Shown here in pieces: positions 1 to 64,000 of a stretch of DNA of 64,000 bases. The DNA lies in assembly GCA_902779395.1 (NCBI GenBank), contig CACZBK010000012.1, positions 1 through 64,000 of the forward strand, read 5' to 3'. Below the pieces are notes generated by a model, which saw only the letters and a program-made list of their open reading frames with translations, did no database searches and was not told the origin of the DNA. The DNA comes from an uncultured Lachnospiraceae bacterium (GTDB lineage Bacteria > Bacillota > Clostridia > Lachnospirales > Lachnospiraceae). Both the position numbers and the translations under genes were made by a program. Positions within the stretch are counted from its first letter, which is position 1. Every line of letters begins with the position of its first letter.

Positions 1-1
1 G

Positions 2-655
2 GAGCATCTAAACAGCTAATACTATACACAAACCTTCCCGGAGGCGGGACAGAGACGTTTTGACGCAAGGTTCTTCAAAGGGATAAAAGGATATAATAAA
101 CTGCTGCTTTCGGAAGGCTTCTACAGGGCATTTGACCGATATGATTATATGCTCATAGCCCAGCCTGACGCAGTGTTATGGCAGGATGAGGACCGCCTGG
201 ATGAGTTTATCGAAAAGGGGTATGACTATTACGGAGCCCCCTGGGAGCCTGCACGCCGGATATGGGAGTGGACGGTTGTTAAAAAGAAAGGTTTTCCCGG
301 TTTTAAGATCCGCTGCTGTAAGGGCAGAAACGACGGCATCATCATGGGCAACGGAGGTTTTTCGTTAAGGCATATAGAGCATTGCCGCCGGCTGATAAAC
401 AGGCATGGCTGGCGCAGGATATACTGGTTCATAAACCGGAATGAGGATATTTTCTTCGGAGTGTTCGGCAGGGACAGCGGTACCGGGTTTAAGCCTGCGG
501 ATCTGCTGACCGGCAGGGAATTTGCCGCGGAGTATCATCTCAGGGAAAGGGCAGAAAGCGGAGAGATACCTTATGCGGTGCATGGGTGGAACAAAGATTT
601 TGCCGATTATAAGGATATGCAGGCTTTTCTTAACGGATACGGGATCAGTATCTGA
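2..655 (+). pseudogene. DUF5672-family protein, interrupted near the 5' end
   Basis: The frame open from position 20 to 655 reads like the C-terminal two thirds of a DUF5672 protein, a family often found in glycan loci (function unproven). Visible family-like blocks are RFDARFF, KGYNKLLLS, the YDYYGAPW block, GNGGFSLR, NEDIFFG and a late HGW. The family-like text begins well before the first ATG (149), and no ATG, GTG or TTG lies between the in-frame TAA at 17-19 and that ATG. Reading through the TAA keeps plausible family sequence (EHLNS, stop, YYTQTFPEAG). I therefore read this as a gene broken by a nonsense change, with its start lying upstream of the window. A short product from ATG 149 (168 residues) would lack part of the conserved core. 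A sequencing error at 17-19 is the alternative. A small ACGG/CCGT hairpin follows the stop (about 661-674). Confidence 0.55.
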
Positions 656-735
656 CTTGACGGTTTCAGCCGTTTATTTGGATTTAATGGGGTGTTTTCG
701 GCTTTAATGAGATCATGCAGCCGCCGTTTGAATAC

Positions 736-764
736 TTTACATTTTGACCTTCCCGTGATAAAAT
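736..764 (+). promoter_or_regulatory. Sigma-A-type promoter for the gene at 838
   Basis: TTTACA (736-741), 17 nt spacer, TAAAAT (759-764), with an extended TG two bases before the -10. It gives a leader of about 65 nt carrying GGAGG at 821-825. The rest of the 183-nt gap after 655 holds nothing else I can identify. Confidence 0.6.
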
Positions 765-837
765 AAATCGTATGATTTTTGTCAGGCAGTGATGCATCCG
801 CTTATTAATTTTCTTCATATGGAGGCGTAAAACGGGG

Positions 838-1530
838 ATGACCGAGGAAGAACTCCAAAACTATATTCTTGAGGTTCTGAAAGGAAATGAGGACTATTAT
901 AAATATATCAGCGATTTTGCTGATAAGTATGGTTTTGACCCTGCTACCATGGAAGAACCCCTGTCCCAGTCGATCGGTTATGTAGAAGAAGCACAGCGTA
1001 TGTGCAAGGAGCATGTTCTGGCTCTGAGAGGAGAAGGATCTTCCCAGAATGCAAGTATGCTGAACTTTATGTCTCTTGGCGATAAGTTGTCTGGTCTGGC
1101 TAAGAATCTTTCATCTGTACGGGGCAGGCAGAAGTCTGTCATACAGTCTGCGGAAGGTAATCTCAGGGAAGATGTTCAAAAACTTCTGGAAGATCTGTTT
1201 GAGATAAAGTGGTTTCCCGATTATGTGGGTACCACTACATTGGCAGGTCTTAATAAATTAAAGATAAAACATCCTTTCCTTAAAAAGGGTGCCCATACGA
1301 AGAACATAAGCATATATATGCTTCAGGTTGAAGAATTTGACAAGATGATAGAGGTACTTGCGGAGTACTATTTCAATAAGGATCAGGGCTATGACGAAAA
1401 AGCGGTAAAGGCTATAGGAGTTACTGTCGAGAATATCCGTAAATCCGTAATCACGGGGGAGGATATATTAATGGCTAAGGCTGCTTTCAATAAATACGAA
1501 GGAGTATATAACTCCATTCTCGGGAGTTGA
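838..1530 (+). CDS. Hypothetical helical protein, 230 aa
   Basis: I do not recognise this protein. It has no signal peptide and no membrane segment, is predicted to be mostly helical and soluble, and carries no catalytic motif that I can identify. The middle part (about residues 70-125) is polar and helix-prone, followed by a lysine-rich stretch (KLKIKHPFLKKG). GGAGG lies 12 nt before ATG 838, and GGGG directly precedes the start. It has its own promoter (736-764) and a strong terminator (1558-1600), so it is transcribed separately from the giant gene that follows in the same direction. The adjacency suggests, but does not show, a functional link such as chaperone, immunity or regulatory partner. 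Confidence 0.75.
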   Translation: MTEEELQNYILEVLKGNEDYYKYISDFADKYGFDPATMEEPLSQSIGYVEEAQRMCKEHVLALRGEGSSQNASMLNFMSLGDKLSGLAKNLSSVRGRQKSVIQSAEGNLREDVQKLLEDLFEIKWFPDYVGTTTLAGLNKLKIKHPFLKKGAHTKNISIYMLQVEEFDKMIEVLAEYYFNKDQGYDEKAVKAIGVTVENIRKSVITGEDILMAKAAFNKYEGVYNSILGS

Positions 1531-1557
1531 TATAAAGACAGTGAATATGGGATAAAA

Positions 1558-1600
1558 AAGAGCGCAACGTCTGCGGGAAGCGGGCTGTTGCGCTTTTGTT
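1558..1600 (+). terminator. Rho-independent terminator after the 838 gene
   Basis: Perfect inverted repeat AGCGCAAC (1561-1568) / GTTGCGCT (1587-1594), extended by A-T and G-T pairs, followed by TTTGTT. The 18-nt loop is long but the stem is strong. Confidence 0.8.
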
Positions 1601-1624
1601 ACATAAGGGATAGTAAAGTATATT
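1596..1624 (+). promoter_or_regulatory. Promoter for the giant gene at 1653
   Basis: TTGTTA (1596-1601), 17 nt spacer, TATATT (1619-1624). It starts within the tail of the preceding terminator, so the giant gene has its own transcription start about 22 nt before its ATG. GGAGGTG precedes the ATG. Confidence 0.6.
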
Positions 1625-1652
1625 CGGATAACTATACAGCGGAGGTGAAGAT

Positions 1653-4600
1653 ATGCCGCCTTTAAAAAAAGAAAAACCACAAAAAGATATAGAGATGGAC
1701 GACCTTGCGCAGAAGAAAGCGCGGGAGGAAGAGGCTAAAAAGAGAAATGCGCTTCGTAATAAAGTGGGGGCAGAGATAGATTTTGCCAGGGAGCTTTATG
1801 AGCAAAAGTATGTAAAAGAAGCCAGCGCCAAAGCTTTTTCAAAGATCAGCACTCTTTTGGTACGCTATAACCGCATGGCTTCCAAGAGCAGGGAATACTC
1901 CAGTGCTGAAGAGAGTGCATTGCGTGACGAAGCACAGCATTACAAATCAAAAATGGATTATCTCGCTACTCTTCAGCAGAAACTTGCTTCTATAGAGGAC
2001 GAAAGCGTAAGGAAAGAAGAAGAAGCCAAGATCAATAAGAAAATAGAGGATTGCAAAACCGATCATCTGGCTGCAGTAGAACATATCAAGGCAAATATAA
2101 AGGCTCAGAGAGACGATGCTAACCGCAGTATGGACCGGGATGACGGAGCTATACGCGGCGCATTGATGCTCGGAGGAAATACGGCATTTGGCAGGGGATA
2201 CACCTTAACGGAAGGTGATTATCTCGATACCATGAGGGCAGGCGAGTATATAAATGAGGTCGACAGTGAAAAGGGGACTCTTATGGAGCAGATGTCTCTT
2301 CTGGATAATGCTGTCAACACCGGTGGTATCGATCTTGACCGTGGACGGGGGAATGCATGGGTGGCCCAGAAAAATCTGGGTGAGATACTGAGGGAAGTGA
2401 GAAAAGAAGATCTTGAAGCATTAAATTCCGACAGTGGAGAGAAACTGGATCTTGACTTTGATCTTATTGAAAAAAACAGAAAAGATGAGAAGATGGATGA
2501 GCTTCTGGGCGAAAAACAAAAAAAGCTCACGCTTGATGAAGCAGCGCAGGAGCGGGGAGTAAAATGGATACAGGAAGAGGATAAGAGAAGTAAAGCAAGA
2601 AAAAAGATAGAAAACTTCTTATCCCGGAAAACGAAGTACAGAAAAAAAATTGTTATAAAAAGTTATGGTCTGACTCAGGAGGCTAAAGACAGAAAGGCCG
2701 GGATAATAAATCCGTATAATGATCCTCAGAAGCAAAAATATCTGGAAGATCTTAAAAGCAAGGCCAACACGAGTTTTTTTATGCAGTCTATTGTCGGAGG
2801 TATCGGGACCGGAGAGCAAAGGGGCCGCAGAGACCTTAATGTGTCTAATCAGTCAGAGAGACGGGAGCGGGTCCGTGAATCAAGGCTGGAATTTGAGAAG
2901 ATGCTCCAGGAGGCGGCTAAAGCAAAACGTGAAAAGGTTATAAAGGTAAACGAACAGGATTCATTTGACGACGCCATGAAGCGTTTGAAAAATGATGAGG
3001 TCAGTACTGTCAGGGAACTTGAGTCTCTCGGGCTGGATAAAGACGGGCAGAGAGAACTGATAGAGAATGAAGATAATATCGATCGTGTTATCAGAAACTC
3101 TGCTATGAAGAATGGCACGGGAACAGCTTTGCATATGCTGTCAGCATACAGAATGCTGGGAGCAAGCCAGCAGGAGCTTCTTGACTTCCGCCTGGCTCTG
3201 ATCGCATATCTTGTTCCTGTCGGAAAGAGCAGCGTTGCGCAGATAGTTAATGAATCCCATGCAGCCGGCGTGGTCGGAGCAGAGGGGCCCGGTGCTGTCA
3301 CCGAGCAGGATGATCAGGCAAAACTGTTTAAGCTGCTTAAAGTGAATGCTGAAATAGTCAGCAGGATGAATGACGAAGAAGGAAAAAAGGGATTTGGCTG
3401 GATAATCGATAAAAAGAAATATAAGAGCAGCAGGCTGACGGAGGAAGTTGCCAATCCGGATGCGCTGGATACCGAAAAGAAAAAACTGCTGAAAAAGCAG
3501 GAAGACGAATACAGATTTGACCGTCTGTACAGATCGGTTATATCCGATGAGGATTATCTTGATCTGTCGGATGCTTCCGATGAACCGTTATTCGGTGAGA
3601 AGGGTGAGATAAAAGCTTCTGATGTTATCGAGGGGGATGCTGCCCGTGACAGTTACCTTTGTGCTGCCCTGGCAGGGCTTGCAAAGTCGGATCCTGAATA
3701 TATCCGTACAAGGCTTGTGACTGAGAATGAAGATAATAAAGTGCTTGTTACGGTACGGCTTTATGATGAGTTTGGATCACCTCATCTTATAACGGTATCG
3801 AAGAAAAGGCTGAAAGACGGTGCAAAGGGGCCGCTGTGGGTGAGCATGGTCGAAAAGGCTGCTCTCAGCATGCTCGGGCAGAAGGATCAGAAGGCTGTTT
3901 TTGCAGATAAAGCGGCGGCTAAACTTGATGTTAAGGACATAAGTAACGGCAGCGGTGATCTGGCCATGAGGCTTCTGTTCGGGAAGAGCCGTCACAAAGT
4001 GATATCTACCGGATATGACGAAACGGATAAAGGGGAAGCTGAGGAAAAAGGAAAGACGGCGATAGCCGCCATCGTTGCCGCTGTAGAGAATAATATGATC
4101 ATAACGGTATCGACCGGTTCCCTTACCGATGACGGTAAAAGAAGTAAGGTAAATATGGACGCACTGGGTCTTAAAGCCGAAAAAGAATATACGGTTACGG
4201 GTACCGGCGAGGGTAAGGATGGAAAGCGCATCATACATGTAAGGGATACATACGGTATTGCGACAAGTGTAAGAAAAAGCAAAACGATAGCCAAAAGTCC
4301 CGGAAATAAGAATGTGTTATCTCATGCTACCGTAGGATTCAAAAAGGTAAAATACGATGATGGTGTGATCGGCATAGGGGAAGACGATTTCCTTAAGATA
4401 TTTTCAAATGTTGTTATCGCTTCGGCGCCTGATGCTGCCCTTATAAAAAAGGAAGATGAGGGCAGAAAGAGGCTTGAAGAAAAAAATGCCGGAAAGAAGA
4501 AAAAGGAAACTGTGCCCGGAAAAAATATTGCTGCGGGTGATGAGACATATGATCTTGAAGAAGATCAGAAGGAAAACGAGCCCCTTTTCGGAGATGACGG

Positions 4601-7600
4601 AGAGATAAAGCTTTCTGACGTAAGGCAGGGGGATACGGATGACTGTTATCTTCTTGCAGCCCTTATCGGCTTGATAAATACAGATCCCGATTATATCAAG
4701 ACCACTCTGGTAAAGGATAATACTCCCGATGATCCGTCTACCGTTACTGTTCTGCTTTATGATAATTCCGGAATGGCCAACAATATAACCGTATCCAAAA
4801 AGCGTGTTAAAAACGGTGCTAAGGAAGGTGCGCTGTGGGTGCATATGGTTGAAAAAGCAGCTGCAGTTTTAGTGGGTAAGACCATTGCCGAAGGAGCAGG
4901 ATTCAGAGTTGACGAAGCGGGCGGTGAAAAGCGGTCGATAATGGATATCGGAAAAGGCTCGGAGCAGCTTGCCATGGAGCTTTTATTCGGAAAGAAAAAG
5001 CATATAAGTTACAAAACATATGATCCCGTTACGGAGGCGCAGGAGCAGAAAGATAAGAAGAGTAATGCAGATAAAGCTCTTGAAGCCATAAAGGAAGGTC
5101 TGACGCAGAAGAAAGTGATCATAGCTTCCACCTGTAACAGAGGAACGAGTGAAAAATATAATCCGGAAGATGACAGTGTTAAGCTGATCGAAGGCCTTAA
5201 GGCAAAGCATGAGTATACGGTTGTTGGCCTTGGGGCAAACATAGGTGATGATCCTTCAATAATCCTTAAGGATCCCTACGGTCCGGGAACAAGCGTACCT
5301 GTTTACAAAGACGGTGTTGTAACTAAAGGTGAATCAAGCGGAAAGTCATTCTCCATAAAGATAAGTGATTTTCTCAGGTGTTTCTCGGATATAGCCATCG
5401 GTGCACCTGATAAAAGCATCATTTCGCATAAGGAAGAGGAAATACCTGCTGATAAGAAAGACGAAAAACCTGAGGAAAAGGGTCAGGGGACGGATCAGGA
5501 TTTTGACCTTGGTATGACTCCCGTATTTGCTGCTCTTGGTTCGGCACATGAACTGGAGATGATAAAACGGTGGAAAGCAATAGCCAATCCTTTGTGGACA
5601 AGCGCATATGTAGCTTTGGGTAAAAAGACGCTCAAAGAGATAATGGATCCTGTTGATTCTCTTATGGATCTTTTGTCTGATATAATCCCGGTTAAATATG
5701 ATCAGGCAGCTAAGGAAGAACTGGGGAAAAAATGTGAAAAAGTTAAGGATAACTACGCCTCGATAATACTTGCCGGGAAAAAACTGACCGAGAATATAAA
5801 TGATCTGGATTTTGAGAGCAGAAGTGCAACATTAATGTATATTTCACAGCTGATGGAAATGGCATCAGTGCAGCTGACTTCATTTACAAGAGGCAGTCTG
5901 GTATACAGCAGAAAAAAGCAGAAGGGAGAAGAAAATAAGTTAAAACCGCTGGCTTATCTTCTGACTATTGGTGAGGAGTCCTTACGGGAGGATGAAAAAA
6001 AACCAAAGAAAAAACCGGAGAAAAAACCTGAGAAAAAGGATAAAAAAGATCCGGTGGTCGTAAAACAGGAAGTTCAGCAGGGAGGAACCGGAAAGAAAGA
6101 AGATGATATACACCTTGAGAGTGTATCTTTGGAGGCTATGGCCAAGCTTGATGAGATATCGCATATAGGCCGGTGGAATGATCTGAGACTAAAGCTCATT
6201 CAGCTTACGGGCGGCAAGTATAAGAGTACAAAGCTGAATGATGCGCTTACAAATATGGAGGAGCTGGCAGAGCAGCTTCAAAAGCCGTATATTAAACCCC
6301 AAAAGGGTGAGCTGGCTGTATATGGTGCTGGCGGAAGCGGTACTGTTACCCGGCTTTATCAGAGCCTGACTGATGATTCGACAGCTCTGGCTTTAGAATT
6401 GGCAGGGGCAGAGTTTGACGGAAATGACGAAGCTGCGGCACTGACCGCTAAGATCGCTGCGATAGCCAATATGGAGGAAAGATATTTTCAGCGTGGAAGA
6501 AGAGTCCTGATCGGAGAGGGAAACGGAGTCATAAAACCTTTGTGGGCAAGAGCACTTGTAAAAGGAAGGGAGATATTCGAGAAGGAAGAAGAGGAAAGAA
6601 AAAAACAGGAGCAGGAGGAGAAAGCAAAAAAGAAGGAAGAAAAGGAAGAAGAAAAGAAAAACGAACCGCCTGTTGAAAAGGCTCCGGTTCATTTGGACAT
6701 TAATGCCGCTATAAATGAAAAGGATCTTATATCACGCTGGAATGATCTTGCGGATAGGATCAGAAAAGCAGTGGGTGAAAAGAACAGGAGTCACGACACT
6801 GACTTTATCGTCAGTGCGATAGACAGACTGACCAAACTCCTTGCAAGGGAAATTCCTGTCAAAAGGAATCAATCGGCCTTCAGGCAAACTCAACAGTCAA
6901 ATATCAAGGTCACATATAACAGTATCACTGCTGTTGCCAATAGGCTGGCGGGAGAACTGTTTATGGCAGCTTTCGAAGGCAGTGCGGAGGCATCACAGAT
7001 AGCTTCTGTTATATCGGCTCTTGCAATTGAAGAAAGAAGATTTTTTATAATAGGGTATTCTCTTCAGGAAAAGAAAAAAGCAAAGACATGGGCAGAAGTG
7101 CTGCTGAACGGAAAGACCGCTTCAGATAAAAGTGCAGCGAAAAAAGAAAGGCAGCCTGTTGTTAAGGACGATAATGTACCCGAACATGAGCCGCCCAAAG
7201 TAGAACATGAGCCGCCTAAAGTGGAACATGAGCCTGATGCGGGCGGCCCTGATAAAAAAGAGAAAGTTTATGAGCAGTTCATGGAAGAACAGAGACTGCT
7301 TGATGAAGAGGAAGAAAAACGACGCAAAAAAACCGGCTCAGGCAAGCCGGGGCTGTTTGATAATGCTGAAGATCTTGAGATGAATGAGATGATGCGTATT
7401 TTTCAGTGGAATAATCTGAGGGATATGCTTGAAAAACTGACCGCAGGTGGAAACAGGGATGCCCTGCTTTTAACTCTGATCAAAGCCGTTATCGATCTGA
7501 CTGCCCGTTACGGAAAGAATATTCCCGATAATGAGAATGCCTTTAACAAAGATAAGGAGATCATACAGGAGTGTTACAGATTTATATCCCTGACCGGGCC

Positions 7601-10415
7601 CGATATAGCCAGAATATTGTCTAAAGATGCATCAGCCAGGAAGAATAAAAAGGCAGCAGAGGTTGTCCGGCAGATGATCGATCTGGCAAAAAAGGAGGAG
7701 CAGTATTTTATCAGGGGAGTTGCCGCTGAGATAAAAGAAAAAGGAAAACAGAGCAAAGCTCCGGGTAAAAGCAGTGAAAAACAATGGGCAAGTCTGCTTA
7801 AGAGCGGAAAAATAGCTTTTGATAAAGAAAAGTCGGAAAAAGATGCCCTGCCGCCTGAGCAGGAAAAAAAACCTTTGAAGACAGAGCCTTTACAGGAAGA
7901 ACATTTAGATGAAGGGCCTGTTTATGATGAACCCAACCCGGACAGCATAACCGTTGTAAGTAAGAAAAAGCCCCGTAAGAAAGGGTTTGTGCCGGATCCT
8001 GATGAAGAGATCGGAAACATAGAACAGCATTTGGAACAGGAAGACAAGTGCCTTTTGGATATAAGCGCTAAAAAAACCGGCCGGAAGAGTTTTACGCCTA
8101 TTTCAACAGGTGTTAAATTCAAGAACCGTTTTATCACAGGATTAAGTGCTGTTCTGGGGGTAGCTTTTTCGCCTGTGACTGCAGCTATAATGGGCATCAG
8201 TAAGCTGGTGCATATGGCGGGAACAAAGGATAGAATAGCCGGCGCACAGAAGGACCGCAGCAAAAAGAATACGGGTGAAATTGCGGGGATGGATAAGACT
8301 ACCCTTGCAGAACAGAAGGAACTTAAGGATAGTGAAGGCAATATTCAGGTATTTGATGATGTGCGCAAGATCCCTCTGGTGTGGGAACGCGTATCTGCGG
8401 GAGATACAGAGGATGAACCGCAGATGAGTATAAACATTGAACAGCCTAAGCCGGGAAAAACTACGGCAAGTGACTGGGGAAATGTCGGTCATGCTTTTAT
8501 CGGTTTATCATACAGCCGTTACAATGCATCTACTCAGCAAAAAGAGCGATATAAACTGGATTATGGTTTTTATCCGAAGAATGGTTTTCATGGTATAGGA
8601 TTAACTATGGCTGTGAATGAAGGGGCATTTGTCCCCGGTGAATTACAAGATGACAGAAATCATATATATAATTATTCAAGAAGATACAATATAACCAACG
8701 AAAAGATCAATGCGATCCTGAAAAGATCGGAAAACTATGCTGCCGGAGGTTATAATCTTGCAAGTCGTAACTGTACTACTTTTGCAGTTGAAATGGCTGA
8801 GACTGCAGGCTTAAGCATAGCGAAAGATATCCCTTCTGCGGAATTTGATACAGGAGGAGTGGCGGATGCGGCAAGAGCGGGATTCGCAGGTTTTTCCCAG
8901 GCGAGCAGGTATACCAATAAAATATATCTTGAAAAAATGTTGAGCTCTGATGACCCCGGATATCAGAATTATGGCCAGAAGATGATAACTAAAGAAGAAC
9001 TGGACCGCTATAACGATACCAGAGGTTATTTTATAGGTTCACAGTCGGGATATAATCCTGCGCTGGCAGGAGAGACTTTACGCCGCAGCGAAGACAGGGA
9101 GGGAGAAACTGCTGCGAAGATGGATCTGAACCTATCGGATAGATATACCGAAGCAAATCCTCAGGAAGCCAGACGTCTTATTAGAGAAATACAGGCTTTT
9201 TGCAAAGATAAGATCAAGATGAGTAAGGCAGGGGATAACGTGGAATGTTTTAGGCAAATGGTGCTTTCGACTATGAACGATAGCGAGTGGAGAAATGTTG
9301 AAGAGCTTGATGGCGTAAAAGATAATCCTCTGGGGCTTAAAAGAGTATACCAGCGGCTTAATTATAAGAGAAAAAATATGGCGGTCATATATACTAAAAA
9401 CCCCAAGGCATTCTCTGATAAAGATCAGGAGATACTGAGGCTGTTCAGTGTATTTGAAGATACGCTTAATAAGATTGACATTCTTTATGAAGAGAGCATA
9501 AACAAACAATACAAAGGCAGTCTTAAAAAGGCACGAAGATTATATGAGAGTGAAAAAATGATCATTAATTACATGGATACAAAAGATGACGATCTGATCG
9601 CTGTTGAGATCGAACCCAGTATATATGAAGCGTATCTGCAGATGTTCGGGTCACCGAAAAAGGCTTTGTCTGCTTATATGGAGTATAATTCTTTTTCGGT
9701 TGAACTGGATAAGGCAAAAAAGAATGGAGATAAAAAGCTTGAAAAGAGCATTGAAAAAAGAATGGAAAAATCGAAGGAGACTTATGAAACAGCCCTGTCT
9801 TTTGCGGCTTCCCACAGATATCGTATGAACAAAGCTGAATATGACGAAGCCGATCTTAAGTATGCCTTTGAACAATTGCCTGCGCTTGAGAAGGTCAGTG
9901 AATCGGAAGTATTACAGGGCAGTATGATCGCGGATCATATGACCGGAGCATCAATGATGCAGGCTCTTATCTTTGAAAAAGCATTTCCCGGTCTTGGAGA
10001 TAAGACAAACGAGATAGAAAAAAAAGCAAACACCGGCGAAAAGGCTAAACTGCTGGACGGATACCTTGCAGGATGTGTCAAAGAGGAGAGTTGCCGTAAA
10101 GAACTTAAAAAGATCCTTAAACATATGGTGGTAAATATTTTTAAACCCGGAAGTTCGGAGGAGGAAGACTGGAAGATCTTCTTTGATACATTCCATCATT
10201 CTTATCTGGTTCAGGTATTGGGAACTGCTTTAAAAGGGGAGTTTGATATCGTTAATGACATAGCAGAAAGTATTAAATCGGGAGAATCGGAATTTAAAAA
10301 GGAAATACTTGATCTTATCACAGAAGTACAAGGTGAGCATATAACGGAGCAGTTAAACGAGGATCGTGGTATTATGAACGTTGAAGAGGAAGCGTATTTA
10401 GATCAAATGACTTGA
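1653..10415 (+). CDS. Giant multidomain protein: two calpain-like domains, helical repeats, papain-like domain (2920 aa)
   Basis: Start ATG 1653 follows GGAGGTG. No signal peptide. Visible order: charged coiled-coil N-terminus (about 1-490); a block with FRLALIAYLVP and NESHAAG (about 500-540); calpain-like domain 1 (about 644-950); calpain-like domain 2 (about 975-1270); four related helical modules of about 140 residues containing (R/Q)WN-L-type starts (about 1300-1440, 1500-1645, 1690-1826, 1910-2062) joined by Lys/Glu-rich linkers, one with tandem PPKVEHE; a hydrophobic segment (about 2158-2185); a papain-like domain with His2280 (GHAFIGL) before Cys2374 (NCTTFA); and a helical tail. Domain 2 keeps Cys998 and His1186 with Asp1207 where calpains have Asn. 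Domain 1 has Ser667 for Cys and Lys844 for His. Known of the family: calpains (C2) are cysteine proteases whose catalytic core includes LWV-EKA text, which both copies show. Target, location and activity are unknown. The gene is followed by an ABC exporter, but that exporter has no peptidase domain. Confidence 0.85.
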   Translation: MPPLKKEKPQKDIEMDDLAQKKAREEEAKKRNALRNKVGAEIDFARELYEQKYVKEASAKAFSKISTLLVRYNRMASKSREYSSAEESALRDEAQHYKSKMDYLATLQQKLASIEDESVRKEEEAKINKKIEDCKTDHLAAVEHIKANIKAQRDDANRSMDRDDGAIRGALMLGGNTAFGRGYTLTEGDYLDTMRAGEYINEVDSEKGTLMEQMSLLDNAVNTGGIDLDRGRGNAWVAQKNLGEILREVRKEDLEALNSDSGEKLDLDFDLIEKNRKDEKMDELLGEKQKKLTLDEAAQERGVKWIQEEDKRSKARKKIENFLSRKTKYRKKIVIKSYGLTQEAKDRKAGIINPYNDPQKQKYLEDLKSKANTSFFMQSIVGGIGTGEQRGRRDLNVSNQSERRERVRESRLEFEKMLQEAAKAKREKVIKVNEQDSFDDAMKRLKNDEVSTVRELESLGLDKDGQRELIENEDNIDRVIRNSAMKNGTGTALHMLSAYRMLGASQQELLDFRLALIAYLVPVGKSSVAQIVNESHAAGVVGAEGPGAVTEQDDQAKLFKLLKVNAEIVSRMNDEEGKKGFGWIIDKKKYKSSRLTEEVANPDALDTEKKKLLKKQEDEYRFDRLYRSVISDEDYLDLSDASDEPLFGEKGEIKASDVIEGDAARDSYLCAALAGLAKSDPEYIRTRLVTENEDNKVLVTVRLYDEFGSPHLITVSKKRLKDGAKGPLWVSMVEKAALSMLGQKDQKAVFADKAAAKLDVKDISNGSGDLAMRLLFGKSRHKVISTGYDETDKGEAEEKGKTAIAAIVAAVENNMIITVSTGSLTDDGKRSKVNMDALGLKAEKEYTVTGTGEGKDGKRIIHVRDTYGIATSVRKSKTIAKSPGNKNVLSHATVGFKKVKYDDGVIGIGEDDFLKIFSNVVIASAPDAALIKKEDEGRKRLEEKNAGKKKKETVPGKNIAAGDETYDLEEDQKENEPLFGDDGEIKLSDVRQGDTDDCYLLAALIGLINTDPDYIKTTLVKDNTPDDPSTVTVLLYDNSGMANNITVSKKRVKNGAKEGALWVHMVEKAAAVLVGKTIAEGAGFRVDEAGGEKRSIMDIGKGSEQLAMELLFGKKKHISYKTYDPVTEAQEQKDKKSNADKALEAIKEGLTQKKVIIASTCNRGTSEKYNPEDDSVKLIEGLKAKHEYTVVGLGANIGDDPSIILKDPYGPGTSVPVYKDGVVTKGESSGKSFSIKISDFLRCFSDIAIGAPDKSIISHKEEEIPADKKDEKPEEKGQGTDQDFDLGMTPVFAALGSAHELEMIKRWKAIANPLWTSAYVALGKKTLKEIMDPVDSLMDLLSDIIPVKYDQAAKEELGKKCEKVKDNYASIILAGKKLTENINDLDFESRSATLMYISQLMEMASVQLTSFTRGSLVYSRKKQKGEENKLKPLAYLLTIGEESLREDEKKPKKKPEKKPEKKDKKDPVVVKQEVQQGGTGKKEDDIHLESVSLEAMAKLDEISHIGRWNDLRLKLIQLTGGKYKSTKLNDALTNMEELAEQLQKPYIKPQKGELAVYGAGGSGTVTRLYQSLTDDSTALALELAGAEFDGNDEAAALTAKIAAIANMEERYFQRGRRVLIGEGNGVIKPLWARALVKGREIFEKEEEERKKQEQEEKAKKKEEKEEEKKNEPPVEKAPVHLDINAAINEKDLISRWNDLADRIRKAVGEKNRSHDTDFIVSAIDRLTKLLAREIPVKRNQSAFRQTQQSNIKVTYNSITAVANRLAGELFMAAFEGSAEASQIASVISALAIEERRFFIIGYSLQEKKKAKTWAEVLLNGKTASDKSAAKKERQPVVKDDNVPEHEPPKVEHEPPKVEHEPDAGGPDKKEKVYEQFMEEQRLLDEEEEKRRKKTGSGKPGLFDNAEDLEMNEMMRIFQWNNLRDMLEKLTAGGNRDALLLTLIKAVIDLTARYGKNIPDNENAFNKDKEIIQECYRFISLTGPDIARILSKDASARKNKKAAEVVRQMIDLAKKEEQYFIRGVAAEIKEKGKQSKAPGKSSEKQWASLLKSGKIAFDKEKSEKDALPPEQEKKPLKTEPLQEEHLDEGPVYDEPNPDSITVVSKKKPRKKGFVPDPDEEIGNIEQHLEQEDKCLLDISAKKTGRKSFTPISTGVKFKNRFITGLSAVLGVAFSPVTAAIMGISKLVHMAGTKDRIAGAQKDRSKKNTGEIAGMDKTTLAEQKELKDSEGNIQVFDDVRKIPLVWERVSAGDTEDEPQMSINIEQPKPGKTTASDWGNVGHAFIGLSYSRYNASTQQKERYKLDYGFYPKNGFHGIGLTMAVNEGAFVPGELQDDRNHIYNYSRRYNITNEKINAILKRSENYAAGGYNLASRNCTTFAVEMAETAGLSIAKDIPSAEFDTGGVADAARAGFAGFSQASRYTNKIYLEKMLSSDDPGYQNYGQKMITKEELDRYNDTRGYFIGSQSGYNPALAGETLRRSEDREGETAAKMDLNLSDRYTEANPQEARRLIREIQAFCKDKIKMSKAGDNVECFRQMVLSTMNDSEWRNVEELDGVKDNPLGLKRVYQRLNYKRKNMAVIYTKNPKAFSDKDQEILRLFSVFEDTLNKIDILYEESINKQYKGSLKKARRLYESEKMIINYMDTKDDDLIAVEIEPSIYEAYLQMFGSPKKALSAYMEYNSFSVELDKAKKNGDKKLEKSIEKRMEKSKETYETALSFAASHRYRMNKAEYDEADLKYAFEQLPALEKVSESEVLQGSMIADHMTGASMMQALIFEKAFPGLGDKTNEIEKKANTGEKAKLLDGYLAGCVKEESCRKELKKILKHMVVNIFKPGSSEEEDWKIFFDTFHHSYLVQVLGTALKGEFDIVNDIAESIKSGESEFKKEILDLITEVQGEHITEQLNEDRGIMNVEEEAYLDQMT

Positions 10416-10440
10416 AGCAGGAACAGTATCATGCTATAAT
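10412..10440 (+). promoter_or_regulatory. Promoter placing the ABC gene start at +1 to +3 (leaderless)
   Basis: TTGAAG (10412-10417), 17 nt spacer, TGC-TATAAT (-10 at 10435-10440). The next gene's ATG is at 10449, only 8 nt after the -10, so transcription would begin about 2 nt before the ATG. No Shine-Dalgarno lies in that space. The -35 overlaps the stop codon of the giant gene. Confidence 0.65.
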
Positions 10441-10448
10441 TCTGCCCT

Positions 10449-12245
10449 ATGAAAAGCGGTTCTGAAAAGTATACAAGAGTTTCGATGATCGCTTACTTCC
10501 TTAAGGGAAGTAAGCGTTTCTTTGCGTTAGGGATCTTTCTTTCGCTTGCAGCAGCATTTCTTGATATGATAAGCCCCAAGCTCGTGCAGTACACGGTTGA
10601 TGAGGTACTGAAAGAAGAAAAAGCTGCACCGGATATTGTTTTGCGGGTGATCGCGTATCTGGGCGGCAGGGAATATCTGCAGAGAAATCTTCATATAGTT
10701 GCGTTGACGGTTCTTTTTACGGCATTGGCAGCGGCAGTTTGCAGATATTTCTACAGAGTCAGCAATGCACGCGGAGCGGAAGGGCTTATAAAAACGATCA
10801 GGGATAAACTGTTTGTGCATATCGAAAATCTTCCTGTTTCATGGTATCAGAAGAATCATACAGGCGATATACTTCAGCGTTGTACATCGGATGTTGAGAC
10901 AATAAAGGCATTCGTATCCGAACAGATGACGGCGCTGTTCAGAGTAGGGATGCTCATCGTACTTGCCCTGTATTTCATGGTGGGTATAGATGTCAGGCTT
11001 GCTATTGTTTCCGGGGCATTTATACCTGTGGTGGTTTTGTATTCCCTGTTTTTTCACAACAGGATATCATCTTCATTTTTGAAGGCCGATGAGGAAGAGG
11101 GAAGGCTTTCCGCCATAGCTCAGGAGAACTTAACGGGTGTCAGAGTGGTAAGGGCCTTCGGCCGTGAGAGTTTTGAGCGCGGACGTTTTGAAAAACAGAA
11201 CGAAGGCTATACTAAGATGTGGATACGTCTGATGGGATGGCTTTCCGCCTTCTGGTGTTCCAACGATCTGATAACGGGGCTTCAGATAATGCTGATACTG
11301 GTGATCGGTGCGATACAGTGCGTAAAAGGAAAGCTTACTCCGGGTGGTTATATAGCTATCGTTTCCTACAACGGTATGCTGTCATGGCCGGTAAGGGAAC
11401 TGGGACGCGTCATATCGGATATGAGCAAGGCAGGGGTATCGATCGACCGTATCAGATACATCTGCAATTCACCTTCGGAAGATATGATCAATAACGGTGA
11501 TAAGCAGATAAAAGGCGGCGATATAGTTTTTGATAACGTAAGTTTTGCTTATGAAGAGGACAGACAGGTTTTAAAGAATATAAGCTTCAGGATAAAGGAG
11601 GGAAGCACCGTGGGGGTGATCGGAGCAACGGGCTCCGGTAAGTCTACACTTGTTTCTTTGCTTAACCGTCTTTATGAGCTGCCGGAGGGCTGCGGAAAGA
11701 TAAGCATAGGCGGAGTTGATATAAAGGAAGCGGACCGGCATTCGCTAAGGAAGCACATATCAATGGTGCTGCAGGAACCATATCTGTTTTCACGTACTTT
11801 AAAGGAGAATATATGTATCACGCAGGATGTTGTGAATGAGGAAAGATTATCGGACTCGGTTGAAACTGCCAGGCTTTCCGAAACGATAGAGAGATTTACT
11901 GACGGTTATGAGACCTTTGTAGGTGAAAGAGGAGTGACCTTATCAGGCGGACAGAAGCAGAGGACCGCAATAGCACAGGTGATAATGAACGATGCTCCCG
12001 TAATGATCTTTGACGACTCGCTGTCTGCCGTAGATATGGAGACGGATGCAAAGATAAGACAGGCGCTTAAGAAAAAGAGTGTGGGGAAGACATTCATACT
12101 GATAGCACATCGTATAGCCACCGTACAGGATGCCGATGAGATAATAGTCATGGATAAAGGCCGTATAGCCGAGCGCGGGACACACGATCAGCTTATGGAA
12201 AAGAAGGGAATATACAAAGAGATATATGAGATCCAGAACGGATGA
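10449..12245 (+). CDS. ABC exporter half-transporter with degenerate ATP site, subunit 1
   Basis: An exporter-type subunit (598 aa): an N-terminal transmembrane domain of six helices, then a nucleotide-binding domain. Walker A GATGSGKST is at 392-400, signature LSGGQ from 498, Walker B ends in Asp522-Asp523, and the switch His is 554. The second Asp replaces the catalytic Glu, the usual sign of the degenerate site in heterodimeric exporters of the BmrC/D (YheI/YheH) and TM287/288 type. It overlaps the next ABC gene by 20 nt, so the two subunits very likely form one heterodimer in the cytoplasmic membrane. The substrate is unknown; such pairs often export drugs, lipids or peptides. There is no C39 peptidase domain. 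The start lacks an SD and seems leaderless; ATG 10485 (residue 13) is a weaker alternative start. Confidence 0.9.
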   Translation: MKSGSEKYTRVSMIAYFLKGSKRFFALGIFLSLAAAFLDMISPKLVQYTVDEVLKEEKAAPDIVLRVIAYLGGREYLQRNLHIVALTVLFTALAAAVCRYFYRVSNARGAEGLIKTIRDKLFVHIENLPVSWYQKNHTGDILQRCTSDVETIKAFVSEQMTALFRVGMLIVLALYFMVGIDVRLAIVSGAFIPVVVLYSLFFHNRISSSFLKADEEEGRLSAIAQENLTGVRVVRAFGRESFERGRFEKQNEGYTKMWIRLMGWLSAFWCSNDLITGLQIMLILVIGAIQCVKGKLTPGGYIAIVSYNGMLSWPVRELGRVISDMSKAGVSIDRIRYICNSPSEDMINNGDKQIKGGDIVFDNVSFAYEEDRQVLKNISFRIKEGSTVGVIGATGSGKSTLVSLLNRLYELPEGCGKISIGGVDIKEADRHSLRKHISMVLQEPYLFSRTLKENICITQDVVNEERLSDSVETARLSETIERFTDGYETFVGERGVTLSGGQKQRTAIAQVIMNDAPVMIFDDSLSAVDMETDAKIRQALKKKSVGKTFILIAHRIATVQDADEIIVMDKGRIAERGTHDQLMEKKGIYKEIYEIQNG

Positions 12246-14037
12246 TGAAAATGCGGTGAGCCTTCCCTTTTTCGGGATACCTAAGTTATTGCCGTACATA
12301 AAGAGATATGTTCCGAAGATCATCGTGATGGTCATCCTGGGGCTTATCTCCAGCCTGATAGATTCAGCAGTACCTCTTATGCAGAGGTTTGCCCTGGATC
12401 ATTTTGTGGAGCAGAAAACCCTGGAGGGGTTAAAGGGTTTTATCATCTTTTATGTGGTGATGCTTGTAGTTTATATGATCGTGAATTTCTTCACGACATT
12501 TTTCTGCGGGCAGGTGGAGATGAGCGTGGATCGTGATCTTCGCAATGCGGCATTTAACCATCTGCAGGAGCTGTCGTTCTCGTATTTTAATCAGAACAAT
12601 GTGGGTTATATACATGCCAGGGTGATGAGCGACACCGGAAAGATAGGAGTGATGATGGCATGGAGACTCATGGATATCGTATGGCATGGTTCATATATAC
12701 TTTTTGTTGTGATGATGATGTTCATTCTGAACTGGAAGCTGGCTTTGTGGGTGGCATTCCTGGTACCGGTGGTAGTGATCCTTTTATCCGTATTCCAGAA
12801 GAAGCTTGTAATGTTAAACCGCAGTATCAGGGAGATCAATTCAACCATTACTTCTGATTTCAATGAAGGCATAAGCGGAGCAAAGGCTGTTAAGACACTG
12901 GCAGTAGAAGATAAGATATACAATGATTTTAAGAATGACACCGAAAATATGCGGAGAAAGAGCATAAAGGCGGCGCATTATTCTTCATTCTTTACCTCCA
13001 GTGTGATGATGGTAAGCTCGATAGCCGTGAGCCTGGTACTCTGGAGAGGCGGGATCATCACTTTGAACGGAGTGATCGAGATAGGAACGCTTTCCGCATT
13101 CCTTACATATTCATTGCACATGATGGAACCCATACAGTTCATAATAAATACGATATCTGAGCTTATCGCGGTGCAGGTAAATGTAGAGAGGCTTACCCGG
13201 CTGCTGGAGACGAAGACCGAGGTGGCCGATACCCCGGAAGTGATCGAAAAGTACGGCGGTACCTTTGATCCGAAGAGGGAAAACTGGGAAGAGCTTAAGG
13301 GTGATGTGGAATTTGAAGATGTATCCTTTCATTATCCCGATGGAGATGAATATGTACTGGAGCATTTTAACTTAAAAGTGCCAAAGGGGACAAATGTAGC
13401 TATAGTGGGAGAGACCGGTGCCGGAAAGTCTACTCTGGTAAATCTGGTATGCAGGTTTTTTGAGCCTGTTTCCGGAAGGCTGCTGATCGACGGGCGTGAT
13501 GCCAGGGAGCGTTCCATACTGTGGCTGCATTCCAATATAGGCTATGTTCTGCAGACGCCGCATCTTTTTTCCGGGACGATAAGAGATAATCTTAAGTATG
13601 GTAATCCCTCGGCTACAGATGAACAGATCTGGGCAGCTCTTGAAAAGGTATGTGCCGACGGGATCGTAAGGAATATGAAGAACGGCTTGGAAACTCAGGC
13701 CGGTGAAGGCGGTGACAGCCTGTCTACGGGTGAAAAGCAGCTGATATCATTTGCAAGGGCGCTGCTGGCGGATCCCGCGATATTTGTGCTGGATGAGGCT
13801 ACTGCCTCTATAGATACCGTGACAGAGAAACATCTGCAGGATGCCATAAAAACAGTAACTGCCGGACGGACATCCTTTGTGATAGCTCACCGGCTTTCTA
13901 CTATAATAGATTCGGATATAATACTTTTGGTGGATGACGGAAAGATAATCGAGCGCGGTACCCATCAGGAGCTTTTGAACATGCATGGCGCTTATTACCG
14001 GCTGTATACCAGTATGAGATCCGGAGCAGATCATTAA
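12226..14037 (+). CDS. ABC exporter half-transporter, subunit 2
   Basis: Partner half-transporter (603 aa) with an N-terminal six-helix membrane domain. Walker A GETGAGKST is at 395-403, Walker B has intact Asp523-Glu524, and the switch His is 555. The signature at 499 reads LSTGEKQ instead of LSGGQ. In a heterodimer this altered signature faces the Asp-type Walker B of the first subunit, so both defects lie in the same composite site and the other site is complete. That is the asymmetric arrangement known for heterodimeric exporters. The start at 12226 lies inside the upstream gene; translation is probably coupled. After the stop, a ribosome-site-like AGGAGGG (14041-14047) is followed by no start codon. 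Confidence 0.9.
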   Translation: MRSRTDDENAVSLPFFGIPKLLPYIKRYVPKIIVMVILGLISSLIDSAVPLMQRFALDHFVEQKTLEGLKGFIIFYVVMLVVYMIVNFFTTFFCGQVEMSVDRDLRNAAFNHLQELSFSYFNQNNVGYIHARVMSDTGKIGVMMAWRLMDIVWHGSYILFVVMMMFILNWKLALWVAFLVPVVVILLSVFQKKLVMLNRSIREINSTITSDFNEGISGAKAVKTLAVEDKIYNDFKNDTENMRRKSIKAAHYSSFFTSSVMMVSSIAVSLVLWRGGIITLNGVIEIGTLSAFLTYSLHMMEPIQFIINTISELIAVQVNVERLTRLLETKTEVADTPEVIEKYGGTFDPKRENWEELKGDVEFEDVSFHYPDGDEYVLEHFNLKVPKGTNVAIVGETGAGKSTLVNLVCRFFEPVSGRLLIDGRDARERSILWLHSNIGYVLQTPHLFSGTIRDNLKYGNPSATDEQIWAALEKVCADGIVRNMKNGLETQAGEGGDSLSTGEKQLISFARALLADPAIFVLDEATASIDTVTEKHLQDAIKTVTAGRTSFVIAHRLSTIIDSDIILLVDDGKIIERGTHQELLNMHGAYYRLYTSMRSGADH

Positions 14038-14041
14038 GTGA

Positions 14042-14449
14042 GGAGGGAAGGCAAAGAAAAGCTTTAAGATCACAGCCTCATCAGCAGGAAAGAATTATGA
14101 GTTCAGCGGAGCTGAAGCATATTATAATGTGGTATCTTCGGAAAAGACTGATGTGAGCAAGGCCAGGGTAAGCCTTATGCAGGGAAGCAATAAGGTTAAG
14201 AAGATTCCCTACAGCGGAAGTCCTATAGTATTTTCATCTGCAAAGGCCGATGCTCCGCAGATATGCATAAGTATAGGAGGTAAGCTTATAAGCGGTGCGG
14301 AAGTGGAGAAGAACTTTAACATCTTCTATGCAGATAACGTGGAGAAGGGTAGGGCTACCGTGATCCTTAAGGCCAAGGATACATCGGAATATACAGGTGC
14401 CTGTGCAGGGAACTTTAATATAGTAAGTTATCCGTTCACGAAAAAATAG
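14042..14449 (+). pseudogene. Headless fragment of an Ig-like surface protein
   Basis: The frame is open from 14042 to 14449, bounded upstream by a TGA at 14039. The translated text is coding-like throughout, but the first possible start is GTG 14129, in the middle of a domain. The C-terminal half (GGKLISGAEVEKNF..., RATVILKAKD, YTGACAGNFNI) resembles the end of bacterial Ig-like/Big repeats common in large surface proteins of clostridia. No signal peptide is present. AGGAGGG at 14041-14047 sits where a gene start would be expected, but no ATG, GTG or TTG follows at useful distance. I read it as a remnant of a larger exported protein left by a deletion. The alternative is a short intracellular protein from GTG 14129. 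The remaining 160 nt up to the protease gene contain a promoter and nothing else I can identify. Confidence 0.5.
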
Positions 14450-14527
14450 GATTTATTTCATAAGGGGGGCAAATTATATTATTACACCCGATAAACTATA
14501 GGGCGATGTGTACCTGAGAGGTTTTTC

Positions 14528-14556
14528 TTGAATTGAAAAGCTTTTTATAATATAAT
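14528..14556 (+). promoter_or_regulatory. Promoter of the subtilisin gene
   Basis: TTGAAT (14528-14533), 17 nt spacer, TATAAT (14551-14556). An overlapping TATAAT at 14546-14551 is too close to the -35. The leader of about 50 nt ends in AAGGAGGG before ATG 14615. Confidence 0.7.
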
Positions 14557-14614
14557 CCATGCGTTACCCTATCAAAAAAAGAATATTGATCTAGTAGTAT
14601 TAAGGAGGGAAAAA

Positions 14615-17600
14615 ATGAAACGCAGAAAAGTTTTGGCGATGCTCATGACTGCTGTGATGACATTTACATCCATAGCTCCCCAGAATGCTTTACTGGTAAG
14701 AGCAGAGGATGATGTTGTTATCGAAAGCGTCAGTGAGGATGACGCAGAAGTTTCCGAAGATGCAGCGGTATCAGAAGATGCAGCTGTTTCGGCCGATGAA
14801 GCTGATGCGGCTGAGGAGAAAGAGCTTCCCGCAGGTATCAAGGGTATGCCGGAAAGCTATGTGATGAGTGCCGAGGAAAAAACGATCAAGGCAAATGTTG
14901 CATCACACAATGTAGCAGGTGATGTTAAGGCAGCTACAGCAGGAGTTGACTATACTTCAGATGAAGTACTCTTCCTTGCTGATGATGAGGAGTATGCTGA
15001 GCTGGTAGCAGAGGCATATGGTGCTGAACTTAAGAGTTTTGACGGGTATGTTGCCGTTCTTGACCTTTCAAAGAGCGGGCTCAGCGTGGCAGATGCTGTA
15101 GCTATCGGTGCAGATCCTTCATATGATATACCTGCTGTTGAAGCAAACTATATCATAACGGTCGATACCGGTTATGAAGGATGGACTGATGAGGAGATCG
15201 ACGCATATTCACGCTGGAGATACAAAAATACTGAGGATGGCTGGATCGATGAAGTAGGGAAGATGTCCAACCGCGATCCTTATCTTAATCCCAATGATAA
15301 GAATTATCAGTGGTTCCATGAAGTTGTAGGAAGCTACGGCGCATGGGGCGTATACGGCTATGATTTCTCACGCAGCGGTATCAAAGTAGCCGTGATCGAT
15401 ACCGGTGTAAATACGGCTCATGAGGATTTTGTGGGACATATCACTGCAGACGGTAACGACCTTAACGGTCATGGATCAAATGTTGCCGGTATAATCGGCG
15501 CTTCCGCTAACAATGGGAAAGGCGGTGCAGGTATTGCACCCGGTGTGCAGATAATAGGTTATACCTGCGGTACAGACCAATATGGAAGTCTTGATTCTGC
15601 AAAGATCATTTCTTCGATCAAAGCTGCAGCTGATGCAGGGGCTGATATCATAAACATGAGCCTTGGTGGACCGTTCTATAACGCAACTCAGGAAGCTGTA
15701 GTTGATTATGCCTACAGTAAGGAAGTGACTGTAGTAGTTGCGGCAGGTAATGAAGCATCTAACAGTGTATCTTATCCTTCACATTACAAGCATGTCATCA
15801 ATGTAGCTGCGGTACAGCCTGACGGATCACTTACCACCTTCTCGAATTTCGGTGATTCTCTTGTAACAGTAGCAGCACCCGGTGCTGATATGATGTCCTG
15901 TAATGCAGGTGCATCAAACAGCTATGTAAAGATGCAGGGTACTTCACAGGCAGCTCCCGTAGTTGCAGGTGTATGTGCACTTTACATGAGCGTTGTGGGT
16001 CATGTAACTCCCGATGAGATGGCTAAGGTCCTTAAGAACAGCGCTACATCTACTTCAGCAAAGGGCGACGGAGCAGGTATTGTTAATATCGCCAGGATGC
16101 TTAAGGGCGATACCACCGGCCCCGTATTTACTCTTACTGATGCTTCAGGTAAGGAAGCAAAAGTTGAAGGCGGAAAGAGCGGTTCCGTAACAGCTTTTGC
16201 TGATGCTGTCATAAATGTTTCAGCCGGAACCTATAACGGCAATGATGACGGTAACCGTAATACCCAGATATTCTATACTACCGATGGTAAGGCACCTTCC
16301 TTCGATAAGAGCGGACAGGCTAAGGATGATACCCTGCTTTCAACCGACGGAAAGATCCCTCTTTCCTCTTATCCCATATATGCAAATGCATATAACGGTG
16401 GAAAGTATACGATCAAGGCACAGGCAGTTACAGGTATGGGTATTTCCAGTAAGATCACTACCATTACCGTGACCGTTAAACCCGGTGAAGATAAGGGTCT
16501 TAACATAAATGCTCCTGCTTCCCTTGCAGCAGGAACAAGTGCAGATCTGTATGCACGTCTTGCAAGACAGAGCGGGACCGCAACAGGTTATTCGACTGTT
16601 ACCAGCGGTGTTACCTGGTCTATAGAGTCGGGCAGCGATCTTGCATCCATCAATAACAAAGGTACATTAAAGGTAAATAAGAACGCTTCCGGTTCTGTTA
16701 CTGTAAAGGCTTCATATAAGGATATGACAGCTACTGCAAGTATCAGAGTGGGACATGCTCCGGTTAAATCCATCGAGTTAAGCGAAAAGGATGTAAAACT
16801 CAGCTACAATAAGGATTCTGAGGTACTTGGAGCTGTTTACAAAAAGGTGATCACCGTTACCAAGGTTACGGATACAGAGGGTAATGATGTAACAAATGCA
16901 GATTATCTGAGCTTTGGCTACAGCAATTCAAGTTACAGTTCTTTGTCCGTATCAACAGCAAATAACGGAAGAACTATAACTCTTACTGCAAACCGTAATC
17001 CCGGAACCGCAAAGGTAACTGTAATAGCTAATGATGGTTCGGGTGCAAAGGCAGAGATCAATGCAAAGGTTGTAAGACTTGTTGATGACGTATTTGTATA
17101 TGGCCAGAACAATATCGTTCAGGGTGGCAGCGCTTCCTATAAAGCTTATGCTTATCCCAAGGAAGCAGAGAAAAAAGATGTTACCTGGTCGGTTTCACCT
17201 GCGATCGCAGGTATCACAGTAGATGCCCAGGGTAAGGTAAGCGTGGCTTCTTCGGTAGCAGCAGGCACTAACTTTAATGTAGTAGCTACAGCTGCTGACG
17301 GCAGCGGAGTATCCTATGGCCGCCCCGTAAAGGTAGTTGCCGCAAAAGCTAACGGCGTCAAGATAAGCACCGAGGCGACAGATCCTGCATATAAAGTTAA
17401 TGTAAAGAGCGGAAGTATCGCATCGCTTCAGCTGTTTACTGTTAATGCTCCTTCCAGTCCCGTAAATGAGACAGCCATTACCGTTAAGGCTGAAATAGGA
17501 AATGATGCTAATCCGGAGTGGGAGACCAGTAACTACAAGGTAGTAAGCCTTGAATACAGCGGAAATACAGCTTATCTGTATGCTACAGGAAAGGGTACCG

Positions 17601-18388
17601 CAAAGATCACCTGCTATGCTTCCGACGGTTCGGGCAAGAAGGTTACTTTCAAAGTTAAGGTAATAGTTCCTGTATCCGGACTCCAGTTCAGCACAGCTAC
17701 TGTTGGGACATATGCAGATCCTCACGGAGTAGACAACACATATTCATCTGTTGCTATAGGCAAAAAAGCAAAGTCAAAGTTAAGTGTGATCCAGAGTTAT
17801 GGTAAGGCAGATAACAGTAAGGTTAACTGGACTGCTGAGCCTGTATTCCTCGCAGTAAATGCAACTAAGGATTCATATACTTACGCGAAAATGGATGAAG
17901 CTACAAAGGCTAAGGTAAAGAATGATAAGCTTTTCAGCGCTAAGGGTGGTACTGTATCGTTCGGTAAGAATTACGCAAGTAAGATCAAGAACTATGGTAA
18001 GACTGTGGCTGTACTTCTTACTGCAACCACTACAGACGGTACGAACATCTCCATGAGCAGATTGATAGTTCCTTTGAAAACGACTACCAAGCTTGGTTTC
18101 TATACGAAGTCAGGCAGCCTTTCGAAAACTATAAAGCATACCGATAGAGCTGTTGCTGGCAGTCCTATCTCTGCTCAGGTAATATACTATATAGGTAGTG
18201 ATGGCGATATGGACTTTACCGTTACCAGCAGCAATCCTGAGGTTTGTACAGCTTATTACGAGGATAAGCGTAGTGAGATTCCTGGTATACTTTTATCTTA
18301 CGGAAGCAAGAAGGGTAAAGCTGTAATAACCGTTACCGCAAAGGATGGCTCAAATAAGAAATGTAAGATCAAAGTAACGATTAATTAA
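14615..18388 (+). CDS. Secreted S8 subtilisin-like protease with Ig-like domains
   Basis: 1257 aa. A signal peptide (Lys/Arg-rich start, hydrophobic core, likely cut after LLVRA near residue 30) is followed by an acidic Glu/Asp/Ala/Ser linker. A prodomain-like segment spans about 112-190 (DEVLFLADDEEYAELVAEAY ... ANYIITVD). The catalytic domain shows Asp262 (VIDTG), His286 (NGHGS), the oxyanion Asn379 (AAGN) and Ser444 (GTSQAAP), so the enzyme should be active. After about residue 500 comes a chitobiase-C-terminal-like segment (IFYTTDGKAP) and then several bacterial Ig-like repeats (VTWS..., AKVTVIANDGSG, GKGTAKITCYASDGSG). No LPXTG or S-layer anchor is visible at the C-terminus, so it is probably released or bound by its Ig-like part. 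It has its own promoter and a strong terminator. The next gene encodes a lipoprotein resembling its prodomain. Confidence 0.93.
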   Translation: MKRRKVLAMLMTAVMTFTSIAPQNALLVRAEDDVVIESVSEDDAEVSEDAAVSEDAAVSADEADAAEEKELPAGIKGMPESYVMSAEEKTIKANVASHNVAGDVKAATAGVDYTSDEVLFLADDEEYAELVAEAYGAELKSFDGYVAVLDLSKSGLSVADAVAIGADPSYDIPAVEANYIITVDTGYEGWTDEEIDAYSRWRYKNTEDGWIDEVGKMSNRDPYLNPNDKNYQWFHEVVGSYGAWGVYGYDFSRSGIKVAVIDTGVNTAHEDFVGHITADGNDLNGHGSNVAGIIGASANNGKGGAGIAPGVQIIGYTCGTDQYGSLDSAKIISSIKAAADAGADIINMSLGGPFYNATQEAVVDYAYSKEVTVVVAAGNEASNSVSYPSHYKHVINVAAVQPDGSLTTFSNFGDSLVTVAAPGADMMSCNAGASNSYVKMQGTSQAAPVVAGVCALYMSVVGHVTPDEMAKVLKNSATSTSAKGDGAGIVNIARMLKGDTTGPVFTLTDASGKEAKVEGGKSGSVTAFADAVINVSAGTYNGNDDGNRNTQIFYTTDGKAPSFDKSGQAKDDTLLSTDGKIPLSSYPIYANAYNGGKYTIKAQAVTGMGISSKITTITVTVKPGEDKGLNINAPASLAAGTSADLYARLARQSGTATGYSTVTSGVTWSIESGSDLASINNKGTLKVNKNASGSVTVKASYKDMTATASIRVGHAPVKSIELSEKDVKLSYNKDSEVLGAVYKKVITVTKVTDTEGNDVTNADYLSFGYSNSSYSSLSVSTANNGRTITLTANRNPGTAKVTVIANDGSGAKAEINAKVVRLVDDVFVYGQNNIVQGGSASYKAYAYPKEAEKKDVTWSVSPAIAGITVDAQGKVSVASSVAAGTNFNVVATAADGSGVSYGRPVKVVAAKANGVKISTEATDPAYKVNVKSGSIASLQLFTVNAPSSPVNETAITVKAEIGNDANPEWETSNYKVVSLEYSGNTAYLYATGKGTAKITCYASDGSGKKVTFKVKVIVPVSGLQFSTATVGTYADPHGVDNTYSSVAIGKKAKSKLSVIQSYGKADNSKVNWTAEPVFLAVNATKDSYTYAKMDEATKAKVKNDKLFSAKGGTVSFGKNYASKIKNYGKTVAVLLTATTTDGTNISMSRLIVPLKTTTKLGFYTKSGSLSKTIKHTDRAVAGSPISAQVIYYIGSDGDMDFTVTSSNPEVCTAYYEDKRSEIPGILLSYGSKKGKAVITVTAKDGSNKKCKIKVTIN

Positions 18389-18415
18389 TCTGTATATTTA
18401 TTCAGATGTGATCTC

Positions 18416-18445
18416 AAGCCGGTGGCGTCAGCCACCGGTTTTTTT
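18416..18445 (+). terminator. Strong Rho-independent terminator of the subtilisin gene
   Basis: Perfect stem CCGGTGGC (18419-18426) / GCCACCGG (18431-18438), loop GTCA, extended outward by G-T and A-T pairs, then a run of seven T. Confidence 0.95.
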
Positions 18446-18460
18446 ACAGGACACATACGG

Positions 18461-18489
18461 TTGAATTTACTTTCGGATTGGTATATCAT
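18461..18489 (+). promoter_or_regulatory. Promoter of the prodomain-like lipoprotein
   Basis: TTGAAT (18461-18466), 17 nt spacer, TATCAT (18484-18489), 46 nt before the ATG. It lies directly after the protease terminator, so the lipoprotein can be expressed independently of the protease. Confidence 0.5.
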
Positions 18490-18535
18490 TTACTGCAAAG
18501 GAAGGTTTTTTGACCGGAGCTTTGGGAGGAAGATC

Positions 18536-19090
18536 ATGAAAAAAAGAATGATCGCCGGGGCAGCCATACTGACTATGGCTCTGCTTACGGCTTGTACGGG
18601 AGATAAAAAAGATGAAGATGCTGCGGCTGTTTCGGATACCGTCCGGGTTGATATCAATAACGGAACAGGTTCGGAAGAAGGCGGCAGCGTAGGCAGAGAC
18701 TCCGAAAAGGACGGAGATGTTTCTGCTGATAAAGAAAACGAAGAAAAAGAAGGGGGAAGTGCCGTGGTCGGAACGATAAAGCCGGTGGAGCAGGCAGATC
18801 CGGTGGGTATAAAGCCGGATGCAGCCGGTGTTGTGAGCGGAGAGGAACTTCTTTGTCTCGCTGCTGATGAGAAAGAAGCGCAGGCAATTGCGGATCAGTA
18901 TGGCATTAAACTGGTGAATTTCAATAACGGTGTGGCCACCTTTACTACGGATGAGGATGTTCAGGCTGTTATACAGAGAGGTATAGATAACGGCTATCCG
19001 CTGCTTGACCGTAATGATGTCATTTATCTTACCGATCCTGTGGCAAAGCCGGTACTGGATGATACATTTACGAATATGATCGGTGATTAG
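18536..19090 (+). CDS. Lipoprotein with stand-alone subtilisin-prodomain-like domain
   Basis: The start is ATG 18536 with GGGAGGA in front; a longer open frame from 18422 would place 38 non-signal residues before the signal peptide. The product (184 aa) has a type II signal peptide with lipobox LLTAC, then a long acidic, Gly/Ser-rich linker, then a C-terminal domain (about 100-184). That domain (SGEELLCLAADEKEAQAIAD...LVNFNNGVATF...DVIYLTD) lines up by eye with residues 112-190 of the subtilisin just upstream (SDEVLFLADDEEYAELVAEA...LKSFDGYVAVL...NYIITVD). Known: subtilisin propeptides (I9) fold and inhibit their protease. Inference: this is a membrane-tethered inhibitor or folding helper for the neighbouring protease, acting on the outer face of the membrane. 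Experimental function is unknown. Confidence 0.8.
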   Translation: MKKRMIAGAAILTMALLTACTGDKKDEDAAAVSDTVRVDINNGTGSEEGGSVGRDSEKDGDVSADKENEEKEGGSAVVGTIKPVEQADPVGIKPDAAGVVSGEELLCLAADEKEAQAIADQYGIKLVNFNNGVATFTTDEDVQAVIQRGIDNGYPLLDRNDVIYLTDPVAKPVLDDTFTNMIGD

Positions 19091-19112
19091 CGGCCGGCTG
19101 TAACAGTTCTTA

Positions 19113-19141
19113 TTGATAATTCGGGACAATTCTGATACAAT
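19113..19141 (+). promoter_or_regulatory. Promoter of uvrA
   Basis: TTGATA (19113-19118), 17 nt spacer, TACAAT (19136-19141) with an extended TG at 19133-19134. AGAGGT precedes the ATG. No LexA-type box is recognised here. Confidence 0.7.
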
Positions 19142-19178
19142 CTCTTTCGTTGCCCTTTGGAATGAGAGAGGTTAAAAG

Positions 19179-22040
19179 ATGTCTTCGACAGGTAAAAAAA
19201 TAAAGATGCTGCCGGCATCGGAATGCATACGTATAACCGGTGCGAGGGAGCATAATCTTAAGGGAGTGGATCTGACCATTCCGCGTAATAAGTTTGTTGT
19301 CTTCACCGGGCTTTCCGGTTCCGGAAAGTCTTCGCTGGCATTTGATACTATATATGCAGAAGGACAGAGGCGCTATATGGAGAGCCTTTCTTCTTATGCA
19401 CGACAGTTCCTGGGGCAGATGGAAAAGCCGGATGTTGAGAAGATCGAGGGTTTGAGTCCCGCAATCAGCATCGACCAGAAATCGACCAATAAGAATCCAC
19501 GTTCCACCGTAGGTACGGTGACGGAGATATATGATTATTTCCGTCTGCTGTATGCAAGGGCAGGCATACCTCACTGTCCGGAATGCGGCAGGGAGATAAA
19601 GCGCCAGAGCGTTGATCAGATGTGCGACCAGGTCATGGAGCTCCCCGAAGGGACAAAGATACAGCTGCTGGCCCCTGTGGTACGCGGGAAGAAGGGCCGT
19701 CACGAAAAGGTTTTGGAGCGCATGAAAAAAAGCGGTTATGTCCGTGCGCTTGTTGACGGAAATATGTATGAACTTTCCGAGGATATCACCCTTGATAAGA
19801 ACATAAAGCATACCATAGAAGTGGTGGTGGACCGTCTGGTAGTAAAACCCGGGATAGAACGCCGGCTTACGGATTCCATAGAGAATGTGCTGCAGCTTAC
19901 AGATGGGCTTCTGGTAGTAGAGCTGGCAGGAACTGATGAGCGTCTTAATTTCAGCCAGAGCTTCTCCTGTCCTGATTGCGGTATAAGCATAGATGAGATA
20001 GAACCCAGGAGCTTTTCTTTTAATAATCCCTTTGGAGCCTGTCCGGCATGTGCGGGGCTGGGTATAAAGATGGAGTTTACCGAAGGTTCGATGATCCCCG
20101 ACCCCACGAGGTCGATAAATGACGGATGTATCCAGGTCATTGGCTGGCAGAGCGCTTCATCGGAAGGAAGCTTTTCAAATGCCCTTCTGCAGGCACTTGT
20201 AAAGAAGTTTAAATTCAGTCTGGATACGCCCTGGGCGGATCTGGATGATAAGATAAAGGACATACTCATAAACGGTACTGATATCGAAGTGGATGTGCAT
20301 TATCAGGGACAGCGCGGTTACGGCGTGTATCCCATAGCTTTTGAGGGACTCATACGTAACGTGGAGCGCCGCTATCGTGAGACGGGATCCGAGATGAGCA
20401 AGGCAGAGTATGAGAAGTATATGTCCATCACACCCTGTACCGAATGTAACGGCATGCGTCTTAAAAAGGAATCCCTGGCTGTTACTCTTTCCGGTAAGAA
20501 TATCTATGAGATAACATCAATATCCATAGGTGCGCTTAAGGACTTCCTTGACGGTATGGAACTGACAAAACAGCAGCATCTGATAGCTGATCAGGTTATA
20601 CGTGAGATAAAGGCGAGAGTGGGCTTTCTGGTGGAAGTGGGGCTTGATTACCTTACGCTGGCCCGTGCCACCGCTACTCTTTCCGGAGGTGAATCCCAGC
20701 GTATACGTCTGGCTACACAGATAGGTTCCGGGCTGGTGGGCGTATGCTATATCCTGGATGAGCCCTCGATAGGTCTGCATCAGAGGGACAATGATAAGCT
20801 GCTGGGAGCGCTGCGGGGTCTTCAGAGCCTGGGCAATACACTGATCGTCGTGGAGCATGATGAGGATACCATGCGTGAGGCTGATTTTATCGTGGATGTA
20901 GGTCCCCTTGCCGGGGAGCACGGCGGTGAGATAGTTGCTACAGGTACCGTGGAGGATATCATAAAAGAGAAGCGCTCCATTACCGGGCAGTATTTAAGCG
21001 GTAAGAAAAAGATCGCTGTACCGGATGTCCGCAGGAAGCCTTCGGGCTGGCTTAAGATACAGGGGGCTTCAGAGAACAATCTTAAAAATATTGATGTTGA
21101 TATTCCGTTAGGGATATTTACCTGTGTTACCGGTGTATCGGGATCCGGAAAATCCTCGCTGATAAACGAAGTCTTATACAAAGTGCTTGCAAGGAAATTA
21201 AACCGTGCCTATACCGTGCCCGGAAAGCATAAGAAGATAAGCGGCCTGCAGGCGCTGGATAAGGTCATAGCAATTGACCAGTCACCCATAGGACGCACGC
21301 CCCGTTCCAATCCTGCGACATATACGGGTGTGTTTGATCTTATCAGGGATCTGTTCGCATCCACCCAGGATGCAAAGGCAAAGGGCTATAAGAAGGGGAG
21401 ATTCTCCTTTAACGTAAAGGGCGGACGCTGCGAAGCCTGCAGTGGCGACGGTATCGTAAAGATAGAGATGCACTTTCTGCCCGATGTATATGTACCCTGC
21501 GAGGTCTGCGGCGGAAAGCGCTACAACCGCGAGACCCTTGACGTGCTGTATAAGGGAAAGAGCATATCTGAAGTACTGGATATGACTGTGGAGGAGGCAC
21601 TGGGATTCTTTGCGCCTGTAAAGGCCATAAGCACCAAGATACAGACACTTTATGATGTGGGACTGGGCTATATCAGGCTTGGACAGCCTTCCACACAGCT
21701 TTCCGGCGGTGAAGCCCAGCGTATCAAGCTTGCAACGGAATTATCGCGCCGCTCCACCGGAAAGACCATATATATACTGGATGAGCCTACTACCGGCCTG
21801 CATTTTGAGGATGTCAACAAACTGATAAGCATTTTGCAGAAGCTTACCGACGGCGGCAATTCCGTAGTGGTGATAGAGCATAACCTTGACGTGATAAAGA
21901 ATGCAGATTATATAATAGACATGGGGCCTGAGGGCGGTGACGGAGGCGGCACCGTGATAGCGACCGGTACACCGGAAGAGGTGGCAGAACAAAAACAGTC
22001 CTATACGGGACAGTTTATAAAGAGGATGCTTGGAACGTGA
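19179..22040 (+). CDS. uvrA: Excinuclease ABC subunit A
   Basis: UvrA (953 aa) is the damage-recognition ATPase of nucleotide excision repair; a dimer loads UvrB at lesions in the cytoplasm. Both ATP sites are complete: Walker [10 protein letters not shown] at 44-52 and GVSGSGKSS from 652, with LSGGE signatures in both halves. Cys pairs of the zinc modules are visible (CPECG near 130, CPDCG/CPACAG near 270-290, CEAC/CEVC near 750-775). Length is normal for the family. It is a single-gene unit between its own promoter and a terminator. uvrB is not in the window. Confidence 0.98.
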
Positions 22041-22046
22041 GACTGA

Positions 22047-22076
22047 ACGCCTGGGGGATTCTCCGGGTGTTTTTTA
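22047..22076 (+). terminator. Terminator after uvrA
   Basis: About eight paired bases (ACGCCTGG against CCGGGTGT, with wobble pairs), short loop, then a run of six T. It lies 7 nt after the uvrA stop. Confidence 0.75.
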
Positions 22077-22090
22077 TATAGCAGCCTTTC

Positions 22091-22119
22091 TTGACCGCAT
22101 AAGAGCAGGGGATTATAAT
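22091..22119 (+). promoter_or_regulatory. Promoter of pepF
   Basis: TTGACC (22091-22096), 17 nt spacer, TATAAT (22114-22119). It may serve pepF and, by readthrough, the opp genes, since no clear promoter lies between pepF and oppA. Confidence 0.8.
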
Positions 22120-22148
22120 GGTGTGTATGAATACGGAGGATCGTGAAA

Positions 22149-23819
22149 ATGAAATTTTCTGAAATGACATATGAAAGACCGGACGGGGAAGCTCTGGTCA
22201 AAGAGCTTTCCGGACTGACCGGGAGGATCAAGGAAGCTAAAAGCGGCGAAGAGCAGTTTGCCATACATAAAGAGTATTATAAGCTTTTCGGGCATTTCAT
22301 GACAGCCCAGGCGCTGGTTGAAATACGCCATTCCGCAGACAGTACGGATGAATTCTATGAGAAGGAAAATGATTTCTTTGACGGATTCATGCCCGTCTTT
22401 AAGAATACGGTGAACGAGTACAGTAAAGCCCTCTATGATTCGCCCTACAGAGCATATCTTGAGGAGAAGATAGGCAGTGTGGCATTTAAGAATACCGAAC
22501 TGTCTTTAAAGGCTTACAGCGAAGAGATAACGGAGCTTATGAAGGAAGAGAATGCCTTAAGCAGCCGTTACAACAAGCTGATAGCCGGTGCAAAGATCGA
22601 ATTTGAAGGAGAAGTCTATAACATAAGCCTTCTGCGCCCGCACCTTACTCATAAGGACAGGGATCACAGAAAGAAAGCCTGGAAGGCGCTTTCTGATTAT
22701 TTTCTTTCTGTGACTGACGAGATAGATGAGATCTTTGACAAGCTGGTCAAAAACCGTACCGCCCAGGCTAAAACCATGGGCTATAAGGATTATGTGGAGC
22801 TGGGCTATTACCGTATGCAGCGTAACAGCTACGACCGCGATATGGTGGAGAATTTCCGCCGGCAGGTAAAGGCTGAGTTCGTTCCGTTCATACAGCGTCT
22901 GGAAGAAAAGAGAAGACAGCGTCTTGGGCTGGATGAGCTTAAGTATTATGATAATGAGGTATTCTTTACTGAAGGAAATCCCGAGCCGGTCGGCACCCCT
23001 GAAGAAATACTGAAAAAAGGACAGGAAATGTACAGGGAACTTTCTGCCGAGACAGGTGAATTCTATGATTTTATGCTCGATAACGAGCTCTTTGACGTGT
23101 TTGGGCGAAAGAATAAGAGAGCCGGCGGTTATATGACATATCTGCCCGATCACAAAGCCCCTTATATCTTTGCTAACTTTAACGGCACCAGTTCGGATGT
23201 GGATGTGATCACCCACGAGTGCGGACATGCATTCCAGGGCTATATCACCAGAAATGATGAGATACTTGAGCATAACGACCTTACCATGGAGACAGCGGAG
23301 ATCCATTCCATGAGCATGGAGTATTTCACATATCAATGGATGGGTAAATTCTTCGGAGAGCGCAGCGATGATTATCTGACGATGCATCTGGAGGATTCGG
23401 CTGAGTTTCTGCCCTACGGCTGTATGGTGGATGAGTTCCAGCATATCGTGTATTCCAGACCGGATATGACACCGAAGGAGCGCAAGGGTGTGTGGAAGGA
23501 GCTGGAGAAAGAATACAGGCCCTGGCTGGATTATGACAATGATCCCTTCTTTGGCGCCGGCGGATGGTGGCAGAAGCAGCTGCATATCTTCGGCCTGCCT
23601 TTCTATTATATCGACTATGTTCTTGCTTCCGTATGTGCTATGCAGTTTAAAGTGGCTATGGATAAGGATTACAATGATGCCTGGGAGAGATATCTTAAGC
23701 TGTGTAAGCTTTCCGTCAGGGATTTCTATGTACCGGAGCTTAAGGCTGTCGGGCTGGATTCTCCCTTCGAGGACGGCTGCATAAAGCACATCGTGGATGA
23801 GATGGAGAAGAAGATCTGA
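22149..23819 (+). CDS. pepF: M3-family oligoendopeptidase F
   Basis: A zinc metallopeptidase of the M3B (PepF) type, 556 aa, which cuts short peptides in the cytoplasm. The zinc site HECGH is at 356-360, and the helper Glu lies in TAEIHSMSMEYF about 25 residues later. ATG 22149 is preferred to GTG 22143, because GGAGG (22135-22139) lies 9 nt before the ATG but only 3 nt before the GTG. It is directly followed by an oligopeptide importer, so it probably degrades imported peptides. A small GATCC/GGATC hairpin at 23818-23830 lies between it and oppA, without a T-run. Confidence 0.95.
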   Translation: MKFSEMTYERPDGEALVKELSGLTGRIKEAKSGEEQFAIHKEYYKLFGHFMTAQALVEIRHSADSTDEFYEKENDFFDGFMPVFKNTVNEYSKALYDSPYRAYLEEKIGSVAFKNTELSLKAYSEEITELMKEENALSSRYNKLIAGAKIEFEGEVYNISLLRPHLTHKDRDHRKKAWKALSDYFLSVTDEIDEIFDKLVKNRTAQAKTMGYKDYVELGYYRMQRNSYDRDMVENFRRQVKAEFVPFIQRLEEKRRQRLGLDELKYYDNEVFFTEGNPEPVGTPEEILKKGQEMYRELSAETGEFYDFMLDNELFDVFGRKNKRAGGYMTYLPDHKAPYIFANFNGTSSDVDVITHECGHAFQGYITRNDEILEHNDLTMETAEIHSMSMEYFTYQWMGKFFGERSDDYLTMHLEDSAEFLPYGCMVDEFQHIVYSRPDMTPKERKGVWKELEKEYRPWLDYDNDPFFGAGGWWQKQLHIFGLPFYYIDYVLASVCAMQFKVAMDKDYNDAWERYLKLCKLSVRDFYVPELKAVGLDSPFEDGCIKHIVDEMEKKI

Positions 23820-23853
23820 TCCGAAGGATCTTTAATATAAAAGGAGGTAAATT

Positions 23854-26238
23854 ATGAAAAAGAAAAAAGTTTTGGCACTGCTGATGACCGCGGTCATGGT
23901 AGTGAGTGCGGGCTGCGAGGGGAAAGGGCCTGCACCTGAAACAGAAGCAACCCCTACGGAGGCAGTAACGGAGAAACCCTCAGCAGACAATGATACCCCC
24001 GATACTCCCGCACCCGCATCAGTTTCCGATGTACCCGTTGTTATCGCAGCGGATGATTTCAGTGAGAAATTCTGCTCACTCTTTGCGGCATCCGTGCCCG
24101 ATCAGAATGTGTCTGATTTTACCACGGTCACACTGCTTAAGAATGATCGTGTAGGTGATATCATCTACCACGGTATCGAAGGCGAGACCAAGAATTACAA
24201 CGGAACCGATTACACATACTACGGTATCGCTGACTGCGATGTTACCGAGAATGCTGACGGAACGGTTAAGTATGACTTCAAGTTAAGGGATGATGTGTTA
24301 TTCTCCGACGGTGAGAAGCTTACTGCGGATGATGCCATCTTCACTTATTATGTACTCTGTGATCCTTCATACGACGGCGGTATCTCTCTCTACGCTCTAC
24401 CTATCAGCGGACTTGAGGAATACAGGAGCGGTGTTCAGACACTGCTGGCACTGATACTGGAAGGCGGAGAAGAAAATACCGACTTTACATATTATACGGA
24501 AGAGCAGCAAAAGGCTTTCTTTGAGAAGGATCTGCCTGCAGCAGGAGAGCAGTTCTGCCAGAGCATCGCGGATTACTGCCTTGCAAACGGATATGTTACA
24601 GGGGATGAGAAGATCGATGCCTGCGATATAGCAAACGGTATGGTCAACTGGGGCTTTGCCGATATGGGAGATGACGGAAGCATCACCGGATCGGTAACAG
24701 GTACCACCTGGACCCTGGATGGCGATGATGTACCTACGGCTGCAGATTATTTCGCAGAGATGATGGCAGCATATAATAATGATGTAATGAAGCTTTCCGA
24801 TACGGAGAAGGCAGAGAGTCCTATAACCGATTTCCTTCCCGATGTATATAAGAACGGTATAGAGACCGGCGATTCGGCTGCGAATATCAGCGGTATCGTC
24901 AAGACCGGTGATTACAGCTTCTCCGTAACACTTGATAAGCTGGATGCTTCAGCTATTTATCAGCTGAGCACATATGTGGTTCCCATGCACTATTACGGAG
25001 ATAAGGCAGCTTATGATTATGATAATAACAAGTTCGGTTTCGTAAAGGGCGATCTCTCAAGCGTACGTGAAAAGATAACCAAGCCCCTGGGCGCTGGTCC
25101 CTTCATATTCGATAAGTATGAGAATAAGACCGTTTATATGAAACCCAATCCGAATTACTATCTGGGCAAGCCTAATGTGAGCGAGCTTCAGTTCCGTGTG
25201 ACTCTGGATCCCGATAAGGAGCCCGGTGTGGTTCAGGGTACACTGGATATCTCCGATCCTTCGGCATCCAAGGAACGTCTTGATCAGGTACGCAAGGAGA
25301 ATTCAAACGGACAGCTGTCCGGTGATAAGATCGTGACTTCCCTGGTTGATGTACTTGGTTACGGATACATTGGTATGAACGCAGAGAATGTATGTGTGGG
25401 CGGAGATCCCGGAAGTGAAGAGTCGAAGAATTTAAGAAAAGCTATCGCTACAGTACTTTCCGTATACCGCGATGTGGTCATCGATTCCTATTACGGTGAT
25501 GCAGCAAGCGTTATCAACTATCCCATCTCCAATACCAGCTGGGCAGCACCCCAGCCTTCCGATCCCGACTATGCGGTTGCTTTCTCTACAGATGTAGACG
25601 GCAATCCTATCTACAGTGACGGAATGAGTGAGGACGACAGATATGCAGCAGCTTTAAATGCAGCTCTTGGCTTCTTTGAGGCAGCAGGCTATACCGTTAA
25701 GGACGGAAAGCTTACCGCAGCCCCTGCAGGCGCAAAGCTTACTTATGAGGTACTTATCGGCGGCGCAGGCCAGGGCGATCACCCTTCATTCGGTATCCTT
25801 ACGGCGGCCAGCGAGGCGCTTGCCACCATCGGCTTTGATCTTAAGATCAATGACCTTACCGATTCTTCGATCCTGTGGTCTTCAACAGAGGGCGGTACCG
25901 CAGAACTCTGGTGCGCAGCATGGCAGGCAACCATAGATCCCGATATGTTCCAGGTATATCATTCAGAAGGCGGCAGCGCATACATGTATCGTATCTACAA
26001 CAAGGAACTGGATGAGATGATCATGGATGCACGTTCATCAACCAACCAGCAGTACAGAAAGGCCATCTACAAGGAGTGCCTTGATTTCATAGTTGATTAT
26101 GCGGTAGAGATCCCTATCTATCAGAGACAGGACTGCAATCTCTTCTCTGCAGAGAGGATCAATGTTGACACTATTATGAAGGATCAGACTACATTCTATC
26201 AGTATGCTAACGAGATCCAGACACTTATGATGAAATAA
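23854..26238 (+). CDS. oppA: Oligopeptide ABC transporter substrate-binding lipoprotein
   Basis: Family 5 extracellular solute-binding protein, 794 aa. The lipoprotein signal has the lipobox VSAGC. A Thr/Pro/Ala-rich linker follows and then the SBP_bac_5-type body, with text typical of the family (VKYDFKLRDDVLFSDGEKLTADD, PLGAGPFIFDKYE, MKPNPNYYLGKP). The protein is about 200 residues longer than typical OppA; much of the excess lies at about residues 190-330, where an acidic segment interrupts the family pattern after the ISGLEEY region. AAGGAGG lies before the ATG. It is first of five opp genes and delivers peptides to the two permeases downstream. The symbol is by family; the actual peptide range is unknown. 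Confidence 0.9.
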   Translation: MKKKKVLALLMTAVMVVSAGCEGKGPAPETEATPTEAVTEKPSADNDTPDTPAPASVSDVPVVIAADDFSEKFCSLFAASVPDQNVSDFTTVTLLKNDRVGDIIYHGIEGETKNYNGTDYTYYGIADCDVTENADGTVKYDFKLRDDVLFSDGEKLTADDAIFTYYVLCDPSYDGGISLYALPISGLEEYRSGVQTLLALILEGGEENTDFTYYTEEQQKAFFEKDLPAAGEQFCQSIADYCLANGYVTGDEKIDACDIANGMVNWGFADMGDDGSITGSVTGTTWTLDGDDVPTAADYFAEMMAAYNNDVMKLSDTEKAESPITDFLPDVYKNGIETGDSAANISGIVKTGDYSFSVTLDKLDASAIYQLSTYVVPMHYYGDKAAYDYDNNKFGFVKGDLSSVREKITKPLGAGPFIFDKYENKTVYMKPNPNYYLGKPNVSELQFRVTLDPDKEPGVVQGTLDISDPSASKERLDQVRKENSNGQLSGDKIVTSLVDVLGYGYIGMNAENVCVGGDPGSEESKNLRKAIATVLSVYRDVVIDSYYGDAASVINYPISNTSWAAPQPSDPDYAVAFSTDVDGNPIYSDGMSEDDRYAAALNAALGFFEAAGYTVKDGKLTAAPAGAKLTYEVLIGGAGQGDHPSFGILTAASEALATIGFDLKINDLTDSSILWSSTEGGTAELWCAAWQATIDPDMFQVYHSEGGSAYMYRIYNKELDEMIMDARSSTNQQYRKAIYKECLDFIVDYAVEIPIYQRQDCNLFSAERINVDTIMKDQTTFYQYANEIQTLMMK

Positions 26239-26250
26239 GGAAAGGCAGCT

Positions 26251-27237
26251 ATGAAGAAATTTATCCTGAAACGTCTGCTCATATCGGTGGTATTGCTTTT
26301 CTTTGTATCACTGATCATTTACGCGATAATGCGGTGTATGCCCACATCATTTGTGGAGAATCAGGCAAGGGCTCTCTCCACCCGTCCGGGAGCGAAAAGC
26401 TACCAGGAATGGGTGGCGCAGCTCAATGCCCAGTATGGTCTGGATGTGGGAGTGCTGCAGGGTTATCTGCGCTGGGCATCTAAGGCGGTCAGGCTGGATT
26501 TCGGTGATTCCTGGTATTGGAACCAGCCGATACTTGAGAAATTTAAGAGCGTTATCTGGTATTCATTTGCCCTGGGGCTTGCTACATTTATCCTTGAGAT
26601 AATAATAGCAGTGCCCCTGGGTATTGCTGCCGCCAGAAAGCAGTATTCGCTTACGGACTATACCGTTACGGTGGTGGCTCTTATAGGTATCTCACTTCCG
26701 AGTTTCTTTTTTGCAACGATACTTAAATACATTTTTTCCATAAAGCTTGGCTGGTTTGACTTAAGCGGTACCGTAAGCCGTATGCACCAGTCGATGACAC
26801 CCATGCAGCAGTTCTGGGATATAGCAAAGCATATGGTGCTGCCTATCATCACGATAACAGTGGTGTCGATAGGAAGTCTTATGCGATATGTCCGTGCCAA
26901 TATGCTGGAGGTTCTCAATTCAGATTACATACGTACTGCCAGGGCTAAAGGCCTGTCAGAAAAAAAGGTTATAAATCATCACGCTTTCAGAAATACTCTG
27001 ATCCCCATCGTAACCCTGCTGGGCGGCTCTCTGCCGGGACTCTTTTCCGGAGCGATGATAACGGAGCAGCTGTTCCAGATCCCCGGTATAGGCTATACGT
27101 CTTATGTCTGCGTTATGCAGGGTGATATTCCTTTTGTTATGTTCTATCTTGTGTTCCTGGCCGCGCTTACACTGCTGGGCAACCTGATAGCGGATGTGCT
27201 GTACGCGGCGGTAGATCCCAGAGTGAGGGTCGGATAA
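26251..27237 (+). CDS. oppB: Oligopeptide ABC transporter permease, OppB type
   Basis: 328 aa, six predicted membrane helices, of the DppB/OppB family that forms half of the membrane channel. The N-terminus shows FILKRLLISVVLLFFVSLI; the coupling loop reads YIRTARAKGLSEKKVINHHAFRNTLIPIVT, matching the EAA motif. Length is slightly above the family norm. The next permease gene begins directly after the stop. Confidence 0.95.
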   Translation: MKKFILKRLLISVVLLFFVSLIIYAIMRCMPTSFVENQARALSTRPGAKSYQEWVAQLNAQYGLDVGVLQGYLRWASKAVRLDFGDSWYWNQPILEKFKSVIWYSFALGLATFILEIIIAVPLGIAAARKQYSLTDYTVTVVALIGISLPSFFFATILKYIFSIKLGWFDLSGTVSRMHQSMTPMQQFWDIAKHMVLPIITITVVSIGSLMRYVRANMLEVLNSDYIRTARAKGLSEKKVINHHAFRNTLIPIVTLLGGSLPGLFSGAMITEQLFQIPGIGYTSYVCVMQGDIPFVMFYLVFLAALTLLGNLIADVLYAAVDPRVRVG

Positions 27238-28938
27238 ATGAGTGATAAAGATAAGAAGATCGAAAAAGACACAGAAAAAAATATTGAGAAAGAAGAGAAG
27301 ATGACACTCGACGATGCAGCCAGGGTGAGGGTACTCTCCCCCGGTATGATGGTCCTTAAGCGCTTTTTGCGCAACCGTCTGGCTATCGTCGGTATAGTCA
27401 TTATAGTCGGGATGTTTTTGTTTGCCTTCCTGGGCGGAGTATTGGTGCCCTATTCGCAGAGTGAGGTTTTCTATACCACCGAAGTGATGCTTAAGGATTA
27501 TGCGGGCACTACCGTTATAGATCAGTACCAGTTTGTAAATGCGCCCGGTGAACAGCTCCCGAAGGATATATATTCAAAGACCATAATGGCAGTTACGAAA
27601 AACGATTATGCCTTCGAGTCCAGAGGCGGCGGATCCTACGGCATCTCTCCCGCAGGGGATGAGGTATATATCGTATACTCGTTAACGCCGGAAACAGGAC
27701 TTTTCTGGAAACAGCAGGAATTTAAAGATGCTGCGGATGCCGGGAAAAATACTTTTGAAAAGGACGGAGAGCTTTACCTTTTCAATGCATTCACCGAAAG
27801 ACCGTCTTTTTATAAAGCTCATGAGATCGCAGTAGCCAGCATGAAGAGCTTTACGGCATATTCTTCATCAACATCGCTTTCCTATGAGTTCTGCCGTGAG
27901 GCACTTATAGCCGGGGCCGATAAAGCGGACTCATTTAAAGCCGACGGTACAGAGTACAGTTTAAACGTTGATGAGAGCGGCGAGCTTATCTATTTAAACG
28001 GTGAGGAATACGCTTTTGTATCCCCCATGAATTTTAATCCCGTGGTAAGCGGTACATATTTAAGCCCCGCATATAAGATGACGGCGCTGGAGGCAATAGC
28101 AGCGGGAGAAGAGGGCTTTAGCTATCCCGATAACGACGGAACGGAAGTAAGCTATATCCTGCAGAATAAAAACGGACAGTATCTGATCCGCCGTAACCAG
28201 GAGACCAAGGTCATCGATAAGTATGCGTCTCCGTCGAAGGAGCATATCTTCGGTACCGACGGTAACGGTATGGATCTGCTGACCAGACTTATGTACGGAG
28301 GCAGGATCTCGCTTCTTATAGGTTTTGTGGTGATCGCGATAGAGGTGACCATAGGAACAATACTGGGCGGTATCGCAGGCTTCTTCGGAGGCTGGGTGGA
28401 TAACCTTTTGATGAGGGTGGTGGATGTGGTCTACTGCATCCCGTCCATGCCGCTCTATCTGATACTCGGTTCCATAATGGACTGGTACCAGGCACCGGCT
28501 ACCGCACGTATATATCTTCTGTGCGTGGTAATGTCGGTAATAGGCTGGGTAGGTATAGCACGTATAGTTCGCGGTCAGATCCTTTCGCTGCGTGAGCAGG
28601 AATTCATGATAGCTGCGGAGGCTACAGGCATCAGTGTGCGCAGGCGTATCTTCAAGCATCTTATCCCCAATGTGGTGCCCCAGCTTATAGTTTATGCCAG
28701 TATGGGACTGGGCGAGGTAATACTGGCCGAGGCTACGCTGTCGTATCTGGGCCTGGGTATCAAGTACCCGGCAGCTTCATGGGGCAGTATAATCAATGCC
28801 GTTAATGATTCTTATGTTATGACCAATTATCTGTTTGTGTGGGTACCCGCAGGATTTTTCATACTGCTTACGGTGCTGGCATTCAATTTTATCGGTGACG
28901 GACTGAGGGATGCCTTTGATCCCAGGATGAAGAGGTAA
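27238..28938 (+). CDS. oppC: Oligopeptide ABC transporter permease, OppC type, with large extracellular insert
   Basis: 566 aa against about 300 for typical OppC. The N-terminal OppC_N helix (about 44-70, RFLRNRLAIVGIVIIVGMF) is followed by roughly 255 residues without membrane helices, before the usual HIFGTDGNGMDLLTRLMYGG entry to the transport domain at about 335. The EAA-like coupling loop (FMIAAEATGISVRRRIFKHL) and C-terminal helices are normal. By topology the insert should lie outside the membrane. The binding protein of the same operon also carries extra length, so the two may interact. The start ATG immediately follows the oppB stop. No frameshift is needed to read through the insert. 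Confidence 0.93.
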   Translation: MSDKDKKIEKDTEKNIEKEEKMTLDDAARVRVLSPGMMVLKRFLRNRLAIVGIVIIVGMFLFAFLGGVLVPYSQSEVFYTTEVMLKDYAGTTVIDQYQFVNAPGEQLPKDIYSKTIMAVTKNDYAFESRGGGSYGISPAGDEVYIVYSLTPETGLFWKQQEFKDAADAGKNTFEKDGELYLFNAFTERPSFYKAHEIAVASMKSFTAYSSSTSLSYEFCREALIAGADKADSFKADGTEYSLNVDESGELIYLNGEEYAFVSPMNFNPVVSGTYLSPAYKMTALEAIAAGEEGFSYPDNDGTEVSYILQNKNGQYLIRRNQETKVIDKYASPSKEHIFGTDGNGMDLLTRLMYGGRISLLIGFVVIAIEVTIGTILGGIAGFFGGWVDNLLMRVVDVVYCIPSMPLYLILGSIMDWYQAPATARIYLLCVVMSVIGWVGIARIVRGQILSLREQEFMIAAEATGISVRRRIFKHLIPNVVPQLIVYASMGLGEVILAEATLSYLGLGIKYPAASWGSIINAVNDSYVMTNYLFVWVPAGFFILLTVLAFNFIGDGLRDAFDPRMKR

Positions 28939-28942
28939 GAAG

Positions 28943-30064
28943 ATGGCTAAGAACGGTAATTATATCTCTGCAAAAGAATCAAGAGAGATCTCCAGAAAGA
29001 ACAGAAAGATCACTTCCGAGATAGAGAAAAAAAGAAACCGCAGGCATATTCCGGAATCGGAATATGTGACAAAGATGCGTGATGAAAATAACTGCGTGGA
29101 ATTTGATAATGTGCAGACTTATTTCTTCACGGATATAGGAACGGTGAAAGCCGTAGACGGCGTGAGCTTCGATGTGCCGCTTGGAAAGACAGTGGGTATA
29201 GTGGGTGAATCCGGCTGCGGAAAATCCGTGACCAGCTTATCACTCATGCAGCTGGTACAGCGTCCTTCCGGTCAGACGATAGGCGGCGAGATACGTTTTA
29301 ATACAGGCGAGAAGGCCATTAACGTGGCAGCGGCACCGGCCGATGTGATGAGAAGCCTGCGCGGCAATCAGATGGCAATGATCTTCCAGGAGCCCATGAC
29401 ATCCTTAAATCCGGTGTTCCGTATCGGTGCGCAGGTAGATGAGGTGATCGCGCTTCATAATCCCGCGATGAGTAAGGAAGATGTGAAAGCCAGGACCATG
29501 GACATGCTTTCCATGGTGGGTATCGCAAATAAAGAAGGCGTATACTCCATGTATCCGCACGAGCTGTCCGGCGGTATGAGACAGAGGATAATGATAGCAA
29601 TGGCGCTCTCCTGCGATCCGAGACTGATAATCGCCGATGAGCCCACTACCGCACTGGATGTTACGATACAGGCGCAGATACTGGATCTTCTGCGCAACTT
29701 AAAGGAGAGGATCGGTTCGTCGATCATGCTGATCACACATGACCTGGGTGTGGTGGCGGAGATGGCCGATTATGTGGTGGTAATGTATGCCGGCAGGGTA
29801 GTGGAGCAGGGCAGTGCTTCGGAGATATTCCATGATCCCAGGCATCCGTACACCATAGGACTTATGAACTCCAAGCCTGTTGTGGGCAAACATGTAAAGA
29901 GGCTCTACAGCATACCGGGTAACGTACCCAACCCTGTGGATATGCCGGATTACTGCTATTTCCGCGACAGATGCGAAATGTGTGTCAGGGAATGTGACGG
30001 TGAGTATCCCGGTATTTTTGAGGTGAGTCCCACACATAAGGTAAGCTGTTACAGAAGAGGGTAA
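28943..30064 (+). CDS. oppD: Oligopeptide ABC transporter ATPase, OppD type
   Basis: 373 aa with an N-terminal extension of about 50 basic residues before the ATPase proper. Walker A GESGCGKSV, signature LSGGMRQR, Walker B LIIADEPTTALD and switch His in ITHDLG are all present. The C-terminal oligopeptide/dipeptide-transporter extension contains the CYFRDRCEMC...C cluster common in OppD. It pairs with OppF to drive peptide import at the inner face of the membrane. GAGG lies just before the start. Confidence 0.95.
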   Translation: MAKNGNYISAKESREISRKNRKITSEIEKKRNRRHIPESEYVTKMRDENNCVEFDNVQTYFFTDIGTVKAVDGVSFDVPLGKTVGIVGESGCGKSVTSLSLMQLVQRPSGQTIGGEIRFNTGEKAINVAAAPADVMRSLRGNQMAMIFQEPMTSLNPVFRIGAQVDEVIALHNPAMSKEDVKARTMDMLSMVGIANKEGVYSMYPHELSGGMRQRIMIAMALSCDPRLIIADEPTTALDVTIQAQILDLLRNLKERIGSSIMLITHDLGVVAEMADYVVVMYAGRVVEQGSASEIFHDPRHPYTIGLMNSKPVVGKHVKRLYSIPGNVPNPVDMPDYCYFRDRCEMCVRECDGEYPGIFEVSPTHKVSCYRRG

Positions 30065-30079
30065 AGAGGAATAACTAAA

Positions 30080-31051
30080 ATGAGCGAAAACATCTTAGAA
30101 GTATCTCACTTAAAAAAATACTTTCCCATAAAAGGCGGTTTCTTCGGCGGGGTGACCGGCCAGGTTAAGGCCGTCGATGATGTAAGCTTCACCATCAAAA
30201 AGGGGACTACCATGGGTCTTGTGGGAGAATCCGGCTGCGGAAAATCCACCACCGGGCGTACGATATTGCGCCTTCTGGAAAAGACAGACGGTGAGATCCT
30301 TTTTAACGGAGAAGATATCTCTGCTAAGGATAAAAAGGAATTACGTGCCCTGCGTACAAAGATGCAGATCATCTTTCAGGATCCGTATTCATCCTTATCG
30401 CCCAGGCTTCCTGTTGGTGAGATCATAGGCGAAGCCGTAAAGGAGCATGGTATAGTAAAGCCGGAGGAATACCAGGATTACATCACATCGGTCATGAAGG
30501 ACTGCGGATTGCAGCCTTATCATAAGGATCGTTACCCGCATGAGTTTTCCGGCGGACAGAGACAGAGGATATGTATCGCCAGGGCACTGGCGCTGAATCC
30601 CGAATTTGTTGTATGTGATGAGCCGGTATCGGCCCTTGATGTTTCGATACAGGCGCAGATAATAAACCTGTTATGGGATCTTCAGGAAAAAAGAGGGCTT
30701 ACCTATCTCTTTATCTCGCATGATCTTTCCGTTGTGGAGCATATCTCCGATACCATAGGAGTCATGTATCTTGGCAGTATGGTAGAGACCGGCAAGGCAA
30801 ACGATGTATTTGCCGAGCCGCTGCATCCGTATACGAAGGCGCTGTTTTCCGCTATACCCATGCCCGATCCGGATTATAAAAAAGAGAGGATCATCCTCGA
30901 GGGCGATATACCTTCGCCCGCAAATCCTCCTAAGGGCTGTAAATTCCATACACGCTGCAAATACTGCACGCAAAGATGCAAGGAAGAAGCACCCCGCAGC
31001 ATAGATGTAGGCGGCGGACATACTGTGTGCTGCCATCTGCACGATAAATAA
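30080..31051 (+). CDS. oppF: Oligopeptide ABC transporter ATPase, OppF type
   Basis: 323 aa. Walker A GESGCGKST, signature FSGGQRQR, Walker B VVCDEPVSALD and switch His in ISHDLS are intact. The C-terminus has the Cys-rich extension (GCKFHTRCKYC...C, CCHLH) typical of OppD/F. With oppA-B-C-D upstream it completes the importer. Its stop codon directly abuts the ATG of the next gene, so a membrane protein of unknown function is co-transcribed. Confidence 0.95.
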   Translation: MSENILEVSHLKKYFPIKGGFFGGVTGQVKAVDDVSFTIKKGTTMGLVGESGCGKSTTGRTILRLLEKTDGEILFNGEDISAKDKKELRALRTKMQIIFQDPYSSLSPRLPVGEIIGEAVKEHGIVKPEEYQDYITSVMKDCGLQPYHKDRYPHEFSGGQRQRICIARALALNPEFVVCDEPVSALDVSIQAQIINLLWDLQEKRGLTYLFISHDLSVVEHISDTIGVMYLGSMVETGKANDVFAEPLHPYTKALFSAIPMPDPDYKKERIILEGDIPSPANPPKGCKFHTRCKYCTQRCKEEAPRSIDVGGGHTVCCHLHDK

Positions 31052-31597
31052 ATGCTGTTCAACAATCCGTATAAAAATGATTATGATCACCGGCCTGAGA
31101 AGGATATGAAGGGAAGATACAGGGATGTGTTCTTCTATACCGGTGAATATCATGAGCTTAAGTTCGATCTGAAGACCAAGAAAAGGATCCAGGGGATCTG
31201 TCTGATCTATGGTATTCTTATGCTGGCGGCTCTGCTGCTGCCCGGGCTCATGAACCAGCCTTCATCAAGGTCCCTGCCGGTGTGTCTGTCCTATGTGTTT
31301 ATGTTCCTTCCCCTTATTTTCTTCTTTTTCGGAATATTCTCATTCTTTCAGGCATCTCTTCTTCTTACAAGGGAACGCTTTGATAAGAGTGTTCTGCGCA
31401 TGAAACATTCGACGGTGGCTCTTCTGCTTGTTGCCGTGGTCTCGCTGATATGCGGGATAATATGGTTTATCCTGAACAAAGGCGGCGAAGCTCCGGTAAA
31501 GGAGTTGATCTATCTTTCCTGCCATATTCCTCTGATGATCCTTGTGTTCGCCTTCGGGAAATTCTACGATAAGGCATTTTTTGGAAAGCAATCATAA
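31052..31597 (+). CDS. Hypothetical four-helix membrane protein
   Basis: 181 aa. The N-terminal 45 residues are polar and Tyr/Asp/Lys-rich (NPYKNDYDHRPEKD); then four likely membrane helices (about 50-68, 78-101, 120-140, 155-172). No family is recognised. The ATG abuts the oppF stop and has no clear Shine-Dalgarno, so it is likely read by coupling with oppF. This hints at a link with peptide import, but nothing in the protein itself shows it. The 133 nt after it hold the mreB promoter. Confidence 0.8.
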   Translation: MLFNNPYKNDYDHRPEKDMKGRYRDVFFYTGEYHELKFDLKTKKRIQGICLIYGILMLAALLLPGLMNQPSSRSLPVCLSYVFMFLPLIFFFFGIFSFFQASLLLTRERFDKSVLRMKHSTVALLLVAVVSLICGIIWFILNKGGEAPVKELIYLSCHIPLMILVFAFGKFYDKAFFGKQS

Positions 31598-31651
31598 ATT
31601 TTTTACGTCTACACAACGTTATGTTAACCTATATTTGTGAAAAAAATAGTC

Positions 31652-31680
31652 TTTCCAAAACGGGCGATTTGCCTTATAAT
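31652..31680 (+). promoter_or_regulatory. Promoter of mreB/mbl
   Basis: TTTCCA (31652-31657), 17 nt spacer, TATAAT (31675-31680). AAGGGG lies about 10 nt before ATG 31731. A second TATAAT at 31696-31701 has no matching -35. Confidence 0.6.
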
Positions 31681-31730
31681 ATCAGTTCGGATGTCTATAA
31701 TTTTTTGAACATGTAAGGGGTTTTTTATAT

Positions 31731-32732
31731 ATGGCGAGCACTGATATCGGAATAGATCTGGGTACAGCCAGCATACTTGTATATATAAAAGGCAAGGGTG
31801 TTGTGTTAAAAGAGCCTTCAGTGGTGGCTTTTGACCGGGATGATAATAAGATAAAGGCTATAGGCGAAGATGCCAGGCTCATGATAGGCCGTACTCCGGG
31901 GAATATCGTCGTGGTACGTCCGCTGCGTCAGGGAGTTATCTCAAATTACACCGTGACGGAGCAGATGATGAAACATTTCCTTGATAAGGCTATGGGAAAA
32001 CGGGCTATGCGTTTCAAAAAGCCAAGGGTGGCAGTCTGTGTTCCCAGCGGTGTTACCGAGGTTGAAAAGAAAGCGGTAGAAGACGCTACATACCAGGCCG
32101 GAGCCGGTAAGGTTGCCATAATAGAGGAGCCCATTGCTGCTGCGATAGGGGCGGGGATCGATATATCAAGGCCTCAGGGCAATATGATAGTGGATATAGG
32201 CGGAGGCACCACGGACGTCGCAGTCATTTCTCTCGGAGGAACGGTGGAGAGCGCTTCCATCAAGATAGCCGGGGACGACTTTGATGAGGCGATAGTCCGT
32301 TACATGAGAAAGAAATATAATCTTCTGGTAGGTGACCGTACCGCAGAGGATATAAAGATAAACATCGGTACCGCATACAAGCGGGATGAAGTTGATTATA
32401 TGGATGTCAGGGGACGCAATCTTGTTTCGGGACTTCCGGAAACGGTACGGGTGTCATCCGATGAGACAACGGAGGCTCTCAGGGAGACTACGTCACAGAT
32501 ACTTGATACCATATGTGCTGTTTTGGAGAAGACGCCTCCGGAGCTGGCGGGGGATATAGTTGACAGAGGCATAGTCCTTACCGGCGGAGGTTCCATGCTC
32601 CGTGGCCTTGAAGAGCTTATAGAAGAACGCACCCATATAAATACCATGACGGCGGATGAGCCCATGACCTGCGTGGCTATAGGAACGGGTAAGTATATCG
32701 AGTTCCTCGCAGGATATAATGAAGAAGCATAG
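31731..32732 (+). CDS. mbl: Rod-shape actin-like protein, MreB/Mbl
   Basis: 333 aa, the usual length. The actin-like ATP-binding blocks are visible: phosphate 1 GIDLGTASILVYI at the N-terminus, phosphate 2 DIGGGTTDVAVISLGG in the middle, and the adenosine block GIVLTGGGSMLRGLEELI. It forms membrane-bound filaments that guide side-wall synthesis. The symbol mbl is chosen by neighbourhood: in Bacillus subtilis mbl is followed by flhO and flhP, as here. By sequence alone mreB is equally possible. Confidence 0.93.
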   Translation: MASTDIGIDLGTASILVYIKGKGVVLKEPSVVAFDRDDNKIKAIGEDARLMIGRTPGNIVVVRPLRQGVISNYTVTEQMMKHFLDKAMGKRAMRFKKPRVAVCVPSGVTEVEKKAVEDATYQAGAGKVAIIEEPIAAAIGAGIDISRPQGNMIVDIGGGTTDVAVISLGGTVESASIKIAGDDFDEAIVRYMRKKYNLLVGDRTAEDIKINIGTAYKRDEVDYMDVRGRNLVSGLPETVRVSSDETTEALRETTSQILDTICAVLEKTPPELAGDIVDRGIVLTGGGSMLRGLEELIEERTHINTMTADEPMTCVAIGTGKYIEFLAGYNEEA

Positions 32733-32735
32733 GCA

Positions 32736-32763
32736 TAAAGTTTTTGCCGGTAGCAGCCGATAG
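32736..32763 (+). promoter_or_regulatory. Sigma-28/SigD-type flagellar promoter
   Basis: TAAAGTTT (32736-32743), 12 nt, GCCGATAG (32756-32763). The known flagellar sigma consensus is TAAA(GTTT) followed after about 11 nt by GCCGATAA/T. It begins 4 nt after the mreB stop and precedes the three flagellar rod genes by about 100 nt, so they can be switched separately from mreB. Confidence 0.8.
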
Positions 32764-32863
32764 TATGTATAGGATCGTTGGTAATCTGCGAAACGGTCTC
32801 AGCGATACACGGATGATCAATACCCGGCATGGAAGCCGTTAATTGTAATTTGGAGGGTTATCC

Positions 32864-33652
32864 ATGCTGAAAGGGCTTTATGTTGCATATACAGGCATGC
32901 TCCAGGAGCAGAAGCGAATGGACAATCTGGCCAATAATCTGGCCAATGCCGACACTACGGGTTTCAAAAAGGAAGGGCTTTCCAGCCAGACTTTTGAAAC
33001 TGTTCTGGTGGATAAGATCAAAGACGGTTCTGAAGGATACCGGTATGCAAGAAGGATAGGTACAGCCAATCCCGGTGTAAAGATAGGCGAAAGCTATGTC
33101 GACTGGTCGGAAGGTTCACTTCAGGTAACCGATATTCCCATGGATATCGCCCTTGGAGGCAAGGGTTTCTTTACGGTAGAGTTTCTTAATAAGAATAACG
33201 AGTCTGCGCAGTTCTATACCCGTGATGGTAATTTTCAGCTTACAACAGACGGATATCTTGTTACAACGGATGGTGATTATGTTCTTGGGCGTGCAGGGAA
33301 TAATACGACCAGATTAAAACTCGATCCGCAGCAGGATTTTACCGTCAATATGGAAGGAGAGATCTTCCAGGGCGGGAAAAAGGTCGGGGAGCTGGCCGTT
33401 ACCGATTTTGAGGATTATGATTACTTAGAGCATTACGGTGAAAACTATTATTATCCTGTTGACGGAGCGACACAGATCGAGCCGGCATGCAAGGTTTTTC
33501 AGGGATATCTTGAGACCAGCAACGTAAATGTAGTTCATGAAATGGTGGAGATGATAAGCGTATCGCGCCAATATGAAGCTAACCAGAAGGTCATACAGAC
33601 CTATGATACGTCACTACAGACCGCGACCCAGCTGGGCCGCCTTAACGGATAA
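32864..33652 (+). CDS. flhO: Flagellar hook-basal body rod protein, FlhO/FlgF family
   Basis: 262 aa of the FlgF/FlgG rod family. The N-terminal rod motif (TGMLQEQKRMDNLANNLANADT) and the C-terminal flg_bbr_C motif (GYLETSNVNVVHEMVEMISVSRQYEANQKV) are both clear. Exported by the flagellar type III apparatus to form the distal or proximal rod. GGAGGG lies before the ATG. Second of the mbl-flhO-flhP order known in Bacillus. Whether it corresponds exactly to FlgF or FlgG of proteobacteria is not decided by sequence. Confidence 0.93.
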   Translation: MLKGLYVAYTGMLQEQKRMDNLANNLANADTTGFKKEGLSSQTFETVLVDKIKDGSEGYRYARRIGTANPGVKIGESYVDWSEGSLQVTDIPMDIALGGKGFFTVEFLNKNNESAQFYTRDGNFQLTTDGYLVTTDGDYVLGRAGNNTTRLKLDPQQDFTVNMEGEIFQGGKKVGELAVTDFEDYDYLEHYGENYYYPVDGATQIEPACKVFQGYLETSNVNVVHEMVEMISVSRQYEANQKVIQTYDTSLQTATQLGRLNG

Positions 33653-33674
33653 AATATAAAGAGGAGGGATTTAT

Positions 33675-34490
33675 ATGGTACGTTCATTATGGTCGGGTGC
33701 AACCGGTATGATGGCACAGCAGGTAGCCGTAGATACTATCTCGAATAATATAGCAAACGTTAATACGGTAGGTTACAAGACCTCCCAGAATGAGTTTAAG
33801 TCCCTGCTCTATCAGGAGCTGCAGACCAAGACGACCAGTGCCAAGGGCGAAACAAAACCCATCGATTCACAGGTGGGTCTGGGTGTGCGTTCTTCCTCTA
33901 TAACAACGATCTTTAAGCAGGGAGCGTTTCTGGAATCGGGAAATGAAAGCTCTGTGGCTATCGGAGGAAAGGGAATGTTTGGTGTACAGCGTGCCGACGG
34001 TTCGGTTGCGTATACCAGAAACGGAGATTTTCATTTTTCCGTAACTACCAAAGGTTTTGCACTTACGGATTCTGACGGCAACGGAGTGCTTGATACAAAA
34101 GGAAAACCTATTGAGATCACAGGAGAATATACGGTTAACCGTTTGTCGATCGCCCAGGATGGCAGCATCAGTTATCCCGATAAGGATAATAATCCGGCTT
34201 CCATCGGTGTTTCGATAGGAATGTGGCAGTTCCATAACCCTGCCGGTCTTACCAAGCTTGACAGTTCGTTATATCAGGAATCAGCCGCCAGCGGTCCTCC
34301 GATGAACGAGGCTACATCAAATAACCTTGAAAAAAGTATCATGGTACAGGGTTATCTTGAAGGTTCAAATGTACAGCTGGCTGATGAGATGGTCAACCTT
34401 ATCATCGCCCAGAGAGCATACGAAGCAAACAGCCGTGTCATCACCACCTCGGATACGATGATGCAGCAGGCAAATCAGCTGAAACAGTAA
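33675..34490 (+). CDS. flhP: Flagellar hook-basal body rod protein, FlhP/FlgG family
   Basis: 271 aa. N-terminal motif GMMAQQVAVDTISNNIANVNT, and C-terminal motif GYLEGSNVQLADEMVNLIIAQRAYEANSRV, as in FlgG-type rod proteins. AGGAGGG precedes the ATG, 22 nt after flhO. Probably co-transcribed from the sigma-28-type promoter upstream of flhO. Confidence 0.93.
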   Translation: MVRSLWSGATGMMAQQVAVDTISNNIANVNTVGYKTSQNEFKSLLYQELQTKTTSAKGETKPIDSQVGLGVRSSSITTIFKQGAFLESGNESSVAIGGKGMFGVQRADGSVAYTRNGDFHFSVTTKGFALTDSDGNGVLDTKGKPIEITGEYTVNRLSIAQDGSISYPDKDNNPASIGVSIGMWQFHNPAGLTKLDSSLYQESAASGPPMNEATSNNLEKSIMVQGYLEGSNVQLADEMVNLIIAQRAYEANSRVITTSDTMMQQANQLKQ

Positions 34491-34512
34491 AGTCACAGGG
34501 AGGAGCCCGCCT

Positions 34513-34920
34513 ATGGATATAAATAATATATCTGCATTGACCGATTATACCTCATCTCTTGCCTCTGCCCAAAGTACCGACAGGCTTAAAAACAGCGCCC
34601 GGACGGCTAAGACAGATGATGAGATGATGGAGGCCTGCAAGGAATTCGAGACTTATCTGTGGGAGCAGGTCATTAAAGAGATGAAAAAGTCCACCGAACT
34701 GTTTTCGGGGGAAAAGCAGGATCAGACCGTAGACTTTTATATGGACAGCACCATTACCGATATAGCCGGGAAGCTTACAGAGCAGAATATGGGCAGCAAC
34801 AGTCTTGCCATGCAGATGTATGAGCAGATGAAACGCAGCGCCGGGGCTCTCACTCTGGAAGAGGTGCTCGCAAAACAGGCAGAAAGCGGCGCTGTCAGTG
34901 TTAATACCGAAGAAGAGTAA
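34513..34920 (+). CDS. flgJ: Rod-binding protein, FlgJ N-terminal type
   Basis: 135 aa containing the rod-binding domain of FlgJ (ACKEFETYLWEQVIKEMKKS, then FYMDSTITDIAGKLTEQNMG). There is no C-terminal muramidase domain; single-domain FlgJ is normal in many Gram-positives. It is the last gene of the flagellar group. AGGGAGGAG lies before the ATG. It probably acts as a cap or chaperone in rod assembly. Confidence 0.88.
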   Translation: MDINNISALTDYTSSLASAQSTDRLKNSARTAKTDDEMMEACKEFETYLWEQVIKEMKKSTELFSGEKQDQTVDFYMDSTITDIAGKLTEQNMGSNSLAMQMYEQMKRSAGALTLEEVLAKQAESGAVSVNTEEE

Positions 34921-34960
34921 GTACAGAGATAATCATTCCGAAAGGATCATTTCGTCCTGA

Positions 34961-35004
34961 GCGCTTATCGCATCATTAGCTGTTAAGCGCCAAGGGATTT
35001 TTTT
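34961..35004 (+). terminator. Hairpin between flgJ and recD2, possible terminator
   Basis: Perfect 7-bp stem GCGCTTA (34961-34967) / TAAGCGC (34984-34990), 16-nt loop, then seven T starting 7 nt downstream (34998-35004). The gap between stem and T-run makes it a weak terminator. The T-run ends 6 nt before the recD2 ATG, so it could also act on recD2 translation. Confidence 0.45.
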
Positions 35005-35010
35005 CGCGTT

Positions 35011-37227
35011 ATGGAACAACTCAAAGGTTATATCGACCATATCACATATCAGACAGAAGACGGATATACGGTCATGACGCTCTCTACTGCGGAGGGTGAG
35101 ATGACCTGTGTGGGTTATGCCAAAGATTACAGCGTAGGCGAAACGGTCGAGCTGGAGGGCAGTTTCGTTGATCACAGTATATACGGCAGGCAGCTGAAGT
35201 TTACTGCTATCCATGCCGTTGCCCCTTCGGACAGGATATCCGTGATCAGATATCTTGGTTCCGGTGCGGTAAAGGGCGTTGGGGCAAAGATGGCCATACG
35301 CATAGTGGATAAGTTCGGTGATGATACTCTGCGTATAATGGAAGAGGAACCCGAGCGTTTATCGGAAATAAAAGGTATCTCCCTTCGTATGGCACAGGAG
35401 ATAGCTTCGCAGCTTGCAGGTAAACGTGACCGTCGCAATGCCATGCTCTTTTTGCAGCAGTACGGTATCAGCCTTACGATAGCAGACCGCATTTATGAGA
35501 TATACGGGATAGAGCTTTATAATGTGATAAAAAATAATCCGTATAAGCTGGCTGAGGATGTACCTGCGGTCGGCTTTAAAAAAGCAGATGCTATCGCCGT
35601 AAAGGCCGGGATAAGCATGGATTCCGAGTACCGTATCCGAAGCGCAGTGATCTATGTGCTGAATGCATTATCTTCGGAGGGGCATTGCTATTATCCGCTT
35701 GAAGATCTGTGCAGCGAAGTATCGCGCATGCTCAGCCTGGATATCGGGCTTGTAAACGAACAGCTTCCGCTGATGGCGGCCGATCATAAGATAGAATTAA
35801 AATACGGTCCGGAAGGGGCAAGAGTATATCTTTCCGGATATTACCGGGCGGAAAAATACTGTGCCGACCGTCTTATAAGGTTAAGAGATGCTTATACCGC
35901 GGCGGAGGCAGACGGAAGCAGCTGGCTTCCGGCTCTGGAGAACGAAATGGGAATGGAGCTTGATAAACTCCAGAGAGAGGCCGTGCGCTTAAGTGACGGG
36001 AGCGGAGTACTGATATTGTCCGGCGGTCCCGGGACAGGGAAGACAACTACGATAAATGCCATAATAAAGCGCATGGAGGATAAGGATCTTAAGTTTGTGC
36101 TTGCAGCGCCTACGGGAAGGGCTGCAAAGCGTATGTATGAGGCTACCGGATACGAGGCAAAGACGATACACCGGCTTTTAGAGATGGGCGGCGGCAGTGA
36201 AGAAGGGTTTTATAACAAAAACGAGGATGAACCTCTTGAGGCTGACTGTGTGATCATTGATGAGATGAGCATGGTGGACATATGGCTGATGAAAGCCCTT
36301 TTGGCGGCTATAGCTCCCGGGAGCAGGCTGATCATGGTGGGAGATGTGGATCAGCTTCCCAGTGTGGGACCGGGGCAGGTGCTTAAGGATATAATGGACA
36401 GCGGAGCATTTCCGGTGGTGAGGCTTAAACATATATTCAGACAGGCCGGGGACAGCCATATCGTGGAAAATGCCCATAAGATAAACAGGGGTGAGCATAT
36501 AGACCTGTCAGAGAAATATGAGGATTTCTTTCTGCTCGAAAAAGACAGGGTTGAGGTTATACAGGAGTATATCGTCAGGCTCATATCGGATGTGCTTCCG
36601 AGAAAACTTTCGCTGGAACCGTCAAGGATACAGGTCATGACTCCGATGCGCAAAGGAGCTCTTGGGGTGGAAGGGCTGAACGTCATGCTCCAGGAACGCT
36701 TAAATCCCGCGGCGGAACAAAAGAGCGAGTACAGTTACGGAGACCGTATCTTCAGAGCCGGGGATAAGGTAATGCAGATAAAAAATAACTATCAGCTGGA
36801 ATGGGAGATCACCGGTGATCATAATATAGTGGTCCAGAGCGGGACCGGAGTATTTAACGGTGATGTAGGAGTTATAAAACAGGTAAATCAGTATCTTAAA
36901 CTTCTGGAGATACTCTTTGATGACGGGCGAAGGGTGTACTATCCTTTTGCCCAGCTGGATGAGCTGGAACTTGCTTATGCCGTGACTATCCATAAATCCC
37001 AGGGCAGTGAGTATCCCCTGGTGATATTGCCGATACTGAGCGGACCGGAGATGCTTATGTCAAGAAATCTTCTGTATACCGCGGTGACCAGGGCTAAACG
37101 CTGCGTGATCCTTATAGGCAGTGAAGCCAGGATACAGCAGATGATAGATAACGATCATGTACAGCGCCGGTATACCTCGCTGTGTGAACGACTGAAGGAA
37201 GCCGGGGGAATGGCTGATGGTGCTTAA
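35011..37227 (+). CDS. recD2: ATP-dependent RecD2-like 5'-3' DNA helicase
   Basis: 738 aa, superfamily 1B helicase found without RecBC in Firmicutes. N-terminal OB-like part (LKGYIDHITYQTEDGYTV), helix-hairpin-helix region (about 90-210), Walker A GGPGTGKTTT at 338-347, Walker B with Asp417-Glu418 (IIDEMSMVD), and the late motif TIHKSQGSEYP. The start at 35011 fits the family N-terminus, although no clear SD is near it; AGGG is 14 nt away. It overlaps comF by 11 nt. Confidence 0.93.
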   Translation: MEQLKGYIDHITYQTEDGYTVMTLSTAEGEMTCVGYAKDYSVGETVELEGSFVDHSIYGRQLKFTAIHAVAPSDRISVIRYLGSGAVKGVGAKMAIRIVDKFGDDTLRIMEEEPERLSEIKGISLRMAQEIASQLAGKRDRRNAMLFLQQYGISLTIADRIYEIYGIELYNVIKNNPYKLAEDVPAVGFKKADAIAVKAGISMDSEYRIRSAVIYVLNALSSEGHCYYPLEDLCSEVSRMLSLDIGLVNEQLPLMAADHKIELKYGPEGARVYLSGYYRAEKYCADRLIRLRDAYTAAEADGSSWLPALENEMGMELDKLQREAVRLSDGSGVLILSGGPGTGKTTTINAIIKRMEDKDLKFVLAAPTGRAAKRMYEATGYEAKTIHRLLEMGGGSEEGFYNKNEDEPLEADCVIIDEMSMVDIWLMKALLAAIAPGSRLIMVGDVDQLPSVGPGQVLKDIMDSGAFPVVRLKHIFRQAGDSHIVENAHKINRGEHIDLSEKYEDFFLLEKDRVEVIQEYIVRLISDVLPRKLSLEPSRIQVMTPMRKGALGVEGLNVMLQERLNPAAEQKSEYSYGDRIFRAGDKVMQIKNNYQLEWEITGDHNIVVQSGTGVFNGDVGVIKQVNQYLKLLEILFDDGRRVYYPFAQLDELELAYAVTIHKSQGSEYPLVILPILSGPEMLMSRNLLYTAVTRAKRCVILIGSEARIQQMIDNDHVQRRYTSLCERLKEAGGMADGA

Positions 37228-37942
37228 GGATATACATGATATCATATGCAGGCTTCTGTTTCCGGGAAGATGCCCCGTATGTGACAGGGTAATGACTCCG
37301 GAAGATGCGAAGAAGGGAGTCTGTGATGAATGCAGGGATATCTTAAGACCGATCAGGGAACCTGTGTGTTTCAAATGCGGTGCGTCGCTTAAGGCCGGTG
37401 AAGATGAATACTGCAGGCTGTGCAGAGGGCGGAGGCACTATTACGATAAGGGCCGCGCCCTTTATGAATATTCGTCCGTAAGGAGATCCATATACAGGTT
37501 CAAATATAACGGAAGAACCGAATATGCGCATTTTTTCGGGAGGGAGATGGCAAGACAGCTTGGACCGCTTATAAAAAGCTGGGGAACGCAGGCGCTTATA
37601 CCCGTACCGCTTTATCCGGCAAAAAAGAGGCAGAGGGGATACAATCAGGCTTATGAACTGGCAAAAGTGATCGGAGTGGCGTTAAATATCCCCGTAGAGG
37701 ATAAAATGGTACGCAGAGTGGTAAAGACCCGCCCGATGAAGCTTTTAAATGCAAAAGAAAGGCAAATAAATTTGAAAAATGCTTTTAATATCATACAAGA
37801 TGTTGTAAAATCAGAAGTAGTGGTCATAGTAGATGATATATACACTACAGGCAGTACGATAGATGCCATGGCAAAGCTTCTGAAAGAAGCAGGGGTTAAA
37901 AAAGTATACTATGTTACTCTCTCCATCGGCAGCGGTGACTGA
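37217..37942 (+). CDS. comFC: ComF-family phosphoribosyltransferase-like protein
   Basis: 241 aa. An N-terminal zinc-ribbon with CxxC pairs (CPVC, CDEC, CFKC, CRLC), then a phosphoribosyltransferase fold with the PRPP-binding motif VVIVDDIYTTGST. ComFC is needed for DNA uptake during competence in Bacillus; in many other bacteria its role is unclear. GGGGGAA lies before the ATG inside recD2, so translation is coupled. It is followed by yvyF, the same order as in B. subtilis (comFC-yvyF). Confidence 0.92.
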   Translation: MVLKDIHDIICRLLFPGRCPVCDRVMTPEDAKKGVCDECRDILRPIREPVCFKCGASLKAGEDEYCRLCRGRRHYYDKGRALYEYSSVRRSIYRFKYNGRTEYAHFFGREMARQLGPLIKSWGTQALIPVPLYPAKKRQRGYNQAYELAKVIGVALNIPVEDKMVRRVVKTRPMKLLNAKERQINLKNAFNIIQDVVKSEVVVIVDDIYTTGSTIDAMAKLLKEAGVKKVYYVTLSIGSGD

Positions 37943-37969
37943 TACTTTCTAAAGAAGGAAAAAGGGCTT

Positions 37970-38374
37970 ATGAACGTCAGAAACTGTAAGAAATGCGGAA
38001 AGATGTTTAATTATGTGGCCGGACCGCCTGTATGCCCGGCATGCAGAGATGCGATCGAGCAGAAATTTCAGGAAGTTAAGGAGTTCGTGCGCCAGAATAA
38101 AGTTGCCAGCATGAAAGAGATCTCCTTAAACTGTCATGTGGAAGAAAGGCAGATCGAACAGTGGATACGTGAAGAACGTCTTGTATTTGCCAGTGATTCA
38201 CCGATCAAGCTTTATTGTGAGACATGCGGGGCGCCTATCTTTACCGGCCGTTATTGCGGAAAGTGTAAAAACGATCAGGCGAATAATCTGGGAGCAGCAG
38301 GCAGAAAACCGGAGGCCCCGGCACCTGCTTCTTCACAGGCAGGCAGTTCTGCAAGAATGTATTCACGGAAGTAA
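37970..38374 (+). CDS. yvyF: YvyF-like flagellar-region zinc-ribbon protein
   Basis: 134 aa. It has two zinc-ribbon-like Cys pairs at the N-terminus (CKKCG, CPAC), a helical middle with a MerR/helix-turn-helix-like segment (MKEISLNCHVEERQIEQWI), and two further pairs (CETCG, CGKC). This arrangement matches the YvyF family encoded beside comFC and flgM in Firmicutes. Known: in Bacillus it lies in the flagellar regulon; its molecular role is poorly known. No flgM follows here; instead a membrane-protein gene begins 6 nt later. Confidence 0.85.
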   Translation: MNVRNCKKCGKMFNYVAGPPVCPACRDAIEQKFQEVKEFVRQNKVASMKEISLNCHVEERQIEQWIREERLVFASDSPIKLYCETCGAPIFTGRYCGKCKNDQANNLGAAGRKPEAPAPASSQAGSSARMYSRK

Positions 38375-38380
38375 GAGAAA

Positions 38381-38803
38381 ATGTTAAACGAATCAAGAAT
38401 AAAACTTATGACGCGCCTTGCCTCGTTTGAAACGGGGGAAGGTAAGAAGAGTATGGCCATCGGCTCATACTTTCGCGGCGACTATATAGCAAAAGAGATA
38501 GTCAAATCCATAATCTATGGGACTATCGCTTTTGGCGTTGTTTTTGGGCTGTATCTGGCCTATGATTTCGAACTGTTTATGGAGAATATCTACGAGATAG
38601 ATCTGTGGGCTTTTGGCAAAGCGGTACTTATCAGATACCTTATCACCGTGGGGGCATATTCGATAGTCACCTATGTGGTATACGTAGTCCGTTACCGCAG
38701 GGCGAGGAGGAATCTGAGAATATATAATAATAATCTGCGGCGTCTGGCTTCAATGTACAGAAAGGAAGCAAAACGTGCGGAGATGGATAAAGGTGGATCA
38801 TGA
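38381..38803 (+). CDS. Hypothetical two-helix membrane protein
   Basis: 140 aa. Two likely membrane helices (about 44-62 and 82-104) between a polar N-terminus and a very basic Arg/Lys C-terminus (YRRARRNLRIYNNNLRRL...). No family is recognised. It overlaps the next gene by 4 nt (ATGA), and that gene overlaps cdaA by 4 nt, so the three are translationally chained with the c-di-AMP cyclase. A role connected with CdaA is possible but unproven. Confidence 0.8.
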   Translation: MLNESRIKLMTRLASFETGEGKKSMAIGSYFRGDYIAKEIVKSIIYGTIAFGVVFGLYLAYDFELFMENIYEIDLWAFGKAVLIRYLITVGAYSIVTYVVYVVRYRRARRNLRIYNNNLRRLASMYRKEAKRAEMDKGGS

Positions 38804-39912
38804 CTAAATTACTTATGATCAGGGAGAGGATCAAGAGCTTTTACAGTCGTTACGAAGGCTTTTGCAATCCGGCCCTGAAATTTATTCTGGCATTTATCAC
38901 CTTCAGGATGATAAATAAAAACATTAATTACGCTGCGGTGCTTACGTCGCTTCCGATCACTTTGATACTCTCGCTTTTGTGTTCGTTCTTTCCCATGAAC
39001 TTCATACTGGTGCTGGGTGTTATCGTGATACTGCTTCATCTGTATGCTTTATCGCTGGAGACCGTTCTGATCACCGGTGTGTTCTTTATGCTGATGTTCT
39101 TTTTATACTTCAGATTTTCACCTAAGGACACCATATTGCTGATCATGACGCCCTTATGTTTTATACTTAAGATACCTTATGTTATCCCTATATGCGCAGG
39201 GCTTGTGGGAACTCCCATGTCGGTCATCTCCACCGGCTGCGGTGTTGTAAGTTATCATCTGCTCCATTATGTGGCGGGAAATGCAGCAGGGCTCATGACA
39301 CAGGAATCCGATCCGGCATTTGCACTGGAAAAACTCAGAGTTCTTATAGATGCGCTGATGAGTAACCGCGAGATGCAGGTTGAGGTGGCGGCTTTTGCGA
39401 TCACCATACTTGTTGTGTATATAATCCGCCGCCTGCCGGTGGATCATTGCTGGACCATTGCCATGATAACGGGTCTGCTCATAGATATCGTAGTCATACT
39501 TGTAGGGGATCTGCGCTTTGAGACCAGGATATCCATAGCCGGTCTGATAGTGGGCAGCATAATGGCATTTGTTGTAGCTGTGATACTGAAGTTCTTTATC
39601 TTTAATGTGGATTATTCCAGAACGGAAAGAGTCCAGTTTGAGGATGATGAGTACTATTATTACGTTAAGGCGGTGCCTAAGAATACCGTAAGTCTTACGG
39701 ATAAAAAAGTTAAGAAGATAAAGGGCAGCGAAAAGAATACCGCTTCGGCCGCTGCCTCTGAAGATGGTGAGGTTCCGGAGGAAAAAGTGCAGATGGATGC
39801 CCCGGAATACAGGGTTAGAAGAAGCGGCAGTATAAACAGTACTGTGGCAGGCAATAAAAACAGGACAAGGCGCATTAAAATACCGGAGGGCGTTGATAAC
39901 AGGAATATATGA
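38800..39912 (+). CDS. Hypothetical multi-spanning membrane protein upstream of cdaA
   Basis: 370 aa with about eight to nine membrane helices (between residues 20 and 275) and a long cytoplasmic tail rich in Lys, Glu and Ser (about 290-370). Family not recognised. The ATGA overlaps on both sides (with the 140-aa protein and with cdaA) imply coupled translation and perhaps one membrane complex. No transporter signature or enzyme motif is visible. Confidence 0.82.
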   Translation: MTKLLMIRERIKSFYSRYEGFCNPALKFILAFITFRMINKNINYAAVLTSLPITLILSLLCSFFPMNFILVLGVIVILLHLYALSLETVLITGVFFMLMFFLYFRFSPKDTILLIMTPLCFILKIPYVIPICAGLVGTPMSVISTGCGVVSYHLLHYVAGNAAGLMTQESDPAFALEKLRVLIDALMSNREMQVEVAAFAITILVVYIIRRLPVDHCWTIAMITGLLIDIVVILVGDLRFETRISIAGLIVGSIMAFVVAVILKFFIFNVDYSRTERVQFEDDEYYYYVKAVPKNTVSLTDKKVKKIKGSEKNTASAAASEDGEVPEEKVQMDAPEYRVRRSGSINSTVAGNKNRTRRIKIPEGVDNRNI

Positions 39913-40808
39913 TCAATTCATTTGTGACTTTCATACAAGATTATATCGCCGGTATACATATGCCACGTATCAGGATCACGGATATCATCGAGGTCCTGAT
40001 AATATCTTTTCTGATCTATCACCTTATGGTATGGGTCAGGGGTACCAAGGCATGGTCTCTTTTGAAGGGGCTTATCGTTATTCTGGGGTTTCTTCTTCTG
40101 GCAGCTATTTTTAACATGTCGACTATCCTGTGGATAGCGGAGAAGAGCCTTTCCATGATGGTCATAGCGATAGTGGTGGTATTACAGCCCGAACTTCGCC
40201 GTGCGCTGGAGCAGCTCGGGCAGAAGAACATATTGTTCTCCTTTATGAATACCGATTCCGGCAGGGCAGGCGGACGTTATTCCGATCATACGATCGATGA
40301 GATAGTCAAGGCCAGTTTTGCCATGGGCAGGGTTAAGACAGGAGCCCTTATGGTACTTGAAAGGAACGAATCCCTTGCCGAGTATGAAAAGACCGGTATA
40401 GCCATAGATGCAGCTGTTTCCAGCCAGCTTCTGATCAATATCTTTGAGCATAATACGCCGCTTCATGACGGTGCTGTCATCTTTCGCGGTGACCGTATAG
40501 TATCCGCTACCTGCTATCTTCCTCTTTCCGATAACAGGAATCTGAGCAAAGCCCTGGGGACCAGGCACAGAGCCGGGGTAGGTATATCCGAGGCTACCGA
40601 TTCACTTACCGTGATCGTTTCGGAGGAAAACGGAAAGGTGAGCGTGGCGTACGGAGGAAATCTGTATACTTCTCTTACGCAGGAAGGTCTGCGTGAGAAA
40701 CTTGAGATAGTCAGGGACAGGCCTGTGGAAGAAAATACAAAGACCAGAAAGGTTATGTTCACAAGGCAGAAAGGAGATAAGCTTGCTGATAAAAAAGCTG
40801 ACGCATAA
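39909..40808 (+). CDS. cdaA: Diadenylate cyclase CdaA
   Basis: 299 aa. Three N-terminal membrane helices (about 10-95), then the DAC domain. The catalytic signatures are intact: DGA at 187-189 (LHDGAVIF) and RHR at 219-221 (GTRHRAG). It makes c-di-AMP from two ATP and sits in the membrane; c-di-AMP controls potassium, osmolyte and cell-wall homeostasis. It overlaps the cdaR gene by 26 nt, the common cdaA-cdaR arrangement; glmM, usually next, is not here. Confidence 0.96.
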   Translation: MINSFVTFIQDYIAGIHMPRIRITDIIEVLIISFLIYHLMVWVRGTKAWSLLKGLIVILGFLLLAAIFNMSTILWIAEKSLSMMVIAIVVVLQPELRRALEQLGQKNILFSFMNTDSGRAGGRYSDHTIDEIVKASFAMGRVKTGALMVLERNESLAEYEKTGIAIDAAVSSQLLINIFEHNTPLHDGAVIFRGDRIVSATCYLPLSDNRNLSKALGTRHRAGVGISEATDSLTVIVSEENGKVSVAYGGNLYTSLTQEGLREKLEIVRDRPVEENTKTRKVMFTRQKGDKLADKKADA

Positions 40809-42102
40809 TCTGGGGCTTAAGATACTGGCTGTCTTCGTGGCTTTCGGCTTGTGGCTTATCGTTATCAATTATGCCGATCCGGTAGACAAGGTATCATACA
40901 GCGGTATACATGTAGAGCTTTTGAATACGGACAGCCTTACAGGAGTGGGCAAGGTATATGAAGTGCTCAACGACAGTGATACCGTTAATGTTACCATATA
41001 CGGAAAACGCTCGTATCTTGAGAATATCAGTCAGGAAAATATCCATGCTGTAGCGGATCTTGAAAATATCACCATCATGAACACCGTGGCGATAGAGGTT
41101 TATTCAAACAAGAATAATTCGGAGATCGACAGCATCAAGCAGAGCAGGGCATCTGTGGAGCTTGAGGTCGAGAATCTCAAGGAGATCCCGCTTACGGTAC
41201 TGGTTACCACTACGGGAGAACCGGCAGAAGGTTATGTTCAGGGCGATGTGACCCAGAACCAGAATACGGTTCGTGTATCCGGACCTGAATCTGTGGTAAA
41301 CCGCATTACAAGGGCAGCCTGCAATGTAAGCGTAGCCGGACGTAACTCCGACCTTTCCACCAGTGCGGATATCCGCTTGCTGGATACCGACGGCAGGGTT
41401 GTGACACACGATAATCTAAAGACCAATGTATCAACGATAAATGTAGGTGTGGAGATATTGCCCACTAAGGATATTCCGGTGATATATTCGGTATCCGGCG
41501 AGCCGGCAGAAGGCTTTGTAGTCATCGGTGAACCTGAAGCAGATCATAATGAGATAAAGATAGCGGGAAGGGCGTCTGTTTTATCATCCGTTAACCAGCT
41601 TATCGTACCTGCATCCGAACTCAGTGTGGAAGATGCGGACGGGCCGGTCAACAGACAGCTGGATCTGACCGATTATCTTCCTGAGGGAGCGCGTCTGGTC
41701 AGCAGCGAGGAAGATGGCTTTGACGGACTTGTGAGCGTAGATATTAATGTCGAAGAGCTGATCTATAAGTATTTTAACGTTCCTGTCAGGAATTTCCGGG
41801 CACTTGGGGTACCGGATGATTACGATGCCGAGATACTGGTGCAGAAGGAAGATGAAGATGGTGGTGAATACAGACCGGCATACCTGAAAGTTGAGGTATT
41901 CGGCATAAAGGATGATATGCAGGATCTTACCTCGGCATCAATAAAAGGTGTGGTGGATGTGGCTGAATATCTTGAGGCGCATAATCAGGGTAAACCCAAA
42001 GAGGGAACCTTCAGGATGGAACTGGAACTTGAGCTGCCCGAAGGTATTGAGGCAAGTGAAAGCTATCATGTGGATGTGAGTCTGTCACCGAAAACCGAGT
42101 AA
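40783..42102 (+). CDS. cdaR: YbbR-domain protein, CdaA regulator
   Basis: 439 aa, TTG start with AAGGAG in front. One N-terminal membrane helix (about 9-27) and then several extracellular YbbR-type repeats (for example EIPLTVLVTTTGEPAEGYV and DIPVIYSVSGEPAEGFVVIG). CdaR proteins bind CdaA in the membrane and modulate its activity. Here it is the last gene of the coupled membrane-protein/cdaA unit. Confidence 0.93.
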   Translation: MLIKKLTHNLGLKILAVFVAFGLWLIVINYADPVDKVSYSGIHVELLNTDSLTGVGKVYEVLNDSDTVNVTIYGKRSYLENISQENIHAVADLENITIMNTVAIEVYSNKNNSEIDSIKQSRASVELEVENLKEIPLTVLVTTTGEPAEGYVQGDVTQNQNTVRVSGPESVVNRITRAACNVSVAGRNSDLSTSADIRLLDTDGRVVTHDNLKTNVSTINVGVEILPTKDIPVIYSVSGEPAEGFVVIGEPEADHNEIKIAGRASVLSSVNQLIVPASELSVEDADGPVNRQLDLTDYLPEGARLVSSEEDGFDGLVSVDINVEELIYKYFNVPVRNFRALGVPDDYDAEILVQKEDEDGGEYRPAYLKVEVFGIKDDMQDLTSASIKGVVDVAEYLEAHNQGKPKEGTFRMELELELPEGIEASESYHVDVSLSPKTE

Positions 42103-42113
42103 GGCCGTTGCTG

Positions 42114-42142
42114 TTGAATAATAGATACATTGGTGCTATAAT
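42114..42142 (+). promoter_or_regulatory. Promoter of the HPr-leuA unit
   Basis: TTGAAT (42114-42119), 17 nt spacer, TGC-TATAAT (-10 at 42137-42142). The leader is about 55 nt with GGAGG before ATG 42203. I see no cre-like operator or T-box in the leader. Confidence 0.75.
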
Positions 42143-42202
42143 ATTTTGTTACAGGGGTTATGGGGTTAACAAAAGCTGTAGGTAGTTTTGGAGGTAGTGT
42201 AA

Positions 42203-42466
42203 ATGGTTAGGCAGAAGGTTACGATCAAGAATCCGACCGGTCTGCATCTGCGACCCGCAGGGAATCTCTGCAAGGAAGCGATGAAGTTCCGGTCAATGAC
42301 CACGTTCACTTTTCGTGACAATACCGCCAATGCCAAGAGCGTTTTGAGCGTTCTTGGAGCATGTGTCAAATGCGGAGATGAGGTGGAATTTGTCTGTGAA
42401 GGCGAAGATGAGGAAGAAGCTCTTAAATGCCTCGTTGCAGCCATAGAAAGCGGACTGGGCGAATAA
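42203..42466 (+). CDS. ptsH: HPr-family phosphocarrier protein
   Basis: 87 aa. The active-site block reads TGLHLRPAG with His15 at the normal position, and the regulatory Ser46 (NAKSVLSVLG) is present. Typical HPr has GLHARPA; Leu at the position after His is a variant seen in HPr-like proteins. The LGACVKCGDEV segment is richer in Cys than usual. It is not next to ptsI but 22 nt before leuA, so it may be the general HPr or a regulatory paralogue of the Crh type. Crh itself lacks His15, which is retained here. Confidence 0.85.
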   Translation: MVRQKVTIKNPTGLHLRPAGNLCKEAMKFRSMTTFTFRDNTANAKSVLSVLGACVKCGDEVEFVCEGEDEEEALKCLVAAIESGLGE

Positions 42467-42487
42467 ATCAGCCAAGGAGTGAAGAAG

Positions 42488-44167
42488 ATGTTAAATTACA
42501 AACGTTACCAGCGTGTCCCCGTAGACCGTTATCCGGAAAGAACATGGCCGGATAAGGAGATCGAGAAAGCGCCGGTGTGGTGCAGTGTGGACTTGAGGGA
42601 CGGAAATCAGGCTCTTATTGACCCGATGATAGTATCGGAGAAGATAGAGTTTTTTAATTTTCTGGTAAAACTGGGATTTAAAGAGATAGAAGTAGGTTTC
42701 CCGGCAGCCAGTCAGATAGAGTATGATTTCCTGCGACAGCTGGTAGAACGGAAGATGATACCCGATGATGTAAAGATCCAGGTTCTGGCACAGTGTCGTG
42801 AAGAACAGATCATAAAGAGTTTTGAGTCGGCTAAGGGTATCAAGAAAATAGTGATGCATATATATAATTCCACTTCCACTCTTCAGAGGGATGTGGTTTT
42901 TAATGCGAGTAAAGAAGAAGTTAAGGAGATCGCATTAAAGGGCACCCGCATGGTCATGGACCATATGTCGGAGTATGACGGGGAAGTAACGCTTGAGTAT
43001 TCGCCCGAGAGTTTTACCGGGACAGAACTGGATTATGCGCTTGAAGTGTGTAATGCAGTGATAGATCTGTGGGATTCTGATAAGGATCATCCCATGATCA
43101 TAAATCTGCCTTCGACCGTTGAGATGACCACGCCCAATGTATTTGCCGACCGTATAGAATTCATGAGTAAAAATCTGCATAAGAGAGATGCCGTGATATT
43201 AAGCGTTCACCCCCATAATGACAGGGGAACCGGCGTTGCTACTGCAGAGCTGGCGCTTTTGGCCGGGGCAGACCGTATTGAGGGTACTCTGTTCGGAAAT
43301 GGCGAACGTACCGGCAATGTAGATATAGTTAATCTTGCATATAATATGTTCTCGCAGGGTATAGACTGCGGTCTTGCTCTTGATAATGTAAAAGAAGCTG
43401 CAGAGATATACGAAAGGTGCTGCAAGCTTCCCATCCATCCCCGTCATCCTTATGCAGGCAAGCTGGTATTTACGGCTTTCTCCGGATCGCATCAGGATGC
43501 CATCAACAAGGGAGTACATGCGATGCAGGTACGGAATTCGAAGATATGGCAGGTACCTTATCTTACCATCGATCCCGCAGACATCGGCAGGGAGTACGAG
43601 CCGATCGTGCGTATAAATTCCCAGTCCGGCAAGGGTGGTGTGGCTTTCGTTATGGAGACATATTTCGGATTTAAGCTTCCCAAGCCCATGCAGAGGGAGT
43701 TTGCCGATGTGATCCAGAAGCTTTCCGAGAAACAGGGTGAGGTTTCTCCCGAAACTGTAATGGAGAAATTCCGCGAAGAGTATCTGAAAAAGAATGAGCC
43801 AATACATTTCAGAAAGCTTAAAGTGGACGATCTTTCAGGCGAGACCGAATCCGAATTTGACACTGGCGTGCATGTTACCTATACCGATCATGATATGGAG
43901 AAGACCTTTGATGCGGTAGGTAACGGACCGCTGGATGCTGTTCAGCGAGGACTTAAGGAGACCTTTGGTATCCGTATCAAGATACTTGATTATGAGGAGC
44001 ATGCGCTGCAGAGCGGATCTAATTCCCAGGCAGCGGCATACATACATATGCTCAATGAGGAAAACGGTGATGTGACCTATGGTGTGGGTGTAAGCTCAAA
44101 TATCACCCGTGCTTCCGTAAGGGCTATCTTTTCTGCCATCAACAGACTTGGGCTGGGGGACAAATAA
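42488..44167 (+). CDS. leuA: 2-isopropylmalate synthase
   Basis: 559 aa from ATG 42488. The AAGGAG at 42474-42479 lies 8 nt before this ATG and overlaps the GTG at 42479, so the ATG is the better start. It condenses acetyl-CoA with 2-oxoisovalerate in leucine synthesis. Visible: the catalytic entry CSVDLRDGNQAL, the metal-binding HPHNDRGTG, the GNGERTGN loop, and a C-terminal regulatory part (VTYTDHDMEKTFDAVGNGPLDAV) of the long LeuA form. No leuCDB genes follow. It overlaps rfbD by 1 nt. Confidence 0.94.
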   Translation: MLNYKRYQRVPVDRYPERTWPDKEIEKAPVWCSVDLRDGNQALIDPMIVSEKIEFFNFLVKLGFKEIEVGFPAASQIEYDFLRQLVERKMIPDDVKIQVLAQCREEQIIKSFESAKGIKKIVMHIYNSTSTLQRDVVFNASKEEVKEIALKGTRMVMDHMSEYDGEVTLEYSPESFTGTELDYALEVCNAVIDLWDSDKDHPMIINLPSTVEMTTPNVFADRIEFMSKNLHKRDAVILSVHPHNDRGTGVATAELALLAGADRIEGTLFGNGERTGNVDIVNLAYNMFSQGIDCGLALDNVKEAAEIYERCCKLPIHPRHPYAGKLVFTAFSGSHQDAINKGVHAMQVRNSKIWQVPYLTIDPADIGREYEPIVRINSQSGKGGVAFVMETYFGFKLPKPMQREFADVIQKLSEKQGEVSPETVMEKFREEYLKKNEPIHFRKLKVDDLSGETESEFDTGVHVTYTDHDMEKTFDAVGNGPLDAVQRGLKETFGIRIKILDYEEHALQSGSNSQAAAYIHMLNEENGDVTYGVGVSSNITRASVRAIFSAINRLGLGDK

Positions 44168-45027
44168 TGAGCTTAAGGCTAATGGTCACCGGCTGCAACG
44201 GACAGCTCGGAAAGGCAATATATCAGCTTACAAAAGATGATGAAGCTTATGAATATATCGGCAGCGATGTTCCGGAGCTGGATATCACCGACAGTGAAGC
44301 GATCATAGAATACGTTCGGAAGATAAAACCGGATGTTATTATAAACTGTGCGGCTGCCACTAATGTGGACGGCTGTGAAAAAGAAGAGGATAAAGCTTTC
44401 AGGATAAACGCACTTGGTCCCAGAAATCTGGCTGTTGCGGCAACTGAAGCAGATGCCAAGCTGGTGCATATATCAACTGATTATGTGTTTCCCGGAGATG
44501 GTGACACCCCGCGCAGGGAAACGGATCCTACAGGACCGAAGAGTGCTTATGGCCGTACAAAAGCTGCGGGAGAAGAATTCGTAAAGCAGTTTGCAAAAAA
44601 GTGGTTTATAATCCGCACTGCCTGGCTGTATGGAGACGGTAAGAATTTTGTCAGGACCATGCTCAGGCTTTCGGAAACCCACGATACCATAAGTGTGGTA
44701 GACGATCAGCTTGGAAATCCGACAAGCGCGCTTGAGCTGGCAAGAGCTGTACTGAAGCTTGCACCCACACAGTGTTACGGACTTTATCACGGAACCTGTG
44801 AGGGAATATGCAGCTGGGCCGATCTCACCGAAGAAATATTCAGGATAAAAGGCATAGGCACGAAAGTTGAGCGTATAAGCTCCGCGGAATATAAAAAAAG
44901 AAATCCGGAATCAGCCGATCGTCCTTCATTTTCCGCTCTGGAAAAAATGATGTTCAGGCTCAATCTGGATTACAGATTTAAGGATTGGAAAGAAGCCCTT
45001 GAGGAGTATCTCAGGGAAGATCAGTAA
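44167..45027 (+). CDS. rfbD: dTDP-4-dehydrorhamnose reductase
   Basis: 286 aa, short-chain dehydrogenase fold. NAD(P)-binding TGCNGQLG at the N-terminus, catalytic Tyr128 and Lys132 (YGRTKAAGE), and STDYVFPGD. It makes the last step of dTDP-L-rhamnose synthesis. The rest of the pathway (rfbA, B, C) is not in the window. Its stop overlaps the convergent PAP2 gene by 7 nt. It belongs functionally with the polysaccharide genes downstream. Confidence 0.93.
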   Translation: MSLRLMVTGCNGQLGKAIYQLTKDDEAYEYIGSDVPELDITDSEAIIEYVRKIKPDVIINCAAATNVDGCEKEEDKAFRINALGPRNLAVAATEADAKLVHISTDYVFPGDGDTPRRETDPTGPKSAYGRTKAAGEEFVKQFAKKWFIIRTAWLYGDGKNFVRTMLRLSETHDTISVVDDQLGNPTSALELARAVLKLAPTQCYGLYHGTCEGICSWADLTEEIFRIKGIGTKVERISSAEYKKRNPESADRPSFSALEKMMFRLNLDYRFKDWKEALEEYLREDQ

Positions 45028-45500
45028 GGAAGGACTTTAAGGCAGATCAGGATGCCTAAAAAGATACCGATCAGGATACCAACTATAACCTGAAGAGGTG
45101 TATGACCTAAAAATTCCTTTAAACGGTCATCGGGTGAAAGCTTGCTCCAGTCGATCTGGTCCATCCTTTCCATGGTATCCATCATCTCATTGAGGACCTG
45201 AGCATGTTTGCCGGCCTGTCTGCGGATACCTAAGGCGTCATACATAACTATTATTGCAAGTGAAGCGGCAAGGGCAAAATCGACCGATCCGGGACCGCAT
45301 TTGATGAATACGGCTGTGGCAAGTCCCGTGACTGTAGCCGAATGGGAACTGGGCATACCGCCGGTACCGATAAGTCTTTCAGCATTAAAATTCCGGGTAA
45401 GTGCCGTATGTAAAATAGCTTTGAGTATCTGCGCAACAAACCAGGCAGATACAGCAGACATCAGGATGGGATTGTGAAAAATGTCGTATAAGTAGCGCAT
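45021..45500 (-). CDS. Divergent PAP2 family protein (YuiD type)
   Basis: 159 aa from the ATG ending at 45500. The open frame extends 11 codons further, but that part would run through the promoter. Four to five membrane helices, with the YuiD/DUF212 motif GTGGMPSSHSATVTGLA. This family is related to PAP2 phosphatases, but its substrate is not known. The start has no Shine-Dalgarno; TATAAT ends 6 nt before the ATG, so the mRNA likely begins at the A of the ATG. It is divergent from fcl, with overlapping promoter regions. Confidence 0.9.
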   Translation of the reverse strand: MRYLYDIFHNPILMSAVSAWFVAQILKAILHTALTRNFNAERLIGTGGMPSSHSATVTGLATAVFIKCGPGSVDFALAASLAIIVMYDALGIRRQAGKHAQVLNEMMDTMERMDQIDWSKLSPDDRLKEFLGHTPLQVIVGILIGIFLGILICLKVLPY

Positions 45501-45506
45501 ATGACC

Positions 45507-45535
45507 ATTATATAGGTTAGCAATAAAAAACACAA
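45507..45535 (-). promoter_or_regulatory. Promoter of the YuiD-type gene, giving a leaderless mRNA
   Basis: On the minus strand: TTGTGT (45530-45535), 17 nt spacer, TATAAT (45507-45512), then six bases and the ATG. The expected +1 coincides with the A of the start codon. Confidence 0.65.
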
Positions 45536-45544
45536 GGGTATAAA
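45517..45544 (+). promoter_or_regulatory. Promoter of fcl
   Basis: TTAGCA (45517-45522), 16 nt spacer, TATAAA (45539-45544). It overlaps the divergent promoter on the minus strand, so the two transcripts may compete. TAGGAGGAG follows closely. Confidence 0.45.
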
Positions 45545-45563
45545 TTTAGGAGGAGATAAGAAA

Positions 45564-46523
45564 GTGGCTAAACTGGAGAAGAAAGATAAGATTTACGTAG
45601 CCGGACACAGGGGCCTTGTTGGCAGTGCCATAGTACGGTCACTTCAGAGAAAGGGATACGAGCATATCGTGGGACGTACTCATAATGAGCTTGACCTTAC
45701 CGAGCAGTCCGATGTAAGAGCTTTTTTTGAGGTGGAAAGGCCTGATGTAGTGGTTCTGGCAGCTGCAAAGGTAGGCGGCATCAATGCAAATAATACCGCT
45801 CCAGCAGAGTTTGCCTACAGTAATATGCAGATACAGTGCAATGTTATCGAGTGTGCCCACCGCTATATGGTAAAGAAGCTGCTCTTTCTGGGAAGTACCT
45901 GCATTTATCCGCGCATGGCTCCCCAGCCCATACCCGAAAATGCACTTCTTACCGGTCCTCTTGAAGTGACAAACGAAGCTTATGCAATTGCCAAGATAGC
46001 TGGACTTGAGATGTGCAAATTTTATAAGAGACAGTACGGAAATGATTTTATCAGCTGTATGCCTACGAATCTCTACGGGCCGAACGATAATTATGAGCTT
46101 TCCGGCTCACATGTTCTTCCTGCGATGATCAGAAAGTTTCATGAGGCGAAGATGAGTGCCTCTCCGTTTGTTGAGATGTGGGGAACAGGGTCGCCTCTCC
46201 GTGAATTCCTTTATGTGGATGATATGGCAGATGCCTGTGTATACCTTCTGGAAAACTATTCCGGTGAGGAACATGTAAATATAGGTACCGGAAAAGAGAT
46301 ATCCATAAGGGATCTTGCCGAGCTGGTGAAACGTATCGTTGGTTATCATGGAGAGATAAGGTGGAACACAAACATGCCTGACGGTACTCCCAGAAAGCTC
46401 ACCGATGTCACAAAGCTTCATAAGCTTGGATTTTTCCACAAGGTAGAACTTGAAGAAGGCATTAAGCTTGCGTACGACTGGTTTGTGCATAACAGGGATG
46501 TTGCAAGACTGGGGCTGAAATGA
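45564..46523 (+). CDS. fcl: GDP-L-fucose synthase
   Basis: 319 aa, GTG start with AGGAGGAG in front. It converts GDP-4-keto-6-deoxymannose to GDP-L-fucose. N-terminal NADP site GHRGLVGSA, catalytic Tyr140 and Lys144 (YAIAKIAG), family block [15 protein letters not shown], and LYGPNDNYE. The matching dehydratase gmd is not in the window. First gene of the polysaccharide cluster; its stop overlaps the next glycosyltransferase start (ATGA). Confidence 0.95.
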
Positions 46524-47275
46524 CGTTACCCCGTGTAAGTATAGTCATGCCGGTACATAATGCCGGAGCTGTCCTTCAGGAGACGGTAAAAAGTGTCCTG
46601 GATCAGAGCTTTGGCGATTATGAGCTGATAATGGTTGAGGATAACAGCAGTGATGAGAGCCTTGAGCTTATGCAGAGGCTCTCTGCTTCCGATGAGCGCA
46701 TACGTGTTCTTGTGAATAACAGTGAACACGGGGCTGCCCATGCGAGAAATCTTGGTATAAAAGCCGCCCGGGGCCGCTATCTTGCGTATCTGGATGCGGA
46801 TGATATATGGCAGAAGGATAAACTGTTAAAGACGCTGCGGTTCATGCGAAAGCACGAGGCGTCTTTTGTTTTTACTGCATATGAATTCGGCAATGAAAAA
46901 GCAGAAGGGACGGGTAAGATAGTACATGTTCCCCGTATGCTGGACTATTCACATGCATTGACAAGGACTGTGATATTTACTTCTACAGTTATGCTGGATC
47001 TTAAAAAACTCGGAAAGAAAAAAGTTTTAATGCCGGATGTTCCAAGTGAAGATACGGCAAGCTGGTGGAAGATATTAAGATCCGGAGTCATTGCGTACGG
47101 CCTGGATGAGGATCTGGTGATATACAGACGTGCCGGCAGGAGTCTTTCGTCAAATAAGATCGTTGCCGTGAAGCGCATCTGGGATCTGTACAGGAAACAG
47201 GAGCATTTAAGCATTCCTTTAAGTGTGTGCTGTATGATAGGCTGGGCATGGCGGGCCACAGTCAGGAGGATCTGA
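46520..47275 (+). CDS. Family 2 glycosyltransferase
   Basis: 251 aa, GT-A fold. N-terminal [23 protein letters not shown], the VEDNSSDES nucleotide-sugar block, and the DADDIW metal motif are present. No membrane helix except a possible hydrophobic end. Overlaps fcl by 4 nt, so probably adds a sugar (possibly fucose) to the repeat unit; the linkage cannot be told from sequence. Followed after 1 nt by pth. Confidence 0.9.
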
Positions 47276-47276
47276 T

Positions 47277-47846
47277 ATGTATATAATAGCCGGACTGGGT
47301 AATCCGGGCAGACAATATGCAAATACGAGACATAATATGGGCTTTATGGCACTGGATATTCTGGGACAGAGACATAATATAGGTTATCCGGAGGATGGTC
47401 ATAAGTCTATGTTCGGCAAAGGGCGGATAGGATCGGAAAAAGTGGTCCTGGTAAAGCCCCTTACTTATATGAACTTAAGCGGTGAAGCCCTTTTAAGTAT
47501 CTGCAGCTATTATAAGATCGATATAGCGGAAGAACTTATTGTGATCTATGACGATATAGATCTGGACCCCGGGGTGCTGCGTATAAGGAAAAGCGGCAGT
47601 GCCGGCGGGCATAACGGCATGAAGAATATAGTAAAGCTCCTGGGGACACAGGATTTTACCCGTATACGCATCGGTGTCGGAGCCAAGCCCAAGGGATGGG
47701 ATCTGGCTGATTATGTGCTGGCCCGGCTGTCGGACGAAGAGGCAGCGGTCCAGAGGGAAGCGGCCGAACATGCTGCTGAGGCAGTTGAGCTTATCCTTTC
47801 CGAAGGAGTGGACGCCGCCATGAACAGATATAATAAAAAAGGATAA
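47277..47846 (+). CDS. pth: Peptidyl-tRNA hydrolase
   Basis: 189 aa. It frees stalled peptides from tRNA in the cytoplasm and is usually essential. Asn9 and His19 (GLGNPGRQYANTRHNMGF), YDDIDLDPG and SAGGHNGMKNI are all intact. GGAGG lies before the ATG. Its place between two sugar-transfer genes is unusual and means that a housekeeping gene depends partly on the fcl promoter. A terminator follows. Confidence 0.97.
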   Translation: MYIIAGLGNPGRQYANTRHNMGFMALDILGQRHNIGYPEDGHKSMFGKGRIGSEKVVLVKPLTYMNLSGEALLSICSYYKIDIAEELIVIYDDIDLDPGVLRIRKSGSAGGHNGMKNIVKLLGTQDFTRIRIGVGAKPKGWDLADYVLARLSDEEAAVQREAAEHAAEAVELILSEGVDAAMNRYNKKG

Positions 47847-47850
47847 AACG

Positions 47851-47877
47851 CTTCTTTGTGGAAGAGAAGGCTTTTTT
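47851..47877 (+). terminator. Terminator after pth
   Basis: Stem CTTCTTT (47851-47857) against AGAGAAG (47863-47869), 5-nt loop, one G-T pair, then GC and six T (47872-47877). It overlaps the promoter region of the next gene. Confidence 0.6.
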
Positions 47878-47878
47878 G

Positions 47879-47887
47879 TGATATAAT
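47879..47887 (+). promoter_or_regulatory. Extended -10 promoter giving a leaderless mRNA
   Basis: TGA-TATAAT (-10 at 47882-47887), followed by 8 nt and ATG 47896. No good -35 is seen, but the extended TG can compensate. No Shine-Dalgarno lies between the -10 and the ATG. Confidence 0.6.
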
Positions 47888-47895
47888 AAACCGTT

Positions 47896-49311
47896 ATGAA
47901 GAAACTTGAAACTTCAAGAAGGGTGATAATGCTGTTTTTATCTTTCCTGAATCTTGCGGCGCAGGTTGCGGGCTTTGCGCTCTGCTGGTTTAGGTACTAT
48001 AAACCCTTCTTAAAAGCGACATGGGGAATAGAATTCTGGATAAAGGGTGACATCACACTTATTGCCGTATATGTGGTGATCCTGTTTATGTTCTCGCGTA
48101 TGTACGGCGGCACCCGTATCGGATATCTTAAGGCCTGGGAGGTATTTTTCTCCCAGATCTTTTCGACCCTCATAGCCAATGTTATAGCATATGCAGTCCT
48201 GGCTCTGATGGCAACAAAAGTCATACCGGCCAGGGAGATCCTGATATTGACCGGAATACAGTTTGCCTGGATCGCATTATGGACGGTAGCGGCACAGGGG
48301 ATATACAGCAGCCTGTTCCCGCCGCGTGATCTTCTGCTGGTGAGCGGAGACCGGTCCACCGACGGGATCCTGCAGAAATTTGCAAGCCGTCCGGATAAAT
48401 ATAATATCTGTAAATGTATGGATATAGCAGAAGGTGTGCCTGCCATCTGCGAGGAAGTGGAGAAGCGTTATGACGGACTGGTTCTGTGGGATATACCCAC
48501 CAAGGATCGTAATATGCTTCTTAAATACTGTTATGCAAGGTCGCTGCGTGTATATATCATGCCCAAGATCCCCGATGTTCTTCTTAAGGGAACAGAGGAG
48601 CTTCATATCTTTGATACACCTATCTATCTTATCCGTGAATATGCACTTACGGTTGAACAGAGAGCAGCCAAAAGGCTCATAGATATCGTATGTTCATTCA
48701 TACTTCTGATAATAGCTTCTCCTTTTATGCTGCTGGTCGCACTTGCGGTCAAGCTTTATGACGGCGGCCCTGTACTATATAAGCAGGTAAGGTGTACTCA
48801 GGGCGGAAAGGAATTCAGGATATTAAAATTCCGCAGCATGAGGGTAGATGCGGAGAAAGACGGTGTGGCAAGGCTGGCAGCCAAAAAGGATGACAGGATC
48901 ACTCCTGTGGGTAGATTTATCCGTGCATGCAGGCTGGATGAGCTTCCTCAGTTATGGAATATCTTCAAAGGTGAGATGAGCTTTATCGGTCCAAGACCCG
49001 AAAGACCCGAATTGATAAAGGAATATGAAAGGGAGATGCCCGAATTCGTATTCCGCATGAAGGTAAAGGCAGGGCTTGCGGGATATGCCCAGGTTTACGG
49101 GAAATATAATACCACTCCGTATGATAAGCTTAAGCTGGATCTTACGTATATCGAGAATTATTCCGTGTGGCTGGATCTGAAACTTATGCTCCTGACACTT
49201 AAGATACTGTTCAAACCCGAAGCTACGGAGGGAGTGGATAATGAAAAGAATGCGGAAAGTACCGCAAAGGAAAGTATAAAAGGGGAGAAAAAAAGTGAAA
49301 GAAGATCTTAA
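47896..49311 (+). CDS. Polyprenyl-phosphate sugar-1-phosphate transferase (priming enzyme)
   Basis: 471 aa. Four N-terminal membrane helices (about 10-120), a Rossmann-like middle, and the C-terminal bacterial sugar transferase domain (about 259-450): KRLIDIVCSF helix, ILKFRSMR, ITPVGRFIRACRLDELPQLWNI and the GPRPERPEL block. It moves a sugar-1-phosphate from a nucleotide sugar to undecaprenyl phosphate, starting the lipid-linked repeat unit. It starts the main polysaccharide operon from a seemingly leaderless promoter. The next gene starts 17 nt before its stop. Confidence 0.93.
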   Translation: MKKLETSRRVIMLFLSFLNLAAQVAGFALCWFRYYKPFLKATWGIEFWIKGDITLIAVYVVILFMFSRMYGGTRIGYLKAWEVFFSQIFSTLIANVIAYAVLALMATKVIPAREILILTGIQFAWIALWTVAAQGIYSSLFPPRDLLLVSGDRSTDGILQKFASRPDKYNICKCMDIAEGVPAICEEVEKRYDGLVLWDIPTKDRNMLLKYCYARSLRVYIMPKIPDVLLKGTEELHIFDTPIYLIREYALTVEQRAAKRLIDIVCSFILLIIASPFMLLVALAVKLYDGGPVLYKQVRCTQGGKEFRILKFRSMRVDAEKDGVARLAAKKDDRITPVGRFIRACRLDELPQLWNIFKGEMSFIGPRPERPELIKEYEREMPEFVFRMKVKAGLAGYAQVYGKYNTTPYDKLKLDLTYIENYSVWLDLKLMLLTLKILFKPEATEGVDNEKNAESTAKESIKGEKKSERRS

Positions 49312-50314
49312 GGACAAAAGTTTTGACCTGCGTCGTTTTCTGATGCTCTCGGTCAGGAAGATATGGATGATCATGATCGGTGCGGCAGCAGGAGCGGTCC
49401 TTTTCGGAGGATTTGCTTTTATCAAGCAGAAAGTATATGCACCGGATCCCGTCTACCGGAACGACAGCCTTTATCTGATCAGTTTTACGGAAGGTAAGGA
49501 GGTGGATACCCAGGCATCTTTTAACGATTATACCTGGAACGATATCATTGATTCCGATATCATTGCCGGTACGGCTTCGAAATTTATGAGCGATATGTCA
49601 AAGGAGTATCTGGCTGATGCGACTACGGTACCGACAATGTCGGATATACGCCTGTTTCATATTTATGTTGAAGATCCGGATGCAAAAAAAGCTGATCTGA
49701 TGCAGAATGCACTGGAGCTTGCTCTTGCGATACTTCCCGAATATGTGGACGGGATGGAAAATATCAGCGCTATAGAGCGTGGAAAAGCAGAACCTGTTAT
49801 ACCCTTGACAACCATTACCCGCTGGGCAGTGGCGGGAGCTGTCATAGGAGCGCTTGTCGCTCTTTTGCTGGCAGCATATGTTTATATAATGGATGACACG
49901 GTAAGGATCGCAGAGGATATCAGGACCGCCGGAGTACGATGTCTTGGTGTGATGTTTAAAAATACAGAAAGTAAAGCTGAGGAAGAAAGGCTAAAAAAAG
50001 CCTTAAATGATGTTTATAAAGATGTTAAGGAGATAAGGATGATCGATCCTGCCGGTACGGCTGTAACAGCAGAAGAAGCAGGAAAGATAAAAGCTATGCT
50101 TCCCGAAGATACAGAGTACAATACAGGAAGCAGCAAGGCAGAGGACCTTTTGTGTGTAGCGGCGGGGAGCATCAGCATATCGGAGCTTAAGCGTTATACC
50201 GAAGGGAAAGAGGCTAATGTGATCCTTTGCGGGGCAGATCATAAGCTTCACAGGGTATATTATTTCTATTCAAAGAAGAAAGAAACCGGGCCGTCTGAGG
50301 AGATATCAAAATGA
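49295..50314 (+). CDS. Wzz-like chain-length protein with degenerate kinase-like tail
   Basis: 339 aa, GTG start with GGGGAG in front. Two membrane helices (about 20-42 and 176-198) enclose an extracellular domain of about 130 residues, the layout of polysaccharide co-polymerases (Wzz/CapA-type). The C-terminal 140 residues are cytoplasmic and resemble a worn BY-kinase domain: IRTAGVRCLGVM after the second helix and ADHK/ILCGAD-like text near the end, but there is no Walker A, no Walker B and no Tyr cluster. A bona fide tyrosine kinase gene is not in the window. It overlaps the next gene by 4 nt. Confidence 0.82.
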   Translation: MKEDLKDKSFDLRRFLMLSVRKIWMIMIGAAAGAVLFGGFAFIKQKVYAPDPVYRNDSLYLISFTEGKEVDTQASFNDYTWNDIIDSDIIAGTASKFMSDMSKEYLADATTVPTMSDIRLFHIYVEDPDAKKADLMQNALELALAILPEYVDGMENISAIERGKAEPVIPLTTITRWAVAGAVIGALVALLLAAYVYIMDDTVRIAEDIRTAGVRCLGVMFKNTESKAEEERLKKALNDVYKDVKEIRMIDPAGTAVTAEEAGKIKAMLPEDTEYNTGSSKAEDLLCVAAGSISISELKRYTEGKEANVILCGADHKLHRVYYFYSKKKETGPSEEISK

Positions 50315-51102
50315 GAATTTGTGTCCTTATATCCGCACTGGAACAGGAAGCAGAGAAGCTTCCGCAGAAGATGGGGCTTAAAACGGATGCAGTGATAGTT
50401 AACCAGTGTGACAGGGATAGTGAAGAAGAACTGTCCTACAGAAACAGAAAGATCCTTTTGATCAACAATACCGAGCGCGGAGTGGGCCGCAGCCGTAATC
50501 TCGCGCTTGATCACGCATGGGGAGATGTGGTGCTCTTTTCCGATGAGGATATAGTCTATGAAGAGGATTATCATGCCCGTATCCAGCAGGCATTTCGCAG
50601 AAGACCTGATGCGGATATACTGCTGTTTAACGTGAGGGTAAATCCTGACAGGCGTACTTACTGGAATGAAAGATCGAAACGTGTACACTGGTATAACTGC
50701 GGACGTTACCCGACTTTTTGTGCGGCAGTAAAGCTTGAGCGGTTAAGAGAAAGCGGGATCCGCTTTTCCACTCTTTTCGGCGGAGGTGCACCATACAGTA
50801 ACGGTGAAGACAGTCTTTTCTTTATGGAGTGTATAAAAAAAGGTTTTAAGGTGATCGCCGTCAGTGCCGTGATAGGCACCGAAAAAACGAGGAAGTCCAC
50901 CTGGTTTAAGGGTTATGATGAGAAATTTTTCTTTGACAGGGGAGTACTGTTCCATTTTATGTACGGAAAGTTCGCACCTCTTTGGGCTCTGCGTTTTGTG
51001 CTGGTCAAAGGAAAAGTGATGTGCAGGGAAATAAAGCGATATAAGGCATTAAAGCTTTTGATATCGGGCGTGGAAAAGGGAAAAAGCTTATGCAGGGAAT
51101 GA
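50311..51102 (+). CDS. Family 2 glycosyltransferase
   Basis: 263 aa. GT-A-like, but with a shortened N-terminus (RICVLISALEQEAEKLPQKM); it keeps the NNTERGVGRSRNLALDHA donor block, the DEDI metal motif and GEDSLFFMECIKKGF acceptor-side motif. The C-terminus is hydrophobic and basic, suggesting membrane association. Start overlaps the Wzz-like gene (ATGA). The sugar it adds is unknown. Confidence 0.82.
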   Translation: MRICVLISALEQEAEKLPQKMGLKTDAVIVNQCDRDSEEELSYRNRKILLINNTERGVGRSRNLALDHAWGDVVLFSDEDIVYEEDYHARIQQAFRRRPDADILLFNVRVNPDRRTYWNERSKRVHWYNCGRYPTFCAAVKLERLRESGIRFSTLFGGGAPYSNGEDSLFFMECIKKGFKVIAVSAVIGTEKTRKSTWFKGYDEKFFFDRGVLFHFMYGKFAPLWALRFVLVKGKVMCREIKRYKALKLLISGVEKGKSLCRE

Positions 51103-52205
51103 TGCTTTATACAATGCTGCTGGCTATAGGAACGGTCATAGCGGCTTATATAGCACCCAGAGAGTATACTGTCAGAGGCAGCCGCAAAGAGGCAGCAAAC
51201 CGTCTGTATCTGCTGGTACTTTTCTTTATGCTCTTTATTCCTTCGGCACTTAGATTGTATACCGGAAATGATTATTACACATATATAGAACACTTTCACG
51301 ATATCAGGTGCGGTCATTATGTTGTGACCGAACCCGGTTTCAATCTTCTGGTCAGATTTATTTATAAAGCACTGGGAGGAGAATACTTTCTGGTGATATT
51401 TGCGGTTTTTGCCTTTTTTACTGTATTGTTTTTCTTAAAAGGCATTTATCTGCAGAGCCGTGATGTAGCGGTTTCATTCTTTCTTTTTCTGGCGCTTGGC
51501 CTGTATTTTCAGAGTTATAATTCGGTAAGGTATTATCTGGCGCTGGCTATGGGCCTGTATGCATTGTACTTTGTGCAGAAAAGGGAATGGGGGAAATTCA
51601 TCATCATCATACTGGCGGCGGCCCTTTTTCATAAGACCGCGCTTGCGATGCTTCTGCTGTATCCCGCATCATATATTCCCTGGAAGAAATGGTTTGCCGT
51701 ACCGCTGACGATCCTTGGGATATCCGGGCTTGTTTTTAAGAGCGCATATATGAAGCTCTTTGTATGGCTGTATCCATCGTATGTAAATGAGGAAGAGTAT
51801 TTAAACGGTGATTATTTCAGTATAGTGAACATAGCAAGATGTCTTGCGGTCATAGCACTGTATATCATCGCTTTTCAGTTTGAAAAAAAAGAACTGGAGA
51901 AAAGAAAAGAGACAGCTCTGTATCTTAAGATGAACATACTGGCTCTTATAATGTACAGCTGCTTTTCATTCGTGCCTTTTGTATCAAGGATAGGTTATTA
52001 CCTGAATGTGAGTCAGATACTCATGATACCTGCGCTTCTGTGCTGTTTTAAAGATAAAAAGAAAACCATACTCACTGCAGCTGTGATATTAGCCGGGATC
52101 CTGTATTTTACGGCATTTCTGTTTAAGGCCGATAATATGTACATAAAAATATTACCGTATACTACGTGGCTTTCCGTGCCTGACGGAATGATACCGGTGT
52201 TTTAG
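51090..52205 (+). CDS. EpsG-family polysaccharide membrane protein
   Basis: 371 aa, about nine membrane helices. Text typical of EpsG: NDYYTYIEHF, VTEPGFNLLVRFIYK, YNSVRYYLALAMGLYA and LFHKTALAMLLLYP. EpsG proteins are thought to act as polymerases of exopolysaccharide repeat units. If so, the locus has two possible polymerases (this and the Wzy-like protein at 58510). ATG 51090 lies within the previous gene; ATG 51102 is also possible. Confidence 0.88.
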   Translation: MQGMMLYTMLLAIGTVIAAYIAPREYTVRGSRKEAANRLYLLVLFFMLFIPSALRLYTGNDYYTYIEHFHDIRCGHYVVTEPGFNLLVRFIYKALGGEYFLVIFAVFAFFTVLFFLKGIYLQSRDVAVSFFLFLALGLYFQSYNSVRYYLALAMGLYALYFVQKREWGKFIIIILAAALFHKTALAMLLLYPASYIPWKKWFAVPLTILGISGLVFKSAYMKLFVWLYPSYVNEEEYLNGDYFSIVNIARCLAVIALYIIAFQFEKKELEKRKETALYLKMNILALIMYSCFSFVPFVSRIGYYLNVSQILMIPALLCCFKDKKKTILTAAVILAGILYFTAFLFKADNMYIKILPYTTWLSVPDGMIPVF

Positions 52206-52230
52206 CGTGTTATGAAAGGATGAAGGTAAA

Positions 52231-53049
52231 TTGCGTTTTACGATAATAGTTGTTGCCCTTAATGCGGGAGAAGAACTGAAAAAGACTGTAGACAGCATAC
52301 TCTGCCAGACCTACACTGATTACGAGATCATTGTAAAAGACGGAGGATCTGTTGACGGCTCTTTGGAAGCGCTTCCCGGAGACAGGCATATAAAGCTTAT
52401 AAAACGCTCCGATAAAGGCATTTATGATGCCATGAACCAGGCTGTCATTAAAATGCGCGGCGATTATGTCCTTTTTCTTAACTGCGGGGATTATCTTAAA
52501 AACGGAAAAGTTCTTGCGCGGGTAGCCAAGGCTGTGGCAAAAAGCCATGCGGATATATATTACGGTGATCTTTACAGGAGAGAGCAGGACAGTACCGATA
52601 TAGCACCGGGCAGGATAAGTGATTTTGTCTGCTACAGAAATGTTCCCTGCCATCAGGTATGCTTTTATTCAAGAAGACTGTTTTCAAAAAGGGCATATCT
52701 TACAAAATATACGGTCCGCTCAGACTATGAGCATTTTCTGTATTGTGTTTACTCGGAAAATGCACACTGTGAATATATTCCTCTTACTATCTGTTCATAT
52801 CAGGGAGGAGGTTTTTCCGAGACTGAGGAACACAGGAAGGAAGCTGCACTTGAGCATAAGGAGATAACGGAGCATTATCTTGGGAAGAAGACACTGATCT
52901 ACCGGCTGATAATGATACTTACTCTTCAGCCTCTCAGGGAAAAACTTGCGCAGTCAGCTTCTTTTTCTAAAATATATCATGGGGTAAAAGGTCTTTTGTA
53001 CGGAAGAAAGACCGGGGGTAATAAAAATGAAGGTATTGTGGATATGTAA
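52231..53049 (+). CDS. Family 2 glycosyltransferase, WcaE-like
   Basis: 272 aa, TTG start with AAGG/GAAGGT in front. N-terminal FTIIVVALNAGEELKKTVDS, the VKDGGSVDG block, SDKGIYDAMNQ and the NCGD metal position match the WcaE-type group of colanic-acid-like transferases. Its 3' end overlaps the next gene by 23 nt. Donor and linkage are not known. Confidence 0.9.
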   Translation: MRFTIIVVALNAGEELKKTVDSILCQTYTDYEIIVKDGGSVDGSLEALPGDRHIKLIKRSDKGIYDAMNQAVIKMRGDYVLFLNCGDYLKNGKVLARVAKAVAKSHADIYYGDLYRREQDSTDIAPGRISDFVCYRNVPCHQVCFYSRRLFSKRAYLTKYTVRSDYEHFLYCVYSENAHCEYIPLTICSYQGGGFSETEEHRKEAALEHKEITEHYLGKKTLIYRLIMILTLQPLREKLAQSASFSKIYHGVKGLLYGRKTGGNKNEGIVDM

Positions 53050-54301
53050 TCTGATGCCTGCGATGTTCGCTTCCGCAACCGGCATGAGGCCTTCCAATAA
53101 GGAGGGCTGGGTAAGCGGCGCATTAGAGACTGTACTAAAACATGCCAAAGAAGACGGGATACAGCTTGCTATTGCTTTTCCCATGCAGAGAGAGGAACCC
53201 ATGCATGGTAAAGTTAAGGGCGTGGAGTATTTCGGCTTCGTGGAGAATACCGCTCATCCGGAAGAGTATGATCCGGCGCTGGCTTCTGCGATCGGTCTGA
53301 TATGTGAGGAGTTTCATCCGGATGTTATCCATGTTTTCGGGACAGAGTTTCCGCATACGCTTGCAATGATGCGTGTGCAGGAATGGAAAAAACGTGCGGT
53401 AGTTCATCTTCAGGGAGTGATGAGAAGATGTGCCGAAGAGTATTTCGGCGGCCTTCCGGAAGAGGTGACTTCAGAGGCTACTTTACGTGATGTTATAAGA
53501 AAGGACAGCCTGCTTCGTCAGAAGGAAAAATACGAAATGAGAGCCGATAACGAAGAACAGGCTCTTAAGCTTGCTGATAACGCCTGCGGCAGAACGGATT
53601 TTGACAAGGATTTCTTTGCGAGGATACATCCCGATGCGCCATATTATTCTCTGAATGAAAATCTGCGTCCATGTTTTTATGAAGGAGTCTGGGATCAGGA
53701 AAACTGTGATCTGCATACCATAGTCCTTTCCCAGGGCAATATTCCGCTTAAGGGTGCACATGTGATGATCGAAGCCCTTTCGATCCTTAAGCAGAAATAT
53801 CCTGATATCAAGCTCTGTATCGCGGGAGATAATATCATAAAGGGAGACGGCCCCGTAGCTTACCTGAAAAGATGCCGATACGGATCATATTTAAACAGCC
53901 TGATCAATAAAAACGGACTTGATGAATGTGTCCGGTTTATGGGACAGCTCAAGGATACAGAGATGAAAGAGCTTTATCTTTCGTCCGGGATATTTGTAAT
54001 GCCTTCATTTATTGAAAATTCTCCCAATTCGCTGGGAGAAGCAATGATCCTGGGTATGCCCTGCGTGGCTTCAAAAGTGGGCGGTATCCCGTCAATGGCC
54101 TCTGTGGATGAGATAAGCTTCGTCAGCCCGGGAAAACCGGATGAGCTGGCGCAGGCCATAGAAGAGATTTTTGAGGACAGGGAAACCGCGCTTAAAAAAG
54201 CTGCTGCAGCAAGAAAAAGAGCAGCCCTCAGTTTTGACAGGGAAGCGAATTATAAGATGCTCAAATGGATGTATGAGAGCATAATAAAAGATAATTTATG
54301 A
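53027..54301 (+). CDS. Family 4 glycosyltransferase
   Basis: 424 aa, GT-B fold. The C-terminal half carries the GT4 text: IVLSQGNIPLKGAHVMIEAL, VRFMGQLKDTEMKELYLSSGIFVMPSFIENSPNSLGEAM, the latter with the E-x7-E-like donor motif. The N-terminal half (LWICNLMPAMFA, GWVSGALETVLKHA) is the acceptor domain. It overlaps both neighbours (23 nt and 4 nt). Sugar and linkage unknown. Confidence 0.92.
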   Translation: MKVLWICNLMPAMFASATGMRPSNKEGWVSGALETVLKHAKEDGIQLAIAFPMQREEPMHGKVKGVEYFGFVENTAHPEEYDPALASAIGLICEEFHPDVIHVFGTEFPHTLAMMRVQEWKKRAVVHLQGVMRRCAEEYFGGLPEEVTSEATLRDVIRKDSLLRQKEKYEMRADNEEQALKLADNACGRTDFDKDFFARIHPDAPYYSLNENLRPCFYEGVWDQENCDLHTIVLSQGNIPLKGAHVMIEALSILKQKYPDIKLCIAGDNIIKGDGPVAYLKRCRYGSYLNSLINKNGLDECVRFMGQLKDTEMKELYLSSGIFVMPSFIENSPNSLGEAMILGMPCVASKVGGIPSMASVDEISFVSPGKPDELAQAIEEIFEDRETALKKAAAARKRAALSFDREANYKMLKWMYESIIKDNL

Positions 54302-55539
54302 AGATCGTATTCGTTTCAAACTATTTCAATCATCACCAGCGCCCTTTATGTGATGCTTTTGCTGCGACAAAGGAAGTTGATCTTACCTTCATTCAGACCG
54401 AAGATATGGAGGAAGAACGCATAAGGATGGGCTGGAGCCTGGATATAAACGCATTTCCTTATGTTAAATGCTGGAAAGGAAATGAAGACGAATGCCGTGC
54501 TCTTATCATGAATGCGGATGCGGTGATATGGGGCGGGGTTGAGATGGAGGAGGAGATAGAGCCAAGGCTTCTTGCTGATAAGCTTACTTTCCGTTATTCG
54601 GAGCGTATATATAAAGAAGGGCAGTGGAAGTTCATTTCTCCAAGGGGGCTTAAGAAGAAGTATCACGATCATGTAAGATTTCGCAGATCAAATGTATATC
54701 TGCTGTGTGCGGGGGCTTTTGTCGGATCGGATTTTAAACTTATACATGCTTACCCGGGAAAGAAATTTGTATGGGGTTATTTTCCCGAGGTCAGGCATTA
54801 TGATATCGATGAGCTGATGGCAAAAAAGAGCAGGAAGGGAGAGCGTGTCCGTCTGCTCTGGGCCGGAAGGATGATAGACTGGAAGCATCCCGAGATAGCT
54901 GTCATGGCAGCGGACAGGATGCTGCATGGCGGCGGGCGGTTAAGGAGCGGCCTGTCGGGTGATCTTACGGAGGATGGCTTTGTTCTGACCATGGCCGGCG
55001 GCGGAGAGATGGAAGAAGAGCTTAAACGCATGGTAAAGGAGAAAGGCCTTGAGGACGTAGTGCGCTTCACAGGCTTTATGTCTCCCGAAGAGATACGCTC
55101 CGAAATGGAGAAGTCCGATATTTTTCTCTTTACCAGCGATCATAAGGAAGGCTGGGGAGCAGTCCTTAACGAAGCCATGAACAGCGGCTGCCTGGTGGTC
55201 GCCAGACCGGATATAGGAGCTGTGCCGTATATGCTGCAGCATGGATGGAACGGAATGATAGGCGACGGCGATAACGACTTATACTGCAACAGGGTGTACG
55301 GAATGGCACTTGACCGTGAGGAATGTCATGAGCAGGGCAGACACGCCTATGAGACAATGATAAAGTACTGGAATGCGGAGAATGCAGCGGCTCAGTTTTT
55401 GAGGGTTACAAAGAGCCTGCTGGCAGGTAAAGGTTTTGAATATTCAGAGAAGGAAAAGGAAACCGGGGCTTTGCAGCCTATGTGCAGGGATCCGGAGATA
55501 GGACCGTCAGCGGGCGCAAGGTTTGCCAAAAGGTGGTAA
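54298..55539 (+). CDS. Family 4 glycosyltransferase
   Basis: 413 aa, GT-B fold. N-terminal IVFVSNYFNHHQRPLCDAF, then RLLWAGRMIDWKHPEIAVMAADR, VRFTGFMSPEEIRSEMEKSDIFLFTSDHKEGWGAVLNEAM in the donor domain. About 25 polar residues follow the family-like part (KEKETGALQP...), which may be added sequence. It is the last gene before a 281-nt gap filled with repeats; no terminator is visible after it. Confidence 0.92.
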   Translation: MKIVFVSNYFNHHQRPLCDAFAATKEVDLTFIQTEDMEEERIRMGWSLDINAFPYVKCWKGNEDECRALIMNADAVIWGGVEMEEEIEPRLLADKLTFRYSERIYKEGQWKFISPRGLKKKYHDHVRFRRSNVYLLCAGAFVGSDFKLIHAYPGKKFVWGYFPEVRHYDIDELMAKKSRKGERVRLLWAGRMIDWKHPEIAVMAADRMLHGGGRLRSGLSGDLTEDGFVLTMAGGGEMEEELKRMVKEKGLEDVVRFTGFMSPEEIRSEMEKSDIFLFTSDHKEGWGAVLNEAMNSGCLVVARPDIGAVPYMLQHGWNGMIGDGDNDLYCNRVYGMALDREECHEQGRHAYETMIKYWNAENAAAQFLRVTKSLLAGKGFEYSEKEKETGALQPMCRDPEIGPSAGARFAKRW

Positions 55540-55560
55540 GTAGAGCACTTAAGTGAATAC

Positions 55561-55705
55561 TTAATGAGGCGAAGACGAATTTAGTATGAACTTACCTACC
55601 TGGTAATGAGTACAAGCGATAGCGCAGTACGAATTTAGTGCGAACTTACCCGATGAGATTAATGAGAGCAAGCCGGAGGCGAAGCTCGAATTTAGCGATA
55701 TCGGG
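55561..55705 (+). repeat. Three degenerate tandem copies of an AATGAG...CGAATTTAG unit
   Basis: AATGAG begins at 55563, 55605 and 55661; CGAATTTAG begins at 55576, 55630 and 55687. Units are about 42-57 nt; the first lacks about 12 nt between the two motifs. Copies 1 and 2 share a longer stretch ending GAACTTACC. A related GAGCGAAGCGAA-like stretch follows at 55737-55746. The repeats have no good ORF and lie between two glycosyltransferase genes, on the + strand. The type is not recognised. Confidence 0.8.
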
Positions 55706-55758
55706 TTGTAGAGCACGCGAACCCGGTGTCATACTGAGCGAAGCGAAAAAGTGAAGCA

Positions 55759-55775
55759 GGAAATCTGTGATTTCC
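55759..55775 (+). other. Perfect 7-bp hairpin upstream of a glycosyltransferase
   Basis: GGAAATC (55759-55765), loop TGT, GATTTCC (55769-55775). There is no T-run, so it is not a standard terminator. It lies 45 nt before ATG 55821, after the repeats, and might be part of the repeated element or a leader structure. Confidence 0.5.
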
Positions 55776-55820
55776 GTTGCTGAACTTTCCTACTTGGGGA
55801 TCTTTTTAAGAGGGCAGAAA

Positions 55821-56825
55821 ATGGGGTTAACGGATAAGGACATCATCAGCGTTGTGATACCTGTATACAATAAGGAAGCGCAGCTTTCGCGCTGCCTTGA
55901 TTCGGTTTTGGCGCAGACTTATACAAAACTGGAAGTGATACTGATAGACGACGGATCTTCCGATTCCAGCGCTGAGATATGCAGGGAGTATGAAGCAAGG
56001 GATGAACGCATCAGGCTGATATGCAAGGAAAACGGCGGAGCGTCATCTGCAAGGAACAGAGGCATAGAAGAAGCGAAGGGAGATTACATAGGCTTTGTTG
56101 ATGCGGATGACTGGATAGAGCCGGGGATGTATGAGACCCTGTATGATTATCTTGCGGGTGAAGGCAGCGGATATGAGATGGCTCAGCTTATGAGCTGTAA
56201 TTATACGGAAGACGGACAGCTTGTTCTGCCGCCGAAGCGTGAGGACGGCAGGGTGGAAGTGCTTAGGGAAGAAGATTATTTTCGTGAGCTTATCATGCAT
56301 GAAGGTGATTCCAGCTTTTGTACCAAATTGTTCCGTGCGGAATTTATAAAGAAATATCGTTTCCGGGAAGGGCATAAGAACGAAGATTTTGAACTCCTGC
56401 TCCGCATGCTGCCGGGGTTGTCCAAGGGTATACCGACTATCGGTGTGGCCGGTTACAATATCAATCTTGTGGAACAGTCCGCCACACGCGGGACATACAG
56501 ACAGCAGCTGTATGAGGACATGATGTACAATGCCTTTACTGCATGCCGTATCGCCAGGGATCATTATCCTGAGTATTGGGAAGAGGGACGCAGGTTCAGG
56601 CTTGTGCAGCTTCTGGATTTCATGCTGCATGTTCCTATAGAAGAAATGAAAAAGGACAATGCGTTTTATATGCGCATGGAGAGATTTTTAAAGAGCGAGA
56701 AAAAGGAGATACGCAAGAATAAGTATCTTAACCAAAAGCAGAAGAACTATCTTACCTTGCTGGCCGCTGCGCCCGTAAGGGTAAGAAAGATACACAGGAC
56801 CACGATGCGTATAAGAGGAATATGA
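55821..56825 (+). CDS. Family 2 glycosyltransferase
   Basis: 334 aa from ATG 55821, which has GAGGG in front; a longer frame from 55767 adds 18 unlikely residues. N-terminal IISVVIPVYNKEAQLSRCLDSVLAQTY, the DDGSSDSS block and DADDW metal motif mark a GT-A enzyme of the wide GT2 group. The C-terminus is strongly basic (RKNKYLNQKQKNYL...RVRKIHRTTMRIRGI), probably binding the membrane. It overlaps the ABC gene by 4 nt. Confidence 0.92.
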   Translation: MGLTDKDIISVVIPVYNKEAQLSRCLDSVLAQTYTKLEVILIDDGSSDSSAEICREYEARDERIRLICKENGGASSARNRGIEEAKGDYIGFVDADDWIEPGMYETLYDYLAGEGSGYEMAQLMSCNYTEDGQLVLPPKREDGRVEVLREEDYFRELIMHEGDSSFCTKLFRAEFIKKYRFREGHKNEDFELLLRMLPGLSKGIPTIGVAGYNINLVEQSATRGTYRQQLYEDMMYNAFTACRIARDHYPEYWEEGRRFRLVQLLDFMLHVPIEEMKKDNAFYMRMERFLKSEKKEIRKNKYLNQKQKNYLTLLAAAPVRVRKIHRTTMRIRGI

Positions 56826-58507
56826 TCAAAGTACTTAAGAAACTGAATATCCTTCTTGACAGAAAGCAGAAGAATTTCTGTGTTATTCTTGTTTTTATGA
56901 TGCTGATCGGTGCTGTGCTTGAGACGGCCAGCGTAGCCATCATAATACCGGCAGTGACTATCTTAATGGATGCTGATGCAGTGAACAATAATGCGTTGGT
57001 GTCGGGGATCTATAGCTTTCTGGGCTTTACATCAAACAGGGCATTCATCATTGCCGTAATGTGCTCACTGATCTTTGCATTTATATTAAAAAATGTTTAT
57101 TTGTTTATCCAGCAGAAGGTACTGTTTCGCTTTGTATATACAAACCAGTTCAGGACTTCAGAGCGCATGATGAAGAATTATATGCGCAAGGATTACGAAT
57201 ACTATCTCAATGCGGATACGGCGGTCATACAGAGAAATATCACTTCGGATGTGAACAATATGTATGCTCTGATATTATCGCTCATGCAGCTTCTGTCGGA
57301 AAGCATAGTGTTTGTCAGCATAGCGGCAGTGCTCTTTATAGCGGATCCTGTCATGACGCTGATGATTTCAGCAATCCTGCTTATTACGCTTTTAGTGATC
57401 AAGTCCGTTTTAAAGCCCTTGATGCATAAAGCGGGAAAAGATAATCAGGATTACTATTCGGAACTGTTCAAGTGGATAAGCGAGACTGTAACAGGCATTA
57501 AGGAGATAAAGACAGGCGGACGCGAGCAGTATTTTGTTGATGAATATATCAAGTGTGGCAACGGATATGTAAATGCTGTCCAGAAATATACACTGTATAC
57601 CAATATACCGAGGCTTTTGATAGAAACGGTATGTGTGGTAGTGATGGTATCGTATATGCTGATATTGATGTTGACGGGAAAGGATACTTCTCAGATGATG
57701 GCTATCATCGGTGCCTTTGGCGGTGCGCTGCTGCGGCTTATGCCGTGTGCGAACCGTATCAATAACCAGCTTAATAATATAGCATATTTTGAGCCATTCC
57801 TTATGGGTGTATCAGACAATCTTCAGGATGAGATAAGTTCCGAACATACCGATATGAACGAGTTTGATCCCGATGCAAAGAAACTTCCCGTAAAAGAGAA
57901 GATCGAGCTTAAGGATATCTGTTACCATTATCCTAACAGCGATGTCCTAATATACGATCATGCGGAACTTACCATACCGGTCGGAAAGAGTGTGGGTATA
58001 GTGGGCAGCTCCGGTGCAGGAAAATCTACGGTCGTAGATGTGCTGCTTGGGATGCTTAAGATCCAGCAGGGCAGCATAACTGCTGACGGAGTTGATGTGA
58101 TGGAGGGAAGGAATTACCGCGGATGGCTTAAGAATATCGGCTATATACCCCAGAGCATCTTTATGCTGGATGCCAGTATTAGGAAAAATGTGGCATTCGG
58201 TATTCCCGAAGATAAGATGAACGAGGAACGTATATGGCAGGTGCTTAAAGATGCACAGCTCGATGAATTCGTACGTTCTCTTCCCGAAGGTCTCGATACC
58301 GGTATCGGAGAGCGCGGGGTACGTCTTTCCGGCGGACAGAGACAGCGTATAGGTATAGCCCGCGCTTTGTATGAGGATCCCGAGGTCCTGATACTGGATG
58401 AGGCGACCAGCGCTCTTGATAATGATACCGAAAGCGCCATCATGGACTCGATAAACCGTTTTCAGGGATCGCTCTTAAATACAGGGATAAGGCATTATAT
58501 ATCCTGA
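56822..58507 (+). pseudogene. ABC flippase (PglK/MsbA type), 3' end lost at a deletion junction
   Basis: 561 aa. Six membrane helices, then Walker A GSSGAGKST at 395-403, signature LSGGQRQR from 502 and Walker B with Asp526-Glu527 (LILDEATSALD). After DSINRFQG (about residue 548) the family text stops. The expected switch-His block (IIIAHR...) and about 40 more residues are missing; instead an unrelated 11-residue tail leads to TGA. In the +1 frame just after this point, the text continues as the N-terminus of the downstream membrane protein (ALKYRDKALYILTV...). This suggests a deletion joining two genes out of frame. An ABC protein without the H-loop is unlikely to be active. Its role would have been to flip lipid-linked oligosaccharides; a leaky product cannot be excluded. 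Confidence 0.75.
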
Positions 58508-58509
58508 CT

Positions 58510-60081
58510 GTGATGCTTTTTTTGGTTATAGGTTTCATGAATGTAAGGTATTGCAATGCGGGCCATTCTTACCAGCAGGATGTACCGTTTCGCGTGATAT
58601 GTATCTGTGTGGCGCTGATAGCACTTATACATCTTCCGTTAAAGGATACGCTTACGGTATGGTCGGTGATATGGCTTCCCATATGTTATGTGATCACGCA
58701 TATAGGATACGAAAGGCATCTTATCCCGGATAACTGTGATTATAAATTTGTGGATCTGATACGTCTTGGCAAGCTGGTGATCCTTCTCTGGGGGCTTATG
58801 CTCATTGCTCTTTTGAAACATGTGGTCAGAGAGGATCTGCCCCGGAGGTTTTTTGCTTGGCTCATTTCTCTGGATATGCTGAAAAAACTGGCGGCAGCCG
58901 GGTGGTGTATATATGCGGCGGTACTGACAGCCGTTAATCCGGGATATTCATATGTGATAGTTTTTACCGTTGGTTTTCCTGCTGTGATCATAGCATGCAG
59001 AGGAGAGAAAGACCGTAAGAGTCTGCTTCCGGCTTTTCTGGACGGAGTGCTTTTATGCTTTTTGCTGCTTTCGGTAAAGTCCATGCTGCACAGGCCGTAT
59101 GATACCGAAAGATATCTTTTCTATTTTTCCAACGAGAACATGGCGGGAATGTATCTGTCGGTTGTTATGATCACCCTGATATACAGGCTGGAAAAAGCCT
59201 GGAATATGGAAAAGTCAAAATTAAGGACAGTCTTTCTCGTGGCCGGACATATCATGATCGTCTGGGCCGGCATACTGGTGATGTATAATTATACCCGCAC
59301 ATATCTTTTGGGAATGGGCTTTTCTCTTTTTGTATATTTCTGTGTGCATCTGGCCCGTGATAAAGAAAAGAGGCTTTTTTTACTGCGGTTTTTCCTGCCT
59401 GTTGTACTTATAATTCTGTGTTTGTATCCGGGGTATCTGGTGATCCGTTATGTACCTGCATATTCCGGAGATCCTGTATTTTTCTATGGGGAAGAAGGAA
59501 ATGAGACCAGGGTCCATCCGGGTGAGAGTGTGGATTCTCCGCGATATACAAGCATTAAGCGCTATCTCAGGCTTGCCTTCGGAAAGCTGGGGATCAGTCT
59601 TGATCTTGATGACGGTGAAGAAAGAGAGGGACAGGATTCTTTTGTTGAGATTGATGAGGACAGGGATGTATCCAACGGACGATTAACGGTCTGGAAGTAT
59701 TTTCTTGAGCGTATGACGATAGGTCCTCATGCTGAGGGACATATAGTCATAGGAGAAGATTGGGTAATATATCATGCGCATAATACATATTTCCAGAATA
59801 TGTTCCAGTTCGGTATTCCTACAGGGGTGCTTTTTTCACTGGTAATATTTATAAGCTATGTTTTCTCACTTTCAGCTTATGCAAAAAAAAGAAGCGGAAG
59901 TTTTCCGATGCTTGCTATGGGTACGATGATGGTGGGAATGCTCACGGAGTGGTCCGGACATCCTGCATATCCTTACGGAATGTTTTTGCTGGTATCACTC
60001 CATGTCCTTGCTTTTTCTAAACCCCTTAAACAGGATATAAAGAATAAAGCAGACGGTAGCGGCAAAGTCGCCGAAGGATAA
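58510..60081 (+). CDS. O-antigen ligase/Wzy-like membrane protein, start lost
   Basis: 523 aa from GTG 58510, with about ten membrane helices and a large extracellular loop between about 325 and 400 (YSGDPVFFYGEEGNETRVHPGES...). The HNTYFQNMFQFGIPTGVLF block is typical of the Wzy/WaaL superfamily (HNTYL motif). The open frame extends upstream of the GTG with residues that look like a true N-terminus (ALKYRDKALYILTV), merging at about 58468 into the ABC gene. No Shine-Dalgarno lies before the GTG. It may be translated at low level by coupling to the ABC stop, 2 nt upstream. Its last 87 nt overlap the convergent GT-C gene. Confidence 0.75.
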   Translation: MMLFLVIGFMNVRYCNAGHSYQQDVPFRVICICVALIALIHLPLKDTLTVWSVIWLPICYVITHIGYERHLIPDNCDYKFVDLIRLGKLVILLWGLMLIALLKHVVREDLPRRFFAWLISLDMLKKLAAAGWCIYAAVLTAVNPGYSYVIVFTVGFPAVIIACRGEKDRKSLLPAFLDGVLLCFLLLSVKSMLHRPYDTERYLFYFSNENMAGMYLSVVMITLIYRLEKAWNMEKSKLRTVFLVAGHIMIVWAGILVMYNYTRTYLLGMGFSLFVYFCVHLARDKEKRLFLLRFFLPVVLIILCLYPGYLVIRYVPAYSGDPVFFYGEEGNETRVHPGESVDSPRYTSIKRYLRLAFGKLGISLDLDDGEEREGQDSFVEIDEDRDVSNGRLTVWKYFLERMTIGPHAEGHIVIGEDWVIYHAHNTYFQNMFQFGIPTGVLFSLVIFISYVFSLSAYAKKRSGSFPMLAMGTMMVGMLTEWSGHPAYPYGMFLLVSLHVLAFSKPLKQDIKNKADGSGKVAEG

Positions 60082-61251
60082 GGCTTTTTCGACAGCGGCC
60101 TGAGGCAGATCTCCGGCACCGATAAGGGCGAAATGATAAACGAATACGGTATTGAAAAACTGTAACAGCGTAAATACCGTATAAAAGATCATATAAGCGG
60201 GTTTCGTATCATATACCCAGGCAAGGGCCAGCATCAAAAGTCCCGAGAGCATATACCGCTCATGCATGCCGGTTGCGAAACAGAATACAGGCAGTATAAG
60301 CGATGCCCCCAGAAGGGGGTATTTTTTTTCGTCTTTCCTGTAAAGAAAAGCCAGTAAAAAGCTTAATGCGGTTACGGTGATTATTGCCAGTTTTCCCCAG
60401 GTCCCGCAGGGGACGCCGATAAATGTGGTTTCAAGACTGCACCAGCCTCTGTTTATAAGCATCCAGAAATTATAAGCGCCTGCGCTTACGTAAGGCATAC
60501 CGCTCTGAACGGAAAGATACTGCTTTAACATATCAGTGAGTCCGAAAGGAAGGCTGATCAGGACCATAACGGCGATGACGGCCAGTCCCTGCGCGATCAG
60601 TACAGCGAGCCGGCGAAACGATACGGAACAGCTTTTGTCATGAGCAGATCTTACGTCAGTGCAGGCGGGCATAACTGCTGCCGCAAGTGCAATGAGCACC
60701 AGGGGGGCAAAAGTCAGAGTCTGCTGCTTTAACATAAGTCCGGCACCGAAAGCAATGAAGGCCTTGAGATATTTTTTTTCACAGAAGAACACGCACATGA
60801 GTGCTGCTGCCAGTGTAAAGACGGAATCAGTCTGTCCCCACATTGAAGAATTGTGTATGGCTGCAGGATTAAATGCATAGAGCGCCGTGATGATAAGTGC
60901 TTTTTTTCCGTCAAGCTTCTCAGATGCCGTTTTCCATAACAGTACGGAAGCTGCTATATCGCATATTATGGGAGGCAGTTCTATTATCAGCTCCTTCATG
61001 CCGGGATCCGTTACATTAAAGAACTTTATTATCAGGCCCAGTATCCATAAGATATAGAGATACAGCGGCGGATAAGGCCACTGTACTTCAGGACCGTAGA
61101 ACCTGGCAAATCCGGTCACGACTATACGCTGAGCCCAGTCCTTCATCGTCTCGGGATAAGGAGGATAGTGATACGCAAGGATCAGTCTGAGTATCAGAGC
61201 TGATACAAGGATGAGTATTAATATATATATGTTGTTTTTATTCTTTTTCAT
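59995..61251 (-). CDS. GT-C fold membrane glycosyltransferase
   Basis: 418 aa from the ATG ending at 61251. About ten membrane helices. The first loop has KDWAQRIVVTGFARFYGPEVQWPYPPLYLYIL, with the acidic/aromatic pattern of GT-C enzymes that use polyprenyl-phosphate sugars; the later MWGQTDSVFTLAA is typical of bacterial mannosyl/glucosyltransferase-like members. It probably adds a side sugar outside the membrane. The gene is transcribed against the cluster from a perfect consensus promoter with no leader: the ATG is 9 nt after the TATAAT. A longer frame (to 61311) would run through that promoter. It overlaps the Wzy-like gene tail to tail. Confidence 0.88.
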   Translation of the reverse strand: MKKNKNNIYILILILVSALILRLILAYHYPPYPETMKDWAQRIVVTGFARFYGPEVQWPYPPLYLYILWILGLIIKFFNVTDPGMKELIIELPPIICDIAASVLLWKTASEKLDGKKALIITALYAFNPAAIHNSSMWGQTDSVFTLAAALMCVFFCEKKYLKAFIAFGAGLMLKQQTLTFAPLVLIALAAAVMPACTDVRSAHDKSCSVSFRRLAVLIAQGLAVIAVMVLISLPFGLTDMLKQYLSVQSGMPYVSAGAYNFWMLINRGWCSLETTFIGVPCGTWGKLAIITVTALSFLLAFLYRKDEKKYPLLGASLILPVFCFATGMHERYMLSGLLMLALAWVYDTKPAYMIFYTVFTLLQFFNTVFVYHFALIGAGDLPQAAVEKALSFGDFAATVCFILYILFKGFRKSKDME

Positions 61252-61260
61252 GGCTTTAAG

Positions 61261-61289
61261 ATTATAAGATATTATTAATTTCATGTCAA
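61261..61289 (-). promoter_or_regulatory. Perfect consensus promoter giving a leaderless mRNA
   Basis: Minus strand: TTGACA (61284-61289), 17 nt AT-rich spacer, TATAAT (61261-61266), all 12 consensus bases present. The ATG starts 9 nt after the -10, so the leader would be only about 2 nt. No Shine-Dalgarno. Confidence 0.8.
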
Positions 61290-61342
61290 AAAACCAGCAG
61301 AGAGAAGGCACGTTTGAAAGGTTTCCGGCAGGTCAAAAGGAT

Positions 61343-61371
61343 TTGAAAGAATCCCTGTGTTGTGATATAAT
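61343..61371 (+). promoter_or_regulatory. Promoter of the citrate synthase gene
   Basis: TTGAAA (61343-61348), 17 nt spacer, TGA-TATAAT (-10 at 61366-61371). AAGGAGG lies in front of ATG 61405. Divergent from the GT-C promoter. Confidence 0.8.
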
Positions 61372-61404
61372 GCTCACTGGATTTTTATAGCAAGGAGGTA
61401 GCAA

Positions 61405-62757
61405 ATGACTTATCACAAGACCATCATGGAATATGCAGAAAAACAGGTACCTGAGTGTGTATCGCATGATACGATCTCTGACGAGCTGTTTGCAAAATAC
61501 GGTGTCAACCGTGGCCTGAGAGATATCAACGGAAAAGGCGTACTGACAGGTCTGACAAACATATCAAAGATAGTTTCCTTTAAGGAAACGAAGGATGGTA
61601 AGAGACAGCCCTGTGATGGCGAGCTGTGGTACAGGGGTTACAATGTGCGTGACCTGGTAGGAGCTCTGGCAGGAGAGGGAAAGCGTTTCGGATTTGAAAA
61701 AACCGCTTATCTGCTGCTTTTCGGTGAGCTTCCGGATGAGGAGCAGCAGATGGACTTTTTCAGACATCTGTCAAAAAGCAGATCCCTGCCTACCAATTTT
61801 ACCAGAGATGTCATCATGAAAGCACCCGGCAGCGATATCATGAGCAGTATGACAAGGAGTATACTTACCCTTGCCAGCTATGACCCTGAGGCGCTTTCTT
61901 CCTCGCTGGCTGATAATCTGAGACAGTGCATAATGCTGATAGCTACTTTCCCCATGCTGGCCGCATACGGCTATCATGCCTATAATCATTATGAAAATAA
62001 TGCAAGTATGTATATACACAGGCCAATGCCCAGAAAGAGCACAGCAGAGAATCTGCTGCGTATGCTTCGTCCGGACGGGAATTATACCCAGACGGAGGCA
62101 GAGGTACTGGATGTGGCGCTGATGCTTCATATGGAGCATGGTGGCGGAAACAATTCAACCTTTACCACTCATGTGGTAACCAGCTCGGGTGCCGATACCT
62201 ATGCTACGATGGCTGCGGCTATGAGTTCATTAAAAGGTCCCAGACACGGCGGCGCAAATATTAAGGTTATGGAGATGATGGATGATATACATGAGCATGT
62301 CCAGAATTATGAGGATGAGGATGCCATACGCAAATATCTGACCAAGATGGTACGAGGAAAAGCCTTTGACGGAAAAGGACTTATCTATGGTATGGGACAT
62401 GCGGTCTATTCCGTTTCCGACCCAAGAGAGCAGGTTTTCAAGAGCTTTGTGACCAGGCTGGCAGAGGAGAAGGGACGCTGCGATGAACTGATGCTCTATA
62501 ACAATATCGAGAAGATAGCACCGGAGGTTATCGCCGCCGAACGTAAGATATACAAGGGCGTGAGCCCTAATGTGGATTTCTACAGCGGCTTTGTATACAG
62601 CATGCTGGGTATACCGGTCGAACTATATACGCCGCTGTTTGCCATAGCACGTATAGTGGGCTGGAGCGCACACCGTATTGAAGAGCTGGTGGGTAACAGT
62701 AAGATAATCCGCCCGGCTTACATGAGTATTATGAAGGAACGCAGGCTGGATAAATAG
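61405..62757 (+). CDS. Citrate synthase
   Basis: 450 aa. It joins acetyl-CoA and oxaloacetate. Catalytic residues by family pattern: His281 (GPRHGGAN), His332 (GMGHAVYS) and Asp391 (VDFYSGF). Length is near the usual 430-450, with an N-terminal extension before the GLRDINGKGV region. 2-methylcitrate synthase cannot be fully excluded. Single-gene unit; a new promoter follows, and no clear terminator is visible after it. Confidence 0.94.
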   Translation: MTYHKTIMEYAEKQVPECVSHDTISDELFAKYGVNRGLRDINGKGVLTGLTNISKIVSFKETKDGKRQPCDGELWYRGYNVRDLVGALAGEGKRFGFEKTAYLLLFGELPDEEQQMDFFRHLSKSRSLPTNFTRDVIMKAPGSDIMSSMTRSILTLASYDPEALSSSLADNLRQCIMLIATFPMLAAYGYHAYNHYENNASMYIHRPMPRKSTAENLLRMLRPDGNYTQTEAEVLDVALMLHMEHGGGNNSTFTTHVVTSSGADTYATMAAAMSSLKGPRHGGANIKVMEMMDDIHEHVQNYEDEDAIRKYLTKMVRGKAFDGKGLIYGMGHAVYSVSDPREQVFKSFVTRLAEEKGRCDELMLYNNIEKIAPEVIAAERKIYKGVSPNVDFYSGFVYSMLGIPVELYTPLFAIARIVGWSAHRIEELVGNSKIIRPAYMSIMKERRLDK

Positions 62758-62780
62758 ATGTAGTATTATTATCAGTGGTG

Positions 62781-62789
62781 TGATATAAT
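62781..62789 (+). promoter_or_regulatory. Extended -10 promoter of the EAL/HDOD gene
   Basis: TGA-TATAAT (-10 at 62784-62789). No convincing -35. The leader is about 65 nt and has AAGGAGG before ATG 62861. Confidence 0.5.
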
Positions 62790-62860
62790 ATAAAAGCGGT
62801 ATTTTCCGCAAACAATGTCTCCGGGATATTACCGATGCCATTTATTTAAGGAGGAATAAT

Positions 62861-64000
62861 ATGTTAGCTACGCTTATACCCTTATTTGATCATACGATGA
62901 CTGTCTGTGCATATTCGGTATTTGCGCAGAAAGAGAATTTCCTCTTGAATCCCCGTTATCTGGGCGTAGGGCGTTATGACGGAGCTGCAAATGTAGTGGG
63001 GTTTGAGATAATAGAGAGCATGGGCCTTGAGAATATGGCCGGTGATAAGTTCGTATTCATTGAAATGAACAATATCTCTATTTTCGCGGATATCGCCACA
63101 CAGTGTAATGCGCCTCACGAAAGGATAGTCCTTCTTGTTGATAATGAGCTTCCGCCTGATGAACGTTATACACGCAGGCTTAAGGAATTAAAGGAAGAAA
63201 GATATAAGCTGGCTATCTGCAAGCTTCCGGTTGTGCGCTTTGAGGAATATCGTCAGGTACTTAGCCTGATGGATTATATTCTTCTCGACCATAAAAAGAT
63301 AGATATCAGTAAAGCCAAGGTTTATTTTTCAAAGGTTTATCCCAATGTTAAACTGATAGCAGTCAATGTGGATTCGCAGGAAGAATACGACCGTCTTAAG
63401 GAAGGCGGCGGATACGATCTGTATGAAGGTGATTTTTTCCGGACTCCTGTTAAGAAAGGTACCGATACCTTAACACCCATCAAGGCGAATTACCTTGAGC
63501 TGCTTAAAGTGGTCAATGATGTGGACTTTGACCTTACCGATGCGGCGGCTGTTATCGAGCGTGACCCTGCGTTGGTAGTATCTTTGCTTGAGATGGTAAA
63601 CCGCATGACGATAAATTCCGGCATCACATCCGTAAAGCATGCGGCTGCGATGCTGGGTCAGAAAGAATTAAAGCGCTGGATCAATACGGCAGCTACAAAG
63701 GAACTGTGTGTAGACAGACCTGGCGAGATACTCCGCCTGTCTCTGATACGTGCAAGATTTGCAGAGAATCTGGCGCCGGTGTTCAAGCTCGCAAGCCAGT
63801 CATCGGAACTCTTCCTTATGGGACTCTTCTCTATGCTGGATGTGATCATAGAAAAGCCGATGTCCATAGCGCTTGATATGGTAAAGGTATCTAATGAGAT
63901 ACAAAGGGCCCTGCTTAAGAAAGATGGTGCTTTTGCTGCTGTATATGATTTCATGCTTCAGTATGAATATGCATCCTGGCAGGAAGTGTCGCGGCAGATG
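62861..64000 (+). CDS. EAL/HDOD (YuxH-type) signal transduction protein, partial
   Basis: ATG 62861 with AAGGAGG; the frame stays open to the window end (380 codons). The first 200 residues look like a degenerate EAL domain: the N-terminus (PLFDHTMTVCAYSVFAQKEN) and LLDHKKIDISKAKVYFSK are recognisable, but EAL itself and the other metal-binding residues are not visible. From about 205 comes an HDOD-like domain (NYLELLKVVNDVDFDLTDAAAVIERDPALVVSLLEMVN...). Such proteins (B. subtilis YuxH group) are regulators without proven c-di-GMP hydrolysis. It is probably a binding or scaffold protein, possibly linked to motility. The 3' end is missing. Confidence 0.85.
   Translation, partial: MLATLIPLFDHTMTVCAYSVFAQKENFLLNPRYLGVGRYDGAANVVGFEIIESMGLENMAGDKFVFIEMNNISIFADIATQCNAPHERIVLLVDNELPPDERYTRRLKELKEERYKLAICKLPVVRFEEYRQVLSLMDYILLDHKKIDISKAKVYFSKVYPNVKLIAVNVDSQEEYDRLKEGGGYDLYEGDFFRTPVKKGTDTLTPIKANYLELLKVVNDVDFDLTDAAAVIERDPALVVSLLEMVNRMTINSGITSVKHAAAMLGQKELKRWINTAATKELCVDRPGEILRLSLIRARFAENLAPVFKLASQSSELFLMGLFSMLDVIIEKPMSIALDMVKVSNEIQRALLKKDGAFAAVYDFMLQYEYASWQEVSRQM

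Follow-up and report, generated by a model that had tools for sequence, protein, structure and literature searches.

Calpain proteases are best known from eukaryotic cells, and to our knowledge few roles have been assigned to those of bacteria. The proteins delivered by contractile injection systems (CIS) are another described group with which the locus reported here can be compared. The main text of Geller 2021 (PMC8213781) includes gp19, sheath, gp25, DUF4255 and AAA among the known core domains of extracellular CIS (eCIS), and the searched portion of Zhang 2012 places Ntox11 under delivery by PVC. Neither 'protease' nor 'cysteine' occurs in the main text of Geller 2021, and 'calpain' is absent from the main text of Danov 2024 (PMC11297309) and from the same portion of Zhang 2012. 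Across the open-access literature, taken without supplements, bioRxiv and most subscription papers, we found nothing on extracellular contractile injection in Lachnospiraceae; contractile injection systems and calpains come together there only in a review of toxins as tools.

The window, the whole 64,000-nucleotide stretch of Lachnospiraceae DNA that we analysed, contains a gene for a protein of exceptional length, hereafter the giant (Table 1). As the initial annotation had it, this is a single open frame, here with an ATG start and a GGAGG ahead of it, and the product has no N-terminal signal peptide by reading. A single Pfam family exceeds its cut-off, Peptidase_C2 (PF00648; E 5.5e-9), with 36 bits for the whole giant against a cut-off of 23.8 and a best stretch at residues 982-1210; in six-frame genome searches, the best single piece of the giant reaches 20.7 bits, below the same cut-off. 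There is no match in NCBIfam, PHROGs or PADLOC, and no named family in these three libraries or in Pfam covers the whole protein, so the annotated calpain character stands beside the lack of an ordinary family. Pfam recognises no other calpain domain besides the Peptidase_C2 core, no LXG/WXG domain and no eCIS_core/DUF4157 domain, the last being frequent in CIS effectors but not required. That the giant is a phage or defence gene was rejected, PHROGs and PADLOC being without a match.

Table 1 Features of the giant gene and its upstream region in the window.
Feature	Residues	Position	Strand	Basis or remark
Upstream 230-aa protein (838 gene)		838..1530	+	Beside the giant in 4/4 genomes
Intrinsic-terminator-like hairpin and T-run		1560..1597	+	Between 838 gene and giant; folding against shuffles
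Shine-Dalgarno-like GGAGG		1641..1645	+	Sequence; 7 bases upstream of ATG
Giant ORF	2,920 aa	1653..10415	+	ORF call and Pfam
N-terminal region	1-630	1653..3542	+	Rich in Lys and Glu (23%)
Calpain unit 1, predicted pseudoenzyme	640-920	3570..4412	+	HMM and alignment
Calpain unit 2	973-1247	4569..5393	+	Pfam, HMM, alignment, PDB profile
Repeated module 1	1292-1448	5526..5996	+	phmmer; helical by reading
Repeated module 2	1491-1646	6123..6590	+	phmmer
Repeated module 3	1679-1826	6687..7130	+	phmmer
Repeated module 4	1902-2060	7356..7832	+	phmmer
Transmembrane-like hydrophobic stretch	~2160-2183	8130..8201	+	Kyte-Doolittle
Permuted papain-like candidate domain	~2240-2400	8370..8852	+	His2280, Cys2374
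C-terminal region	2441-2920	8973..10412	+	Among loci compared, orthologue matches only, 31% identity

An iterated calpain HMM finds two units in the giant, at residues 640-921 (E 4e-80) and 972-1248 (E 2e-93), with E values that are not independent of its seeds. Because both units seeded this model, the independent test is a search of PDB sequences with a profile made from 11 calpain units of this and related genomes (alignment A3). It matches 19 sequences at E <= 0.01, the best at 2.7e-13. Eighteen carry the name calpain; the nineteenth, 1kxr, is entered as 'thiol protease domains I and II' and is presumably mu-calpain. Unit 2 as a single sequence in phmmer found no calpain in the PDB.

Both calpain-like units claimed initially are therefore present, but they are not equivalent. 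At the catalytic columns of A3, unit 1 has S667 for Cys, K844 for His and D865 for Asn; without the Cys and His, cysteine protease activity is not expected of it, and by these residues it is a pseudoenzyme. Unit 2 keeps C998 and H1186, with D1207 in place of Asn, and is judged from the alignment an intact-looking calpain-type protease unit. The third column holds Asn in the calpains of loci L009, L010, L030, L032 and L033, and Asp in those of L007, L008, L028 and L035. Compared with the bacterial branch of calpain family C2 (PF00648; Rawlings 2015, PMC4631099), the giant shares the calpain core and, in unit 2, the Cys and His; it differs by its tandem of units, the first of them dead, by Asp for Asn and by the embedding of the pair in 2,920 residues.

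Three related genomes of the genus, G406, G411 and G426, hold orthologues of the giant. The sole calpain unit seen in that of G426 is dead: in A3, Ser takes the place of the catalytic Cys and Gln that of the His. The two contigs that carry this giant have 55 nt in common at their ends, just beyond the dead unit; this suggests that the giant of G426 carries the dead unit alone. The giants of G406 and G411 are cut by contig ends, and the calpain region is absent from both fragments. Because the unit seen in G426 is dead, what is conserved may be something other than proteolysis. Elsewhere in the window's genome (G000) and in G426, two related calpains with matching neighbourhoods, L007:7588-9930 and L035:7025-9442, have at the catalytic Cys column a Ser and a Cys, respectively.

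The four repeated modules of the initial annotation, each of about 155 residues, are real repeats, their helical nature being by reading. Pairwise phmmer gives E ~2e-12 for modules 2 and 3, ~6e-10 for 3 and 4 and ~1e-7 for 1 and 3; every pairing with module 3 reaches ~1e-7 or better, while modules 1 and 2 hardly match (~0.2). Two stretches over modules 1 and 2 have no Pfam match above cut-off, and the G426 giant has at least three modules. Beyond the modules, the six most hydrophobic 19-residue windows of the giant (Kyte-Doolittle 1.64-1.92) all fall at residues ~2160-2183.

Peptidase_C97 (PPPDE) and Lnb_N (DUF4105) are permuted papain folds, and the candidate domain that follows the hydrophobic segment resembles them in having a conserved His and then a conserved Cys. 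The motifs GH and RNCTTFAV, with H2280 and C2374, are invariant in 3/3 orthologues. Peptidase_C97 matches the domain in each of the three with E 0.004-0.011, always below cut-off (best score 17.5 bits against 29.2). A search of 299 family genomes with the domain gives matches in the window's own genome and G194 only; the distant relative in G194 (L088) aligns the same His and Cys, and matches Lnb_N with E 2e-4 and 21.4 bits, just below the cut-off of 22.2. Structure prediction from a two-sequence alignment yielded a model with pLDDT 32 that is not usable: strands, a helix and a helix beginning at the Cys follow one another as they might in a permuted papain fold, an agreement to which we give no weight. 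A PDB sequence search with the alignment of the cysteine domain returned nothing credible. The domain only weakly resembles these families, and we treat it as a permuted papain-like candidate, not a member. Of the papain-like domain proposed at the outset, the conserved His and Cys and the weak C97 matches remain, with every match below its curated cut-off and a model of low confidence. Among the profiles proposed with it (C2, LRAT/NlpC/P60, DUF4105), the calpain profile exceeds its cut-off and DUF4105 enters only through L088, below cut-off.

Calpains and CIS go together in this family. Among 397 family genomes, PF00648 occurs in 10 and the CIS marker Pvc16_N in 39 (38 over cut-off), with both in 9 (Fisher 3.2e-9); without the window's own genome the overlap is 8/9 (2.9e-8). 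By taxonomy labels, the ten calpain genomes are ten genera, and the sole one without the CIS marker, G332, is 90% complete. Both genes lie on one contig in four of the nine, 22-60 kb apart. Within the genus (35 genomes), a sheath gene accompanies calpains in 7/8 genomes against 5/27 of the others when giant fragments are counted (p 8e-4), and in 5/6 against 7/29 by PF00648 alone (p 0.012); the exception is G398, with calpains and no sheath gene. The calpain-CIS link is strong for the gene family; for the giant itself, we infer it.

Individual loci point the same way. In G370, CIS genes, an AAA+ ATPase, a GNAT gene and two calpain genes are all on one strand. The calpain of G413 adjoins a homologue of an ADP-ribosyltransferase exotoxin, with Ntox11 nearby, and an eCIS_core protein (PF13699) is found close to that of G405. 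Four further calpain ORFs, of 740-1,448 aa, occur in the window's genome; on its contig C17, one calpain is 46 kb from a CIS cluster (L048, G000:C17:1-20000) with Pvc16_N, Phage_sheath_1, gp19 tube, gp25, Phage_base_V (spike) and DUF4280. A protein of this cluster matches TIGR02243 baseplate assembly, below cut-off.

A GNAT-like gene is found at most two same-strand ORFs away from 21/27 calpain ORFs outside the window, against 39/125 other ORFs in those loci (p 1e-5). Since the GNAT model was seeded with six proteins from four of the calpain loci, the count was repeated without these loci and gave 17/23 against 29/103 (p 6e-5). The calpain of G418 is omitted from the count, the ORF filter having kept a longer antisense frame. 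It is possible that the GNAT-like neighbours are effector adaptors or immunity proteins. The loci with GNAT genes near calpains are L007-L010, L030, L032-L035, L057, L058, L064, L066-L068, L070-L072, L075 and L076; at L032, the GNAT gene also adjoins an ADP-ribosyltransferase gene. Between GNAT and calpain genes, two genera have a 161-aa protein (L010:9241-9726 and L058:7570-8055), of which the L010 copy has no Pfam or NCBIfam match. G357, of another genus, has, on a contig with CIS genes, ORFs of at least 2,301 aa (L058:13096-20000) and of 2,450 aa (L059:3567-10919); each has a GNAT gene within two ORFs and neither has a phmmer match to the giant.

The initial annotation had offered the giant as an effector, toxin or cell-remodelling protein. 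Because calpains co-occur with CIS, and some have CIS clusters around them or toxin genes next to them, the effector idea gains independent support; the giant itself is, however, outside the CIS cluster. It lies on contig C12, against C17 for the CIS of the same genome, and in G406, G411 and G426 the giant and the sheath gene are likewise on different contigs. No GNAT gene is among the giant's neighbours on its contig, whose start is 837 bases ahead of the 838 gene. With the CIS-linked proteins compared, the giant has nothing but its calpain units in common. That the giant is a CIS effector seems to us nearly as probable as not, falling just short of the balance.

Leaving aside its calpain units, sequence of the giant was detected in 4 of the 35 genus genomes, the window's own and the three relatives. 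Among the loci compared, residues 1-630 match only the orthologues in these three relatives, at 41-42% identity; the cysteine domain has 52-53% (two relatives) and the C-terminus 31% (two). Its neighbours stay conserved, with 76-82% for the 838 protein (three relatives) and 88% for a DUF5672 homologue (two). Such fast divergence beside conserved neighbours is as expected of conflict proteins. All four giant-bearing genomes have a sheath gene, against 12/35 in the genus (hypergeometric p 0.0095). In a tree of 11 of the 12 sheath sequences, that of G418 not having been recovered, they form one clade with support 1.000, so this co-occurrence may reflect a single event or common descent.

Like the eCIS and PVC toxins described in the main texts of Geller 2021 and Danov 2024, the giant is multi-domain with parts that resemble enzymes, shows by reading no export signal, and belongs to a CIS genome; some of its calpain relatives are near ADP-ribosyltransferase, Ntox11 or eCIS_core proteins. 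It differs from these toxins by its position outside the CIS cluster and by having no DUF4157/eCIS_core domain. As an effector, it would be a very large multi-domain protein independent of Sec, taken up by the CIS that its own genome encodes and injected into a bacterial or eukaryotic target cell. Inside that cell, unit 2 would act as a cysteine protease, cutting either the giant itself, whose parts would be freed, or target proteins. Unit 1, if it retains its fold, could partner unit 2 by binding substrate or by inhibiting it. The four modules might have a spacer or adaptor role, and the hydrophobic segment might set the C-terminal thiol-enzyme domain at a membrane.

More broadly, calpains may be a class of CIS cargo in Lachnospiraceae, mostly near GNAT genes. 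The giant would be the extreme injected member of this class, with a dead calpain that regulates or aims the live one and is followed by a membrane-acting thiol enzyme. We hold this picture tentatively, as possible rather than probable. If calpains and CIS are tightly linked across a large anaerobic family, bacterial calpains would gain a role, that of delivered proteases; the link names concrete proteins to seek among the contents of purified particles. A giant carried as cargo would be a very large load and a test of how CIS take up proteins. How a producer might silence a protease destined for delivery can readily be modelled on the tandem of pseudoenzyme and active unit.

The upstream gene was annotated as a partner of the giant. 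It does adjoin the giant in all four genomes: in G406, G411 and G426, an 838-type gene is directly upstream, after sugar-transferase-like genes (by reading), with the DUF5672 homologue between these and the 838-type gene in G406 and G411. Among the 397 family genomes, which list three of the genus, the 838 gene occurs only in the window's own. The 35 congeners include 11 with relatives of it; 7 of these have no detected giant, as searched with the parts outside the calpain units; a sheath gene is present in two of the seven. The stretches around these genes (L080-L087) hold no giant, 3 of the 8 being only 3.7-5.1 kb long, and in L080 the ORF filter discarded the 838-type frame itself. The survey of neighbourhoods thus finds the 838 family conserved beside the giant and also where no giant is detected. 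Because a hairpin separates the two genes and relatives occur in congeners with no detected giant, the 838 gene argues only weakly for a dedicated partner; on these comparisons we treat it as a conserved neighbour, not a proven partner. That it is a dedicated chaperone was rejected, given the relatives in seven congeners without a detected giant. At L085, the 838-type gene is beside a small protein that resembles, by reading, a gene near a calpain of the window's genome (L008:6114-7073).

The 838 protein has no match in Pfam, NCBIfam or PADLOC, and in PHROGs two weak matches to unknown families (best E 0.012). Its single-sequence structure prediction (pLDDT 42.5) is all-helical in a poor model that is not usable, and a PDB sequence search with its alignment gave nothing credible. 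The hairpin that follows the gene folds with a z of -5.8, and 0/200 shuffles are as good; a scan for terminator patterns on the + strand does not list it, its stem having a bulge. The giant was also credited with its own promoter. One promoter-like match is indeed present at 1596-1624, but such matches are no commoner than in shuffles, with 3 found in 640-1700 against 2.6 expected.

This neighbourhood bears on a second reading, in which the giant stays in its producer as an envelope or remodelling scaffold: a regulated calpain, anchored to the membrane by the hydrophobic segment and working with the upstream sugar-transferase-like cluster. The synteny with these genes and the 838 gene in three relatives agrees with it, as do the one transmembrane-like segment, the missing export signal (by reading) and the spread of the 838 family, 5 of whose 11 congeners have no sheath gene. 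The upstream synteny with sugar-transferase-like genes also counts against delivery by CIS. Against it, the giant is detected in so few congeners and diverges rapidly beside conserved neighbours, a terminator-like hairpin precedes its gene, and calpains elsewhere in the family track CIS. We consider this reading unlikely, though not to be dismissed. The patchy distribution would suit yet another role in the producer, as a cytoplasmic anti-phage or programmed-death protein whose calpain is restrained by unit 1 until a signal frees it. The pseudo/active tandem suits such regulation, and the CIS of some Gram-positives do act within the producer cell; PADLOC, however, matches neither the giant nor the 838 protein, and by reading the neighbourhood has no recognised defence genes. 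Such a role appears distinctly unlikely.

The least probable proposal, to which we give very little credence, is that the giant leaves the cell through a different specialised pathway, T7SSb for example, and that the helical 838 protein helps to target it. The upstream gene is small and all-helical in its poor model, calpain homologues with WXG100 domains are recorded in other bacteria in the accessible part of Rawlings 2015 (PMC4631099), and G398, the calpain genome of the genus that lacks a sheath, has the T7SSb marker. This marker, YukC/EssB, matches in 4/35 congeners (3 over cut-off) and in none of the four giant-bearing genomes, and T7SSb export of the giant was rejected on that ground; the absence of an LXG/WXG hit in the giant and the existence of the 838 family without a detected giant also speak against it. 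Delivery by CIS is our preferred reading of the giant.

Downstream of the giant, the window contains ABC transporter genes and, at 14615-18388, a gene for a subtilase-like protein with a signal peptide (by reading). In G411 (L025:4682-7531) and G426 (L027:8803-11646), the giant fragments are followed by genes whose start is very similar to that of the latter.
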